Source: Aeromicrobium panaciterrae (GTDB lineage: Bacteria > Actinomycetota > Actinomycetes > Propionibacteriales > Nocardioidaceae). From it: a stretch of DNA of 64,000 nucleotides. Within the stretch, counting starts at the first letter, position 1; each line of letters begins with the position of its first letter. The stretch is from positions 1,550,001-1,614,000 of the forward strand of contig NZ_JAVDWH010000001.1 of assembly GCF_031457275.1 (NCBI RefSeq). Direction: 5' to 3'. Made by a program: the position numbers and the translations under genes. This document shows, in pieces, positions 1 through 64,000 of the stretch. The notes beneath the pieces were generated by a model, which had not been told where the DNA came from, searched no databases, and was given only the letters and a program-made list of their open reading frames with translations.

Positions 1-1
1 G

Positions 2-1255
2 GGCAAAGCAGTCGAGCTGCAGATTCGTACGAACGCGATGCACCGTCGCGCCGAGTACGGTGTCGCGGCGCACTGGAAGTACAAGGAAGACGCTGTCGCG
101 ATCTCCAAGACCGGCGAGAAGGCTCCTGACAGCAATGACATGCTGTGGCTGCGAGAGCTGCTCGACTGGCAGTCCGAGACTGAGGACTCGGTCGACTTCC
201 TGGACTCGCTGCGCTTCGAGATGACCAACGCCGGCGTCTACGCGTACACGCCACGTGGCGACCTGATCCAGCTCCCGGCCAAGGCGACGCCCATCGACTT
301 CGCGTACGCCGTGCACACCGAGGTCGGGCATGCCACCATCGGTGCTCGCGTCAACGGTCGACTCGTGTCACTCGAGTCTGAGCTTGAGAGCGGCGACGTC
401 GTCGAGATCTTCACGTCCAAGTCGCCCGACGCCGGTCCGAGCCGCGACTGGCTCGACTTCGTCGTCAGCCCGCGAGCCAAGAACAAGATCCGTCAGTGGT
501 TCACCAAGGAGCGCCGCGAAGAGGCGATCGAGCGCGGCAAGGACCAGATCGCCAAGCAGATGCGCAAGGAAGGTCTTCCGATACACCGGCTGTTCAAGCA
601 TGAAACGCTTGATGCCGTTGCGAAGGAACTCAACCTCGCCGACATTTCCGGTCTCTATGCAGCAGTCGGCGAAGGCAACGCCGGTGCTCAGAACGTCGTC
701 GAGCGGGTCATCGACCTCGCCGGTGGGCGTGAGGGCGCTGAGGAAGACCTGGCCGAAGCGACATCGATGCCTGGCATCGGCACCAAGATCAAGACGATCA
801 GCCGTGATGCAGGCGTACTCGTCGAGGGACTCGACGGCGACGTGCTGATCAAGCTGGCGCGGTGTTGCACTCCCGTGCCTGGCGACACGATCGAAGGCTT
901 CGTCACCCGTGGCGCAGGGGTGTCCGTGCACCGTACGGACTGCGTCAACCTGCTGGAGCTGCGAAACCAGCCCGAGCGCCTGGTCAAGGTGCACTGGGCC
1001 CCGACCGGCAAGAGCACGTTCCTCGTGGCGGTTCAGGTCGAGGGGCTCGACCGCCCGCACCTGCTCAGCGACATCACCCGCGTCATCTCAGACCAGCACG
1101 TCAACATCTTGTCGGCGGCGTTGTCGACAGGTCGCGATCGCGTCGCCAAGTCGAAGTTCACCTTTGAGATGGCCGATCCGAAGCATCTCGGACACGTGCT
1201 GTCGGCCGTACGCAAGGTCGAAGGTGTCTTCGACGTCTACCGACTCACGCAGTAA
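2..1255 (+). CDS. rel: RelA/SpoT-family (p)ppGpp synthetase/hydrolase, 3' part
   Basis: This is the C-terminal 417 residues of a long RSH protein that makes and degrades the stringent-response alarmone (p)ppGpp. The reading frame is open from base 2, so the gene starts before the window. The first residues are the end of the synthetase domain (VELQIRT, then AEYGVAAHW). A TGS domain follows ([20 protein letters not shown]), then a helical region, the conserved cysteine motif [10 protein letters not shown], and a C-terminal ACT domain ([18 protein letters not shown]). This order is the normal RSH regulatory half that contacts the ribosome. The hydrolase active site is outside the window, so bifunctionality is inferred from actinobacteria usually carrying one Rel enzyme. 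The TAA stop directly abuts the stop of the convergent DUF349 gene with no spacer. Confidence 0.97.
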
Positions 1256-2491
1256 CTAGCTGAAGTCGGCTTGGGCCTTCTGTGCCATTTCGAGGAACGA
1301 CTCGCGCGAGGCGAGGTTCTCCTTCGCGGCCTTGACCTTCTTGGCGTCGCCAGCGGCCTCGGCCTTGGAGATCTCTGCCTTGGCGTCTTCGATGGCCTTC
1401 TCGAGCTTCGTGATCATGTCGTCGGCGCGTGCTGACTTCTCGGGGTCAGTGCGCTTCCACTTGTTCTCGGTGGCATCACGTACGGCTTCCTCGACCTTGC
1501 GGATCTTGGACTCGAACTCGTTCATCTTGGCGCGAGGCACCTTGCCAGCGGCTTCCCAGCGATCAGCGATGTCGAGCCATGCCTTGCGAGCGGCGTCGGG
1601 GTCCTTGATCGGAAGAAGCTTCTCGGCCTCGGCGAGGATGACGAGCTTTTTCTCGGCGTTGACTTCGTACTCGGCATCCAAAAGCGCATTGGCCTCGTCG
1701 CGGGCCGTGAAGAACGCATCTTGAGCGGCGCGGAACTTCTTCCAAAGCTTGTCCTCGACATTGCGGGGGGCCGAACCGGCCTTCTTCCACTCCGTCATCA
1801 GATCGCGGTACTTGCCAGCCGTCACACCCCATTCGGTCGAGGCGGACAGCGCCTCGGCCTCCTTGATGAGCTGCTCCTTCTTGGCCTGAGCGGCATCGCG
1901 AAGGACAGTCTGCTCACCGAAATGAGTCTTGCGGCGGCGCGTGTAGGACGTACGGGCTGAGGAGAAGCGGTGCCAGAGTTCGTCATCGGCGGACTTGCTG
2001 AGCCGGGGGAGCACCTTCCATTCGTCCAGAAGGGCGCGCAGGCGATCCGCGCCAGCCTTCCAGTCGTTGCCGGTGGCGATCTTCTCGGCTTCTTCTACGA
2101 TGCGGGTCTTCTCGACCTGTGCTTCGGCAACCTTGGCGACGCGGGCAACCTTGCGCTCCTCGCGGAGCTTGTCGATTGAGGGCTGGAGGGCATCGAGTCG
2201 CTTGAGGAGCCCGTCGAGATCTCCCAGCGCCTGAGCATCGGTGACCTGCGCGCGCACCTTGGTGACGGCCTTGGCAGCGTCGTCTGGGGAGAGCGTGCCG
2301 CCCTCGAGTCGCTTCTCCAGGAGGTCAACCTCGACCTCGAGTCCTTCGAATCGGGTGACGTACAACGCCATCGCCTCAGTGGGGTCGCCGCCCGGCCACT
2401 GGCCGATCAGTCGTTCACCGTCAGCGGTGCGTACGTAGACATTGCCTTCATCGTCGACGCGACCCCAGGGATGCGTTGGCGCAGAACTCAT
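1256..2491 (-). CDS. DUF349 domain-containing protein
   Basis: A 411-residue, highly charged, predominantly helical protein with repeated DUF349 modules, visible as recurring patterns such as DRLRALLDEWKVLPRLSK, KYRDLMTEWKKAGSAPR and AWLDIADRWEAAGKVPR, followed by a Lys/Glu/Ala-rich coiled-coil tail. No signal peptide or membrane segment is seen, so it is probably cytosolic. DUF349 proteins have no firmly established biochemical function. The start is MSSAPTHPWG at 2491: a TAGACT -10 element lies seven bases upstream, which fits a leaderless mRNA. An in-frame upstream ATG at 2554 would add 21 low-complexity residues and run through that promoter. It sits tail to tail with rel and divergent from the hydrolase gene. 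Confidence 0.9.
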   Translation of the reverse strand: MSSAPTHPWGRVDDEGNVYVRTADGERLIGQWPGGDPTEAMALYVTRFEGLEVEVDLLEKRLEGGTLSPDDAAKAVTKVRAQVTDAQALGDLDGLLKRLDALQPSIDKLREERKVARVAKVAEAQVEKTRIVEEAEKIATGNDWKAGADRLRALLDEWKVLPRLSKSADDELWHRFSSARTSYTRRRKTHFGEQTVLRDAAQAKKEQLIKEAEALSASTEWGVTAGKYRDLMTEWKKAGSAPRNVEDKLWKKFRAAQDAFFTARDEANALLDAEYEVNAEKKLVILAEAEKLLPIKDPDAARKAWLDIADRWEAAGKVPRAKMNEFESKIRKVEEAVRDATENKWKRTDPEKSARADDMITKLEKAIEDAKAEISKAEAAGDAKKVKAAKENLASRESFLEMAQKAQADFS

Positions 2492-2498
2492 GGGCGAC

Positions 2499-2504
2499 AG
2501 TCTA
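2499..2504 (-). promoter_or_regulatory. -10 element of the DUF349 gene, leaderless type
   Basis: TAGACT on the minus strand, seven bases before the ATG at 2491, so transcription would begin at or next to the start codon. No Shine-Dalgarno sequence is present. No convincing -35 hexamer was seen. Confidence 0.6.
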
Positions 2505-2541
2505 GGGCGAGCCAGCGTCGCCGCGTACCGCCCGCCTCGCG

Positions 2542-2547
2542 TACCCT
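2542..2547 (+). promoter_or_regulatory. -10 element of the MBL hydrolase gene, leaderless type
   Basis: TACCCT, seven bases before the GTG at 2555. The same spacing occurs in front of several other genes here. It lies about 40 bp from the divergent DUF349 promoter. Confidence 0.5.
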
Positions 2548-2554
2548 GTCGCAC

Positions 2555-3265
2555 GTGCTTCTCACGTCATTTCCGGCCGGTCCGCTGCAGGCGAATTGCT
2601 ATGTCGCTGCGCGTGGTCCGGGCACCAAGTGTGCGGTCGTTGACCCCGGCATGGACGCGATGGATGACCTGCGCCTCGTGATCAAGGAACTCAACGTGAC
2701 TCCGGGTGCCGTTCTGGTGACCCACGGTCACTTCGACCACATGTGGTGCGCCCAAGACGTAGCGGCCGAGTTCGACTGCCCCGTATGGATTCACCCGTCC
2801 GACCGTCACCTGTTGAGCGACCCCATGGCGGCGATCTCGGGGGAGTCGGCGGCGATGCTTCGCCAGCAACTCAACATGGGCGACCTGCCCGAATTCGCTG
2901 AGCCTGCGGACGTACGCGATGCCGTTGATGGCGCGACGATCGACATCGACGGACTCGTGTTCACGGTTGACCACGTACCGGGCCACACGCCGGGCACAGT
3001 GTTCTACCGCGTCGACTGGGACGGACCTGAAGCCATCTCACAGGTGATGTTCTCCGGTGACTTCCTGTTCCAGGGCTCGATCGGTCGTACGGACCTCGCT
3101 GGCGGATCCCACGCGCAGATGCAGGACAGCCTGCGCGACCGCGTGCTGCCACTGCCCGACGATGTCGTCGTGCTGCCGGGCCATGGTCCACAGACCTCGG
3201 TCGCGCGCGAGCGCGTCACCAACCCCTTCTTGGCTGAGCTTGCCCCGATCGATGGCACAGCATGA
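2555..3265 (+). CDS. MBL-fold metallo-hydrolase, glyoxalase II-like
   Basis: A 236-residue metallo-beta-lactamase-fold hydrolase. The zinc-binding signature THGHFDHMWC (HxHxDH) is present, followed by the ligands in DHVPGHTPGT and GDFLFQGSIGR, and by PGHGPQTSVARER near the C-terminus. This arrangement is typical of hydroxyacylglutathione-hydrolase-like (glyoxalase II) proteins. Actinobacteria use mycothiol rather than glutathione, so the true thioester substrate is unknown. The start is the GTG at 2555 (VLLTSFPAGPLQANCYV), where family homology begins and where a TANNNT element sits at leaderless spacing. The frame is open further upstream to 2471, but that part runs into the divergent promoter. 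The stop overlaps hisS by four bases (ATGA), so the two are translationally coupled. Confidence 0.9.
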   Translation: MLLTSFPAGPLQANCYVAARGPGTKCAVVDPGMDAMDDLRLVIKELNVTPGAVLVTHGHFDHMWCAQDVAAEFDCPVWIHPSDRHLLSDPMAAISGESAAMLRQQLNMGDLPEFAEPADVRDAVDGATIDIDGLVFTVDHVPGHTPGTVFYRVDWDGPEAISQVMFSGDFLFQGSIGRTDLAGGSHAQMQDSLRDRVLPLPDDVVVLPGHGPQTSVARERVTNPFLAELAPIDGTA

Positions 3266-4584
3266 GCGGACTGAGTGGGTTTCCCGAGTTTCTGCCAGCC
3301 GACCGCAATGTCGAGCTGATCGTCCTCGACCACCTCCGTGAGGTGTTTGAGCTGCACGGCTTCGCCTCGATCGAGACACGTGCCGCCGAGCCGATGGACA
3401 CCCTGCTCCGCAAGGGCGAGATCGACAAGGAGGTCTACGTCCTGCGTCGCCTCCAGGCGGGCGAGGGCGACAGCGACTCCGGTCTTGCTCTGCACTTCGA
3501 CCTGACGGTGCCGTTCGCGCGCTACGTGCTTGAGAACGCCGGCAAGCTCGACTTCCCGTTCCGCCGCTACCAAATCCAGAAGGTATGGCGTGGCGAGCGA
3601 CCGCAGAATGGCCGCTACCGCGAGTTCACTCAGGCCGACATCGACATCGTCGCCAAGGACGAGTTGGCGTTCCACTTCGACGTGGAGATCGCCCAGGTCA
3701 TGGCCGAGGCGCTCTCGGGCCTGCCCGTGCCTGCCCTGACCTTGCAGGTCAGCAACCGCAAGATCCTCGAAGGCTTCTACCTCGGTCTCGGCATTGCCGA
3801 GCCGACGACGGTGATGCCGATCGTCGACAAGCTCGACAAGGTGCCGGCAGACAAGATCGCTGCGTTGCTGCAATCCGATGCTGGCCTCACCGCCGAGCAA
3901 GCCAAGCAGTGCCTCGCTCTCGCTGAGATCCGCAGCTCCGATGGTTCGTTCGTCGATGCCGTACGCGCACTCGGCGTCGAACACCCGCTGCTTGACGAAG
4001 GTCTCGACGAGCTGCTGCAGGTTGTCACCGGCGCCTCGGGTGCCGACGGAGTCGAGGTCGTCGCCGACCTTCGCATCGCCCGTGGCCTCGACTACTACAC
4101 AGGCACCGTGTTCGAGACCCGCATGGAGGGCCACGAACAGCTCGGCTCGATCTGCTCGGGCGGCCGCTATGACCAGCTCGCCAGCGACGGCAAGAACACC
4201 TACCCAGGCGTTGGCATCTCGCTCGGCGTCTCGCGCCTGCTCGTACCTCTCGTCGCCGGCGGACTGACCGCTGACCGCTCGGTACCCAGCGCCGTACTCG
4301 TCGCACTCACGGACGAGGAGTCCCGCCCGGCGAGCCTTGCCGTGGCCGCAGCGCTGCGTGCCCGTGGCATACCGACTGAGATCGCGGCCTCACCGCAGAA
4401 GTTCGGCAAGCAGATCCGCTACGCCGAGCGTCGCGGCATCCCGTATGTGTGGTTCCCCGCCAACGGCGATGACGGCGATCGCGTACGCGACATCCGCACT
4501 GGCGACCAGGTCGATGCTGACCCTGCGACCTGGAACCCCCCAGCTGAAGACCTGAAACCCCGAATCAAGGAGCAAGTCACGTGA
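3262..4584 (+). CDS. hisS: histidine--tRNA ligase
   Basis: Histidyl-tRNA synthetase, a class II enzyme that charges tRNA-His with histidine. At 440 residues it has the usual length. Class II motif 2 is seen as [17 protein letters not shown], the histidine-specific loop as [12 protein letters not shown], and motif 3 as [12 protein letters not shown] followed by [12 protein letters not shown]. The C-terminal anticodon-binding domain occupies about the last 100 residues ([20 protein letters not shown]). The ATG overlaps the previous stop (ATGA), and the stop overlaps the aspS GTG (GTGA), so hydrolase, hisS and aspS form one coupled unit. Confidence 0.98.
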
Positions 4585-6353
4585 TCCGCACCCACGACGC
4601 CGGAAGCCTGCGCGCCGAGCACATCGGCCAACAGGTCACCCTCGCCGGTTGGGTCGCACGTCGACGCGATCACGGCGGCGTGGCGTTCATCGACCTCCGC
4701 GAGGCCTCGGGCGTCGTCCAGGTCGTCGTACGCGAAGAGGTCGCGCACCAGCTGCGTGCCGAGTTCGTGCTCAAGGTTGTCGGCACCGTGCAGCAGCGCC
4801 CCGCCGGCAACGAGAACACCAACATCCCCACTGGTGAGATCGAAGTCATCGCCGATGACGTCGAGATCCTGAGCACGTCCGCACCGCTGCCGTTCCCGAT
4901 CGACGAGCACGTTGAGGTCGGCGAGGAAGTACGTCTGAAGTACCGCTACCTCGACCTGCGTCGCGAAGCTCCGGCCAAGGCACTCCGCCTCCGCAGCAAG
5001 ATCAACGCCGCAGCTCGTACGGTGCTCGGGCAGCAGGACTTCGTCGAGATCGAGACGCCGACACTGACGCGCTCCACGCCCGAAGGTGCCCGCGACTTCC
5101 TCGTGCCAGCTCGTCTGGCGCCGAGCAGCTGGTACGCCCTCCCGCAGAGCCCGCAGCTGTTCAAGCAGCTGCTGATGGTCGCCGGCATGGAGCGCTACTA
5201 CCAAATCGCGCGCTGCTACCGCGATGAAGACTTCCGTGCCGACCGTCAGCCAGAGTTCACCCAGCTCGACATCGAGATGAGCTTCGTCGAGCAGGCCGAC
5301 ATCCTCGCGCTGATGGAAAAGATCCTCGTCGAGATGTGGAAGCTGATCGGCTACGACATCCCGACGCCGATCCCGCACATGACCTACGCGGAGGCGATGC
5401 GTCGCTTCGGTTCCGACAAGCCCGACCTTCGTATGGGTCAGGAGCTCGTCGAGTGCACGGACTTCTTCAAGGACACCCCGTTCCGGGTGTTCCAGGCTGA
5501 GTACGTCGGTGCAGTCGTCATGCCTGGTGGCGCTTCGCAGCCCCGCAAGCAGCTCGACGCGTGGCAAGAGTGGGCCAAGCAGCGCGGCGCCAGGGGCCTC
5601 GCGTACGTCCTGGTGCAGGAAGACGGCGAACTCGGCGGGCCCGTCGCCAAGAACCTCTCCGAGGAAGAACGTGCAGGCATCGTCGAGCACGTTGGTGCCA
5701 AGGCTGGTGACTGTGTCTTCTTCGCCGCGGGTGCCACGAAGTCGACCCGGGCTCTGCTCGGTGCGGCTCGCCTCGAGATCGGTCGCCGCGGCGGACTGAT
5801 CGATGAATCCGCCTGGGAGTTCCTCTGGGTCGTCGACGCCCCACTGTTCGAGCCGGCCAGCGACGCTGTCGCATCGGGTGACGTCGCCGTCGGCGCTGGC
5901 GCCTGGACCGCTGTGCACCACGCCTTCACCTCGCCCCAGGACATCGAGACCTTCGACACCGATCCCGGCAATGCGCTGGCGTGGGCGTACGACATCGTCT
6001 GCAACGGAGTTGAGCTCGGTGGTGGCTCGATCCGTATTCACCGCGAGGACATCCAGAAGCGCGTCTTCAAGATCATGGGCATCGAAGAGGACGAGGCGCA
6101 GGAGAAGTTCGGCTTCCTCCTGGACGCGTTCACGTTCGGCGCTCCGCCGCACGGTGGCATTGCCGTCGGCATGGACCGCATCAGCGCGATGCTCGCCGGC
6201 ATGGACTCGATCCGCGAGGTCATCGCGTTCCCGAAGTCAGGCGGCGGCTACGACCCGCTGACCGGTGCTCCGGCGGCTATTACGCCTGATCAGCGCAAGG
6301 AGACGGGCGTCGACTTCAAGCCGGAGCCCAAGAAGGTCGGCACCGAGTCGTAG
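4581..6353 (+). CDS. aspS: aspartate--tRNA(Asp/Asn) ligase
   Basis: Aspartyl-tRNA synthetase of the bacterial type, 590 residues. It has an N-terminal OB-fold anticodon-binding domain (about 1-110), class II motif 2 ([19 protein letters not shown]), the bacterial GAD insertion in the middle, and motif 3 ([15 protein letters not shown]) near the end. In many actinobacteria this enzyme is non-discriminating and also feeds the amidotransferase route to Asn-tRNA; whether that holds here cannot be read from the window. GTG start at 4581 overlapping the hisS stop. Its TAG stop is also the first three bases of a TAGGGT -10 element for the next gene. Confidence 0.98.
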
Positions 6354-6356
6354 GGT
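6351..6356 (+). promoter_or_regulatory. -10 element of rarA, leaderless type, containing the aspS stop
   Basis: TAGGGT ends six bases before the rarA ATG at 6363. Its first three bases are the aspS stop codon. No ribosome binding site precedes the ATG. Confidence 0.6.
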
Positions 6357-6362
6357 CGCTGC

Positions 6363-7718
6363 ATGACTGACGGGCTGTTCGAGATTCCGGATGCGCCTGT
6401 CCCTCTGCCTTCGGGCAGTTTGAGCGGCAACAACTCGTCGTCGGCGCCGTTGGCCGTACGCATGCGCCCGACGTCGCTCGACGAGCTGGTCGGCCAGGAG
6501 CACTTGCTGGCACCGGGCTCGCCGTTGCGGCAGATGATCGACGACAACAAGCCGCTGACGATCCTGCTGTGGGGTCCTCCCGGTACCGGCAAGACCACGA
6601 TCGCCTCGTTGCTGAGCGCGCATACCGAGCGCCGGTTCGTCGAGGTGTCGGCGGTGTCTGCTGGCGTCAAGGAAGTACGTGAGGTCATCGCGGGTGCTCG
6701 GCGTGCGCTGGCCAACAGTGGCGTCGAGACGGTCCTGTTCGTCGACGAAGTCCATCGCTTCAGCAAGTCGCAACAAGATGCGCTGCTGCCTGGCGTCGAG
6801 AACCGCTGGGTGTCACTCGTCGCTGCGACTACCGAGAACCCGCATTTCAGCGTCATCTCGCCGCTGCTCAGCCGCTCGCTTCTCCTGACGCTTGAGAGCC
6901 TGACCGATGACGACATTTCGGTGCTGATTGATCGCGCGCTCACCGATGAGCGCGGACTCAACGGCACCGTCACGCTCGACGATGACGCCAAAGACCACCT
7001 CGTACGCCTTGCCGGTGGCGACGGCCGCAGGGCACTGACCTACCTCGAGGCCGCTGCAGGTGCCGCGACAACCCAGGGCAAGAAGGCGATCAGTGTCGAT
7101 GACGCTGCACTCGCTGTCGACAAGGCGGCCGTTCGCTACGACCGGCAAGGCGATCAGCACTACGACGTCACCAGCGCGTTCATCAAGTCCATACGCGGCT
7201 CCGACGTCGACGCGTCGCTCCACTACCTGGCTCGGATGATCGAGGCGGGGGAGGACTCGCGCTTCATCGCCCGCCGACTCATGATCCTGGCCAGCGAGGA
7301 CATCGGCATGGCGGATCCATCGGCGCTGCAGACCGCCGTCGCGGCTGCTGAGGCCGTCGCGATGATCGGATTCCCTGAGGCGCGTCTCGTCTTGGCACAG
7401 GCAGTTATCGCTCTCGCGACGGCCCCGAAGTCCAACGCAGTCATCCGCGCGATCGATTCGGCGCTCGCGGACGTACGAGCTGGCAAGGTCGGCACTGTGC
7501 CGCCCGCGTTGCGCGATGCGCACTACTCCGGCGCCAAGAAGCTCGGCCACGGACACGACTACCTCTACGCCCACAGTGACCCCCGCGGAGTCGTCGGTCA
7601 GCAGTACGCACCCGACGACGTTGATGGAGCGATCTACTACGAGCCCGGCCAGCATGGCGCTGAGGCGGCGATCGCTGAACGTCTGGCTCGAATCCGCGCC
7701 ATTCTGCGCGAACGGTGA
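6363..7718 (+). CDS. rarA: replication-associated recombination protein A (AAA+ ATPase)
   Basis: RarA/MgsA (YcaJ) acts at stalled replication forks and is related to clamp-loader subunits and RuvB. The 451-residue protein has a Walker A motif GPPGTGKTT, a Walker B motif LFVDEVHRF and sensor-type residues in [12 protein letters not shown]. The C-terminal tetramerisation and lid region contains the family-typical SASD-like [12 protein letters not shown]. An N-terminal flexible stretch (residues 1-35) precedes the AAA core. Position upstream of alaS is conserved in actinobacteria. The start ATG has a TAGGGT -10 six bases away and no Shine-Dalgarno, so it is probably read from a leaderless mRNA. 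Confidence 0.96.
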
Positions 7719-7723
7719 CGCGA

Positions 7724-7729
7724 TAGGCT
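7724..7729 (+). promoter_or_regulatory. -10 element before the 149-aa membrane protein
   Basis: TAGGCT, seven bases before the ATG at 7737, just after the rarA stop. Leaderless spacing again. Confidence 0.55.
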
Positions 7730-7736
7730 CGTCAGC

Positions 7737-8186
7737 ATGTCGGCGGAGCTCGTGATCCTCGTGTCGACCGCGGTGTTGGCCGTGGTCGCGCTGTGCGCTG
7801 CCGCCATCTCCGTACGCGCGGTCCGCACGCTGCGTCAGACGCCGACCCAGACCCCGGTCTCCCACGAGATTGCGCTGGTCGAACGGCCCACACCGGTCGT
7901 CACGCACCTGCCCGCTTCGTTGGCACCGCGCGTCGTCGAAGGCCGCCTGATCGTGCCGCCGACACAGCAGCAGGTTGTCGCGACTGCACTCGGCCGACCT
8001 GGTGTACGTCTGTCCGTATTCACGCGGGGTGTCGCATATGCGCTGCGACCAGAGAGCCGCGATCGAATCCTCGGGATGATGCGGCGCGAATATCGCCGCC
8101 GCCGTCGTGAGCGCCTGCAGGCCGGCCGCCGAGCCGCCCGAGCGGCAACACCCTCCGCCACCGCAGACAGTTGGATCGGCTCATGA
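7737..8186 (+). CDS. small membrane-anchored protein of unknown function
   Basis: A 149-residue protein with one N-terminal membrane helix (about residues 4-27, LVILVSTAVLAVVALCAAAI) followed by a soluble part with proline- and valine-rich stretches and a strongly basic tail (RREYRRRRRERLQAGRRAAR). I do not recognise the family with certainty. From memory, other actinobacteria carry a DUF948-like and a DUF6167-like gene at exactly this place between rarA and alaS, and this may be the first of that pair. The stop overlaps the next ATG (ATGA at 8183-8186), so the two small proteins are coupled. Confidence 0.75.
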   Translation: MSAELVILVSTAVLAVVALCAAAISVRAVRTLRQTPTQTPVSHEIALVERPTPVVTHLPASLAPRVVEGRLIVPPTQQQVVATALGRPGVRLSVFTRGVAYALRPESRDRILGMMRREYRRRRRERLQAGRRAARAATPSATADSWIGS

Positions 8187-8455
8187 GGCGCATGGTCTGG
8201 TTCGTCGCCGGGTCGGCAGCCGGGGTCTACGCGGCAGCCAAGGCCAAACGAGCCGCATACCGGCTCTCCATGCCTGGCCTCGTCGATCAGTCCGCGGCCC
8301 TCGGGCTCGGATGGCGAGCCTTCCGCTCCGAACTGCGTGACGGCATGGAGACTCGTGAGCGAGAAGTCGCACACGAGTTGTCCGGCACCCCCAACCTTGA
8401 CCACTTGAGTCTTGATACTCACCACCCTGAACTTGCTGAGAAGGACCACCCCTGA
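8183..8455 (+). CDS. small conserved protein, DUF6167-like
   Basis: A 90-residue protein with a short hydrophobic N-terminus (MVWFVAGSAAGVYAAAKAK) that could be one membrane helix, then an amphipathic, charged region (FRSELRDGMETREREVAHEL). The ATG at 8183 is preferred over the in-frame TTG at 8171 because it forms an ATGA overlap with the preceding gene. The stop overlaps the alaS ATG by one base. The permanent link to alaS and rarA suggests a conserved operon, but no function is known to me. Confidence 0.7.
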   Translation: MRRMVWFVAGSAAGVYAAAKAKRAAYRLSMPGLVDQSAALGLGWRAFRSELRDGMETREREVAHELSGTPNLDHLSLDTHHPELAEKDHP

Positions 8456-11115
8456 TGTTGACCGCTGAGATTCGCCGACGATTCCTCGCGCACTTCGAGA
8501 ACGCCGGACACACCGCGGTGCCCTCTGCCCCTTTGCTGTTCGACGACCCCAACCTGCTGTTCGTCAACGCCGGCATGGTGCCGTTCAAGCCCTACTTCTT
8601 GGGCCAGGAGACTCCGCTGTGGGACCGCGCCGTCAGCGTGCAGAAGTGCGTGCGTACCGGTGACATCGAAGAGGTCGGCAAGACGACTCGTCACGGCACG
8701 TTCTTTCAGATGTGCGGCAATTTCTCGTTCGGCGACTACTTCAAGGCCGGCGCGATCGAGTTCGCCTGGACACTGATCACCGGCTCGGTCGACGACGGTG
8801 GCTTTGGCTTCGATCCCGACAAAGTTTGGGTCACGGTGCTGCACTCCGATGACGAAGCACGCCAGCTCTGGAAGGACATTGCCGGCCTGCCCGACGAACG
8901 CATCCAGAGCCGCGGTTTGCTCGACAACTACTGGCAGATGGGCGTACCCGGTCCCGGCGGTCCGGCCAGCGAGATCTACATCGACCGCGGTCCCGAGTTC
9001 GGCCCCGACGGCGGACCCATCGTCGACGAGGACCGCTTCCTGGAGATCTGGAACCTCGTGTTCATGCAGGAAGAGATCACCAACGTCACAGCCAAGGACA
9101 AGTTCGACGTCGTTGGTCCGCTCCCACAGGAGAACATCGACACCGGTATGGGCCTTGAGCGGGTCGCCTACCTCCTGCAGGGCAAGACCAACATGTACGA
9201 GATCGACGAGGTCTTCCCGGTCATTGAGAAGGCTTCGGAGATCACCGGCCGCAAGTACGGCGCTGACCCAATCGACGACGTACGTTTCCGCGTGATCGCT
9301 GACCACGTGCGTAGCGGCCTGATGCTGATGGGCGATGGCGTGACTCCGGGCAACGAGGCACGCGGCTACGTGCTGCGTCGTCTGCTCCGTCGTGCTGTGC
9401 GCTCGATGCGCCTGCTCGGTTATGAAGACCCGGCGTTGCCGCAGCTCCTCCCGGTCAGCCTCGACCGCATGAAGGCGTCGTACCCCGAGCTGGAGGCCGA
9501 CTTCCCACGCATCGAGAAGATTGCGTACGCCGAAGAGGATGCTTTCCGACAGACGCTCGGCAAGGGCACCCAGATCTTTGAGTCGGCTGCCTCGGCGATC
9601 AAGAACACCGGAGGCAGCTCGCTGCCCGGCGACCAGGCTTTCGCACTGCACGACACGTACGGATTCCCGATCGACCTGACCCTCGAAATGGCCGCGGAGC
9701 AGGGCCTGACCGTCGATGAAGATGGCTTCCGCGCACTCATGACTGAGCAGCGCGCCCGAGCCAAGGCCGATGCAAAGTCCAAGAAGGGTGCCCACGCCGA
9801 CACCTCGATCTACCGCTCGACACTCGACGCCGGTGGCCCGACCGAGTGGCTGGCCTACTCGACGCTGACCACAGAGTCGCGCGTTCTCGCGCTGCTCGCC
9901 GAAGGCGTCGACGTACCTGCGATCTCTGCCGGCACGGTCGGCGAAGTCGTTCTCGATCGGACCCCGTTCTACGCCGAGTCGGGTGGCCAGAGCGCCGACG
10001 CCGGACACATCACGTGGGATGGCGGTCGCGCTGAGGTGCTCGACGTTCAGCGTCCCGTACGAGGTCTCGTCGTTCACCAGGTCCGCGTGCTCGAAGGTGA
10101 GCTGACGCGCGACCAGAACGTTGAAGCTGCTGTTGATCCTGAGTGGCGTCTCGGCGCGCGTCAGGCGCACTCCGGTACGCACGTCGTGCACGCTGCGCTT
10201 CGCGAGGTGCTTGGCCCCACGGCTCTCCAGGCTGGTTCGTACAACAGGCCCGGCTACCTGCGACTCGACTACGGCTGGAGCGGCGCACTGTCGCCCGATC
10301 AGCTGCACGGTGTCGAAGAGGCTTCCAACCGCGCTCTGCGTGCAGATCTGCCCGTCACGGCTCAGACCATGTCGCTGCAGGAGGCTCGTGACTTCGGTGC
10401 TCTCGCGCTGTTCGGCGAGACGTACGGCGAGGACGTCCGCGTCGTCGAGATCGGCGGCCCTTGGTCGCGTGAGCTCTGCGGTGGCACGCACGTCGATCGT
10501 TCGTCGCAGATCGGCACGGTCGTCATCACCTCCGACGGATCCGTCGGAGCAGGCAACCGTCGCATTGAGGCGCTGACCGGCATCGAAGGCTTCGACTACC
10601 TCGCCCGCGAGCGTGACGTCGTACGCCAGCTGACCGACATCCTCAAGGCTCAGCCCGGCGAAGTGCCAGGTCGCGTCCAGGACCTTCTCGAGCGACTCAA
10701 GACCGCTGAGAAGGCTGTCGAGAGCGCCAAGGCAGCCCAGCTGCTCGGTGCCGCAGGTGACATCGCCTCGGCCGCCAAGGACGTCAACGGCGTCGCGTAC
10801 GTCGGCCACCGCGCTGAGGGAGCCAACGGCGGCGACGTCCGTACGCTCGCCCTCGACATTCGCGGACGCATGCCCAAGGACAAGCCGGCTGTGGTCGTCG
10901 TGATCGGTACTGCCGATGACAAGCCGTCGACGGTAGTTGCGCTCAACGAGGCCGCGCAGGCCAAGGGGCTCAGCGCCAACACGTTCGTCGGACTGGTCGG
11001 CGAGAAGCTCGGCGGACGGGGCGGCGGCAAGGCCGATGTCGCACAGGGTGGCGGCACAGACGTGTCGGCTATCCCCGCGGCCCTGGCAGCCGTTGAGGGC
11101 GCCCTAGGTGCCTGA
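8455..11115 (+). CDS. alaS: alanine--tRNA ligase
   Basis: Alanyl-tRNA synthetase, 886 residues, full length. The aminoacylation domain begins with MLTAEIRRRFLAHFENAGH. The editing domain carries the zinc ligands HSGTH and CGGTHV, as in the free-standing AlaX editing proteins. A coiled-coil linker and the C-terminal DHHA1 domain (LGGRGGGKADVAQGGGTD) close the protein. It charges tRNA-Ala and clears Ser/Gly-tRNA-Ala. The ATG overlaps the previous stop (TGATG) and the stop overlaps the ruvX GTG by eight bases. Confidence 0.98.
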   Translation: MLTAEIRRRFLAHFENAGHTAVPSAPLLFDDPNLLFVNAGMVPFKPYFLGQETPLWDRAVSVQKCVRTGDIEEVGKTTRHGTFFQMCGNFSFGDYFKAGAIEFAWTLITGSVDDGGFGFDPDKVWVTVLHSDDEARQLWKDIAGLPDERIQSRGLLDNYWQMGVPGPGGPASEIYIDRGPEFGPDGGPIVDEDRFLEIWNLVFMQEEITNVTAKDKFDVVGPLPQENIDTGMGLERVAYLLQGKTNMYEIDEVFPVIEKASEITGRKYGADPIDDVRFRVIADHVRSGLMLMGDGVTPGNEARGYVLRRLLRRAVRSMRLLGYEDPALPQLLPVSLDRMKASYPELEADFPRIEKIAYAEEDAFRQTLGKGTQIFESAASAIKNTGGSSLPGDQAFALHDTYGFPIDLTLEMAAEQGLTVDEDGFRALMTEQRARAKADAKSKKGAHADTSIYRSTLDAGGPTEWLAYSTLTTESRVLALLAEGVDVPAISAGTVGEVVLDRTPFYAESGGQSADAGHITWDGGRAEVLDVQRPVRGLVVHQVRVLEGELTRDQNVEAAVDPEWRLGARQAHSGTHVVHAALREVLGPTALQAGSYNRPGYLRLDYGWSGALSPDQLHGVEEASNRALRADLPVTAQTMSLQEARDFGALALFGETYGEDVRVVEIGGPWSRELCGGTHVDRSSQIGTVVITSDGSVGAGNRRIEALTGIEGFDYLARERDVVRQLTDILKAQPGEVPGRVQDLLERLKTAEKAVESAKAAQLLGAAGDIASAAKDVNGVAYVGHRAEGANGGDVRTLALDIRGRMPKDKPAVVVVIGTADDKPSTVVALNEAAQAKGLSANTFVGLVGEKLGGRGGGKADVAQGGGTDVSAIPAALAAVEGALGA

Positions 11116-11578
11116 GTTCCGCCGCGGACGGCGCATCGGCATCGATGTCGGAGACGTGCGGATCGGCGTTGCCGTCTGTGACCCCGACGGAATGCTCGCG
11201 ACGCCTGTCGAAACAGTTGCCGCCGGTCCTGATGCGATTGGGCGGCTCGCAGAGCTCGTCCACGAGTACGACGCGATCGAGTGCGTTGTCGGTATGCCGA
11301 TCGGATTGTCGGGCCTGGAAGGCCCGGCGGCGCTGAAGGTCAGGGCGTTCTGCGCCGAACTTCTCGAAGCGATCGCCCCAGTGTCCATCCGGCTCTTTGA
11401 CGAGAGGATGTCTACGATGACTGCGGAGAGTCTGCTCAGAGAACGTGGACGATCCGGAAGCTCGAGGAGGAAAGTCATCGACCAGGCAGCTGCCACCGTG
11501 ATTCTCCAGACGGCACTGGATTCCGAGCGGACCCGAGGGTCTGCGCCCGGCGAGACACTAGTGAGGACGCATGGCTGA
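11108..11578 (+). CDS. ruvX: RuvX/YqgF Holliday junction resolvase-like protein
   Basis: A 156-residue RNase-H-fold protein of the YqgF family. The family signature RIGIDVGDVRIGVAVCD holds the first catalytic aspartate, VVGMPIGLSG is the second conserved block, and DERMSTMTAESLL the third. Known family roles are Holliday-junction resolution and 16S rRNA 5'-end processing. GTG start at 11108 inside the alaS end; the stop lies eight bases inside mltG. alaS-ruvX-mltG-aroE is a conserved actinobacterial run. Confidence 0.93.
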   Translation: MPEFRRGRRIGIDVGDVRIGVAVCDPDGMLATPVETVAAGPDAIGRLAELVHEYDAIECVVGMPIGLSGLEGPAALKVRAFCAELLEAIAPVSIRLFDERMSTMTAESLLRERGRSGSSRRKVIDQAAATVILQTALDSERTRGSAPGETLVRTHG

Positions 11579-12707
11579 CGGCGGACTGGACATGATGACC
11601 GGCGGACCGTCTGGCCCCGGCCGGCGCCGCGCTGCGGCACCCCCCAGGAAGCCTTGGGGGCGTCGCATCGTCACGCTGCTGGTCCTTCTTGCTGTTCTGT
11701 TCGGTGGTTACAAGGTCGCCGGCAAGGCGATGGATTTCTTCGGTGGTCCCGCCGATTACCCCGGCCAGGGCACCGGCAGCGTTGTCGTCGAGATCCCCAG
11801 CGGCGCAAACGGCCAGCAGATCGCCAACATTCTCAAAGAAGCCGATGTGGTCAAGAGCGCTGAGGCGTTCTACCAGTTGAGCCTCAACGACTCCCGCTTC
11901 CAGGCCGTTCAGGCCGGCTTCTTCAAGCTCCGCAAGCACATGTCCGCTGAGTGGGCCATGCGTGAGCTCACAGACCGCAACAACCGGGTCGAAGGCAAGG
12001 TCACGATCCCTGAAGGTGCGCGCGTCACGACGATCATCACGATCATCGCCAAGAGCACCGACATCTCGAAGAAGAACGTCGAAGCAGCCCTCGACAAGCC
12101 TCAGTCGCTTGGTCTGCCCGCAGAAGCCAACAACAACCCCGAGGGCTTCCTCTACCCAGCGACGTACGAAGTGCCGCCCGGGTCGACCGCGACCAGCTTG
12201 CTCAAGCAGATGGTCAAGAAGACGGTCGACGTCGAGAAGGAGCTTGATCTCGCGTCCCGCGCCGACGCGATCGGCATGACACCGGTCGAGGTCATGACGC
12301 TGGCCAGCATCCTCGAGTACGAAGCCAACCGCGACGAGGACTACCCGAAGGTCGCTCGTGTGTTCCTCAATCGTCTTGACCAGGGCATTGCGCTCCAGTC
12401 CGATGCGACTGTCGCGTACGCCAACGGCATCACCGGCGACGTATGGACGACTCCTGAGCAGCGCGACAACCCGTCGGAGTACAACACGTACGAGCACCAA
12501 GGCCTGCCACCTGGACCCATCGGTGCTGCTGGCAAGAAGACCATCGAAGCGGTCCTCAACCCGGCAGACGGCGACTGGCTCTACTTCGTGCCGGACTACG
12601 AAAACAACACCACGGTCTTCAGCAACAACCTCGCCGACCACGAACGGGCGGCCGAGCGGTTGCGCGAGTGGTGCCGTAGCTCCAAAGACACCGACGACAT
12701 CTGCTGA
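11571..12707 (+). CDS. mltG: endolytic murein transglycosylase
   Basis: MltG (YceG) cuts nascent peptidoglycan strands at the membrane and so sets glycan chain length. The 378-residue protein has a short cytosolic basic N-terminus, one membrane helix (about residues 27-47, IVTLLVLLAVLFGGYK), a LysM-like region and the catalytic domain. The catalytic region is ASILEYEANRDEDYPKVA, whose glutamate in ILE corresponds to the family's catalytic Glu, followed by VFLNRLDQGIALQSDATVAY and NTYEHQGLPPGPI. The ATG lies eight bases inside ruvX and the stop overlaps aroE by one base. Confidence 0.95.
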   Translation: MADGGLDMMTGGPSGPGRRRAAAPPRKPWGRRIVTLLVLLAVLFGGYKVAGKAMDFFGGPADYPGQGTGSVVVEIPSGANGQQIANILKEADVVKSAEAFYQLSLNDSRFQAVQAGFFKLRKHMSAEWAMRELTDRNNRVEGKVTIPEGARVTTIITIIAKSTDISKKNVEAALDKPQSLGLPAEANNNPEGFLYPATYEVPPGSTATSLLKQMVKKTVDVEKELDLASRADAIGMTPVEVMTLASILEYEANRDEDYPKVARVFLNRLDQGIALQSDATVAYANGITGDVWTTPEQRDNPSEYNTYEHQGLPPGPIGAAGKKTIEAVLNPADGDWLYFVPDYENNTTVFSNNLADHERAAERLREWCRSSKDTDDIC

Positions 12708-13504
12708 TGCGTTGCGCCGTCATCGGGTCGCCGATAGCCCACTCGCTGTCGCCGGCAATGCACCGCGCTGCGTACGCGGAACTGGGTCTCGACTGGACCT
12801 ATGAAGCCGTGCTCGTTGAAGAGGACGGTCTGCAGGAGTTCCTGAGCTCGCTTGGCGATGATGTTCGGGGGCTGTCGGTCACGGCGCCGCTCAAGAGGCG
12901 CCTCGCCGAGCTCGTCGAGCCGGACGGGGGACCGCCCCTGGGAGTGGTCAACACCGTCGTGATCGATGACGGCATGCCGAGCACCTACAACACCGACGTC
13001 CCCGGCGCAGTCTCAGCGCTGGCCGAACGAGGCATCACCAACCTGATGACGGCTCGCATCCTCGGCGGTGGCGCCACAGCCGCGTCGGTTGCGTACGCGC
13101 TCTCGACGATCGGGGTGACACAGGTCGAGTTCGTCGTACGGGATCCGGCTCGAGCCGCTGCCGCAGTCGACATCGCCACGACGGCAGGCATGGCCGCATC
13201 CGCACGCAAGCTCGACGAACCGCTGCTCGATCGCGTCGACCTGCTGGTTTCCACAGTCCCGGCTGACGTCGCCAACGGACAGGTTCATGAGCTCGTCGCA
13301 GCATCGCGCGCTGTGTTCGACGTCGTGTACGACCCGTGGCCGTCCCACCTCATCGAGGTCGCGGTCGAAGCGGATCTGCCGCACGTCACCGGAATCGACC
13401 TGCTCGCGCATCAGGCCGCGCTTCAGGTCGAATTGATGACCGGGGATTCGGTCGATCCACAGCTGCTGCGCGAAGCAGCGTTGGGTGAGCTCGGCTCTCG
13501 CTAG
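12707..13504 (+). CDS. aroE: shikimate dehydrogenase
   Basis: Reduces 3-dehydroshikimate to shikimate with NADPH. The 265-residue protein shows the substrate motif GSPIAHSLSPAMH, the catalytic lysine in SVTAPLKRR, the conserved aspartate in NTDVPG, and a nucleotide-binding glycine loop LGGGATAAS. It is the last gene of the alaS-ruvX-mltG-aroE run and starts the aromatic-pathway section continued by aroC, aroK and aroB. The TAG stop forms part of a TAGTGT -10 for the following gene. Confidence 0.95.
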   Translation: MRCAVIGSPIAHSLSPAMHRAAYAELGLDWTYEAVLVEEDGLQEFLSSLGDDVRGLSVTAPLKRRLAELVEPDGGPPLGVVNTVVIDDGMPSTYNTDVPGAVSALAERGITNLMTARILGGGATAASVAYALSTIGVTQVEFVVRDPARAAAAVDIATTAGMAASARKLDEPLLDRVDLLVSTVPADVANGQVHELVAASRAVFDVVYDPWPSHLIEVAVEADLPHVTGIDLLAHQAALQVELMTGDSVDPQLLREAALGELGSR

Positions 13505-13507
13505 TGT
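13502..13507 (+). promoter_or_regulatory. -10 element of the prepilin peptidase gene, containing the aroE stop
   Basis: TAGTGT, seven bases before the GTG at 13515; the first three bases are the aroE stop codon. Confidence 0.5.
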
Positions 13508-13514
13508 TCCGAGC

Positions 13515-14198
13515 GTGACCATCGCTCTCGCTGCCTTCGCTGCCGCCATGCTCGGCGCGGCCGGCCCTTGGGTGCTTCGTCGCATACCGGAGCCGGAGGA
13601 GCCCGCCGAGGACAAGGTTCCGTACGCCCAGCTGGCCGATGCGCGAGGACTGTCCGTCGGTCTCGCCATTGCTGCGGCGCTGATGGCTGGTCTCGTCGCC
13701 TGGCGGATCGATCGACCCGAGCTCGTGCCGGTCTGGGTGTTGATTGCTGGCGTCGGATCGTGGCTGACCTACATCGACTGGCGCACCAAGCTGCTGCCGT
13801 TTGTGATCGTCGCCCCGGCCTATCTCGCGACTCTGCTTCTTGTCGGCCTGGGTGCGTTGCTCTTGAAGGAATCAGAGGTGTTCACCCGAGCCCTCGTCGC
13901 CAACATCGTCGTCTACGTGATCTTTCGGGTCCTCTATTGGATCGGCGGCCGGTTCTTCGGCGGCGCATTCGGCTATGGCGACGTACGGCTGTCGGGAGTC
14001 CTCGCGCTTGCCCTCGGAGCTCTTGGCGGGAGTGCTGTTTTCGTCGGTATGTACTCGGGTTTCATCCTCGGCGCAGTGTTCGGCGTCATCCTGTCTCGGC
14101 TCAAGATTGTCGACGCGAGGGGCTACGCATTCGGTCCCTACATGGTTGCCGGAGCCGTGATCGGCGCCGCGTGGGGTTCCTTGATTTACCCGGTTTGA
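13515..14198 (+). CDS. prepilin peptidase (A24 family)
   Basis: A 227-residue polytopic membrane protein of the type IV prepilin leader peptidase family. The two catalytic aspartates are in TYIDWRTKLLP and in the signature GYGDVRLSG. About six to seven membrane helices can be seen. The N-terminal zinc/methylase cysteine domain of PilD is absent, as in the short actinobacterial form. No pilin or secretion genes lie nearby, so its substrate would be a tad/pil system elsewhere. The GTG at 13515 is chosen for leaderless spacing to TAGTGT; a GTG at 13485 inside aroE is also in frame. The same gene lies near aroE/aroC in mycobacteria. Confidence 0.88.
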   Translation: MTIALAAFAAAMLGAAGPWVLRRIPEPEEPAEDKVPYAQLADARGLSVGLAIAAALMAGLVAWRIDRPELVPVWVLIAGVGSWLTYIDWRTKLLPFVIVAPAYLATLLLVGLGALLLKESEVFTRALVANIVVYVIFRVLYWIGGRFFGGAFGYGDVRLSGVLALALGALGGSAVFVGMYSGFILGAVFGVILSRLKIVDARGYAFGPYMVAGAVIGAAWGSLIYPV

Positions 14199-14229
14199 AT
14201 GCCTGACGTTCGTTGCAGGTGGGGCGTGG

Positions 14230-14235
14230 GAGAAT
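14230..14235 (+). promoter_or_regulatory. possible -10 element of aroC, leaderless spacing
   Basis: GAGAAT (four of six consensus bases) ends seven bases before the aroC ATG at 14243. It is weaker than the TANNNT elements but has the same spacing. Confidence 0.35.
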
Positions 14236-14242
14236 TGTCGAC

Positions 14243-15421
14243 ATGCTCCGTTGGCTCACAGCTGGTGAATCGCACGGCCCCGCGTTGGTGGCTGTGCTCG
14301 AAGGTCTGCCCGCAGGGGTGGAGGTCACCAGCAAGGACATCCAGGCGGCGCTTGCTCGTCGCCGGTTGGGCCACGGCCGCGGCGCCCGTATGGCGTTCGA
14401 GGCCGATGAGCTCGAGCTGGTGGGCGGCATCCGTCACGGCGTGACGATGGGCAGCCCGATCGCCCTGCGTATCGGCAACAGCGAATGGCCCAAATGGGAG
14501 CAGGTCATGTCGGCCGATCCGGTCGACTCCGAGATCCTCGACGGGCTCAAGCGCAATGCGCCGCTGACCCGCCCGCGCCCGGGCCACGCAGACCTCGCCG
14601 GTATGCAGAAGTACGGCTTCGACGAAGCCCGCCCCATTCTTGAGCGCGCCAGTGCCCGCGAGACCGCTGCACGAGTCGCCCTGGGCGAGATTGCCGCGCA
14701 GTTCATCGAGCAGACCACCGGCGCCAAGATCGTGTCGCATGTCGTCGAGCTCGGCACCGTACGCGCGCCCGCCGGCGTGATCCCGAGCCACAGCGACGTC
14801 GAATCGCTCGACGCCGACCCCGTACGTTGCTTCGACCCTGCGACGAGCGACGCGATGGTTGCCGAGATCGATGCAGCCCACAAGGACGGCGACACCCTGG
14901 GTGGCGTCGTCGAGGTGATCGTCGAAGGTCTGCCTCCGGGACTCGGATCGCACACCCATTGGGACAAGCGGCTTGATGGCCGTTTGGCAGCGGCTCTCAT
15001 GGGCATTCAGGCCATCAAGGGCGTTGAGCTCGGCGACGGCTTCGAGCTCGCTCGCACACGCGGCTCGCTCGCACACGACGAAATCGTTCCTACCGACGAA
15101 GGCATCCGCCGCGTCTCGGGCCGCGCAGGTGGCACCGAGGGCGGTATGACGACGGGCGAGATCCTCCGCGTACGCGCTGCGATGAAGCCCATCGCGACAG
15201 TCCCCAAGGCCCTGCGCACGATCGACGTCGAGACCGGCGAAGAAGCGCGCGCCCACCACCAGCGTTCGGACGTGTGCGCTGTTCCGGCGGCCGGCATCGT
15301 CGCCGAAGCAATGGTTGCGCTGGTTGTCGCCGACGCGATCATCGAGAAGTTCGGTGGCGACGCAGTCGAGGAGACCAAGCGCAACGTCGAGGGCTACCTC
15401 GCCAACCTGAGGCACCGTTGA
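14243..15421 (+). CDS. aroC: chorismate synthase
   Basis: Converts EPSP to chorismate with reduced FMN. The 392-residue protein has the family signatures [14 protein letters not shown] at the N-terminus, [15 protein letters not shown], and [14 protein letters not shown] followed by [12 protein letters not shown]. The ATG at 14243 begins exactly at the family N-terminus ([12 protein letters not shown]); the frame is open upstream to 14213 but without homology. The stop overlaps the aroK TTG (TTGA), coupling aroC, aroK and aroB. Confidence 0.97.
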
Positions 15422-15927
15422 GCCCGGTCGCCGTATTCGTCGGACCGCCCGGAGCTGGCAAGAGCACCGTGGCGGAGATCGTCGGTCAACGCCTCGGCGT
15501 CGACGTACGTGACACCGATCAGGACGTCGAGGCTGGCGAAGGCGTCAGCGTCCAAGACATCTTCATCGACCAAGGCGAGGCGCACTTCCGTGTGCTCGAG
15601 GAGAAGGCCGTCGCTTCTGCGCTGGCCGAACACGACGGTGTCGTGAGCCTGGGCGGGGGAGCTGTCCTCAGTCCCGCCAGCCGCGCCGCGTTGGCCGGCC
15701 ATCGGGTGATCTTCCTCGACGTCGGGCTCGCAGCCGCCATCCGACGCGTCGGTATGAACTCAGGTCGCCCGCTGCTGCTCGGCAACGTACGTACGCAGCT
15801 CAAAAACTTGCTTGACCAGCGACGTGTGCTTTACCGCGACGTCGCACGGTTCACGATCGAGACAGACGATCTCGACGCCACCCAGGTCGCCGACCAGGCG
15901 ATCGCACTGATCGAGGACGACCGATGA
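15418..15927 (+). CDS. aroK: shikimate kinase
   Basis: Phosphorylates shikimate at the 3-hydroxyl. The 169-residue P-loop kinase has Walker [10 protein letters not shown], the shikimate-binding DTDQDVE, the GGG motif SLGGGAVLS and a lid segment [11 protein letters not shown] place the start at the TTG 15418, which overlaps the aroC stop as TTGA. The frame is open much further upstream inside aroC, but the family homology begins here and no better ATG or GTG lies between. The stop overlaps aroB (ATGA). Confidence 0.92.
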
Positions 15928-17018
15928 CGACGCGGCTCACCGTGCCCACTGACCACCCGTACGACGTGGTGATCGGCAATGGCGTTCACGAGGAGCTCCG
16001 CGGGCTCATCGGTTACGGACGGGGCGTACTCCGTGTCGCGATCATCCACGCACCAGCGATGCGCGAGCAGGCCGAGCAGCTGCGCAAGCCGCTCGTTGCG
16101 GACTCACTCGACGTTCACCTCATCGAGGTGCCGGACAGCGAGCAGGCCAAGACGGCCGACGTTCTCTCGTTCTGCTGGAAGGTTCTCGGCGAACTCGGCT
16201 TCACCCGTTCGGATGTCATCGTCGGCCTTGGTGGCGGCGCCACCACTGACCTCGCTGGCTTCGTGGCTGCGAGCTGGCTGCGCGGCGTGCGGTTCGTCAA
16301 CGTGCCGACGACAGTGCTCGGCATGGTCGACGCTGCCGTTGGTGGCAAGACCGGCATCAACACCCCAGAAGGCAAGAACCTCGTTGGCGCGTTCCACGAG
16401 CCAGCCGGCGTGCTCTGCGATCTCGATGTCCTGGGCTCGCTGCCCGCCGCCGAGCTGCGCAGCGGTCTTGCCGAGATCGTGAAGTGCGGGTTCATCGCCG
16501 ATCCGACGATCCTTGAGCTGATCGAAGCCGCTCCTGAAGCCGTCTCCGACGCGACCTCGCCGATCGTTGCCGAGCTCATCACCAAGGGCATCGCCGTCAA
16601 GGCGCGCGCCGTCGCTGGTGACCTGCGCGAGACAGCAGGTGGAGCCGAGATCGGTCGCGAAGCGCTCAACTATGGGCACACCTTCGGTCACGCAGTCGAA
16701 CGCTTTGAGGGCTACCGCATCCGTCATGGCGAGGCCATCTCGATCGGTATGGTCTACGTCGCCGAGATCGCACACCGTTCGGGCCTCATCGACGACGAAC
16801 TGTTGGCACGTCACCGCTCGATCCTGACGACACTCGGATTGCCGACGACGTACCGACCGGGCATTTGGGAAGCGCTGTCGGCGACGATGCGCGTCGACAA
16901 GAAGACCCGTGGCGATCAGCTGCGCTTCGTCGTCCTGGATGGGCTCGCATCGCCAGTGATTCTCGCTGGCCCTGACGAGTCGTTGATCTTCGACGCCTAC
17001 CGGGCCATCTCGGAATGA
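15924..17018 (+). CDS. aroB: 3-dehydroquinate synthase
   Basis: NAD- and metal-dependent enzyme that closes the ring of DAHP to 3-dehydroquinate. The 364-residue protein carries LGGGATTDLAGFVAASWLRG, PTTVLGMVDAAVGGKTGIN, and the metal ligands in LNYGHTFGHAVE. It overlaps aroK in front and pepQ behind by four bases each. In mycobacteria aroQ/aroD follows aroB; here it is absent from the cluster, so 3-dehydroquinase must be encoded elsewhere. Confidence 0.97.
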   Translation: MTTRLTVPTDHPYDVVIGNGVHEELRGLIGYGRGVLRVAIIHAPAMREQAEQLRKPLVADSLDVHLIEVPDSEQAKTADVLSFCWKVLGELGFTRSDVIVGLGGGATTDLAGFVAASWLRGVRFVNVPTTVLGMVDAAVGGKTGINTPEGKNLVGAFHEPAGVLCDLDVLGSLPAAELRSGLAEIVKCGFIADPTILELIEAAPEAVSDATSPIVAELITKGIAVKARAVAGDLRETAGGAEIGREALNYGHTFGHAVERFEGYRIRHGEAISIGMVYVAEIAHRSGLIDDELLARHRSILTTLGLPTTYRPGIWEALSATMRVDKKTRGDQLRFVVLDGLASPVILAGPDESLIFDAYRAISE

Positions 17019-18082
17019 CAACCGCTGATCGTCGCGAACGGCTGGTTGCGGCACTCGGCGACCGTGGACTCGACGGCCTCTTCGTCACCACGCTGGTCAA
17101 TGTCCGCTATCTGACGGGTTTCACCGGCTCCAACGGCGCATTGCTGGTCCCGCGCGAAGGCGCGCCGGTTTTCTTCACCGACGGTCGCTACCGCGACCAG
17201 GCAGCCAAGGAGCTGCCCGACGTCGAGCACGTCATCGACCGGGACCTCGCGGGCGCAGCGTCGCCGCGTATGGGCTCGGGGACCTGGGGAGTGGAGACCC
17301 ACACGCTCAGCGTCGATGGACACGCCAACCTCACCTCGCTGGCGCCCGGCGCCACGCTGGCGCCAGCCGGGCGAGTCGTTGAGGAACTCAGACTCGTCAA
17401 GGACGAAGAAGAGATCGACCGCCTGCGTGCGGCATGTCGCATCTCGACCGAGGCGCTCGATGGTCTGCTCGCCGGACCACTGGTCGGTCGTACGGAGCGT
17501 GAGATCGCTCGCGACCTCGAGAACCGCATGCTCGATCTCGGCGCCGAGGCGATCGCCTTCGAAACGATCCTCGCGACCGGCGAAAACTCAGCGATCCCGC
17601 ACCACAGCCCTACTGACCGAGTACTCGGCTCGGGCGAGTTCATGAAGGCAGACTTCGGCGCTCGGGTTGCCGGCTATCACGCCGACTGCACTCGTACGGT
17701 CGTCATCGGCAAGGCTGACGACTGGCAGCGCGAGATCTACGGCGCTGTCCAGGCCTCGCAGGCGGCAGGACTGGATCACTTCCGAGAAGGCGCAAAAGTG
17801 TCCGACTCAGACGACGCCGCGAGGGCCTCGTTGGACGCTGCCGGATGGCTCCACGCCTTCACGACAGGGCTCGGACATGGCGTCGGCCTCGAGATACACG
17901 AGGACCCGTTCATCGCCGCGCGAAACACCGGTAAACTGGTCAGTCGCACCGTCCTCACGATGGAGCCGGGCATCTACGTTCCGGGTCGTGGGGGAGTGCG
18001 AATCGAAGACACCGTCCTCGTGACCACGGGAGCCCCCGAGGTACTCACCACGATGACCAAAGACCTCATGGAGATCGGCTGA
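17015..18082 (+). CDS. pepQ: M24 family aminopeptidase (Xaa-Pro peptidase)
   Basis: A 355-residue cytosolic metallopeptidase of the pita-bread fold, with an N-terminal creatinase-like domain (about 1-125) and the C-terminal M24 domain. The five metal ligands can be placed: Asp in [14 protein letters not shown] (both aspartates), His in [12 protein letters not shown], Glu in [10 protein letters not shown] and Glu in [10 protein letters not shown]. The family cleaves X-Pro bonds. The gene precedes efp in many actinobacteria, which is notable because EF-P relieves ribosome stalling at polyproline. Both ends overlap neighbours (ATGA, TGATG). Confidence 0.93.
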
Positions 18083-18645
18083 TGGCCACCACGAACGACA
18101 TCAAGAACGGCATGGTCCTCGACCTCGACGGCCAGCTGTGGTCCGTCATCTGGTTCCAGCACCACAAGCCGGGCAAGGGCGGAGCGATGGTCAAGACCAC
18201 GCTCAAGAGCGTCCTCAGCGGCAAGACCGTCGACAAGACGTTCAACGCTGGCCTCAAGATCGAGACCGCCAACGTCGACAAGCGCGACTTCACCTACCTG
18301 TACCACGATGGCGACGCGTACGTCTTCATGGACAAGTCGACGTACGACCAGGTCAGCATCTCCGAGCAGGTCGTCGGCGACGCCAAGGACTACATGCTCG
18401 ACAACCAGGACGCGATGGTCGCGATGCACGAAGGTGTGCCGCTCTACATCGAGCTCCCGGCATCGGTCGAGCTCCTCGTCGAGTACACCGAGCCCGGCCT
18501 GCAGGGCGACCGCTCCAGCGGTGGCACCAAGCCGGCTCGCCTCGAGACCGGCAAGGAAATCCAGGTTCCGCTGTTCATCGTCAACGGCGAGAAGATCAAG
18601 GTCGACACCCGCGACGGCAGCTACCTCGGTCGCGTGCAGGGCTGA
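18082..18645 (+). CDS. efp: elongation factor P
   Basis: EF-P, 187 residues, binds between the P and E sites of the ribosome and helps synthesis through consecutive prolines. KOW-like N-terminal domain, then two OB domains ([20 protein letters not shown] and [18 protein letters not shown]). The loop that reaches the peptidyl transferase centre reads [10 protein letters not shown] with Lys32 at its tip. Many actinobacterial EF-Ps have the palindromic PGKGP there; here the second proline is glycine. No Lys-modifying enzyme is seen nearby. Directly linked to nusB by a one-base overlap. Confidence 0.97.
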
Positions 18646-19055
18646 TGTCAGCTCGTACGAAATCCCGCAAGCGCGCCCTCGACATCCTGTTTGAGTCCGA
18701 GGCGCAAAACCTCGAGCCCGGGGGCACACTGGCGGATCGTCGAGACTCAACTGACTACCCAGTCAACGACTACGCGATCTCGCTGATCGAGGGCGTCGTG
18801 CTGCATCGTGACCGCCTCGACGAGATCATCTCCGAGAACGCGAACGACTGGACGCTCGATCGCATGCCCGCGGTTGATCGCAACCTGCTTCGCATCGGTG
18901 CGTACGAAATCCTCTACGTCGACGACGTCCCCGACGCCGTTGCCGTGAGCGAAGCGGTCGCTCTTGCTGCTGACCTGTCGACCGATGAGTCGTCGGCGTT
19001 CGTCAACGGCTTGCTGAGCAAGATCGTCGAGCTCAAGCCCACTCTGACTGCCTGA
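18645..19055 (+). CDS. nusB: transcription antitermination factor NusB
   Basis: A 136-residue all-helical RNA-binding factor that joins NusE/S10 on rRNA boxA sequences. Typical opening [20 protein letters not shown] and conserved core LDRMPAVDRNLLRIGAYEIL followed by SEAVALAADLSTDESSAFVN. The ATG at 18645 overlaps the efp stop (TGATG); the frame is open far upstream but those codons are the shadow of efp. pepQ-efp-nusB end a long cotranscribed run. Confidence 0.95.
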   Translation: MSARTKSRKRALDILFESEAQNLEPGGTLADRRDSTDYPVNDYAISLIEGVVLHRDRLDEIISENANDWTLDRMPAVDRNLLRIGAYEILYVDDVPDAVAVSEAVALAADLSTDESSAFVNGLLSKIVELKPTLTA

Positions 19056-19095
19056 CTCGCCACCGGAGCCTGTCATGGCCCGGCGAATCGGCTGA

Positions 19096-19101
19096 TAGGG
19101 T
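19096..19101 (+). promoter_or_regulatory. -10 element of the pyr operon
   Basis: TAGGGT in the nusB-pyrR spacer. A start site about seven bases downstream would give a leader of about 55 nt carrying the PyrR-binding sequence. Confidence 0.55.
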
Positions 19102-19118
19102 TACGACGAATCACCGAC

Positions 19119-19155
19119 ATCCTTTAACGGCCGTCCCGAGAGGCGGAGAAGGAGG
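19119..19155 (+). promoter_or_regulatory. PyrR-binding RNA element overlapping the pyrR ribosome binding site
   Basis: The segment CCGTCCCGAGAGGCGG at 19131-19146 matches the known PyrR-binding loop pattern (ARUCCNGNGAGGYU), preceded by TTTAACGG. It runs directly into a strong Shine-Dalgarno (GGAGAAGGAGG, 19145-19155) seven bases before the pyrR ATG. No terminator with a T-run follows. The layout therefore fits translational repression by UMP-bound PyrR, as described in mycobacteria, rather than the Bacillus attenuator. The site is seen in sequence; the mechanism is inferred. Confidence 0.75.
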
Positions 19156-19161
19156 TCAGAC

Positions 19162-19740
19162 ATGGTCGCGTCTGATGACGCTGCACGTGCTGACATTGCG
19201 CACGCCCCCGACCGTACGGTCCTTGATGACAAGGACATCTCGCGAGCTTTGACTCGCATCACGCACGAGATCCTCGAGCGCAACCGCGACTCGACTGGGA
19301 TCGTCCTGCTCGGCATACCGACGCGCGGAGTCCATCTTGCTCGACGCATTGCCAAGCGGATGTCCGAGGTCGAGGGACGCGAGATCACCGCAGGTGCACT
19401 CGACATCACGATGTTCCGCGATGACCTGCGGCTCAAGCCCGCCCGCGCGCTGGAGCACACCGAGATCCCCGACGACATCGATGACAAGGTCGTCGTACTG
19501 ATCGACGACGTACTGTTCTCCGGCCGTACGATCCGCGCCGCACTCGACGCGCTCAACGAGATCGGCCGCCCCAGCGCCGTGCAGCTCGCCGTCCTGATCG
19601 ACCGTGGACACCGCGAGCTGCCGATCCGCGCAGACTTCGTCGGCAAGAACCTGCCAACCTCGCTCAGCGAGAGCGTCAAGGTGCAGCTCTCCGAGACCGA
19701 CGACGCCGACAAAGTCGCGATCACGGGAGGTGCGGCATGA
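19162..19740 (+). CDS. pyrR: pyrimidine operon regulator PyrR / uracil phosphoribosyltransferase
   Basis: A 192-residue type I phosphoribosyltransferase-fold protein. The PRPP-binding loop is [18 protein letters not shown]. Basic residues for RNA contact ([11 protein letters not shown]) are typical of PyrR. It binds pyr mRNA in response to UMP and usually has weak UPRTase activity. First gene of the pyr operon; its own leader carries the predicted binding site, implying autoregulation of the six genes pyrR to pyrF, all joined by overlaps. Confidence 0.96.
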
Positions 19741-20693
19741 TCAAGCACCTGCTCAGCGCGGGCGACCTCAACCGCGAGGACGCCATCCGCATCCTCGACA
19801 CAGCAGAAGAACTCCTTGGCGTCGCGAGCCGGCCGATCAAGAAGCTGCCGACGCTGCGCGGCCGCACCGTGGTCAACCTGTTCTTCGAGGACTCCACACG
19901 TACGCGCATCTCGTTCGAGGCCGCCGCAAAGCGCCTCAGCGCCGATGTCATCAACTTCTCCGCCAAGGGCTCAAGCGTCTCCAAGGGTGAGAGCCTCAAG
20001 GACACCGCCCTCACGCTTCAGGCGATGGGTGCTGACGCGGTGGTCGTACGCCATCACAACTCTGGCGCTCCTCACCGCCTGGCCCACGCGAAGTGGACCA
20101 AGGGTGCGGTCATCAACGCAGGTGACGGCACGCACGAGCACCCGACGCAGGCACTGCTCGACGCGTTCACGATGCGACGCCACCTGGGTGACCTCGAGGG
20201 CAAGAACATCACGATCGTCGGCGACGTGCTGCACAGTCGCGTCGCTCGCTCCAACGTGCTGCTGCTCGACACTCTTGGCGCCAACGTCACAATCGTCGCG
20301 CCACCGACGCTGCTCCCGGTGGGCGTCGAGAAGTGGCCGGTCGAGACGTCGTACGACCTCGACAACTCTCTCGAGAAGGCTGACGCGGTGATGATGCTGC
20401 GTGTGCAGTCCGAGCGCATGAAGGCGTCGTTCTTCCCGAGCGCTCGGGAGTACAGCCGCCGCTACGGGCTCGACACTGCCCGCATGAACCGGCTGCCCGA
20501 TCACGCGATCGTGATGCACCCCGGCCCGATGAACCGCGGCATGGAGATCACCGCCGACGTCGCCGACGATGTCCGCTCGGTGATCGTCGAGCAGGTCACC
20601 AACGGTGTGGCCGTACGTATGGCGGTGCTCTACCTGCTGCTCGGCGGCGCCGCTGAAGACGAAACTTTCGACCCGATTGAAGAGGACGCATGA
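19737..20693 (+). CDS. pyrB: aspartate carbamoyltransferase, catalytic chain
   Basis: Condenses carbamoyl phosphate and aspartate, the committed step of UMP synthesis. 318 residues, full length. Carbamoyl-phosphate motif [13 protein letters not shown], then [10 protein letters not shown] and the aspartate-binding HPGPMNRG. No pyrI regulatory chain is present, as is usual in actinobacteria. ATGA overlaps on both sides. Confidence 0.97.
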
Positions 20694-21991
20694 GCTCGTA
20701 TGTGATTCGCCAGGCCAAGGTGCTGGGCGAGAAAGTCGCGGACATCGCGATTGAAGACGGTGTCATCACCGCAATCGGCACAGACCTCACGGTTAACGGT
20801 GCAACCGAGGTCGATGCAAAGGGCCTCGTCGCTCTGCCCGGTCTTGTCGACCTGCACACCCACGTACGTGAGCCCGGTCGTGAGGACGCGGAGACCGTCC
20901 TGACCGGCTCCAAGGCTGCAGCGCGCGGTGGCTTCACCTGCGTGCACGCCATGGCCAACACCGATCCGGTCGCCGACACTGCTGGCGTCGTGGAGCAGGT
21001 CTGGCGTCTCGGACGCGAGGGCGGCTACTGCGACGTACAGCCGGTCGGTGCCGTGACGATCGGCCTCAAGGGCGAACAGCTCGCTGAGCTCGGCGCGATG
21101 GCTGACTCTGCCGCAACAGTTCGGGTGTTCTCCGACGACGGCAAGTGCGTCTCGGACGCCGTGATCATGCGCCGGGCCCTCGAGTACGTGAAGGCGTTCG
21201 ACGGCGTCATCGCCCAGCACTCACAGGAGCCCCGCCTCACCGAAGGTGCCCAGATGAACGAGGGCCCGCTCTCGGGCGAGCTCGGGCTCACCGGATGGCC
21301 CGCTGTTGCCGAGGAAGCGATCGTCGCCCGCGACGTTCTGCTCGCCGAGCACGTCGGCTCCCGCCTGCACGTCTGCCACTTGTCGACGCGCGGATCGGTC
21401 GAGATCGTGCGCTGGGCCAAGAGTCGCGGCATCAACGTCACTGCCGAGGTCACCCCGCACCACTTGCTCCTCACGGACGACCTCGTACGCAGCTACGACC
21501 CGATCTACAAGGTCAACCCACCGCTGCGCTCCGACGATGACGTCCAGGCCGTACGCGAAGGGCTGGCCGACGGAACGATCGACATTGTCGCCACCGACCA
21601 CGCACCACACCCGATGGAGGACAAGGAATGCGAGTGGTCCGCGGCCGCCTTCGGCATGCTCGGACTTGAGACCGCGCTGTCAGTCGTGCAGCAGACGATG
21701 GTCGACACCGGGCTGCTCACCTGGGCTCAGGTCGCCGACAAGATGTCGGCCAAGCCCGCCGAGATCGGCCGCGTCCGCAACCAGGGTCGCCCGCTCGAAG
21801 TGGGGGAGCCGGCCAACATCGTGCTCGTCGACCCCCAGGCCACGCGCCTGATCGACGCGCGCAACACGGCTTCGCTGTCACGCAACAACCCGTACGCCGG
21901 ACTCACACTTCCGGGCGAGGTGGTCGCGACATTCCTGCGAGGACGACCGACCGTCAGTGACCGCACGCTTGTGGAAGCGGTGACCGTATGA
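20690..21991 (+). CDS. pyrC: dihydroorotase
   Basis: Class I dihydroorotase of 433 residues; a TIM-barrel binuclear zinc amidohydrolase that closes carbamoyl aspartate to dihydroorotate. Metal ligands are visible in [10 protein letters not shown] and in [12 protein letters not shown], with further histidines in [11 protein letters not shown]. Overlaps pyrB and carA by four bases each. In mycobacteria a small membrane protein gene lies between pyrC and carA; it is missing here. Confidence 0.97.
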
Positions 21992-23090
21992 GCGCCGCAA
22001 TCCTGGTGCTCGAAGACGGGCGCGTGTTCCACGGCGAGTCTTATGGCGCCGTCGGCGAGACCGTCGGCGAGATCGTGTTCTCGACCGGCATGACCGGTTA
22101 CCAGGAGACGCTCTCTGACCCCTCCTACCGTCGCCAGATCGTGACGATGACGGCTCCGCACATCGGCAACACCGGCGTCAACGACGAAGACGACGAGTCC
22201 TCAGCGTTCTGGGTCGCCGGTTACGTCGTGCGCGACCCTGCGCGACTCTCCAGCAACTGGCGCGCCAAGACGACCCTGGACGAGCGGCTCGCCGCGCAGG
22301 GCGTAGTCGGCATCAGTGGCGTGGACACGCGCGCACTCACTCGCCACCTCCGTGAGCGCGGCGCCATGCGGGCCGGTATCAGCTCGGACTCGACCGACGT
22401 CGAAACTCTGCTCGCCACCGTCAAGGCCGCGCCGTCGATGGAAGGCGCCGACCTCGCTGGCGAGGTGTCGACCGATGAAACATACGTCGTCCCGGCGATC
22501 GGCAAGAAGAAGTTCACTGTCGCCGCACTCGACCTCGGAATCAAGGGCATGACCCCGCGCCGTATGTCAGAACGCGGCATCGAGGTGCACGTGCTGCCCT
22601 CGAACGCAACGCTCGAAGACGTTCTCGCGATCAAGCCCGACGGCGTCTTCATGTCGAACGGTCCGGGTGACCCGGCCACTGCCGACTCAAGCGTCGAGCT
22701 GCTCCAGCAGCTGCTGGAGCGCAAGATCCCGTACTTCGGCATCTGCTTCGGCAACCAGATCTTCGGTCGCGCACTGGGCCTCGGCACGTACAAACTCAAG
22801 TACGGTCACCGTGGACTCAACCAGCCCGTCCAGGACCTCACGACCGGCAAGGTCGAGATCACCAGCCACAATCACGGCTTCGCCGTCGACGCGCCGATCG
22901 AGGGCACGTTCGACACGCCATACGGTCCGGGTCGCGTGACCCACGTCGGACTCAACGACCAAGTCGTCGAAGGACTCGCCTTGCTCGAGCAGCCAGCATT
23001 CAGCGTGCAGTACCACCCCGAGGCAGCGGCTGGCCCGCATGATGCGGACTACCTCTTCGACCGCTTCGCCGAACTGATGGGCGGTCGCTG

Positions 23091-23091
<1 letters not shown>
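21988..23091 (+). CDS. carA: carbamoyl-phosphate synthase small chain
   Basis: The glutaminase subunit that delivers ammonia to CarB. 367 residues: an N-terminal CPSase small-chain domain ([19 protein letters not shown]) and a C-terminal class I glutamine amidotransferase domain with nucleophile cysteine in [14 protein letters not shown] and the His/Glu pair in QYHPEAAAG. Overlaps pyrC (ATGA) and carB (TGATG). Confidence 0.97.
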
Positions 23092-26413
<3,322 letters not shown>

Positions 26414-26417
<4 letters not shown>

Positions 26418-27229
26418 GCTTCGGTTCGCGAGCTCGCGCCGCAATGGCGGCCTACGGGCCTGCATGTGTCGGCATCGATCCTCACGCCGAGCTGCTCGCG
26501 GAATGGGAGCTGCCCGACTCCGTTGAGGGTCTGGACCGCTTCGCCAGCATCTGCGTCGAGGCATTTGCCGGGCACGTCGCTTTCGTCAAACCGCAGTCAG
26601 CATTCTTCGAACGATTCGGTGCCCAGGGAGTCGTGATTCTTGAGCGCACGATCCAGGACCTCCGCCACACCGGCACGCTGGTGGTGCTCGACGTGAAGCG
26701 CGGCGACATCGGATCGACTGCCGCGGCGTATGCCGACGCCTACCTCGATGAGGACGCGCCAATGGCGGCTGATGCGATCACTGTGAGCCCGTTCCTCGGC
26801 TTCGGCTCACTGCAGCCGTTCTTCGACGTCGCCGAACGCAACGACGCAGGTGTCTTCGTACTTGCACTGACCTCCAACAAGGAGGGGCCGGAGGTGCAGC
26901 ACGCGCTCAACGGCGACACCACGGTTGCCGGCGGCATGCTGAGCCAACTGGCGGCATTGAACGCTGGTCAGTCACCCATGGGGTCCTTTGGTGCGGTTGT
27001 CGGAGCGACCATCGGCGATGTCGGCGAAGACCTCGCGATCAATGGCCCACTGCTGGTTCCTGGCTTCGGCGCACAGGGCGGAACGGTCAACGACATACGA
27101 CGACTGTTCAGCTCGGTCATCGACAACGTGATTCCCTCGACCTCCCGGGGAGTTCTTGCTGAGGGACCCGATGTGTCCGCCCTCCGCGATTCTGTCGCCC
27201 GGGTGAACTCCGAACTTGTAGGCTCCTAG
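26414..27229 (+). CDS. pyrF: orotidine 5'-phosphate decarboxylase, type 2
   Basis: Last step of UMP synthesis. The 271-residue protein has the type 2 (mycobacterial) active site [18 protein letters not shown] start at 26414 overlaps the carB stop. The frame is open 40 codons further upstream, but that is carB in another frame. pyrD and pyrE are not in this cluster. It closes the pyr operon. Confidence 0.96.
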
Positions 27230-27276
27230 GGTCCGGGTCACCGGCTCACCGATACGTACGCTCTAGGAGCTCTTGC

Positions 27277-27708
27277 ATGACACGCACCGCCGCCTTGCTG
27301 GTCTCGACACTCGTCTGTGCCACGGTGCTCTCGGGGTGTGGCGGCGGAAGCGCCTACTGCGATGCAGTCGACAAGGACAAGGCCTCGCTCAATACGTTCG
27401 GCGAGAAGCGCACGGATGCCGCGTACGCCGGCTATGCCAAGGTGCTCGAGGGAGTCGCCAAGGTGGCCCCCGCGACGATCAAAAAGGACTGGACGACGCT
27501 CGCCGATGTCACCAAGGGTGTCATTGCGGCGCAGAAGGCGGTAGACCTCAAGCTTGAGGACATGACCGATACCGCCAAGGTCAAGAAGCTCAGCGCAGCG
27601 CAACTCAAGGAACTCAACGCCGCTTACACGACTTTCAACGGTACGAAAGCGGAAAGAACAGCAGTTGTGAAGAATGTGAAGCAGGAATGCAAGATCACAC
27701 TCAAATGA
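27277..27708 (+). CDS. putative lipoprotein of unknown function
   Basis: A 143-residue secreted protein. The N-terminus MTRTAALLVSTLVCATVLSGC is a lipoprotein signal peptide whose lipobox LSGC would leave the mature protein lipid-anchored at Cys21. The mature part is lysine- and alanine-rich and predicted helical (KDWTTLADVTKGVIAAQK), with two further cysteines (SAYCDAV and QECKITLK) that could form one disulfide. GGAG at 27266-27269 serves as ribosome binding site. Sits alone between pyrF and mihF. I do not recognise a family. Confidence 0.8.
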   Translation: MTRTAALLVSTLVCATVLSGCGGGSAYCDAVDKDKASLNTFGEKRTDAAYAGYAKVLEGVAKVAPATIKKDWTTLADVTKGVIAAQKAVDLKLEDMTDTAKVKKLSAAQLKELNAAYTTFNGTKAERTAVVKNVKQECKITLK

Positions 27709-27749
27709 ACTGACCCAACACCGCAGCACCTACGCAAGGGGATGATGAA

Positions 27750-28088
27750 GTGGCACTCCCAATTCTGACGGCCGAACAGCGTCAAGCAGCACTCGAGAAG
27801 GCTGCGATCGCACGCAAAGTGCGCGCAGACATCAAGGACAAGCTCAAGCATTCCGGTGCGAGCCTGACCGAGGTTATTCAGGAATCCAAAGCCAACCAGT
27901 TCATCGCCAAGCTCAAGGTCGTTGACCTTCTGCAGTCGATGCCTGGCGTCGGCAAGGTCAAAGCGCAAGAAATCATGGAGCGCGTAGGCATTGCTGCCAA
28001 CCGTCGCCTGCGCGGCCTCGGGGACAACCAGATCTCCGCCCTGATCGCCGAGTTCAAGGAACGAGCAGACCGCTCTGGCCGTGGCTGA
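27750..28088 (+). CDS. mihF: integration host factor, actinobacterial type (mIHF)
   Basis: A 112-residue nucleoid-associated protein essential in mycobacteria, unrelated in sequence to E. coli IHF. The opening [18 protein letters not shown] and the helix-two-turn-helix core [19 protein letters not shown] with RRLRGLG are characteristic. GTG start at 27750 preceded by AAGGGGA. The position pyrF-(lipoprotein)-mihF-gmk-rpoZ is conserved. The last eight bases overlap gmk. Confidence 0.95.
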
Positions 28089-28644
28089 AGCCACACCCGA
28101 ACGGTCACGGCTCGTCGTGCTCGCGGGACCGACTGCGGTCGGTAAGGGCACGGTCGCAGCCTGCGTACGCAACTCGCACCCCGAAATCTGGATCTCTGTC
28201 TCCGTCACGACCCGGGCCCCGCGTCCGGGCGAGATCGACGGCGTCCACTACCACTTCATCACCGAGGCCGAATTCGACGAGATGGTCGCCAATGACGGTC
28301 TGCTCGAGTGGGCCGTCGTGCACGGGGCGGCCCGCTACGGGACTCCCAGGGCTCGCGTCGAGGAGCGCCTGACCGCCGGTCAGCCAGCGCTGCTGGAGAT
28401 CGATCTGCAAGGCGCACGACAGGTGCGCGAGCGCATGCCAGACGCCTTGATGGTGTTTCTCAAGCCACCGAGTTGGGAAGAACTCGTACGCCGTCTTGTC
28501 GGCCGGGGGACCGAGGGACCTGAGGAGCGTGAGCGCCGCCTGGCCACAGCGCGCGTTGAGCTCGAGGCCGAAGACGAGTTCGATGTGACGATCGTCAACA
28601 CCAATGTCGAGAGTGCCTGCCAGGAATTGGTAGACTTGTTCTGA
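28081..28644 (+). CDS. gmk: guanylate kinase
   Basis: Phosphorylates GMP to GDP. 187 residues with P-loop [16 protein letters not shown], the GMP-binding [19 protein letters not shown] and [13 protein letters not shown] start at 28081 inside the end of mihF. A second small GC hairpin separates it from rpoZ. Confidence 0.96.
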
Positions 28645-28660
28645 TCCGGCAGCAGCCGGA
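28645..28660 (+). other. intercistronic hairpin between gmk and rpoZ
   Basis: TCCGGC-AGCA-GCCGGA forms a perfect 6-bp stem with a 4-base loop directly after the gmk stop. No T-run follows, so it is more likely an mRNA stability or processing element than a terminator. Confidence 0.4.
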
Positions 28661-28681
28661 CCACATTCCTAGAACTTTTCT

Positions 28682-28999
28682 GTGAGGCTCTCTGTGTCCA
28701 CGACACGCTCCGTCGCCATCGGCATCACCAACCCGCCGCTCGACGACCTGCTCGAGAAGGCCGACTCCAAGTACAAGCTCGTCCTTTACAGCGCCAAGCG
28801 CGCACGGCAGATCAACGCCTACTACTCGCAGCTCGGCGAAGGCCTGCTCGAGTACGTTGGCCCGCTGCTCGAGACCGGTGTGCAGGAGAAGCCGCTGTCG
28901 ATCGCGCTCCGCGAGATCAACGCTGACCTGCTGACCGTCGAGGACATCGACCCAGAAGCAGAAGCAGCAGCCGCTGCCGCAGCAGCAGAAAAGGCTTAA
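28682..28999 (+). CDS. rpoZ: RNA polymerase omega subunit
   Basis: Omega subunit, 105 residues, helps assemble the beta' subunit. Core [20 protein letters not shown] and the strongly conserved [21 protein letters not shown]-terminal alanine/glutamate tail. Two GTG starts are possible. 28682 lies six bases after TAGAAC (leaderless). 28694 has GAGG six bases upstream. I cannot decide between them; homology begins after both. Confidence 0.93.
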
Positions 29000-29027
29000 T
29001 TCACTCCAGTTGACGGAGGTGGAAGGC

Positions 29028-30230
29028 ATGGCCGAGATCGTTCTTGGTGTGTCGGGTGGCATCGCGGCCTACAAGTCCGCTGAGTTGCTGCGCCTTTTCA
29101 CGGAGTCGGGCCATAGCGTCCGCGTCGTCCCCACCGTTTCGTCACTCAACTTCGTTGGTGCCGCCACCTGGGAGGCGCTGTCGGGCAAGCCCGTACAAGC
29201 CGAAGTCTTCGAGCACGTCGACGAAGTCGCGCACGTACGAATCGGTCAGGGTGCCGATCTCGTCGTCGTGGCGCCGGCCACTGCCAACATCCTGGCCAAG
29301 GCTGCGCACGGCATCGCTGACGATCTGCTGACCAACACGCTGCTCACGGCACGGTGTCCGGTGATGTTCGTCCCCGCGATGCACACCGAAATGTGGGAGA
29401 ACGCCGCGACGCAGGCCAATGTCGCCACCCTCCGCGAGCGCGGTCACGTCGTGGTTGAGCCCGCTGTCGGCCGGCTCACGGGAGTCGACACTGGCAAGGG
29501 TCGCCTCCCTGATCCGCAGCAGATCTTCCAGATCGCCACTCAGCTCCTCGAGCCCCACGCCCAGGACCTTGCTGGCAAGCATGTCGTCATCTCCGCCGGT
29601 GGCACCCGCGAATTCCTCGACCCGGTCCGTTTCCTCGGCAACCGTTCCTCGGGCCGCCAGGGCTACGCCCTCGCTGAGGCGGCCGTCGCACGCGGAGCGC
29701 GAGTGACTGTCGTGTCCGCCAATGTGTCGTTGCCCGATCCCGCAGGCGCCGATCTCGTACGCGTCGTCAGTACCGAGGAACTCCGCCAGCAGGTTCACCA
29801 GGCCGCAGTCGACGCCGACGCCGTCATCATGGCTGCGGCGCCTGCGGATTTCCGCCCGGCCGAGTTCGTGGACGCCAAGATCAAGAAGGCCTCTGACGGT
29901 GTTGCCCCGGAGATCCAGCTGGTCGAAAACCCCGACATCCTCGCTGAGCTCGTTGCCGCGCGTACGAGCAAGCGACCCGTCATCGTCGGCTTCGCAGCCG
30001 AGACTGGTGACGCCAACGCCTCCGTCATCGAACACGCCCGCGCCAAGCTCGCTCGCAAGGGCTGCGACCTCCTCGTCGTCAACGACGTGGGGGCTGGCAA
30101 GGTGTTCGGTGCCGAGGACAACGAGGCTGTTCTGCTCGGTGCCGACGGCACCGTGGACGAGGTGCCTCTCGGCCCCAAGATCCACTTGGCTCATGCGGTC
30201 CTGGACGCAGTCGTCCAACGCATGGACTGA
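29028..30230 (+). CDS. coaBC: bifunctional phosphopantothenoylcysteine decarboxylase/phosphopantothenate--cysteine ligase
   Basis: Two consecutive steps of coenzyme A synthesis in one 400-residue protein. The N-terminal flavoprotein CoaC half begins GVSGGIAAYKSAELLR and has VVVAPATANILAKAAHG and VPAMHTEMWENAA. The CoaB half has VISAGGTREFLDPVRFLGN and FAAETGD. ATG at 29028 with GGAGG at 29015-29019; an upstream in-frame TTG at 29010 lacks a good ribosome binding site. Follows rpoZ after 28 bases. Confidence 0.96.
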   Translation: MAEIVLGVSGGIAAYKSAELLRLFTESGHSVRVVPTVSSLNFVGAATWEALSGKPVQAEVFEHVDEVAHVRIGQGADLVVVAPATANILAKAAHGIADDLLTNTLLTARCPVMFVPAMHTEMWENAATQANVATLRERGHVVVEPAVGRLTGVDTGKGRLPDPQQIFQIATQLLEPHAQDLAGKHVVISAGGTREFLDPVRFLGNRSSGRQGYALAEAAVARGARVTVVSANVSLPDPAGADLVRVVSTEELRQQVHQAAVDADAVIMAAAPADFRPAEFVDAKIKKASDGVAPEIQLVENPDILAELVAARTSKRPVIVGFAAETGDANASVIEHARAKLARKGCDLLVVNDVGAGKVFGAEDNEAVLLGADGTVDEVPLGPKIHLAHAVLDAVVQRMD

Positions 30231-30256
30231 GCGAAACTCCCCACCGATTCACTCGT

Positions 30257-30262
30257 TAGACT
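30257..30262 (+). promoter_or_regulatory. -10 element of metK
   Basis: TAGACT, 30 bases before the metK TTG. Unlike the leaderless cases, a leader of about 25 nt with a Shine-Dalgarno (AGGAGA at 30281-30286) would follow. No room for a SAM riboswitch. Confidence 0.45.
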
Positions 30263-30292
30263 CTCTGCAGACCTCAACCCAGGAGAAATACC

Positions 30293-31480
30293 TTGAGCCG
30301 CTTGTTCACGTCCGAGTCCGTCACCGAGGGACACCCGGACAAGATCGCCGACCAGATCAGCGACAGCATCCTTGACGCATTGCTGGCCAAAGACCCCAAG
30401 AGCCGCGTCGCCGCGGAGACTTTCGTGACCACTGGCCTCGTGCTGGTCGGTGGCGAGGTCACGACCGAGGCATACGTCGACATCGCCCGCATCGCTCGCG
30501 ATCGCGTCATCGAGATCGGCTACGACTCCTCAGTCAAGGGCTTCGACGGAGAGACCTGCGCCGTGCAGGTGACTCTCGACGCGCAGAGCCCCGACATCGC
30601 CCAGGGCGTCGACCGCGCAGAGGAGGCCCGCGTTGGCGGTGCCACTGACCCGCTCGACCTTCAGGGTGCTGGCGACCAGGGTCTCATGTTCGGCTACGCC
30701 TGCGACGAGACTCCTGAGCTCATGCCGCTGCCGATCACGATCGCCCACCGCCTCGCGGAGCAGCTGACCGCCGTACGCAAGAACGGCACGCTGCCCTACC
30801 TGCGTCCGGACGGCAAGACTCAGGTCACCATCGAGTACGACGATGACGACAAGCCCGTACGTGTCGAGGCCATCGTCATCTCCTCGCAGCACGAGGCCGG
30901 TATCGACCTCGAGACCCAGCTCGCCGTTGATATCCAGAAGCACGTCATCGACGAGGTGCTCGGGCAGTACGACATCGATTCGTCGGACTACAAGGTCCAC
31001 ATCAACCCGACCGGCAACTTCGTCATCGGTGGCCCCATGGGCGACGCCGGCCTGACGGGCCGCAAGATCATCGTCGACACCTACGGCGGCTACGCCCGTC
31101 ACGGTGGCGGCGCGTTCTCCGGCAAGGACCCGAGCAAGGTTGACCGCTCGGCCGCCTACGCGATGCGTTGGGTTGCCAAGAACATCGTGGCCGCCGGTCT
31201 CGCCACCAAGGCTGAGGTCCAGGTCGCTTACGCGATTGGCGTCTCGACCCCGGTTGGTTTCTACGTTGACACCTACGGCACCGAGACGGTTCCGGTCGAC
31301 AAGATCCGCGAAGCAGTCCTCGAGGTCTTCGACCTGCGTCCCGGCGCAATCGTTCGTGACCTCGACCTGCTCCGTCCGATCTACGCGCAGACAGCCGCAT
31401 ACGGCCACTTCGGTCGTCCGGGTCTGCCGTGGGAAGACACGAGCCGCGCTGACGCGCTCAAGGCTGCAGCAGGAGCCTGA
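30293..31480 (+). CDS. metK: S-adenosylmethionine synthetase
   Basis: Makes SAM from methionine and ATP. 395 residues with [20 protein letters not shown], the ATP-binding [12 protein letters not shown] and the P-loop-like [19 protein letters not shown]. The start is a TTG at 30293, seven bases after AGGAGA, giving the family-typical N-terminus (M)[12 protein letters not shown]; no ATG or GTG is available nearby. Ends at a strong terminator. Confidence 0.97.
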
Positions 31481-31502
31481 CGCTCACCAGTTCAAACAGA
31501 AC

Positions 31503-31529
31503 GGCCCTCGCTACGGCGAGGGCCTTTCT
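31503..31529 (+). terminator. intrinsic terminator after metK
   Basis: GGCCCTCGC (31503-31511) pairs perfectly with GCGAGGGCC (31516-31524) around a TACG loop and is followed by TTTCT. The 9-bp GC-rich stem is one of only two convincing intrinsic terminators in the window. The stop codon of the convergent minus-strand gene lies inside it. Confidence 0.85.
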
Positions 31530-32197
31530 GCGTCCTGAACGCCGAGGCCGGTGATCTCGTTGCCGTCGAGGCCAATGATCAGCGTGCCGTCCTCGGCCTG
31601 CAGGAACGCTGCATCGTCCTGCTCGGCGTAGCCGATGCGTCGCGTCGCCGCGTACTGGTGAAGGGCTCGCCGGACGTCGTTCGGATGTCCAGGTCCGGCC
31701 ACGACCGTCTCGATGGTCTGTCGCAGATCCGCCACGGTCGCCGGCGGCAGCTGGAACCCGTCGATCAGGAAGTAGCCCGTGTCGCCGTTGTCGGTGTGGA
31801 AGACGACGGGGGTGTACACCCGGGAGATGGCTGCCGAGGCCTGCAGTACGCGCTGCATGAGGCGCGGCTCGCTCGCGAAGTCGGCCTCGGCCAGCTCGGG
31901 GATGCCGAGCTTCGCGCCCTGCGTGCGGATGTCGTGGACGATCGTGGGACCGGTCTCCTCACCGGGAAGATAGCCCCAAGCCCAGGTGAATCGACCTGTC
32001 GTCGAGCTCGTCGTGCCGATCATGTGTGCGATGTACTTGTCGGCGCCGTTGACCGTGTAGAGGTCGGTGTTGCCGGTGCCCTTGCTGAGCTTGGTGAAAC
32101 CGTTCTCGCCACGGCTCGCATACAGCTGGGCTTCGGCCTCCGCCACGATGAGCGCGCCGGCGTCGGCGATGCGGTCGAGGTACTGGCTCTCGGTCAT
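31511..32197 (-). CDS. hypothetical protein, possibly DUF6882-like
   Basis: A 228-residue soluble protein. Features seen: aromatic motif RFTWAWGYLP near residue 75, a conserved-looking FLIDGFQLPPATVADLRQ, and an acidic C-terminus ending in a mixed beta segment (DGTLIIGLDGNEITGLG). The W-x-W motif recalls DUF6882 proteins, from memory only. The start is MTESQYLDRI at 32197, with AAAGGA six bases upstream. The frame continues open to 32425 but without homology features and through the divergent priA start. No signal peptide. Function unknown. Confidence 0.75.
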   Translation of the reverse strand: MTESQYLDRIADAGALIVAEAEAQLYASRGENGFTKLSKGTGNTDLYTVNGADKYIAHMIGTTSSTTGRFTWAWGYLPGEETGPTIVHDIRTQGAKLGIPELAEADFASEPRLMQRVLQASAAISRVYTPVVFHTDNGDTGYFLIDGFQLPPATVADLRQTIETVVAGPGHPNDVRRALHQYAATRRIGYAEQDDAAFLQAEDGTLIIGLDGNEITGLGVQDAERPSP

Positions 32198-32267
32198 AAC
32201 GTCCTTTGCTGCGCGTGGCTGATGCGGCTCCAATTGTCCACGACGGCTGAGCGTCAGCACCGGCTGG

Positions 32268-32273
32268 TAGAAC
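32268..32273 (+). promoter_or_regulatory. possible -10 element of priA
   Basis: TAGAAC, six bases before the GTG at 32280; it lacks the final T of the TANNNT consensus but has leaderless spacing. Confidence 0.3.
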
Positions 32274-32279
32274 TGCACC

Positions 32280-34286
32280 GTGACGAGCGACGGGAGCGAT
32301 GCGACAGGGCCGGAGCAGCTTGCTCTGGTCCCTGAGTCGACTTCACCACGCAAACGTGCCGCCAAAGCCAAGCCTGCGCTCGAGGCAGCGGCCAACCTCC
32401 CAGTCGCGCAGGTTGCCGTCGACACGGGGCTTTCGCACCTCGATCGGCCATTCGACTACCTCGTACCGGCCACTTTGGACGAATTGGTCGTCGTGGGCTG
32501 TCGGGTCAAGGTGCGATTCGCTGGGCGTCTCGTCGATGGCTTCGTGACGGATCGAGTCGACGGCACTGAGCATGAAGGCAAGCTTGCGTTTGTCGCCAAG
32601 GTCGTGTCCGCTGAGCCGGTCCTTCGTCCAGATGTCCTTGAGCTAGCGCAGACGGTTGCCGATCGCTACGCCGGAACGTTGGGTGACGTATTGCGGATGG
32701 CGATCCCGCCTCGCCATGCCCGAGCCGAGGCGTCCGTACGTGAGCCGGCGGCGGGGGAGTTGCCCGCGCTAGATGATGCGATCTGGCGGACGCACACGCA
32801 CGGGCCGGAGTTCCTCAGCGCGATCGCTGCTGGCGCAAGTCCGCGGGCCTGGTGGGGTGCCATGCCTGGCCAGGATCCCGCCCGCGCCATCGCTCAGGCG
32901 GTCTTGGCTGCGCTGCACAGCGGACGAGGCTCAATCGTATGCGTGCCCGACGTACGAGATGTCGCGCGCTGGGACACCGCGTTCACCGAGGTGCTGGGCG
33001 CAGGACAGCACGTCGTGCTGACTGCCGCGTCCACCCCTGCAGCGCGCTACGCCGCATTCCTCGCGGTGTCACGTGGCCACGTGAAGGTTGTGCTTGGTAC
33101 GCGTGCCGCGGCCTTCGCGCCCGTGCACGAGCTCGGACTCGTGGCGATGTGGGACGACGGTGACGATCTCTACGCCGAACCACGCGCGCCTTACCCGCAC
33201 GCCCGCGAGGTGCTGCTGCTCCGAGCCGCGGCATCATCGACGGCGTTGTTGATCGGCGGCTACGCGCGCACAGCCGAGGGACAGTCGCTCGTCGAGAGCG
33301 GATGGTGCACCGAGCTCATCGCTGAGCAGTCGACACGTCGCACAGCATGGCCACGCCTCGAGGTCACGGATGGGTCAACCGCGGGGTCTGCTCCCGCCAG
33401 GCTCCCGCAGGAAGTCTTCCGCTCCGTGCGCGCGGCCAAGGGCGCTGTGCTGATGCAGGTGCCACGTCGTGGCTACCGCGAGTCGCTCTCGTGCCAGGAG
33501 TGCCGCCACCCAGCCCGCTGCACGGCCTGTCAGGGGCCCCTCGTACAAACGTCTGCGTCAGCGCCGATCGCTTGTCGCTGGTGCGCGACTGCAGTGCCGA
33601 ACTGGTCCTGCTCCCACTGCGAGGGCACCAAGCTTCGAGCTCCTGTGGTCGGGCAGCTCCGTACGGCCGAAGAGTTTGCCAAAGCATTTCCCGAGCTTCA
33701 GGTCGTGACGTCCGGTGGGGACACGATCCTCGACGACGTCGAGCCGGGACGCGTTCTGGTGCTCGCCACTCCCGGCGCCGAGCCGCACGTCTCAGGTGGC
33801 TACGACGTCATCGTTCTACTCGACACGTGGCTGATGACGGGTCGAGATGACATCCGGGTTGAGGAAGAAGCTCATCGGCGCTGGTTCAACGCACTCGCGT
33901 TGGCTGGCCCGGGTGCCAGTGCCATCGCGGTCGGTGATGCCGCCATCCTGCAGGCGCTCGTACGGTCGGACCCGGCGGGATTCGCCGCTCGCGAACTGGC
34001 GAGCCGGGCCGAGACACACCTGCCGCCGACCGCGCGGCTGGCAACGGTCGACGCGGCCGATGACGTACTCGCTGAGCTGGCGACGCGCACCTGGACACCG
34101 AATACCGAGGTGTTGGGACCCGTGCCCGTCGACCCTCGCGACGATCAGGCTGGCCAACGGTTGATCCTGCGTGCGCCGCGTCGCGAGGGCACCCAGCTCG
34201 CTGCCGGCCTCAAGACCGCCGCCGCCGAGCGGAGTGCCGCGAAGCAACCAGCGTTGCGCATACAGGTCGACCCGCAGAGCCTCTGA
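32280..34286 (+). CDS. priA: primosomal protein N' (PriA), degenerate helicase type
   Basis: 668 residues, the actinobacterial PriA that restarts collapsed replication forks. The N-terminal DNA-binding domain begins VAVDTGLSHLDRPFDYLVP. The cysteine-rich zinc domain is intact: CQEC, CTAC, CRWC and CSHC pairs between about residues 402 and 445. The helicase motifs are degenerate: no GxGKT Walker A is found, and the DEEH box is replaced by MWDDGDD. Actinobacterial PriA is known to lack these motifs, so the protein is probably a primosome scaffold without helicase activity. GTG start at 32280; TAGAAC lies six bases upstream. Confidence 0.9.
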   Translation: MTSDGSDATGPEQLALVPESTSPRKRAAKAKPALEAAANLPVAQVAVDTGLSHLDRPFDYLVPATLDELVVVGCRVKVRFAGRLVDGFVTDRVDGTEHEGKLAFVAKVVSAEPVLRPDVLELAQTVADRYAGTLGDVLRMAIPPRHARAEASVREPAAGELPALDDAIWRTHTHGPEFLSAIAAGASPRAWWGAMPGQDPARAIAQAVLAALHSGRGSIVCVPDVRDVARWDTAFTEVLGAGQHVVLTAASTPAARYAAFLAVSRGHVKVVLGTRAAAFAPVHELGLVAMWDDGDDLYAEPRAPYPHAREVLLLRAAASSTALLIGGYARTAEGQSLVESGWCTELIAEQSTRRTAWPRLEVTDGSTAGSAPARLPQEVFRSVRAAKGAVLMQVPRRGYRESLSCQECRHPARCTACQGPLVQTSASAPIACRWCATAVPNWSCSHCEGTKLRAPVVGQLRTAEEFAKAFPELQVVTSGGDTILDDVEPGRVLVLATPGAEPHVSGGYDVIVLLDTWLMTGRDDIRVEEEAHRRWFNALALAGPGASAIAVGDAAILQALVRSDPAGFAARELASRAETHLPPTARLATVDAADDVLAELATRTWTPNTEVLGPVPVDPRDDQAGQRLILRAPRREGTQLAAGLKTAAAERSAAKQPALRIQVDPQSL

Positions 34287-34296
34287 CCTCTGCACC

Positions 34297-34302
34297 TAGA
34301 CT
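34297..34302 (+). promoter_or_regulatory. -10 element of fmt, leaderless type
   Basis: TAGACT, seven bases before the fmt GTG at 34310, just after the priA stop. Confidence 0.6.
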
Positions 34303-34309
34303 CTCCGGC

Positions 34310-35233
34310 GTGAGAGTTGTCTTCGCAGGTACGCCGGAAGCCGCTGTTCCGACCCTCGAAGCGCTCGTTGCGAGCAGGCACGACGTGGTCGCCGTCATCA
34401 CACGCCCGGATGCGCCAGCGGGCCGCGGACGTACGCTGACGCCCTCGCCTGTCGCACTGGCTGCGGAAGCGCACGGCATTGAAGTGCTCAAGCCTGCCAA
34501 GCCGTCGGATCCTGACTTCATGGCTCGCCTGCGTGACCTCAACCCCGGATGCGTACCGATCGTTGCGTACGGCGCTCTGATCCGCCGCGAAGCTCTCGAC
34601 ATTCCGGAGTACGGCTGGGTCAACCTGCACTTCTCGGTCCTGCCGGCCTGGCGTGGAGCGGCGCCCGTGCAGCGGGCGATCATGGCCGGCGACGAGGTCA
34701 CTGGTGCCACGGTGTTCAGCCTCGTCGAGGAGCTCGACGCCGGGCCGACCCTTGGGACGATCACCGAACTCATCCGCGACGACGACACGGCCGAGACGCT
34801 GCTCGTGCGCCTTGCCGATTGGGGGAGCAAGTTGCTCGTCGATGTCATTGATCACATCGAGGACGGCGACATTTCGGCGATCCCACAGCCGGACGAGAAC
34901 ATCTCGTACGCACACAAGCTCACGACTGAAGACGGGCGCATCGACTGGAACCGTCCGGCATTCGCGATCAACCGGCACGTCCGCGGTTGCACGCCCGCGC
35001 CGGGTGCGTGGACAACGTTCGCCGATCAGCGCCTCAAAATTGGGCCGCCGCGCATTGCGGAGGAGCGCACTCTCACGTCCGGCAAGCTGGGGATCAGCAA
35101 GCGTGAGATCAGGGTCGGAACGACCACGACCGACGTGATCCTTGGAGATGTACAACCGATCGGCAAGAAGCTGATGCCCGCCGCCGACTGGGCACGAGGC
35201 ACCTCGGTCCCCGACGATTCGTCATTCGAATGA
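34310..35233 (+). CDS. fmt: methionyl-tRNA formyltransferase
   Basis: Formylates initiator Met-tRNA using 10-formyl-tetrahydrofolate. 307 residues: RVVFAGTPEAAVPTLEALV at the N-terminus, the folate motif LHFSVLPAWRGAAPVQRAI (family HxSLLPxxRGAAP), and a C-terminal tRNA-binding OB domain. Many neighbouring mRNAs look leaderless, for which formylated initiator tRNA on intact 70S ribosomes is important. GTG start. Stop overlaps rsmB (ATGA). Confidence 0.96.
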   Translation: MRVVFAGTPEAAVPTLEALVASRHDVVAVITRPDAPAGRGRTLTPSPVALAAEAHGIEVLKPAKPSDPDFMARLRDLNPGCVPIVAYGALIRREALDIPEYGWVNLHFSVLPAWRGAAPVQRAIMAGDEVTGATVFSLVEELDAGPTLGTITELIRDDDTAETLLVRLADWGSKLLVDVIDHIEDGDISAIPQPDENISYAHKLTTEDGRIDWNRPAFAINRHVRGCTPAPGAWTTFADQRLKIGPPRIAEERTLTSGKLGISKREIRVGTTTTDVILGDVQPIGKKLMPAADWARGTSVPDDSSFE

Positions 35234-36519
35234 CCGACCCGGTACGGATGGTCGCGTTCCACGTGCTTCGGGCCGTGGCGGAGAAGGACTCATACGTCAA
35301 CCTCGTGCTCCCGGGCATGCTCAAGGAGCACTCGATCGAAGGTCGCGACGCGGCGTTCGCCACCGAACTGGTGCACGGAACCGTGCGTCGCCAGGGCACG
35401 TACGACGCGATCATCGGCTCTGTCGCCAGCAAAGGTCTCGCGGGCATCGATCCGCCAGTGCTCGATGCCTTGCGCCTTGGCACCCACCAACTGCTCAGCA
35501 TGCGAGTGCCGCCGCACGCTGCGGTGTCGACGACGGTCGATGTCGTACGTCGCGAGATCGGTCACAAGCCGGTGCATTTCGCCAACGCTCTGCTCCGAAA
35601 GATCGGGCAGAAGGATCTCGCCGGCTGGCTCGACACGGTCACAGAAGGACTGGAAGGCGACGAGGCTCGCGCGATCCGGACCTCGCACCCACTGTGGATC
35701 GTGAAGGCCCTTACTGAAGCGCTGGGCGGTCACGCGACGCAGATCGACAAGCTCCTCGCGGCAGACAACGCCTCGCCACGGGTGACCCTGGTGGCGCGGC
35801 CGGGCCTGTGCGAGCCCGACGACCTGCCCGGCACACCCGGAACACTCTCGCCGTACGCCCGCATCCTTGAGGGCGGAGCGCCTAGTGACATCCCGCAGGT
35901 GCGCGACGGTCGTGCGGGAGTACAGGACGAAGGCTCGCAGGTCGTTGCGATCACCCTCGCGGGCGCCCAGATCGAAGGATCCGACGACCGCTGGCTCGAC
36001 CTGTGCGCCGGCCCGGGCGGCAAGGCCGCACTCCTCGGTGCAATCGCCTACCAGCGTGGTGCGTCGCTCGTTGCCAACGAGGTGCTGGAGCACCGTGCTG
36101 AGCTCGTACGACAGGGCGTGCACCTGCTCGACAACGTTGAGGTCACGACGTTCGACGGACGGCACGGCCCGTGGGACGAGGGATCGTTCGATCGTGTGTT
36201 GGTCGATGCGCCCTGCACCGGACTTGGCGCGCTGAGACGGCGGCCCGAATCACGATGGCGCCGCGTGCCCGAGGACCTCGAGTCGCTGGTTCCGCTGCAG
36301 ATGGCGCTGCTCAATCGTGCACTCGATCTCGTGCGTCCTGGGGGAGTCGTTGTGTATGCAACCTGCTCGCCTCATGTGGCCGAGACAACGGGTGTGGTCG
36401 ACGTCGTAACGGCCGCTCGCCCTGACATCGAGGTCGAGGCATCGCGCCAGTTGTGGCCACACATTGACGGCACGGACGCCATGTTCATGGCCACGCTCAG
36501 ACGCACCGATACTGTCTGA
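35230..36519 (+). CDS. rsmB: 16S rRNA (cytosine(967)-C(5))-methyltransferase
   Basis: A 429-residue Sun/RsmB protein. The N-terminal NusB-like RNA-binding domain (residues 1-140) is followed by a Rossmann methyltransferase with SAM motif [14 protein letters not shown]. The two catalytic cysteines are in [19 protein letters not shown] and [11 protein letters not shown]. The fmt-rsmB-rpe order is conserved across actinobacteria. A TACTGT promoter for rpe is embedded in its last codons. Confidence 0.95.
36510..36515 (+). promoter_or_regulatory. -10 element of rpe inside the end of rsmB
   Basis: TACTGT, six bases before the rpe ATG at 36522; overlaps the last rsmB codons. Confidence 0.5.
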
Positions 36520-36521
36520 GC

Positions 36522-37187
36522 ATGGGCATCCAGATCGCGCCGAGCATGTTGTCGGCAGACTTCGCCAACCTTGAGGCCGAAGCCGCTCGTATCCCGGGCG
36601 CCGACTGGCTCCACATGGACGTGATGGACAACCATTTCGTACCCAACCTGACGCTCGGTGTACCGGTCATCGAGGCGCTCGCGAAGGTCGCGAAGCAGCC
36701 GATCGACGCTCACCTCATGATCGAGGACCCCGATCGTTGGGCGCCGGCGTTCGCTGAGGCGGGCGCTCAGAGCATCACATTCCACGTCGAGGCGGCCCGT
36801 GATCCGCTGCAGCTCGCGCGCAACATCCGGCGTCAGGGTGCACGAGCTTCGATGGCGATTAAGCCCGACACTGCCCTGGAGCCGTACGAGGGATTGCTGC
36901 CCGAGATCGACATGATCCTGATCATGACTGTCGAGCCAGGCTTCGGCGGCCAGTCGTTCATGGACTCCTGCTTGCCCAAGGTGGCGCGCGCCCGCGAGTT
37001 GATCAACAAGCACGGTGGCGACATCTGGCTACAAGTCGACGGGGGAGTGTCGCTCGAGACGATCGAGCGCTGCGCCGAGGCCGGAGCCGACATGTTTGTC
37101 GCAGGGTCGGCTGTCTTCGGTGCCGATGATCCCGACGCCATGATCGCCTCACTGCGCTCACATGCCGAACGTCACACCACCGACTGA
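36522..37187 (+). CDS. rpe: ribulose-phosphate 3-epimerase
   Basis: Interconverts ribulose 5-phosphate and xylulose 5-phosphate in the pentose phosphate pathway. 221-residue TIM barrel with [12 protein letters not shown], the metal-site motif [16 protein letters not shown] and [13 protein letters not shown]. Placed just upstream of the riboflavin operon, whose precursor ribulose 5-phosphate it helps supply; that link is an inference. Confidence 0.97.
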
Positions 37188-37198
37188 CTTCCAGCCGC

Positions 37199-37204
37199 TA
37201 GACT
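37199..37204 (+). promoter_or_regulatory. -10 element of the riboflavin operon
   Basis: TAGACT in the rpe-ribD spacer; a start near 37211 would place the FMN aptamer about 27 nt into the leader. Confidence 0.5.
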
Positions 37205-37237
37205 TTGCTTCACGAGCAACCAGTATTGAACGCTCGC

Positions 37238-37366
37238 GTGCTCCGGGGTCGGTGTAATTCCGAACCGGCGGTTATAGTCCGCGACCCGCGGCCACACTTC
37301 GGTGAGGCAACGGTTGAGCCGGTGAAATTCCGGCACCGACGGTGAAAGTCCGGATGAGAGGCGCAC
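37238..37366 (+). promoter_or_regulatory. FMN riboswitch (RFN element)
   Basis: The leader of ribD contains the hallmark blocks of the FMN aptamer in order: CTCCGGGGTCGGTGTAATTC, ACCGGCGGTTATAGTCCGCG, GAGCCGGTGAAATTCCGGC and ACCGACGGTGAAAGTCCGGA followed by TGAGAGGCGCACGA. FMN binding lowers expression of riboflavin genes. The 83 bases after the aptamer hold three hairpins and no T-run, described separately. Confidence 0.95.
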
Positions 37367-37373
37367 GATGTCG

Positions 37374-37445
37374 CAGCGCTATGCGCTGTGGCCGCTTGGG
37401 TGACACCAAGCAACCCCGGAGTGCGTGAACACACGAATCCGGAGG
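37374..37445 (+). promoter_or_regulatory. expression platform of the FMN riboswitch with sequestered ribosome binding site
   Basis: Three hairpins follow the aptamer. CAGCGC-TAT-GCGCTG spans 37374-37388 and GCTTGG-GTGACA-CCAAGC spans 37394-37411. The third joins CCGGA (37416-37420) and TCCGG (37438-37442) around an inner CGTG-AACA-CACG. It takes in the first bases of the CCGGAGG Shine-Dalgarno of ribD. With no terminator, translational control is likely. Confidence 0.5.
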
Positions 37446-37449
37446 ATGA

Positions 37450-38487
37450 ATGGCCACCGACATCGAGATCAGCGCGATGCGTCGTGCACTCGACGCCGCA
37501 CGAGCTACCGCCCGTACACTGCCCAATCCGCGCGTCGGCTGTGTTCTGCTGAGCCCAGACGGCAAGGAACTGGCAATCGGCGCCCATCGTGGAGCCGGTA
37601 CGCCGCACGCTGAGGTGGACGCGCTCGAGCAGGCTGGAGAAGCCGCTCGTGGCGCCACGGCCGTCGTGACTCTTGAACCGTGCAACCACACCGGCACGAC
37701 TGGACCGTGCACCAAGGCACTCATCGACGCTGGTGTAGCCCGAGTCGTGTTCGCGCAGATCGACCCGAACCGTACGGCCTCAGGTGGGACCAAGACGCTC
37801 AAAGCCGCAGGCATCGACGTCGAGTCGGGACCGCTTGCCGCCGAAGCCACAGACCTCAACGAGGAGTGGACCTTCGCGATGACGGCGGGACGCCCGTTCG
37901 TGACCTGGAAGTACGCCGCGACCCTCGACGGTCTGAGCGCCGCCCCTGACGGCACCAGCAAGTGGATCACCAGCGAAGAAGCCCGCCGCGACGTGCAGGT
38001 CTTCCGCGCCGAGGCCGACGCCATCGTCGCCGGTACGGGTGCCGTACTCGCTGACGATCCACGCCTCACCGTGCGTGATGCGAAGGATCTGCCGCTTCCG
38101 TTCGACCGACAGCCGCTGCGCGTCGTCGTTGGCGAGACCAAGATCCCCAACTACTACCGCGTCTTCGATCGGGTTGCTCCGACCCTGCTCATCCAGTCGC
38201 GCGATCCCGAAGTCGTGATGCAGAAGCTCGTCGAGAACAACATTCGACACATCTGGCTGGAGGGCGGACCCCGCCTTGCAGGTGCGTTCTGGAATGCCGG
38301 CGTCATCGACCGGATCATCGGCTACATCGCTCCGGCGATGCTCGGCTCAGGCCGAGCCGCACTCGAAGGCGAAGCGACGACGCTCGCAGACCTGCGGCCC
38401 ATCACGATCGACGATCTCACGATGGTCGGCCCCGACATTCGCATGATCGGCACGCCCGGTCGAATGCAGCGAGAGGACTTCGACTGA
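37450..38487 (+). CDS. ribD: bifunctional diaminohydroxyphosphoribosylaminopyrimidine deaminase/reductase
   Basis: Second and third steps of riboflavin synthesis in one 345-residue protein. The N-terminal deaminase has the zinc site PHAEVDALEQ (His-Ala-Glu) and TLEPCNHTGTTGPC. The C-terminal reductase domain begins near PFVTWKYAATLDG and ends with LEGGPRLAGAFW. The ATG at 37450 is four bases after GGAGG; an ATG at 37446 is out of frame. First gene of ribD-ribE-ribBA-ribH, all overlapping. Confidence 0.96.
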   Translation: MATDIEISAMRRALDAARATARTLPNPRVGCVLLSPDGKELAIGAHRGAGTPHAEVDALEQAGEAARGATAVVTLEPCNHTGTTGPCTKALIDAGVARVVFAQIDPNRTASGGTKTLKAAGIDVESGPLAAEATDLNEEWTFAMTAGRPFVTWKYAATLDGLSAAPDGTSKWITSEEARRDVQVFRAEADAIVAGTGAVLADDPRLTVRDAKDLPLPFDRQPLRVVVGETKIPNYYRVFDRVAPTLLIQSRDPEVVMQKLVENNIRHIWLEGGPRLAGAFWNAGVIDRIIGYIAPAMLGSGRAALEGEATTLADLRPITIDDLTMVGPDIRMIGTPGRMQREDFD

Positions 38488-39104
38488 TGTTCACCGGACT
38501 CATCGAGGAGAAGGGCACGATTACTGCGATCGAGCCCTTGGGCGACTCTGTCCGCCTCACGATTCGTGGACCGCTCGTGACCTCCGACGCGAAGCACGGA
38601 GACTCCATCGCCGTGAACGGCTGCTGCCTGACCGTGATGGCCCAGGACTCGGACACGTTCGCCGCGGACGTCATGCAGGAATCGCTCGACAAGACATCGC
38701 TCGGTGACCTGGAGGTCGGCGCTGAGGTCAACCTCGAGCGTGCGACGCAGTCCGGCGCCCGCTTGGGCGGCCACATCGTCCAGGGACACGTCGACGGCAC
38801 GGGCACGATCCTCGATCGCACGCCCAGCGAGCACTGGGAGGTCGTACGCATCGCGCTGCCGGCCGACCTGGCCAAGTACCTCGTCGACAAGGGCTCGATC
38901 ACCGTCGACGGAACATCCCTGACAGTCGTGGAAGTCGTCGACGCCGAAGAGCCTTGGTTCTCGGTGTCGCTCATCCCGACCACCCTCGCCGACACCACTC
39001 TCGGCACCAAGTCACCCGGAGACCGGGTCAATCTCGAGGTCGACATCCTCGCCAAGTACGTCGAGCGCCTCCTTGGCGCTCGAGCAGAAGGAGCAGCATC
39101 ATGA
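38487..39104 (+). CDS. ribE: riboflavin synthase, alpha chain
   Basis: Dismutates two lumazines to riboflavin. 205 residues with the internal repeat of two lumazine-binding barrels: MFTGLIEEKGTITAIEPLGD opens the first and the second begins near GGHIVQGHVDGTGTI. Overlaps ribD by one base and ribBA by four. Confidence 0.96.
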   Translation: MFTGLIEEKGTITAIEPLGDSVRLTIRGPLVTSDAKHGDSIAVNGCCLTVMAQDSDTFAADVMQESLDKTSLGDLEVGAEVNLERATQSGARLGGHIVQGHVDGTGTILDRTPSEHWEVVRIALPADLAKYLVDKGSITVDGTSLTVVEVVDAEEPWFSVSLIPTTLADTTLGTKSPGDRVNLEVDILAKYVERLLGARAEGAAS

Positions 39105-40333
39105 CTCAGCACGATTCGGTGCGCCTCGACAGCATCGAGCGCGCAATCTCGGACATCCGCGATGGCAAGGCGATCATCGTTGTCGACGACGAGAGCCGCG
39201 AGAACGAGGGCGACATCATCTTCGCCGCGAGCAAGGCGACTCCCGAGCTCATGGCCTTCCTGGTGCGCTACTCGAGCGGCCTGATCTGCGCCCCGACGAC
39301 GGGCGAGATCCTTGACCGCCTCGCGATCCCGCTGATGACCCCGCACAACCGCGAAATGATGCGCACCGCGTACACGATTTCGATCGACGCGCGTGACGGC
39401 ATCACGACCGGCATCTCGGCTGCAGACCGTGCCCGCACGTGCCGCGTACTTGCCGACTCGGCCACCGAGCCGTTCGAGCTCAACCAGCCGGGCCACATCC
39501 TTCCGCTTCGCGCGAAGGACGGGGGAGTGCTCGAGCGTGGCGGTCACACCGAGGCTGCGGTCGACTTCACCCGCCTTGCAGGCCTGACCCCGGCCGGCGT
39601 CATCGGCGAAGTGCTGCACGACGACGGCACGCTGATGCGTGCTCCGGCACTGCGTGAGTTCGCCGACGAGCACGGTTTGGCTCTCGTCTCGATCGAGGAC
39701 CTGCAGGTCTTCCGACGCCTGCACGAGACCCAGGTCAAGCGCCTCGCCACGACGCGCCTTCCCACCGAGTTCGGTGAGTTCACGGCGTACGGCTTCCGCG
39801 ATCAGATCGATGGTGCTGAGCACATCGCTCTGGTGTTCGGCGACCCCGGCACTCAGGACGTACTCACTCGCATCCACTCCGAGTGCCTCACGGGTGACGT
39901 CTTCGGCTCGCGTCGTTGCGACTGCGGACCGCAGCTCGAGCTGTCGATGACCGAGGTCACCGCGGCTGGAGCAGGCATCGTCGTCTACCTCCGGGGCCAC
40001 GAAGGCCGCGGAATCGGCCTGCTGCACAAGCTGCAGGCGTACGCGCTGCAGGACAGTGGGCGCGACACGGTCGACGCCAACCTCGACCTCGGCTTCGGCG
40101 AGGACGAGCGCGACTACGCCGCTGGCGCCCAGATCCTGCGCGATCTGGGAGTGACGTCCGTACGACTGCTGACCAACAACCCGGACAAGACGACGGCTCT
40201 CGAGGCCTACGGCGTGAAGGTCACCGAGCGTCTGCCGCTGGTGGTCGCTCCGACCGAGGACAGCCTCCGGTACCTGCAGACCAAGGCCGAGCGCATGGGC
40301 CACGATCTGCCCGGACTCGGAGACGCCAAATGA
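39101..40333 (+). CDS. ribBA: bifunctional 3,4-dihydroxy-2-butanone-4-phosphate synthase/GTP cyclohydrolase II
   Basis: Supplies both carbon precursors of riboflavin. 410 residues: the RibB domain (about 1-205) has [15 protein letters not shown] and [17 protein letters not shown]. The RibA domain has the zinc-binding [18 protein letters not shown] and the tail [15 protein letters not shown] at 39101 forms ATGA with the ribE stop. The frame is open upstream within ribE, but that part is a shadow. Confidence 0.96.
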
Positions 40334-40812
40334 GCGGGGCAGGCGCACCCGACCTCTCGGTCGACGCGACCGGCGCACGAGTGGCTGTCATCGCATCGAG
40401 CTGGCACACCGAGATCATGGATGGCCTGATCGCGGGTGCCCAGCGCGCTCTCGCAGATTCGAACGTCACGGACGTGACTCTCATACGTGCCCCCGGCTCG
40501 TTCGAGTTGCCAATCCTGTGCCAGGCCTACGCTCGTGAGGGCTACGACGCGGTCATCGCGCTCGGCGTCATCATCCGTGGCGGCACCCCGCACTTCGACT
40601 ACGTATGCGCGGCGGCAACCGACGGACTCAACCGCGTTGCACTCGACACGGGTGTCCCGATCGGCTTCGGATTGCTGACCACCGACGACGAGGCGCAGGC
40701 CCTGGATCGCGCCGGTCTGCCCGACAGTCGCGAGGACAAGGGACGCGAGGCGACCGAGGCCGCGCTGTCCACCTGGAACGTCCTGCGCACCCTGTCGTCA
40801 CCACGCGGATAG
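40330..40812 (+). CDS. ribH: 6,7-dimethyl-8-ribityllumazine synthase
   Basis: 160 residues; forms icosahedral shells that condense the two riboflavin precursors. Motifs [29 protein letters not shown] and [14 protein letters not shown] are the family's substrate-binding blocks. Starts ATGA inside ribBA. The TAG stop is the first part of the hisE promoter TAGACT. Confidence 0.96.
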
Positions 40813-40815
40813 ACT
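40810..40815 (+). promoter_or_regulatory. -10 element of hisE, containing the ribH stop
   Basis: TAGACT, eight bases before the hisE ATG at 40824. First three bases are the ribH stop codon. Confidence 0.55.
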
Positions 40816-40823
40816 TCGGGGCG

Positions 40824-41087
40824 ATGAAGACCTTCGACGATCTATTCGCTGAGCTGTCCGACAAGGCAGCCAGCCGCCCTGAGGGCTCGCGCACTGTCGC
40901 CGAGCTCGATGCCGGCGTGCACGCGATCGGCAAGAAACTCGTCGAAGAGGCAGCCGAGGCGTGGATGGCCGCCGAGCACGAAGGCGCCGAGCGCGCCGCT
41001 GAAGAACTCAGCCAGCTGCTCTATCACGCCCAGGTCATGATGATCGCCACCGGAATCACTCTCGACGACGTCTACGCGCATCTGTGA
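40824..41087 (+). CDS. hisE: phosphoribosyl-ATP diphosphatase
   Basis: Second step of histidine synthesis, hydrolysing PR-ATP to PR-AMP. 87-residue all-alpha MazG-like protein: [38 protein letters not shown] and [14 protein letters not shown]. Followed by hisG, as in mycobacteria, while hisI and the other his genes lie elsewhere. Confidence 0.95.
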
Positions 41088-41154
41088 CGGCTGGCCGCAA
41101 CGCGGTCATCCGTGCCTTCGCCTTCCGTCACAGCACCCCTGAGAAGAGAAACTG

Positions 41155-42000
41155 ATGCTCAAGATCGCCGTACCCAACAAGGGCGCCCTCGCCGATTCCG
41201 CCAGCCAGATGCTGGCCGAAGCGGGCTACCGACAGCGCCGCAACGCCAAAGACCTCGTCACCCTCGACCCCGACAACGACGTCGAGTTCTTCTACCTGCG
41301 TCCTCGCGACATCGCGATCTACGTGGGGGAGGGCACGCTCGACGTCGGAATCACTGGCCGTGACCTGCTGCTCGATTCTGGCGCACATGCAACTGAAGAT
41401 GTCGCGCTCGGCTTCGGTGCTTCGACGTTCCGATTCGCCGCGCCCATCGGCAAGATGAGCGCGATCAAGGATCTCGCCGGCGCACGCATCGCCACGTCCT
41501 ACCCAGGCATCGTCGGCTCCTACCTCGCCGACAAGGGCATCGAGGCTGAAGTCGTACGCCTTGACGGTGCTGTGGAGTCCTCCGTACGCCTCGGTGTTGC
41601 CGACGCGATCGCCGATGTTGTCGAGACTGGCAGCACGCTGCGCCAGGCCGACCTCGAAGTGTTCGGCGAGCCGATCCTGTCCTCCGAGGCCGTGCTCATC
41701 ACTCGCCAGGACACGCCCAACCCGGACGGTTTCGACGTCTTCAAGCGCCGTCTCGACGGCGTCATTGTCGCGCGTACCTACGTGATGATGGACTACGACA
41801 TCCGTGTCGAGCAGGTTGAGCGCGCAGTTGAACTGACTCCCGGTATCGAGTCGCCGACGGTGTCACCCCTTCATCGCGAAGGGTGGGTCGCCGTGCGCTC
41901 GATGGTGCCGCGCGACGCCGCCCAGCGCGTGATGGATGGGCTGTACGAGCTCGGCGCTCGCGGAATTCTCGTCACGGACATCCTGGCGTGCCGGATCTGA
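41155..42000 (+). CDS. hisG: ATP phosphoribosyltransferase, long form
   Basis: First and feedback-regulated step of histidine synthesis. 281 residues: N-terminal catalytic domains with [19 protein letters not shown] and [18 protein letters not shown], and the extra C-terminal ACT-like regulatory domain ([19 protein letters not shown]) that makes the homohexameric, HisZ-independent long form and binds histidine. AGAAGAGAAACTG precedes the ATG as a poor ribosome binding site. Overlaps the next gene by 13 bases. Confidence 0.97.
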
Positions 42001-42401
42001 GAACGTTCCGACCTGGCGGCTCGCGCATCGTTGCGTACGGCGTCTCGGTTCTTCTGATCGTGCTCAGCACGATCATCGGTGTGGCGCTGCCGTCGTACGT
42101 GACGTTCACGCCATTCGAGCTGGCGACGCTCGCCGCGATCCTGATCACCGTGCTTGCCTTGCTGCACGCGGTCGGGCGCAGCGTGGTGCGAGTCAGCGAC
42201 GAGGGTGTGGAAGTCGTCAACGGCTACAGCCGTCGCTTCGTGCCGTGGTCAGACATCAAGGGTTTTGCGATGAACGAAGGCGCACCCTGGCCGACCATGG
42301 TCTACGGCGACGATGAGCGCGTCATCCTGTTCGCAATCCAGCGTTCCGACGGCCCGTACGCCCGAGAGGCGATGACCTACCTTCGCGGGCGGGTCACATG
42401 A
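41988..42401 (+). CDS. PH-like domain membrane protein
   Basis: 137 residues: two membrane helices (about 13-33, [20 protein letters not shown], and 39-60, [20 protein letters not shown]) followed by a small beta-rich bacterial PH-like domain ([28 protein letters not shown]). The same type of gene follows hisG in mycobacteria. The GTG at 41988 overlaps hisG by 13 bases. An in-frame start further upstream would run through hisG. Function unknown; a membrane scaffold is possible. Confidence 0.82.
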
Positions 42402-42862
42402 GCGACCACCAGCGCGACCTTGCTGCGCCCGCGTTCCCCGATGACGACGGGCTGACGGATCCGCTCCTGGTCCCGGCTCTCGGCGACGACCTCGCAGTAC
42501 TCGAAGCGATCGCCGATGCGCGAGTTTTCGTGCCGATCATTCCGCTACTTGGCGAGGTGCCGACCGAAGGTGACAAGAACGCCGACATGGCGGCCGTACT
42601 GATGACCGGTGCCGACGGTCGTACGGCGTTGCTTGCGTTCAGCAGTGTGCAGGCGATGGCCGCATGGGATCCGCAGGCTCGGCCCGTACCCGTCACCGGA
42701 CGAGACGCAGCCCGGGCAACGCTCGCCGAAGCAGCCAGCGCTCTTTTGCTTGATCTCGGGAGCCCGTCGTTCACGGTCGTCGAGACGGTGGACGTAGAGC
42801 ACCTGTCAGCAGGCCACGTGCTCGTCCGATCGGCGGCCGGCACCGTCTGGCTCGTCGACTGA
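42398..42862 (+). CDS. SseB family protein
   Basis: 154 residues with an SseB N-terminal-type domain: DPLLVPALGDDLAVLEAIAD, ARVFVPIIPLLGEV and VLMTGADGRTALLAFSSVQAM. SseB was first named in Salmonella virulence work, but this domain is widespread in actinobacteria with unknown function. ATGA overlap with the PH-like gene suggests they are made together. Converges with the ACT-GNAT gene, with one base between the two stops. Confidence 0.8.
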   Translation: MSDHQRDLAAPAFPDDDGLTDPLLVPALGDDLAVLEAIADARVFVPIIPLLGEVPTEGDKNADMAAVLMTGADGRTALLAFSSVQAMAAWDPQARPVPVTGRDAARATLAEAASALLLDLGSPSFTVVETVDVEHLSAGHVLVRSAAGTVWLVD

Positions 42863-42863
42863 C

Positions 42864-43877
42864 TCAGCCGGTCGTATGAACCGCGCCGAGTGGCATGGAG
42901 CTCAGCGGCACTGAGATGTGCACGCTGCCATCGCGGCGTTCAATGCGTGCCATGAATCCGGCATTGCCAACAGCGCGGAGCAATTTGTCGTTCGACTCGG
43001 CAGTGATCAACGTCAGCCGATCCGCGCCATCGCCTTTGGCGTGGCTAGCGGCTCGCCTCACGAGCAGGGTCTCGAGATTTCCGCCGAGGTGGGTGTCCTG
43101 AATCAGCAGTCTGAAAGTCCAAACGCCATCGAGTTCCTCGAGCAGACCGTGACCCACGACGTCATCCCCTTGCTGAACCACCAGGGCCACGCCGTTGTCA
43201 GGTGCAACGAGGCGACGAGTCATGCGTGCCGTCATGGGGAGCTGAAGCGGAACTTGGTAGCGGTCGAACAGTGCCTTGTCGCTGCACCGATCGTGCAGAG
43301 CGACGACCGCTTCTACGTCGGCGAGGGACGCCTGCCGTACGACAGGCACCTGCGAGCTCGGCAAGGTGGTGACACGCGCGGTGGTGCCGATCGCTCCGCG
43401 CGTGAGGGCCAGGAATGCCTGCGCACGTGCCTTCTCGACGGGGGTGAACGGCCCGGCCCTACTGATGCTCAGTGCCGAACCATTGCGTCGGGCGAGTTCC
43501 AGGACATCGTGGCCTGCGTAGTCGGCCACGTCCGGTGGCTCAGTTTCGAGCAGTTCGGCGAGTACGTCGGCCACGTCTCGGCCGTCCTCAAGAACTTCGC
43601 GTACGCCCTGCAGGTAGCGGGTGGCCGAGTCGACGGTCGCCCCCTGATCGACGCGGGTGACAGACACCTGCGAACCACCGGCGCTTTCGAAGAGATGGGC
43701 GATGTCGAGGTCAGTCCATCCTTCGGGAGCGCTGACGACGAACACGTCGGTCACCCGCTTGCCCATGGCGAACACCTGCATGCCGAGGATGTTGACGCCG
43801 GCCGCACCGCAGGCCAGGGCGGTCTCGGCCAGGATTCCTGGTCGATCCACGAAAGTCGTCCGCACTCGCCACATCAT
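42864..43877 (-). CDS. ACT domain plus GNAT-like acetyltransferase fusion
   Basis: 337 residues. The N-terminus (1-75) is an ACT ligand-binding domain: RVRTTFVDRPGILAETALAC, then GVNILGMQVFAMG. A helical linker (about 85-170) follows. The C-terminal half resembles a GNAT acetyltransferase: RQASLADVEAVVALHDRCS, then NGVALVVQQGDDVVGHGLLE, and ADRLTLITAESNDKLLRAVGN in the place of the acetyl-CoA region. The classical RxxGxG/A loop is not clear, so catalytic activity is uncertain. ACT domains usually sense amino acids, suggesting regulated acetylation. Start ATG at 43877, with ATG at 43874 as alternative. Confidence 0.75.
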   Translation of the reverse strand: MMWRVRTTFVDRPGILAETALACGAAGVNILGMQVFAMGKRVTDVFVVSAPEGWTDLDIAHLFESAGGSQVSVTRVDQGATVDSATRYLQGVREVLEDGRDVADVLAELLETEPPDVADYAGHDVLELARRNGSALSISRAGPFTPVEKARAQAFLALTRGAIGTTARVTTLPSSQVPVVRQASLADVEAVVALHDRCSDKALFDRYQVPLQLPMTARMTRRLVAPDNGVALVVQQGDDVVGHGLLEELDGVWTFRLLIQDTHLGGNLETLLVRRAASHAKGDGADRLTLITAESNDKLLRAVGNAGFMARIERRDGSVHISVPLSSMPLGAVHTTG

Positions 43878-43962
43878 GTTTCCAGAGTGACTGCTGGGTC
43901 TTACCGCTCGACTTCAACCATGTTTCGTACGTGCAAACTGTTGATCGGTGCAATTCTGAGCC

Positions 43963-44364
43963 ATGAAGCGATTCCTGGTGGCAACGGCGTGTGCCGTTCT
44001 GATCGGCGTTGCGCTCGGAGCCACGGCCCGGTTGATCATGCGCCTCATCACGCTCGTCGAGGGTGATGAGCCGGAGTTCACGATCGGCGCCACGGCAGGC
44101 ATCATCAGCTTCTTTGTGCTGGCGGCGCTCGGAGGAGCGTGGGGCGGGTTGCTGACCAGCCATCGGCGCATCGGGCTCGCTATCGCCGTACTGATGACGT
44201 TCCCCGTGACGTTTCTCGGCGCGGGCATCGGGGGCGGGGATCTCGTCCAGTCGGTCGAGGATCAGTCGCCTGGTGTGTTCGCGCTCATTGTGCTCGGCAC
44301 TCTGCTGATTGCGGCGTGCGTTTTCGCCTCGCCGACACTGTCGTGGCGGAGGGCAGCCGACTGA
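43963..44364 (+). CDS. small integral membrane protein of unknown function
   Basis: 133 residues with four predicted membrane helices: about 4-27 (FLVATACAVLIGVALGATAR), 43-64 (IGATAGIISFFVLAALGGAWG), 70-91 (IGLAIAVLMTFPVTFLGAG) and 103-124 (VFALIVLGTLLIAACVFASP). The first half carries the arginine-rich ARLIMRLITLVEGDEPE. No recognised family. Divergent from the ACT-GNAT gene. Confidence 0.7.
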   Translation: MKRFLVATACAVLIGVALGATARLIMRLITLVEGDEPEFTIGATAGIISFFVLAALGGAWGGLLTSHRRIGLAIAVLMTFPVTFLGAGIGGGDLVQSVEDQSPGVFALIVLGTLLIAACVFASPTLSWRRAAD

Positions 44365-44390
44365 ATTAGGTGTCAAAACGCCTCCGCTGA

Positions 44391-44396
44391 TATCCT
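44391..44396 (+). promoter_or_regulatory. -10 element of the infC operon
   Basis: TATCCT, giving a leader of about 215 nt up to the infC start if transcription begins near 44403. No obvious -35. Confidence 0.45.
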
Positions 44397-44402
44397 TGAG
44401 GA

Positions 44403-44614
44403 CGAAGTGGAGGTCCACCTCCCACCTGCTTGGTCACAAGACCTTGGGGTTACGCCAGACAGAAGCACTCAGATCTCACGATTTGGGTCCACATGACTGG
44501 CCGACGGCGTGCTCCGATTCTGGACAGAACTTGTCTGGAGGAGCGTGCCACCGGTGGCCTTCGTTTCTTACGGGGGCCATTTTTTTTGATGGCCTCTCAC
44601 ATGATCTCAGGAGG
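44403..44614 (+). promoter_or_regulatory. infC leader RNA with attenuator
   Basis: About 210 bases between the preceding membrane protein and infC hold no separate gene. They contain several hairpins: an imperfect GTGGAGGT/ACCTCCCAC pair near 44407-44425; GGTC-ACAA-GACC near 44431-44442; TCTGGACA-GAACT-TGTCTGGA at 44519-44539; and a terminator at 44555-44587. The infC frame stays open across the leader (an in-frame ATG at 44493), but that ATG has no ribosome binding site. The region resembles the principle of the L20 leader of Firmicutes, but I cannot show homology. Confidence 0.6.
44555..44587 (+). terminator. intrinsic terminator (attenuator) upstream of infC
   Basis: TGGCCTTCG (44555-44563) pairs along all nine positions (two G-U) with CGGGGGCCA (44571-44579) around the loop TTTCTTA, followed at once by eight T residues (44580-44587). 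It lies 21 bases before the infC Shine-Dalgarno. An 8-T run after a stem is exceptional in this GC-rich sequence. Confidence 0.85.
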
Positions 44615-44618
44615 ATCC

Positions 44619-45308
44619 ATCACCACAGAGCTGCGCGTCAACGACCGAATCCGCGTTCCAGAAGTTCGCCTCGTCGGTCCTGGCGGTGAACAGGTAGGCA
44701 TCGTACGTATTGAAGATGCCCTGCGACTGGCTGCTGAAGCCGATCTCGATCTCGTTGAGGTTGCTCCGACAGCTCGTCCTCCCGTTTGCCGACTCATGGA
44801 CTACGGCAAGTTCAAGTACGAGACGGCCCAAAAGGAGCGCGAGTCCCGCCGCAATCAGACGCACACCATCATCAAAGAGATGAAGCTGCGTCCGAAGATT
44901 GATCAGCACGACTACGACACCAAAAAGGGTCACGTCGTTCGATTCCTCAAGGCTGGCGACAAGGTCAAGATCACCATCATGTTCCGCGGTCGCGAGCAGC
45001 ACCGCCCCGAGCTGGGTTACCGGCTCCTGCAGCGGCTCGCCGGCGATGTGGAGGAGCTCGGTTTCATCGAGTCCAACGCTCGCCAGGACGGTCGCAACAT
45101 GACGATGGTCCTCGGTCCGCACAAGAAGAAGTCCGAAGCCCAGGCAGAGGTCAAGGCCGAGAAGGTCAAGTCCATGGGCGAGAAGGCAGCTGAGAAGGAG
45201 GCCGACGAGGCCGCCGACAAGGCACACCGCGAAGCCGCCAAGAAGGTTGCAACACCCAAGAAGCCACGTCGTCGTTCCGAGAACCTCGACCCAGACATGG
45301 AGGCATAA
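44619..45308 (+). CDS. infC: translation initiation factor IF-3, probable AUC start
   Basis: IF-3 keeps ribosomal subunits apart and proofreads start codons. Typical N-terminal domain [20 protein letters not shown], core [19 protein letters not shown] and C-terminal domain KIKTIMFRG-type segment [18 protein letters not shown], then an unusual Lys/Ala/Glu-rich tail of about 45 residues. I place the start at the ATC 44619 ([10 protein letters not shown]). AGGAGG at 44609-44614 stands four bases before it, and the upstream in-frame ATGs at 44589 and 44601 have no ribosome binding site and would translate the Shine-Dalgarno as Gly-Gly. IF-3 genes are known for rare start codons that allow autoregulation. 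The gene call is certain; the start is not. Confidence 0.9.
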
Positions 45309-45503
45309 ATGCCGAAGTTCAAGCCCCACTCGGGGATGAAGAAGCGCGTCAAGGTGACGGGCAGCGGAAAGCTCCGTCGCGAGCAGACCAACCGTCGTCA
45401 CCTGCTCGAGGTCAAGTCGTCCTCGCGCAAGCGTCGTCTCGAAGGCACGACTGACGTCAGCAAGGCTGATGTTCCGCGCGTGAAGAAGATGCTCGGTCTC
45501 TGA
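45309..45503 (+). CDS. rpmI: 50S ribosomal protein L35
   Basis: 64 residues, strongly basic: [20 protein letters not shown], then [12 protein letters not shown]. Begins directly after the infC stop and precedes rplT, the standard infC-rpmI-rplT order. Confidence 0.97.
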
Positions 45504-45544
45504 CCGCGCCCCCCGACATTCCGAAAATCTGAAGGAGAACTGAG

Positions 45545-45937
45545 ATGGCACGCGTCAAGCGCTCTGTCAATGCACAGAAGAAGCGCCGCCAGACACTGGA
45601 GCGCGCTAAGGGTTACCGCGGTCAGCGTTCGCGGCTCTACCGCAAGGCCAAGGAGCAGGTCACACACTCCCACGTCTACAACTACCGTGACCGCAAGGCT
45701 CGCAAGGGTGACTTCCGTCGTCTGTGGATCCAGCGCATCAACGCTGCTGTCCGCGCCGAGGGTCTGACCTACAACCGCTTCATCCAGGGCATCAAGGCCG
45801 CTGGTGTCGAGGTTGACCGCAAGATCCTCGCTGACCTCGCGGTCAACGATCCGGCAGCCTTCTCGGCGCTGGTGCAGCTGGCCAAGGAGAACATTCCGGC
45901 CGACGTCAACGCACCGAAGGATGGCGCCGCGGCCTGA
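45545..45937 (+). CDS. rplT: 50S ribosomal protein L20
   Basis: 130 residues: [37 protein letters not shown] and the C-terminal globular part [20 protein letters not shown]. In several bacteria L20 binds its operon leader and represses it; here the infC attenuator would be the candidate target. AGGAGAACTG precedes the ATG. Confidence 0.97.
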
Positions 45938-45957
45938 CCGCGGTACCCCCGTACGAA

Positions 45958-46764
45958 GTGGCGAGCCTGCCTGGTGAGCTCACCGTCCGTTCAGGACGTG
46001 TGAAGTACGCCAGGCGGCTCGCCACTCGTGCGTTCCGCGAGTCCTCGGGCGAGTTTCTCGCCGAGGGACCGCAAGCCGTACGCGAGGCGCTCGACATCGA
46101 GGGCGCGACCCTCGAGGTGTTCGCGACCGTTACGGCCACTGATCAGCACGCAGAACTTCAGGCCGCTGCCGAAGCTGCAGGGATCGCCTGGAACGTCGTC
46201 ACCGACGACGTCGTCGAGGCGATCGCCGACACGGTCCAGCCGCAGGGTGTGGTGGCCCGCTGCATCGCGATAGATCGGACCCTCGACGAACTGTTGGCGA
46301 CCAAGCCGACCTTTGTCGTCGTATGCGCCGACATCCGCGACCCGGGCAATGCCGGTGCCGTGATTCGTGCTGCCGACGCTGCAGGCGCAGATGGCGTGAT
46401 CTTCGGGGGTGACAGTGTCGACCCCTACAACCCCAAGTCCGTTCGCGCGACCGTAGGCAGCTTGTTCCACCTGCCGATCGTGATCGACAAGGACCTCGGC
46501 GCGGTCATCGCGCGTCTCCAGGGCGCAGGGCTACAGGTTCTGGCGGCTGACGGCGGGGGAGGGGTCGGCCTGTTTGACCCCGAGCTCGACCTGTCCGCGC
46601 CGACAGCGTGGCTGATGGGCAACGAGGCTTGGGGACTGCCTGCAGAGCTTCAAAGTGCCGCCGACAAGGTCGTTGCCGTACCGATTTACGGCAAGGCCGA
46701 GAGCCTCAACCTCGCCACCGCTGCCGCCGTGTGCCTCTATGCCACGGCCCAAGCCCGCACCTGA
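45958..46764 (+). CDS. TrmH/SpoU-family RNA 2'-O-methyltransferase
   Basis: 268 residues. N-terminal substrate-binding domain (VRSGRVKYARRLATRAFRES, EFLAEGPQAVREAL) and a C-terminal SPOUT trefoil-knot domain with the three family motifs: DIRDPGNAGAVIRAADAAG, AWLMGNEAWGLP and YGKAESLNLATAAAVCLY. It probably methylates rRNA and sits at the position called tsnR in mycobacteria. GTG start at 45958 in the run rplT-methyltransferase-kinase-pheS. Confidence 0.9.
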   Translation: MASLPGELTVRSGRVKYARRLATRAFRESSGEFLAEGPQAVREALDIEGATLEVFATVTATDQHAELQAAAEAAGIAWNVVTDDVVEAIADTVQPQGVVARCIAIDRTLDELLATKPTFVVVCADIRDPGNAGAVIRAADAAGADGVIFGGDSVDPYNPKSVRATVGSLFHLPIVIDKDLGAVIARLQGAGLQVLAADGGGGVGLFDPELDLSAPTAWLMGNEAWGLPAELQSAADKVVAVPIYGKAESLNLATAAAVCLYATAQART

Positions 46765-46813
46765 CACGCCCGCGATCGGGCCGCCGATGTCGTACCAACT
46801 AGTTCATTGGTAC

Positions 46814-46819
46814 TAGATT
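46814..46819 (+). promoter_or_regulatory. -10 element of the histidine kinase gene
   Basis: TAGATT, eight bases before the ATG at 46828; leaderless spacing. Confidence 0.5.
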
Positions 46820-46827
46820 CACCAACC

Positions 46828-47865
46828 ATGGACCTCGACGACTTCCCGGACGGCATCATCATTGCCGGCCCCGATGGCGCCGTCGAGTACGTCAACCACC
46901 GGGTGAAAGTCATGGCCCGTGCCGAGGGTGACGAGATGATCGGCATGCATTTGCGTGAGGCCGTCCCGTTCGATGACCTCAACGGCAACTCCTGGTACGA
47001 CAGCACCGAGCCGTACGACGGCATCGCCACGCGTACTCGGATCTCCGAGCAGGCCTGGTGGTCGCCCAAGGGCAGCGAGTACCTCATCACCGCTTCGCTG
47101 AAGCGTGATCGACCGGCAGGACCTGTGCAGCAGGTCGTGGTGAGCATCCGCAACGCCCGCGTACGCAACCAGCGTGACCGCGAACGATCTGATCTCGTGG
47201 CCACCGTGGCGCATGAGCTCCGCTCGCCGCTGACTGGCATCAAAGGCTTCACGTCGACGCTCCTGACCAAATGGGACAAGTTCTCCGAAGAACAGCGCCA
47301 ATTCATGCTCGAGACCGTCGATGCTGACGCCGACCGATTGAGCAGACTCATCACAGAGCTGCTCGACGCCGCACGTATCGATGCCGGCCGACTGACGCTC
47401 AAGCGTGGTCCGGTCAAGCTCGACGAGGTCGTACGTCATGTGCTGCGCAACGTCTCCGGTGGATCGACACCGCCGTTCGAGGTCAGCATCGGCGAGAACC
47501 TCGACCTGATCTGGGGCGACAGCGATCGCATGTCCCAGGTCGTGACAAACCTGGTCGAGAACGCGCTGCGCCACGGATTCGGCCTCAAGCAGGTTTCAGT
47601 CTTGAACGCGCAGGTGTCCGGCGAGGATGGCGTGATCCTCCACATCATCGACCAGGGCCCCGGCATCCCCGAGGAGATGCGCCAGCGGGTGTTCAGCCGC
47701 TTCTGGCGTTCGGGTCCCGGCGCCGGCAGTGGCCTCGGTATGTACATCGTTCGCGGCATCGTTCTGGAGCACGGGGGACAGGTCGAGATCACCGACGCCG
47801 ACGGTGGCGGCGCTGACATCAGCGCGTGGTTCCCAATCAACGAGCCCGACGCGCTGACCGACTGA
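46828..47865 (+). CDS. orphan PAS-domain sensor histidine kinase, no membrane segment
   Basis: 345 residues. Residues 1-110 form a PAS domain (FPDGIIIAGPDGAVEYVNHR). The HisKA phosphoacceptor box is VATVAHELRSPLTGIKGF, His about residue 130. The ATP-binding domain has N-box NLVENALRHG, G1 IDQGPGIPEEMRQRVF, and G2 GSGLGMYIVRG. No signal peptide or membrane helix is seen, so it should sense a cytosolic signal. No response regulator gene is near. The position between tsnR and pheS is conserved in several actinobacteria. ATG at 46828 is preferred on promoter spacing; the frame is open to 46807. Confidence 0.88.
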   Translation: MDLDDFPDGIIIAGPDGAVEYVNHRVKVMARAEGDEMIGMHLREAVPFDDLNGNSWYDSTEPYDGIATRTRISEQAWWSPKGSEYLITASLKRDRPAGPVQQVVVSIRNARVRNQRDRERSDLVATVAHELRSPLTGIKGFTSTLLTKWDKFSEEQRQFMLETVDADADRLSRLITELLDAARIDAGRLTLKRGPVKLDEVVRHVLRNVSGGSTPPFEVSIGENLDLIWGDSDRMSQVVTNLVENALRHGFGLKQVSVLNAQVSGEDGVILHIIDQGPGIPEEMRQRVFSRFWRSGPGAGSGLGMYIVRGIVLEHGGQVEITDADGGGADISAWFPINEPDALTD

Positions 47866-47887
47866 CCACGGCCCACCCGCCGACCGA

Positions 47888-47893
47888 TAAAGT
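47888..47893 (+). promoter_or_regulatory. possible -10 element of pheS
   Basis: TAAAGT, 29 bases before the pheS ATG; an AAAGG ribosome binding site lies in between. Confidence 0.35.
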
Positions 47894-47922
47894 CGACCGC
47901 ACCACCCACGCGAAAGGTCGGC

Positions 47923-49026
47923 ATGTCCGCGCCCAACTCCGAGTACGACCCCGTCGAAGTCACCCCGTTGCGGGCCGACGAGGTCACGCGCATGCGCGAC
48001 GAGGCGTTGGCAGCGATCGCGGGAGCCGACTCGATCGATGCAATCAAGCAGGTACGCATCGACCACGCGGGCGACCGCTCCCCGTTGGCCCTCGCCAATC
48101 GTGAGATCGGCGCGCTGCAGCCCCAGGCACGCAAAGAAGCTGGACAGCGTGTCGGCGAAGCGCGCGGTGCGATCAACCAGGCGCTCGCTGCCAAGACGAC
48201 CGAGCTTGAGACCGCGGCTGAGGAAATCGCCCTGGTCACCGAGGCCGTCGATGTGACGCTGCCCGCCGATGCTCGCCCGGTCGGCGCCAGGCACCCGATC
48301 ACCACGATCCAGGAACACGTCGCCGACATCTTCGTAGCAATGGGTTGGGAAGTCGGCGAAGGCCCAGAGGTCGAAGCCGAATGGCTCAACTTCGACGCTC
48401 TCAACCTCGGACCCGACCACCCAGCCCGCACGATGCAGGACACCTTCTGGGTGAGCCCGGAGTCTGCGGCGATGGTGCTCCGTACGCATACGTCGCCCGT
48501 TCAGGCGCGCACGATGCTGACCCGCGAACCCCCGATCTACATCGTCTGCCCCGGTCGCGTTTTTCGCACCGATGAGCTCGATGCCACCCACTCGCCGGTC
48601 TTCCATCAGCTCGAGGGTTTGGCGATCGACGAGGGTCTGTCGATGGCGCACCTCAAGGGAACGCTCGATCACCTCGCCCAGGCGATCTACGGCGACGGTA
48701 TGACCACGCGGTTCCGTCCCTCCTACTTCCCGTTCACCGAGCCAAGCGCCGAGATGGATCTGCTCTGCTACGTCTGCCACAACGAGCCGGACGCCGTCGC
48801 TGCCTGCCGTACGTGCAAGGGCGAGGGCTGGGTCGAGTGGGGCGGATGTGGAGTCGTGAATCCACGCGTCCTGATCGCTTGCGGTGTCGATCCTGAGCGC
48901 TACTCGGGCTTCGCCTTCGGTATCGGACTCGACCGTACGATCACCTCCCGCTACGACATCGCCGACCTGCGCGATGTGTTCGACGGTGACATCCGCTTCA
49001 CCGAGCCCTTTGGAGTGGAGCTGTGA
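47923..49026 (+). CDS. pheS: phenylalanine--tRNA ligase, alpha subunit
   Basis: 367 residues. N-terminal coiled coil for tRNA binding, then the class II catalytic core: RTHTSPVQARTML, RVFRTDELDATHSPVFHQLE and GIGLDRTITSRY. Works with PheT as an alpha2-beta2 enzyme. An extended spacer of 82 bases follows, unusual for pheS-pheT and carrying a strong hairpin. Confidence 0.97.
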   Translation: MSAPNSEYDPVEVTPLRADEVTRMRDEALAAIAGADSIDAIKQVRIDHAGDRSPLALANREIGALQPQARKEAGQRVGEARGAINQALAAKTTELETAAEEIALVTEAVDVTLPADARPVGARHPITTIQEHVADIFVAMGWEVGEGPEVEAEWLNFDALNLGPDHPARTMQDTFWVSPESAAMVLRTHTSPVQARTMLTREPPIYIVCPGRVFRTDELDATHSPVFHQLEGLAIDEGLSMAHLKGTLDHLAQAIYGDGMTTRFRPSYFPFTEPSAEMDLLCYVCHNEPDAVAACRTCKGEGWVEWGGCGVVNPRVLIACGVDPERYSGFAFGIGLDRTITSRYDIADLRDVFDGDIRFTEPFGVEL

Positions 49027-49056
49027 GCGAGCGCCAGCGAGTGAACCATCAATGCG

Positions 49057-49112
49057 TCACGGCCGTGGCCCCGTATTGTCTCCGCCTTTCTGAAACGGGG
49101 TTGCGGCCGTGA
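49057..49112 (+). promoter_or_regulatory. 18-bp hairpin covering the pheT start codon
   Basis: Bases 49057-49074 pair with 49095-49112 over 18 positions. Three consecutive central pairs are G-U, all others Watson-Crick. The loop is 20 bases (49075-49094). The pheT GTG (49109-49111) lies inside the right arm. No T-run follows, so it is not a terminator. A TATTGT element overlaps the end of the left arm (49074-49079); transcripts from it would lack the left arm. Confidence 0.7.
49074..49079 (+). promoter_or_regulatory. possible internal promoter -10 before pheT
   Basis: TATTGT, with a likely start about seven bases downstream and a leader of about 23 nt to the GTG at 49109. Confidence 0.35.
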
Positions 49113-51580
49113 GAGTCCCAGTTTCCTGGCTGCGTGAACTCGTAGCCGTACCCGCCGATGTCACGACGGAGCAGCTGGCCGCCCGTCTCACGGCGTTCGA
49201 TCTCAAGCTCGAAGAAATCATCGGCGACTCAGTCGTTGGACCGCTCGTTGTTGGCCGCGTTCTTACGCTCGAAAAGGAAGAGCAGAAAAACGGCAAGACG
49301 ATCAACTGGTGCCGGGTCGACGTCGGTCCAGATCACAACGACGCCGACGGCGGCCGCGGGATCGTTTGCGGTGCCCACAACTTCGTCGAGGGTGACCTCG
49401 TCATCGTGTCCCTGCCCGGCGCTGTGCTGCCCGGCGGATTCGCGATCGCTGCACGCAAGACGTACGGGCACGTGTCCGACGGCATGATCTGCTCGAGCGC
49501 GGAGCTTGGTCTCGCGGGTGACGCCAGCGGCATCATCGTCGTGGAGCCCGGCACCGCCGAGGTCGGCGACGACGCGATCGAGCTGCTCGGTCTCGGCGCA
49601 GAGGTGCTCGACCTCGAGGTCAACCCTGACCGCGCCTACGCGCTGTCGATGCGTGGAGTCGCTCGCGACACGGCGCTCGCCTACGGTCTCGACTTCACCG
49701 ATCCCGCCGACATTGAAGTGCCGTCAAAGGGCACGGGCTACCCGATCAAGGTCGAGGACGCGGAGCGCTGCCCGGTCTTTACCGCGCGCATCGTCAAGGG
49801 CTTCGACCCGACGCGCCCCACTCCGCGTTGGATGGCTCAGCGAATCGAGCAGGCCGGTATGCGCTCGATCTCTCTTGCGGTCGACATCACCAACTACGTG
49901 ATGATCGAGTTCGGTCACCCGATCCACGGCTATGACCTCGCCAAGCTCAAGGGCGACATCGTCGTACGCACCGCCAAAAAGGGTGAGAAGCTCACCACCC
50001 TTGATGGTGTTGCACGCACGCTGTCGGTCGAGGACACAGTGGTCTGCGACGACCGTGGCGCCATTGGCCTTGCCGGTGTGATGGGTGGAGAGGACACCGA
50101 GCTCTCGGAGACCTCCACCGAAGTTCTTGTCGAAGCTGCGCACTGGAACCAGGTGACCACCGCTCGTACGGTTCGCCGACACAAGCTGCCGTCCGAAGCC
50201 TCCAAGCGTTACGAGCGCGGCGTCGATCCTGAGCTGCCGGCGCGCGCGACCCAGCGTGTCGCGGAACTTCTGGTCGAGCACGGCGGCGGAACGATCGACG
50301 ACGGCCTCACGGTCGTCGGCAAGGCTCCCAAGCTCGCCTCGGTCACCATGAGCGTCGAACTCCCCGGCCGCGTGTCGGGTGTCGAGATCGACGCTGCGAC
50401 CGTCGTGTCCGCGCTTGAGGGCAATGCCATCGAGGTTGCTCTCGACCACGACACCGTCACGGCCACTCCGCCGAGCTGGCGCTTCGACATCAAAGACCCT
50501 TATGACCTGGTCGAAGAGGTGCTCCGTGTCGTGGGTTACGATAAGGTGCCGTCGGTGCTGCCAGAAGCTCCCGCCGGTCGCGGACTCACCACCGCACAGG
50601 TCATCCGGCGACGCGTCGGCATGGTGTTGGCAGGCGAAGGCCTGATCGAGGTCAAGACATTCCCGTTCGCGGGATCGGGTGACTGGGACAAGCTCGGGTT
50701 CGCGGCGGATGACCCGCGGCGTACACAGGTGCTTCTCGCCAACCCGCTGTCGGCCGAAGAGCCGGGTATGACGACAACGCTTCTGTCGGGTCTGTTCAAG
50801 GCTCTGGTGCTCAACATCGGACGCGGACACACCGACGTCAGCATCGTCGAGACCGGACGCGTGTTCATCCCCCGCGGCGACGGCAAGGCGCCCATCTACG
50901 GCGTCGACGCACGACCGTCCGACAAGCAGCTCAATGCCCTGTACGACGCGCTTCCTGCTCAGCCGCAGCACGTCGCGCTCCTGATGTCAGGTGCGCGCGA
51001 GCGTGGCGGATGGACAGGTGCCGGACGTGCGGCGACCTGGAGCGATGCTGTTGCGATCGTCCAGCACGTCGCTGACGCTTTGCACGTGGATCTTGCGGTC
51101 GAGCAGGCACAGCAGATGCCCTGGCACCCGGGACGATGCGCCGCGTTCACTCTCGACGGCACCGTCATTGGACATGCCGGAGAGATTCATCCGCGAGTCC
51201 TCAAGGCGTACGGACTTCCTCCCCGCGTGGTCGGCGCCGAGATCGATCTTGATGCGCTCATCGCCGTCGCACCGCGAGTGGGACCGCGACCCGACTTCTC
51301 GACGTTCCCCGTGGCCAAGGAAGACCTCGCACTTACCGTCGACATCGACGTACCTGCGTCCACGATTCAGCATGCGCTTGAGGGCGCGAGCGAACTGATC
51401 GAATCAGTGCGCCTGTTCGATGTTTACGAGGGCGATCAGCTGCCCGAGGGCAAGAAGTCGCTGGCGTTCGCGCTGCGATTGCGTGCCCCGGACCGGACCT
51501 TGGCGGACGATGAAATCAAGTCGGCCCGCGACGCTGCAATTCAAGCTGCAGCAGCCGCGGGCGCAACTCTGCGTACCTAG
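49109..51580 (+). CDS. pheT: phenylalanine--tRNA ligase, beta subunit
   Basis: 823 residues, full length. N-terminal MRVPVSWLRELVAVPADVT, EMAP-like tRNA-binding domain (about 40-150), B3/B4 editing domain, B5 domain (VSGVEIDAATVVSALEG), a catalytic-like core and the C-terminal ferredoxin-like anticodon-binding domain (FSTFPVAKEDLALTVDIDVP). GTG start at 49109 within the hairpin described separately; only a weak CGGGG precedes it. Its TAG stop is part of the CTAG that borders the inserted palindromic element. Confidence 0.97.
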   Translation: MRVPVSWLRELVAVPADVTTEQLAARLTAFDLKLEEIIGDSVVGPLVVGRVLTLEKEEQKNGKTINWCRVDVGPDHNDADGGRGIVCGAHNFVEGDLVIVSLPGAVLPGGFAIAARKTYGHVSDGMICSSAELGLAGDASGIIVVEPGTAEVGDDAIELLGLGAEVLDLEVNPDRAYALSMRGVARDTALAYGLDFTDPADIEVPSKGTGYPIKVEDAERCPVFTARIVKGFDPTRPTPRWMAQRIEQAGMRSISLAVDITNYVMIEFGHPIHGYDLAKLKGDIVVRTAKKGEKLTTLDGVARTLSVEDTVVCDDRGAIGLAGVMGGEDTELSETSTEVLVEAAHWNQVTTARTVRRHKLPSEASKRYERGVDPELPARATQRVAELLVEHGGGTIDDGLTVVGKAPKLASVTMSVELPGRVSGVEIDAATVVSALEGNAIEVALDHDTVTATPPSWRFDIKDPYDLVEEVLRVVGYDKVPSVLPEAPAGRGLTTAQVIRRRVGMVLAGEGLIEVKTFPFAGSGDWDKLGFAADDPRRTQVLLANPLSAEEPGMTTTLLSGLFKALVLNIGRGHTDVSIVETGRVFIPRGDGKAPIYGVDARPSDKQLNALYDALPAQPQHVALLMSGARERGGWTGAGRAATWSDAVAIVQHVADALHVDLAVEQAQQMPWHPGRCAAFTLDGTVIGHAGEIHPRVLKAYGLPPRVVGAEIDLDALIAVAPRVGPRPDFSTFPVAKEDLALTVDIDVPASTIQHALEGASELIESVRLFDVYEGDQLPEGKKSLAFALRLRAPDRTLADDEIKSARDAAIQAAAAAGATLRT

Positions 51581-51598
51581 GGCGTGTCTGGCAGATCC
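51581..51598 (+). repeat. left terminal inverted repeat of the palindromic element
   Basis: GGCGTGTCTGGCAGATCC, directly after the pheT stop. Confidence 0.75.
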
Positions 51599-51722
51599 CC
51601 ACTACGCTCGGACGGCGCCGCATCCCGTCTGACTACGTTCTCGGTCCTCGCTAGACAACCCTCGTATGGCTTCGGCCCTCGGCCTTGTCAGACGGGCGCG
51701 GACGCCGCCCGAATCGCCGCGT

Positions 51723-51740
51723 GGATCTGCCAGACATGCC
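51723..51740 (-). repeat. right terminal inverted repeat of the palindromic element
   Basis: On the minus strand GGCATGTCTGGCAGATCC; one mismatch to the left repeat. Confidence 0.75.
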
Positions 51741-52301
51741 CTAGAACGTGACCGTCGGGGGAGCGGCTTGTCCCTCGGGCGCGTCATAGAACTCGCGAGC
51801 CGAGACACCGGCGATGCCAGTGAAGAACAGCCACGGGATCGTCTTGACCAGGCTGTTGAGCTTGGCGACCGCATCGTTGTAGAACTGGCGCGCGAACGAA
51901 AGCTTGTTCTCGGTCTCGGCAAGCTCGGTCTGCAGCGACTGGAAGTTGGCAGACGCCTGGAGCTCCGGGTAGGCCTCGGCGACCGCGAGTACGTCGATGA
52001 TTGCCTTGCTGAGCTTGGCGTCGGCGGCTGCCTTGTCGGCGGGTGATCCGTCCTTGGCTGCCTTGGCGACGCCCGCGCGGGCTTCCGTCACGGCCTCGAA
52101 GACGCCCTTCTCGTGCTGGGCATATCCCTTGACGGTGTTGACGAGGTTCGGGATGAGGTCGGCACGACGGGTCAGCTGGACGTCGATCCCGCCGAGGGCT
52201 TCCTGAGCGCCAATGTCGGTACGGCGAAGCTTGTTGAACGCGTAGACGGTGAACAGAGCGAGTGCGGCGACAATCGCCACGATGATCCAGAGGGTAGACA
52301 T
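51741..52301 (-). CDS. lemA: LemA family protein
   Basis: 186 residues: one N-terminal membrane helix (about 3-22, LWIIVAIVAALALFTVYAF) and a long helical cytosolic or extracytosolic domain with family motifs GIDVQLTRRADLIPNLVNTV and ALAVAEAYPELQASANFQSL, then AETENKLSFARQFYNDAV. Function unclear. It is typically paired with a DUF2207 protein, as here. AAGGAGAACC precedes the ATG. It is the second gene of the minus-strand pair. Confidence 0.93.
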   Translation of the reverse strand: MSTLWIIVAIVAALALFTVYAFNKLRRTDIGAQEALGGIDVQLTRRADLIPNLVNTVKGYAQHEKGVFEAVTEARAGVAKAAKDGSPADKAAADAKLSKAIIDVLAVAEAYPELQASANFQSLQTELAETENKLSFARQFYNDAVAKLNSLVKTIPWLFFTGIAGVSAREFYDAPEGQAAPPTVTF

Positions 52302-52335
52302 GGTTCTCCTTCAGTGAGATTCGAAAAGTTGGGGG

Positions 52336-54144
52336 TTACCAGGAGCCGCCGCCGCCACCTCCGCCACCGCCGCCGCCTCCACCGCCGCCACCGCCGCCTC
52401 CACTACTGCTGGAGGACTGGGTGGCTGCGTAAGCGCTGATGGATGAAGACAACGAGGACTCGAATCCGGAGTAGGCATCGTGGTTGCCGAAGAAGCCAAG
52501 ACCGCTTGAGCCGGAGTCGGTGGACGAGTACCAAACGGGAACCGGTGCAGCCGAGCCCGTTGCGACCTCGTACTTCTTGGCCCAGCGATCCGCGCAGTCA
52601 AATGCCACTGCGAAGGGGATGAACGCGGTGTAGAGGTCCTGCTTGCCGCTGAAGTCGAACCTCGTCTTGGAGGAGTCGGTGGACAGCATGCGCTCGAATC
52701 CGCCGGCGCGAGACCACAGTTCGCGCCCGAGTGTCGTGCGGCGCTGGCCGACGCCTCGAGTGAGCAGTCCGATCCCGCCGATGACGAACGCCGCGAGCGG
52801 GAGGACATACAGGGTGACGGGCGGCTGAATGAACACGACCATGACGGCAGTGGCGATAGCGGAGACCACGACGGCAACGCGGGAGAGCCACTCAGAGGTG
52901 GAGGTCTTGGAGGCTCCGATGCCAGCCGCCCAGGTGGCGGTTGCGCCGTCGATACCGCCCTTGACTGTCTGAAGCGTGTGGCCCGAGGACACCGAGGAAG
53001 GGGAGGACTTGAACGTTCCGCCGGGACTGGTGACGCCGAGTCCTGCACCTACGAATCGCGTCACGTCGTCCGTCGCGGCCCATGCCTTCTCGTCACCGAT
53101 GCCGGTGATGGTCCACGACTTGCTGCCGTTCTCATCGAGCTTGGTCAGGCCTTGCTCGGCTTGGTAGAGCAGCGTTGAGACCAAAGCGCGCGACGGAATC
53201 GCCTCGTCGATGATGTAGGCGGTCTGGACCGGGCCGAGACCGTTCGGCGGTTCGTACATGACGGGGTAGCCAGGCTCGGGCTCCCGCGACTTGCGATCGA
53301 GTCCGTACGCGATCGCCATCGCTGCGAGCGAAATACCCAGCAGCGTTGCGACCACGGGGACGCTGCGTCCGAGCACTCTGTCGTACGCGATGGGCCACGG
53401 CACGGTGACGCGGTCCGGCGTTGCAGTCGGGAGTCCGATGCGAACTGTTACGGGCGTACGCGGTGCGAGCGGTCCGGTGCTGATCGTCACCCGGTCTGTT
53501 CCGGCACCTTCGATGGTGCACGGGCCAGTGCCGTCGAAGCTGGAGGTGCATTGAACCTTGCCGGAAGGCTTGGGCAGCGTGATGTGGATCGTCGACTTCT
53601 CGATGTCCATTTGCCAGCCGGGCGCGACGACGTTCCAGTTGAACACCGACTGAGCCTTTTGCTTGTCGGTCCAGCTCGACGAGGCGAACGACCCAGGGTT
53701 GGCAGATGTTGGCGAAAGCGCACCCTTGATCGTGTACGTGATCGTGTACTCGTGGATGCCGGGTGACACGTAGCTGTCGGGGTCGCCGATCTTGGCGACG
53801 CGGTAGCGGCGACCGTTCTGCCACTGCAGTTCGTTGGACACTGACTGGCCATCGAGCGACACCTTGATGTTCTTGGGCGTCAGCCGGACCGTGGAGTCGG
53901 TGGGATCACGGAGGTCCCAGAACCGGAAGATTCCGTGGCGTCCGAACGGGAACTCGGCCTTGATGACTTCCTTGGCGGCGAGCGATCCATCCGAGCCCAC
54001 AACGTAGTCGGCCGTGTAGTGGGTGATCGAGACAGGGTCGATCGAGGGGGCCGTCGTACTCGGGACCATGCCGACAAGCACGGGGATGACGAAGACCCCC
54101 GCGGTCACGAGCAACGCCAGGATGCGCAGCGCAGTCCGCTTCAT
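52336..54144 (-). CDS. DUF2207 membrane protein with polyglycine tail
   Basis: 602 residues. N-terminal signal or membrane helix (RILALLVTAGVFVIPVLVGM), an extracytosolic beta-rich DUF2207 domain (DPVSITHYTADYVVGSDGSL to about residue 255), a membrane helix near SVPVVATLLGISLAAMAIAY, a cytosolic middle domain, and two close membrane helices near VAVVVSAIATAVMVVFI and LYVLPLAAFVIGGIGLL. It ends in a low-complexity SSSS-Gly19-SW tail. Paired with lemA, 34 bases apart. The start MKRTALRI at 54144 is chosen because TAGGAT lies seven bases upstream; an ATG at 54153 overlaps that element. Function unknown. Confidence 0.85.
   Translation of the reverse strand: MKRTALRILALLVTAGVFVIPVLVGMVPSTTAPSIDPVSITHYTADYVVGSDGSLAAKEVIKAEFPFGRHGIFRFWDLRDPTDSTVRLTPKNIKVSLDGQSVSNELQWQNGRRYRVAKIGDPDSYVSPGIHEYTITYTIKGALSPTSANPGSFASSSWTDKQKAQSVFNWNVVAPGWQMDIEKSTIHITLPKPSGKVQCTSSFDGTGPCTIEGAGTDRVTISTGPLAPRTPVTVRIGLPTATPDRVTVPWPIAYDRVLGRSVPVVATLLGISLAAMAIAYGLDRKSREPEPGYPVMYEPPNGLGPVQTAYIIDEAIPSRALVSTLLYQAEQGLTKLDENGSKSWTITGIGDEKAWAATDDVTRFVGAGLGVTSPGGTFKSSPSSVSSGHTLQTVKGGIDGATATWAAGIGASKTSTSEWLSRVAVVVSAIATAVMVVFIQPPVTLYVLPLAAFVIGGIGLLTRGVGQRRTTLGRELWSRAGGFERMLSTDSSKTRFDFSGKQDLYTAFIPFAVAFDCADRWAKKYEVATGSAAPVPVWYSSTDSGSSGLGFFGNHDAYSGFESSLSSSISAYAATQSSSSSGGGGGGGGGGGGGGGGGGGSW
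52345..52401 (-). repeat. in-frame polyglycine codon run
   Basis: Nineteen consecutive glycine codons, mostly GGC with some GGT and GGA, near the end of the DUF2207 gene. Low-complexity and slippage-prone at triplet level. Confidence 0.85.
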
Positions 54145-54151
54145 GAGTTGC

Positions 54152-54157
54152 ATCCTA
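54152..54157 (-). promoter_or_regulatory. -10 element of the DUF2207-lemA pair, leaderless type
   Basis: TAGGAT on the minus strand, seven bases before the ATG at 54144. Confidence 0.5.
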
Positions 54158-54202
54158 GGGGCGCGCGGCGTGCCCGCGGGAAGTATTTACGCCAGACCCA
54201 AG

Positions 54203-54230
54203 ATGCAAGAAATTGCAAGAGTGTGCAAGA
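54203..54230 (+). promoter_or_regulatory. ArgR operator (ARG boxes) before argG
   Basis: TGCAAGA occurs three times at exactly 10-bp intervals (54204, 54214, 54224). Two overlapping 16-bp inverted repeats of the form TGCA-rich arms with a 6-bp spacer result: ATGCA-AGAAAT-TGCAA (54203-54218) and TTGCA-AGAGTG-TGCAA (54213-54228). The TTGCA-N6-TGCAA form matches my memory of the M. tuberculosis ARG box. argR lies downstream in the same cluster. A weak -10 (TATTTA, 54184-54189) lies just upstream, so bound ArgR would block initiation or early elongation. Confidence 0.6.
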
Positions 54231-54236
54231 ATGTGA

Positions 54237-57921
<3,685 letters not shown>

Positions 57922-57925
<4 letters not shown>

Positions 57926-58886
57926 CTGATATCGAGACACTAGAGCAGTGGCATCCAGAGGACTGGAAGAAGGCGACCGCCAAGGCCGCCACACTGGCCC
58001 AGGCCCTGCCGTGGCTGAAGAAGTACCACGGCAAAGTCATCGTCATTAAGTACGGCGGCAACGCCATGACCGACGAGTCGCTCAAGATGGCGTTCGCCGA
58101 GGACATCGTGTTCCTGCGCCTTGCGGGCTTCAAGCCTGTCGTCGTGCACGGTGGTGGACCCCAGATCAGCGCAATGCTCGACAAGCTGGGCATCGAGTCG
58201 GAGTTCCGGGGCGGCCTGCGCGTCACGACTCCCGAGACGATGGAAGTCGTACGCATGGTGCTCACCGGTCAAGTTGGTCGGGAACTCGTTGGGCTGCTCA
58301 ACCAGCACGGCGATCTTGCCGTGGGTCTGTCCGGTGAAGACGGTGGCTTGTTCACTGCCAAGAAGACGTTGCCTGTCATCGATGGAGTCGCGACCGACAT
58401 CGGTCTGGTCGGCGAAGTCGTTGGTGTCCGCCCAGAAGCCGTTCTCGACCTGATCGATGCCGGCCGCATTCCCGTCGTTTCGACCGTTGCTCCCGATGTC
58501 GACGGTCAGGTCTACAACGTCAACGCCGACACCGCAGCAGCCGCTCTGGCTGTCGCACTCGGCGCCGAGAAGCTGTTGGTGCTCACTGACGTCGAGGGCT
58601 TGTACGCCGATTGGCCCAACAGCACCGACGTCATCGGCGAGATCAGTCCCGAGTCGCTTGCCGAGATCATCCCGACCCTGTCGACCGGCATGATCCCCAA
58701 GATGACGGCCTGCCTCAAGGCTGTCGAAGAGGGCGTCAATCGCGCCACCGTGATCGACGGTCGCGAGCCTCATGCCGTACTCCTAGAGATCTTCACCGAT
58801 GAGGGTGTCGGTACGCAGGTCGTCCCCGGTGCGCCGACGCGCATCCGGACGGCGCTCTACTCGACGAGCGTCACGAAGGACAAGAA

Positions 58887-58890
<4 letters not shown>
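57922..58890 (+). CDS. argB: acetylglutamate kinase
   Basis: 322 residues, slightly longer than usual through an N-terminal helix ([20 protein letters not shown]) of the type found in arginine-sensitive hexameric enzymes. Core motifs [23 protein letters not shown] and [16 protein letters not shown]. Feedback inhibition by arginine is likely. ATGA overlaps on both sides. Confidence 0.96.
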
Positions 58891-62882
<3,992 letters not shown>

Positions 62883-62885
62883 CCG

Positions 62886-63440
62886 GTGGACGTCACGGAT
62901 CATGCTCGCGCCCTGCTGGGGCGCGTCCTGCATGGCCACGGCGTCGCAGCGCGGATCACCGAGGTCGAGGCCTACGGGGGAGTCAACGACCCTGCCTCGC
63001 ATGCGTACACCCGTACGCCGCGCTCAGAGATCATGTTCGGCGAGCCCTGGCGCTTATACGTCTACCGCTCGTACGGCATGCACTTCTGCGCCAACATCGT
63101 CACCGGTCCGACGGAGACCGCGTCGGCAGTTCTGATCCGGGCCGGCGAGATCGTCGACGGCATCAAGCTCGCGCGCGACCGGCGAGGCGACCAAGTGAAG
63201 GATGTCGCTCTTGCTCGTGGACCCGGCAACCTCGCCAAAGCGCTCGGCCTGTCGCTCGATGACTTGGGCATGGACCTGCTCGCGAGCAACGCAGTTCATC
63301 TCGGCGGTGAGCCGACCTCGACGACCACCATCAGCGATGGCCCACGTGTCGGAGTCTCGAAGGCCGCAGATGTTCCGTGGCGCTTCTGGATCACGGGCGA
63401 TCCAACAGTCTCGGCCTATCGCCGAAGCCCGCGCGCCTAG
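62886..63440 (+). CDS. DNA-3-methyladenine glycosylase (AAG family)
   Basis: 184 residues. Removes alkylated purines from DNA. The catalytic glutamate is in ITEVEAYGGVNDPASHAY, with RTPRSEIMFGEPWRLYVYRS and YGMHFCANIVTG as further family blocks. GTG start three bases after the argH stop. The N-terminus is short: the family's usual leading segment before DLLG is mostly missing (here MDVTDHARALLGRVL), perhaps lost. Its TAG stop overlaps the stop of a minus-strand small ORF. Confidence 0.93.
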   Translation: MDVTDHARALLGRVLHGHGVAARITEVEAYGGVNDPASHAYTRTPRSEIMFGEPWRLYVYRSYGMHFCANIVTGPTETASAVLIRAGEIVDGIKLARDRRGDQVKDVALARGPGNLAKALGLSLDDLGMDLLASNAVHLGGEPTSTTTISDGPRVGVSKAADVPWRFWITGDPTVSAYRRSPRA

Positions 63441-63520
63441 TCGTCGGTGGTGGGGATTTCGCACACGCCGTCTTCACACAGCGGTGCGTCATCGCCGACC
63501 ATCTCGAACGGACCGGTCAC
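63437..63520 (-). CDS. 27-residue two-cysteine microprotein coupled to a DsbA-like gene
   Basis: Minus-strand ORF of 27 codons: VTGPFEMVGDDAP, then LCEDGVCEIPTTDD. Its GTG (63520-63518) overlaps the TGA of the upstream DsbA-like gene as GTGA, the standard coupling junction of this genome. It holds two cysteines spaced CxxxxC, is acidic and has no hydrophobic segment. It could be a real microprotein working with the disulfide oxidoreductase or a C-terminal tail separated by the stop codon. Too short for routine prediction. Confidence 0.45.
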   Translation of the reverse strand: MTGPFEMVGDDAPLCEDGVCEIPTTDD

Positions 63521-64000
63521 TCGGCTGCCGCCTGAGTGAGCACGTCGACGAAGGTGGCTGATTCCTGGGCACCAGAGACGCCGTACTTCCCGTTAATCAC
63601 GAAGAACGGCACACCACGAATTCCGTACGCGACGGCCTGCGCCTTGTCAGCCATAACGTCGTCGAGGAACTTCTCGGACTTGAGAGCGTCGACGACCTCA
63701 TCGCGGTCGAGTCCGATCTCGGCACCTAGGTCAGCCAGTTCATCGATCTGACCAACGTGCCGACCTTCTTCGAAGTACGCCTTCAGTAGGCGCTCCTTCA
63801 TCTCCAGCTGCTTGTCGTGCGACTTGGCCAGATGCAGCAGCTCGTGCGCCTTGATCGTGTTGGTCGTGTGCAGCGAGTCGTAGTCGTACGCGATGTCGAC
63901 GGACTTGCCGAGCTCCGTCATCTGAGTGAGCATCTGGCTCGCCTGCGCCTCCGGGATGCCCTTGTGCTTCGACAGGAACTCGCTGTGGCTGCCGGTGTAA
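63517..64000 (-). CDS. DsbA family oxidoreductase (FrnE-like), 3' part
   Basis: C-terminal 160 residues of a thioredoxin-fold DsbA family protein. The gene starts beyond the window end, so the CxxC active site is not seen. The helical insertion (TIKAHELLHLAKSHDKQLEM, KERLLKAYFEEGRHVG) and the cis-proline loop IRGVPFFVINGKYGVSGAQ are characteristic of the FrnE subgroup. No signal peptide can be judged. Its TGA is overlapped by the GTG of the two-cysteine small ORF. Confidence 0.92.
   Translation of the reverse strand, partial: YTGSHSEFLSKHKGIPEAQASQMLTQMTELGKSVDIAYDYDSLHTTNTIKAHELLHLAKSHDKQLEMKERLLKAYFEEGRHVGQIDELADLGAEIGLDRDEVVDALKSEKFLDDVMADKAQAVAYGIRGVPFFVINGKYGVSGAQESATFVDVLTQAAAE

Follow-up and report, generated by a model that had tools for sequence, protein, structure and literature searches.

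The infC-rpmI-rplT operon of Aeromicrobium panaciterrae is preceded by a 216-nt leader that carries an intrinsic terminator together with alternative pairings for its 5' arm, and a terminator/antiterminator switch very probably exists in this leader, as judged from predicted folds. The element is real, occurs throughout its class, and is distinct from the L20 leader of Firmicutes; one branch of it is already catalogued as a small RNA (sRNA). Its parts, their mutual exclusivity, their conservation, and their covariation are computational results that are given below. On balance, we explain the leader as a transcription attenuator of infC-rpmI-rplT controlled by a product of the operon, among which bL20 is favoured. 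The class is called Actinomycetes here after its named relatives, and papers are cited by PMC number for the parts of their text that were accessible.

Organization of the infC leader

The DNA analysed (the window) is a 64-kb stretch of a 2.8-Mb genome represented by a single contig. The features listed below are all on the forward strand.

44359-44456, + strand: match to the covariance model R1 (E=0.0042), in which P1 and P2 fit and the P0 part does not
44388-44396, + strand: putative extended -10 promoter TGATATCCT (TGnTAnnnT), present in 37/37 distinct genus leaders
44404-44419, + strand: 5' strand of the antiterminator (GAAGUGGAGG + CCACC), from the minimum-energy fold; its partner covaries class-wide
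44409-44422, + strand: P1 hairpin GGAGG-UCCA-CCUCC, the alternative to the antiterminator (anti-antiterminator), from the fold and class conservation
44424-44450, + strand: P2 hairpin (ACCU/GGGU closing, GGUC/GACC inner), from the fold and covariation in 62 relatives
44454-44549, + strand: two predicted spacer hairpins (44454-44501 and 44506-44549)
44553-44567, + strand: 3' strand of the antiterminator, overlapping the terminator 5' arm, from the fold and covariation
44554-44587, + strand: intrinsic terminator, an 11-bp hairpin (44554-44580) with a T run (44580-44587)
44589-44598, + strand: second copy of the terminator 5' arm (AUGGCCUCUC), from the full-leader fold
44609-44614, + strand: Shine-Dalgarno sequence AGGAGG of infC
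44619-45308, + strand: infC (IF-3; TIGR00168), start codon ATC
45309-45503, + strand: rpmI (bL35; TIGR00001)
45545-45937, + strand: rplT (bL20; TIGR01032)

The terminator stem pairs 44554-44564 with 44570-44580 (11 pairs, -16.9 kcal/mol; 12 pairs by pattern scan). Its run of eight T ends at 44587 and is separated by 21 bases from the AGGAGG at 44609, so that a sequence-only reading of this DNA, which had placed a terminator with eight T 21 bases before the infC ribosome binding site, was correct as to the anatomy. Of the 5 terminator-like sites that a scan of 2.7 kb returned, the terminator was the longest (12 pairs versus 6 or fewer elsewhere); the scan used a weak definition, by which 1.8 sites are expected by chance in that length. 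The whole leader had a predicted folding energy of -94.4 kcal/mol (z -4.62), and none of 200 shuffled sequences was equally stable. The Rfam scan of the window indicated no known riboswitch class in the leader; a fluoride match below threshold was obtained at 44089-44196, which is beyond the leader and on the opposite strand. Elsewhere in the window, an FMN riboswitch was detected at 37235-37369 on the forward strand (97.4 bits).

Two points were absent from the sequence-only reading, namely the ATC start codon of infC at 44619 and the TGnTAnnnT box at 44388-44396. In all 37 distinct leaders of the genus, the box begins 16-18 nt 5' of AAG, and its final base is 8-10 nt ahead of the initial A of AAGTGG. 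From the position of this box, the transcript would start at about 44402-44404; its spacing would thus place the first nucleotide of the RNA no more than a few bases from 44403 and the antiterminator strand at the extreme 5' end. The P0 helix present in most relatives is missing from the window, and in this genus the promoter seems to have shifted to the edge of the core.

Mutually exclusive pairings in the leader

The sequence-only reading had also suggested that GGTGG in the terminator arm pairs with the 5' part of the leader. Indeed, GGTGG at 44553-44557 pairs with CCACC at 44415-44419, and the pairing extends to 44404-44413 with 44558-44567, giving 15 bp with one bulge. Three pairings are mutually exclusive: P1 (44409-44413/44418-44422), the antiterminator (44404-44419/44553-44567), and the terminator (44554-44564/44570-44580). 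When the growing transcript was folded at fixed lengths, at equilibrium and not as kinetics, P1 was predicted at 44552, the antiterminator at 44562-44576, and P1 together with the terminator at 44582-44588. After 44589-44598 is made, the predicted fold returns to the antiterminator, and the terminator 3' arm pairs with the AUGGCCUCUC copy (44571-44580 with 44589-44598 in the full-leader fold). The CCUC of this copy could alternatively pair with the infC Shine-Dalgarno sequence. CCTCC or CCTCT, complementary to that sequence, lies 3' of the terminator in 33 of the 37 genus leaders and is a possible second, translational layer.

The genus set comprises 37 distinct leaders, our own included (39 before two identical ones were dropped). 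With a loose criterion for the T run, a terminator-like hairpin was found at the same place in all 37; some of them (for example L022, L024, L029, and L113) have a weak T run. P1 was predicted first in 36/37, and the antiterminator was predicted in 36/37 when only the terminator 5' arm was out; the terminator was the lowest-energy fold at the T run in 28/37 only, and the antiterminator was retained in the full leader in 18/37 only. These are raw counts without a shuffled control.

A further inverted repeat, GTGGCGAGC..GCTCGCCAC, was observed just after rplT at 45958-46032. It spans the start of an ORF for a TrmH/SpoU-type RNA methyltransferase (45958-46764), the GTG start codon of which is within the 5' arm of the repeat. 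A stem of at least 9 consecutive pairs was predicted in 30/30 genus loci (without a shuffled control), and both arms have changed together in L024 (GGCAAGCC/GGCTTGCC). If formed, this stem could occlude translation of the methyltransferase.

Distribution in the class

An even sample of the class contained 148 genomes, 147 of which had infC, and 144 upstream regions were used; outside the 144 were G260 and G320 (partial infC), G254 (no infC match), and G251 (omitted inadvertently). A sequence pattern for the 5' core was found in 114 of the 144, compared with 3 of 2880 Markov shuffles and none of the 144 reverse strands. Since 24 of the 30 misses carried a P1 of other, matching bases, a structure-defined count was adopted. 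By this count, in which pairing is required by definition, P1 flanked as in AAGNG..ACC was present upstream of infC in 138/144 class genomes versus 22/2880 shuffles; the six leaders without it were L253, L265, L284, L286, L287, and L289. No second copy was recognized in the same genome, where the exact pattern occurred, besides infC, only at two places in or beside coding sequence.

A scorable terminator was present in 105 of the 138 leaders, and the same permissive scan scored 59 of 138 shuffles. Families f66, f71, f73, and f78 were frequently without one; intrinsic termination therefore need not apply to every member, and these families may use another output. In f66, 6 of 12 leaders lacked a scorable terminator, and the core reads AAGCGGGGGTTCGCCCTCCACC in 11 loci. 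Six of these (L251, L255, L262, L263, L266, and L268) have in common CTCCGCTGCGG near the Shine-Dalgarno sequence, which could pair with AAGCGGGGGTTCGCCCTCCACC; perhaps this family has shifted to translational control.

Alignment A1, with 62 leaders from other genera and no Aeromicrobium, was the basis of the covariance model R1. The rows were derived from 238 core-bearing leaders, of which 159 fitted GACC..GGTC and 108 were dissimilar; 86 were left after awkward or over-long leaders had been dropped, and 62 were aligned. In the window, the match at 44359-44456 was the sole one up to E=10 in 64 kb. R1 matched 24 of 30 genus loci (E<=0.1) and, from the class sample, 88 of 100 short segments upstream of infC (E<=0.1); some R1 seeds are in that sample and thus match by construction. 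A covariance search over actinobacterial infC leaders had been proposed in the sequence-only reading, and its outcome was that the element is class-wide and not local: whole genomes gave one match in each of 108/148 class members (E<=0.05). These searches used strict filters with 26-29 candidates scored per genome, by which weak further copies could escape, and our own genome was below threshold in both of them, with a larger search space and stricter filters than in the search of the window. In the phylum sample, 12 of 15 genomes of the same class matched and none of the 153 others did, again with strict filters. By visual comparison of part of the 108 with the infC positions, the matches lie roughly 100-300 nt upstream of infC; the match in G294, being distant from infC, does not represent this element.

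The infC start was called as a start-like codon with a Shine-Dalgarno sequence near the conserved N terminus. It was ATC in 142 of the 144 class genomes (ATT and GTC in one each), and in the first 130 loci, own included, it was ATC in 129 and ATA in one. The apparent GTC start is that of L275 (G277), where it is preceded by AAGGAGC; GTC is a rare start codon of Streptomyces sigR in the accessible text of PMC5472188. According to the same text, infC of Streptomyces starts with ATC and is misannotated in most species. By tables judged by eye and uncounted, rplT is closely downstream of infC in nearly all genomes, so that operon linkage fails as a discriminator between L20 and IF-3. A crude pattern for rpmI, which found 70/146, was too strict for use.

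Covariation

In A1, the number of cells changed on both sides of a pair was 104, versus 47.4 (sd 6.8) in shuffles, and 86.3% of the cells were paired, compared with at most 56.2% when the partners were slid. The covariation score was 0.285 versus 0.127. Two weaker measures were closer to the shuffled values, namely the pairs with changes on both sides (9 versus 8.0, with 142 of 500 shuffles as high) and the further pair types (33 versus 29.0, 23 of 500). The signal is carried by P0 and the inner pairs of P2. The P1 stem is nearly invariant, and its outer four pairs never changed on both sides; the GACC..GGUC closing helix, which most relatives possess, is not claimed as covarying because the A1 sequences were selected by a pattern that requires this helix.

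The antiterminator was examined by permutation, with 96 distinct 5' strands from a set in which 213 of the 238 core-bearing leaders had a scorable terminator. The score of the antiterminator strand against the terminator arm of the same genome was 17.6, compared with 15.6 (sd 0.34) across genomes, a value reached in 0 of 2000 permutations. In this test and in that on A1, the relatedness of the sequences was not entirely removed. Among 105 leaders, the 5' strand had its best partner on the terminator arm in 48 (19.3 expected) and elsewhere in 57. The antiterminator scores of Streptomyces in the permutation set were among the lowest.

Proposed mechanism and alternative explanations

We infer the regulated use of the switch, its direction, and its ligand as follows. 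RNA polymerase would start at about 44403, and the first 16 or so nucleotides of the RNA would be the antiterminator strand. This nascent strand would fold at once into P1, and a small multi-helix domain would arise from P1, P2, and, in most relatives, P0. The emerging 5' arm of the terminator would then capture the 5' strand from P1, whereby no terminator would form and the operon would be read. If P1 is held closed, the terminator would form instead and transcription would stop at about 44587. P1 would be held closed by a product of the operon on the P0-P1-P2 domain, most likely free bL20 in excess over nascent 23S rRNA, in parallel to Bacillus although the RNA is another one. IF-3 would have its own additional loop through the AUC start codon, and in this genus the repeated terminator arm (44589-44598) may also expose or occlude the Shine-Dalgarno sequence.

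The chance that bL20 is the ligand appears to us about even. It is favoured on two grounds: L20 already has this role in Bacillus, and the leader contains an invariant AA dimer and two invariant G-C pairs. In A1, AA (columns 51-52) and the C-G pairs 81-130 and 82-129 do not vary, a signature that is loose and easily met by chance. Local alignment of four leader strings with 23S rRNA was no better than that of shuffles and so gave no support to sequence mimicry of 23S rRNA. AAGTGG is present in 23S rRNA, in a stretch that we take to be near the L20 site. With a loose signature and a negative comparison with 23S rRNA, bL20 stays a ligand that we infer. As to the precedents, L20 binding stabilises a terminator ahead of the same operon in Bacillus (PMC6097659, PMC10931766), and known L20 leaders have in common an AA dimer and two consecutive G-C pairs (PMC7247131), according to the accessible text of these papers.

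A fuller proposal is plausible, and we place it slightly short of probable. Taken jointly, it says that the leader may be an independently evolved, class-wide bL20-sensing RNA whose P0-P1-P2 domain mimics the L20 site of 23S rRNA; that the bound domain would lock the antiterminator strand in P1 and turn infC-rpmI-rplT off, Scr1601 of Streptomyces being the off-product; and that the terminator 3' arm of the Aeromicrobium group would gate the Shine-Dalgarno sequence, so that control, with the AUC start included, would have three layers.

It is unlikely, though by no means far-fetched, that the same switch senses through its 5' domain IF-3, bL35, another ribosomal protein, or a small molecule, in the last case as an orphan riboswitch. 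A compact, conserved multi-helix domain with invariant joining nucleotides suits a receptor for a protein or a small molecule, and infC, as the first gene, is already linked to IF-3 by its AUC start. However, operons for ribosome components are commonly self-controlled, that of Bacillus by L20 in the accessible text of PMC6097659, and a metabolite riboswitch is made less likely by the single R1 match per genome (26-29 candidates scored in each), near infC where compared.

A plain terminator or processing hairpin with a fixed low read-through and no regulated switch seems improbable. Such a hairpin would by itself account for a short transcript, the leader is GC-rich, and shuffled leaders often score terminators too, as noted above. 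However, it has no need of a covarying antiterminator partner some 135 nt upstream or of a conserved 5' domain. It is more doubtful still that the terminated leader is mainly a trans-acting sRNA and read-through into infC incidental: in Rfam the Streptomyces form is classed as an sRNA gene, but RNA-seq of S. ambofaciens put the scr1601 homolog in a UTR and not among the sRNAs (PMC8388888, accessible text), and the class-wide place before infC and the conserved antiterminator point to cis control.

The weakest explanation, attenuation by translation of a leader peptide through the terminator from the ATG at 44493 or another upstream ORF, is scarcely credible, and for this ATG it was rejected. 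In the window, the frame stays open between 44430 and infC. However, 1 of the 37 genus leaders has an ATG within two codons of 44493, and the infC frame is open to 44493 in 24 of them compared with 26 and 24 for the other two frames. Of the attenuator described in the sequence-only reading, the terminator and antiterminator of infC-rpmI-rplT are thus retained and leader translation as an input is not; the ATG is in frame with infC, as had been stated.

In the accessible texts, we found no description of how actinomycetes (Streptomyces, mycobacteria, Propionibacteriaceae, and relatives) match IF-3, L35, and L20 to ribosome number. With the switch mapped at base level, an orphan Rfam "sRNA" is accounted for, and abundant infC 5' UTRs gain a possible interpretation. 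If bL20 is the ligand, one ribosomal protein would have unrelated RNA switches in several phyla, and the leader would be a good case for how RNA mimicry of rRNA arises.

Comparison with known systems

Rfam holds a covariance model of the L20 leader. No match to it was obtained at positions 43000-47000 of the window (E<=1), in the whole window (gathering threshold), or in 36 relatives (16 at gathering, 20 at E<=1). The leader is therefore probably a separate RNA solution, and the suggestion in the sequence-only reading that it is unrelated to the Firmicutes leader agrees with these scans. In the open-access literature, subscription papers and supplements aside, no actinobacterial infC terminator/antiterminator was described in the accessible text; this includes PMC7247131, PMC11109978, PMC2864571, PMC4681348, PMC4046766, PMC3765725, PMC3848588, PMC4128351, PMC10937400, and PMC13236596.

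The Streptomyces members of the element correspond to the Rfam family RF02830 (Scr1601), whose match extends from just before GACCGG, upstream of P0, to the T run. In L047, this match is at 2702-2914 (178.7 bits), with the T run at 2909-2913 and infC at 3001. Among the 36 relatives scanned, the cut-off (100 bits) was reached only in L047 and L198 (158.9 bits); L223 (39.8 bits) and L192 (25.4 bits) were below it, and the window gave no match. Unlike the element described here, Scr1601 is filed as an sRNA gene, and the accessible part of the entry contains no attenuator reading. Expression of scr1601 in S. coelicolor was confirmed by Vockenhuber et al., according to the accessible text of PMC8388888.

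In M. tuberculosis, the infC 5' UTR described by Arnvig in 2011 (PMC3207917) is likewise long and abundant (326 nt; 2.6-fold and 4.9-fold the coding part in two growth phases) and was suggested to be regulatory. The accessible text of that paper differs from our description in giving no infC terminator/antiterminator or class-wide distribution. The likeness between the infC and infA UTRs reported there was not reproduced by R1, which gave no infA match and one match per genome (strict filters, 26-29 candidates each).

Autoregulation by IF-3 through a non-canonical start codon (ATT in E. coli, ATC in Streptomyces; PMC5472188, accessible text) resembles the ATC of the window. It differs in that it acts on infC translation and leaves the leader unexplained. 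The loose signature of the AA dimer and consecutive G-C pairs is also present in a candidate L20 leader from Deltaproteobacteria (Eckert and Weinberg 2020, PMC7247131), but according to the accessible text this candidate belongs to another phylum, has another scaffold, and is listed with the gene rpsT; the word infC is absent from the main text of that paper.

The L20 leader of Firmicutes is similar in preceding the same infC-rpmI-rplT operon, with an intrinsic terminator just before infC and a receptor domain at the 5' end. The logic is also probably the same by analogy, namely that binding favours the terminator (PMC6097659, accessible text). In contrast, the conserved sequence of the two leaders differs, and the R1 matches were confined to the actinomycete class in the samples searched.
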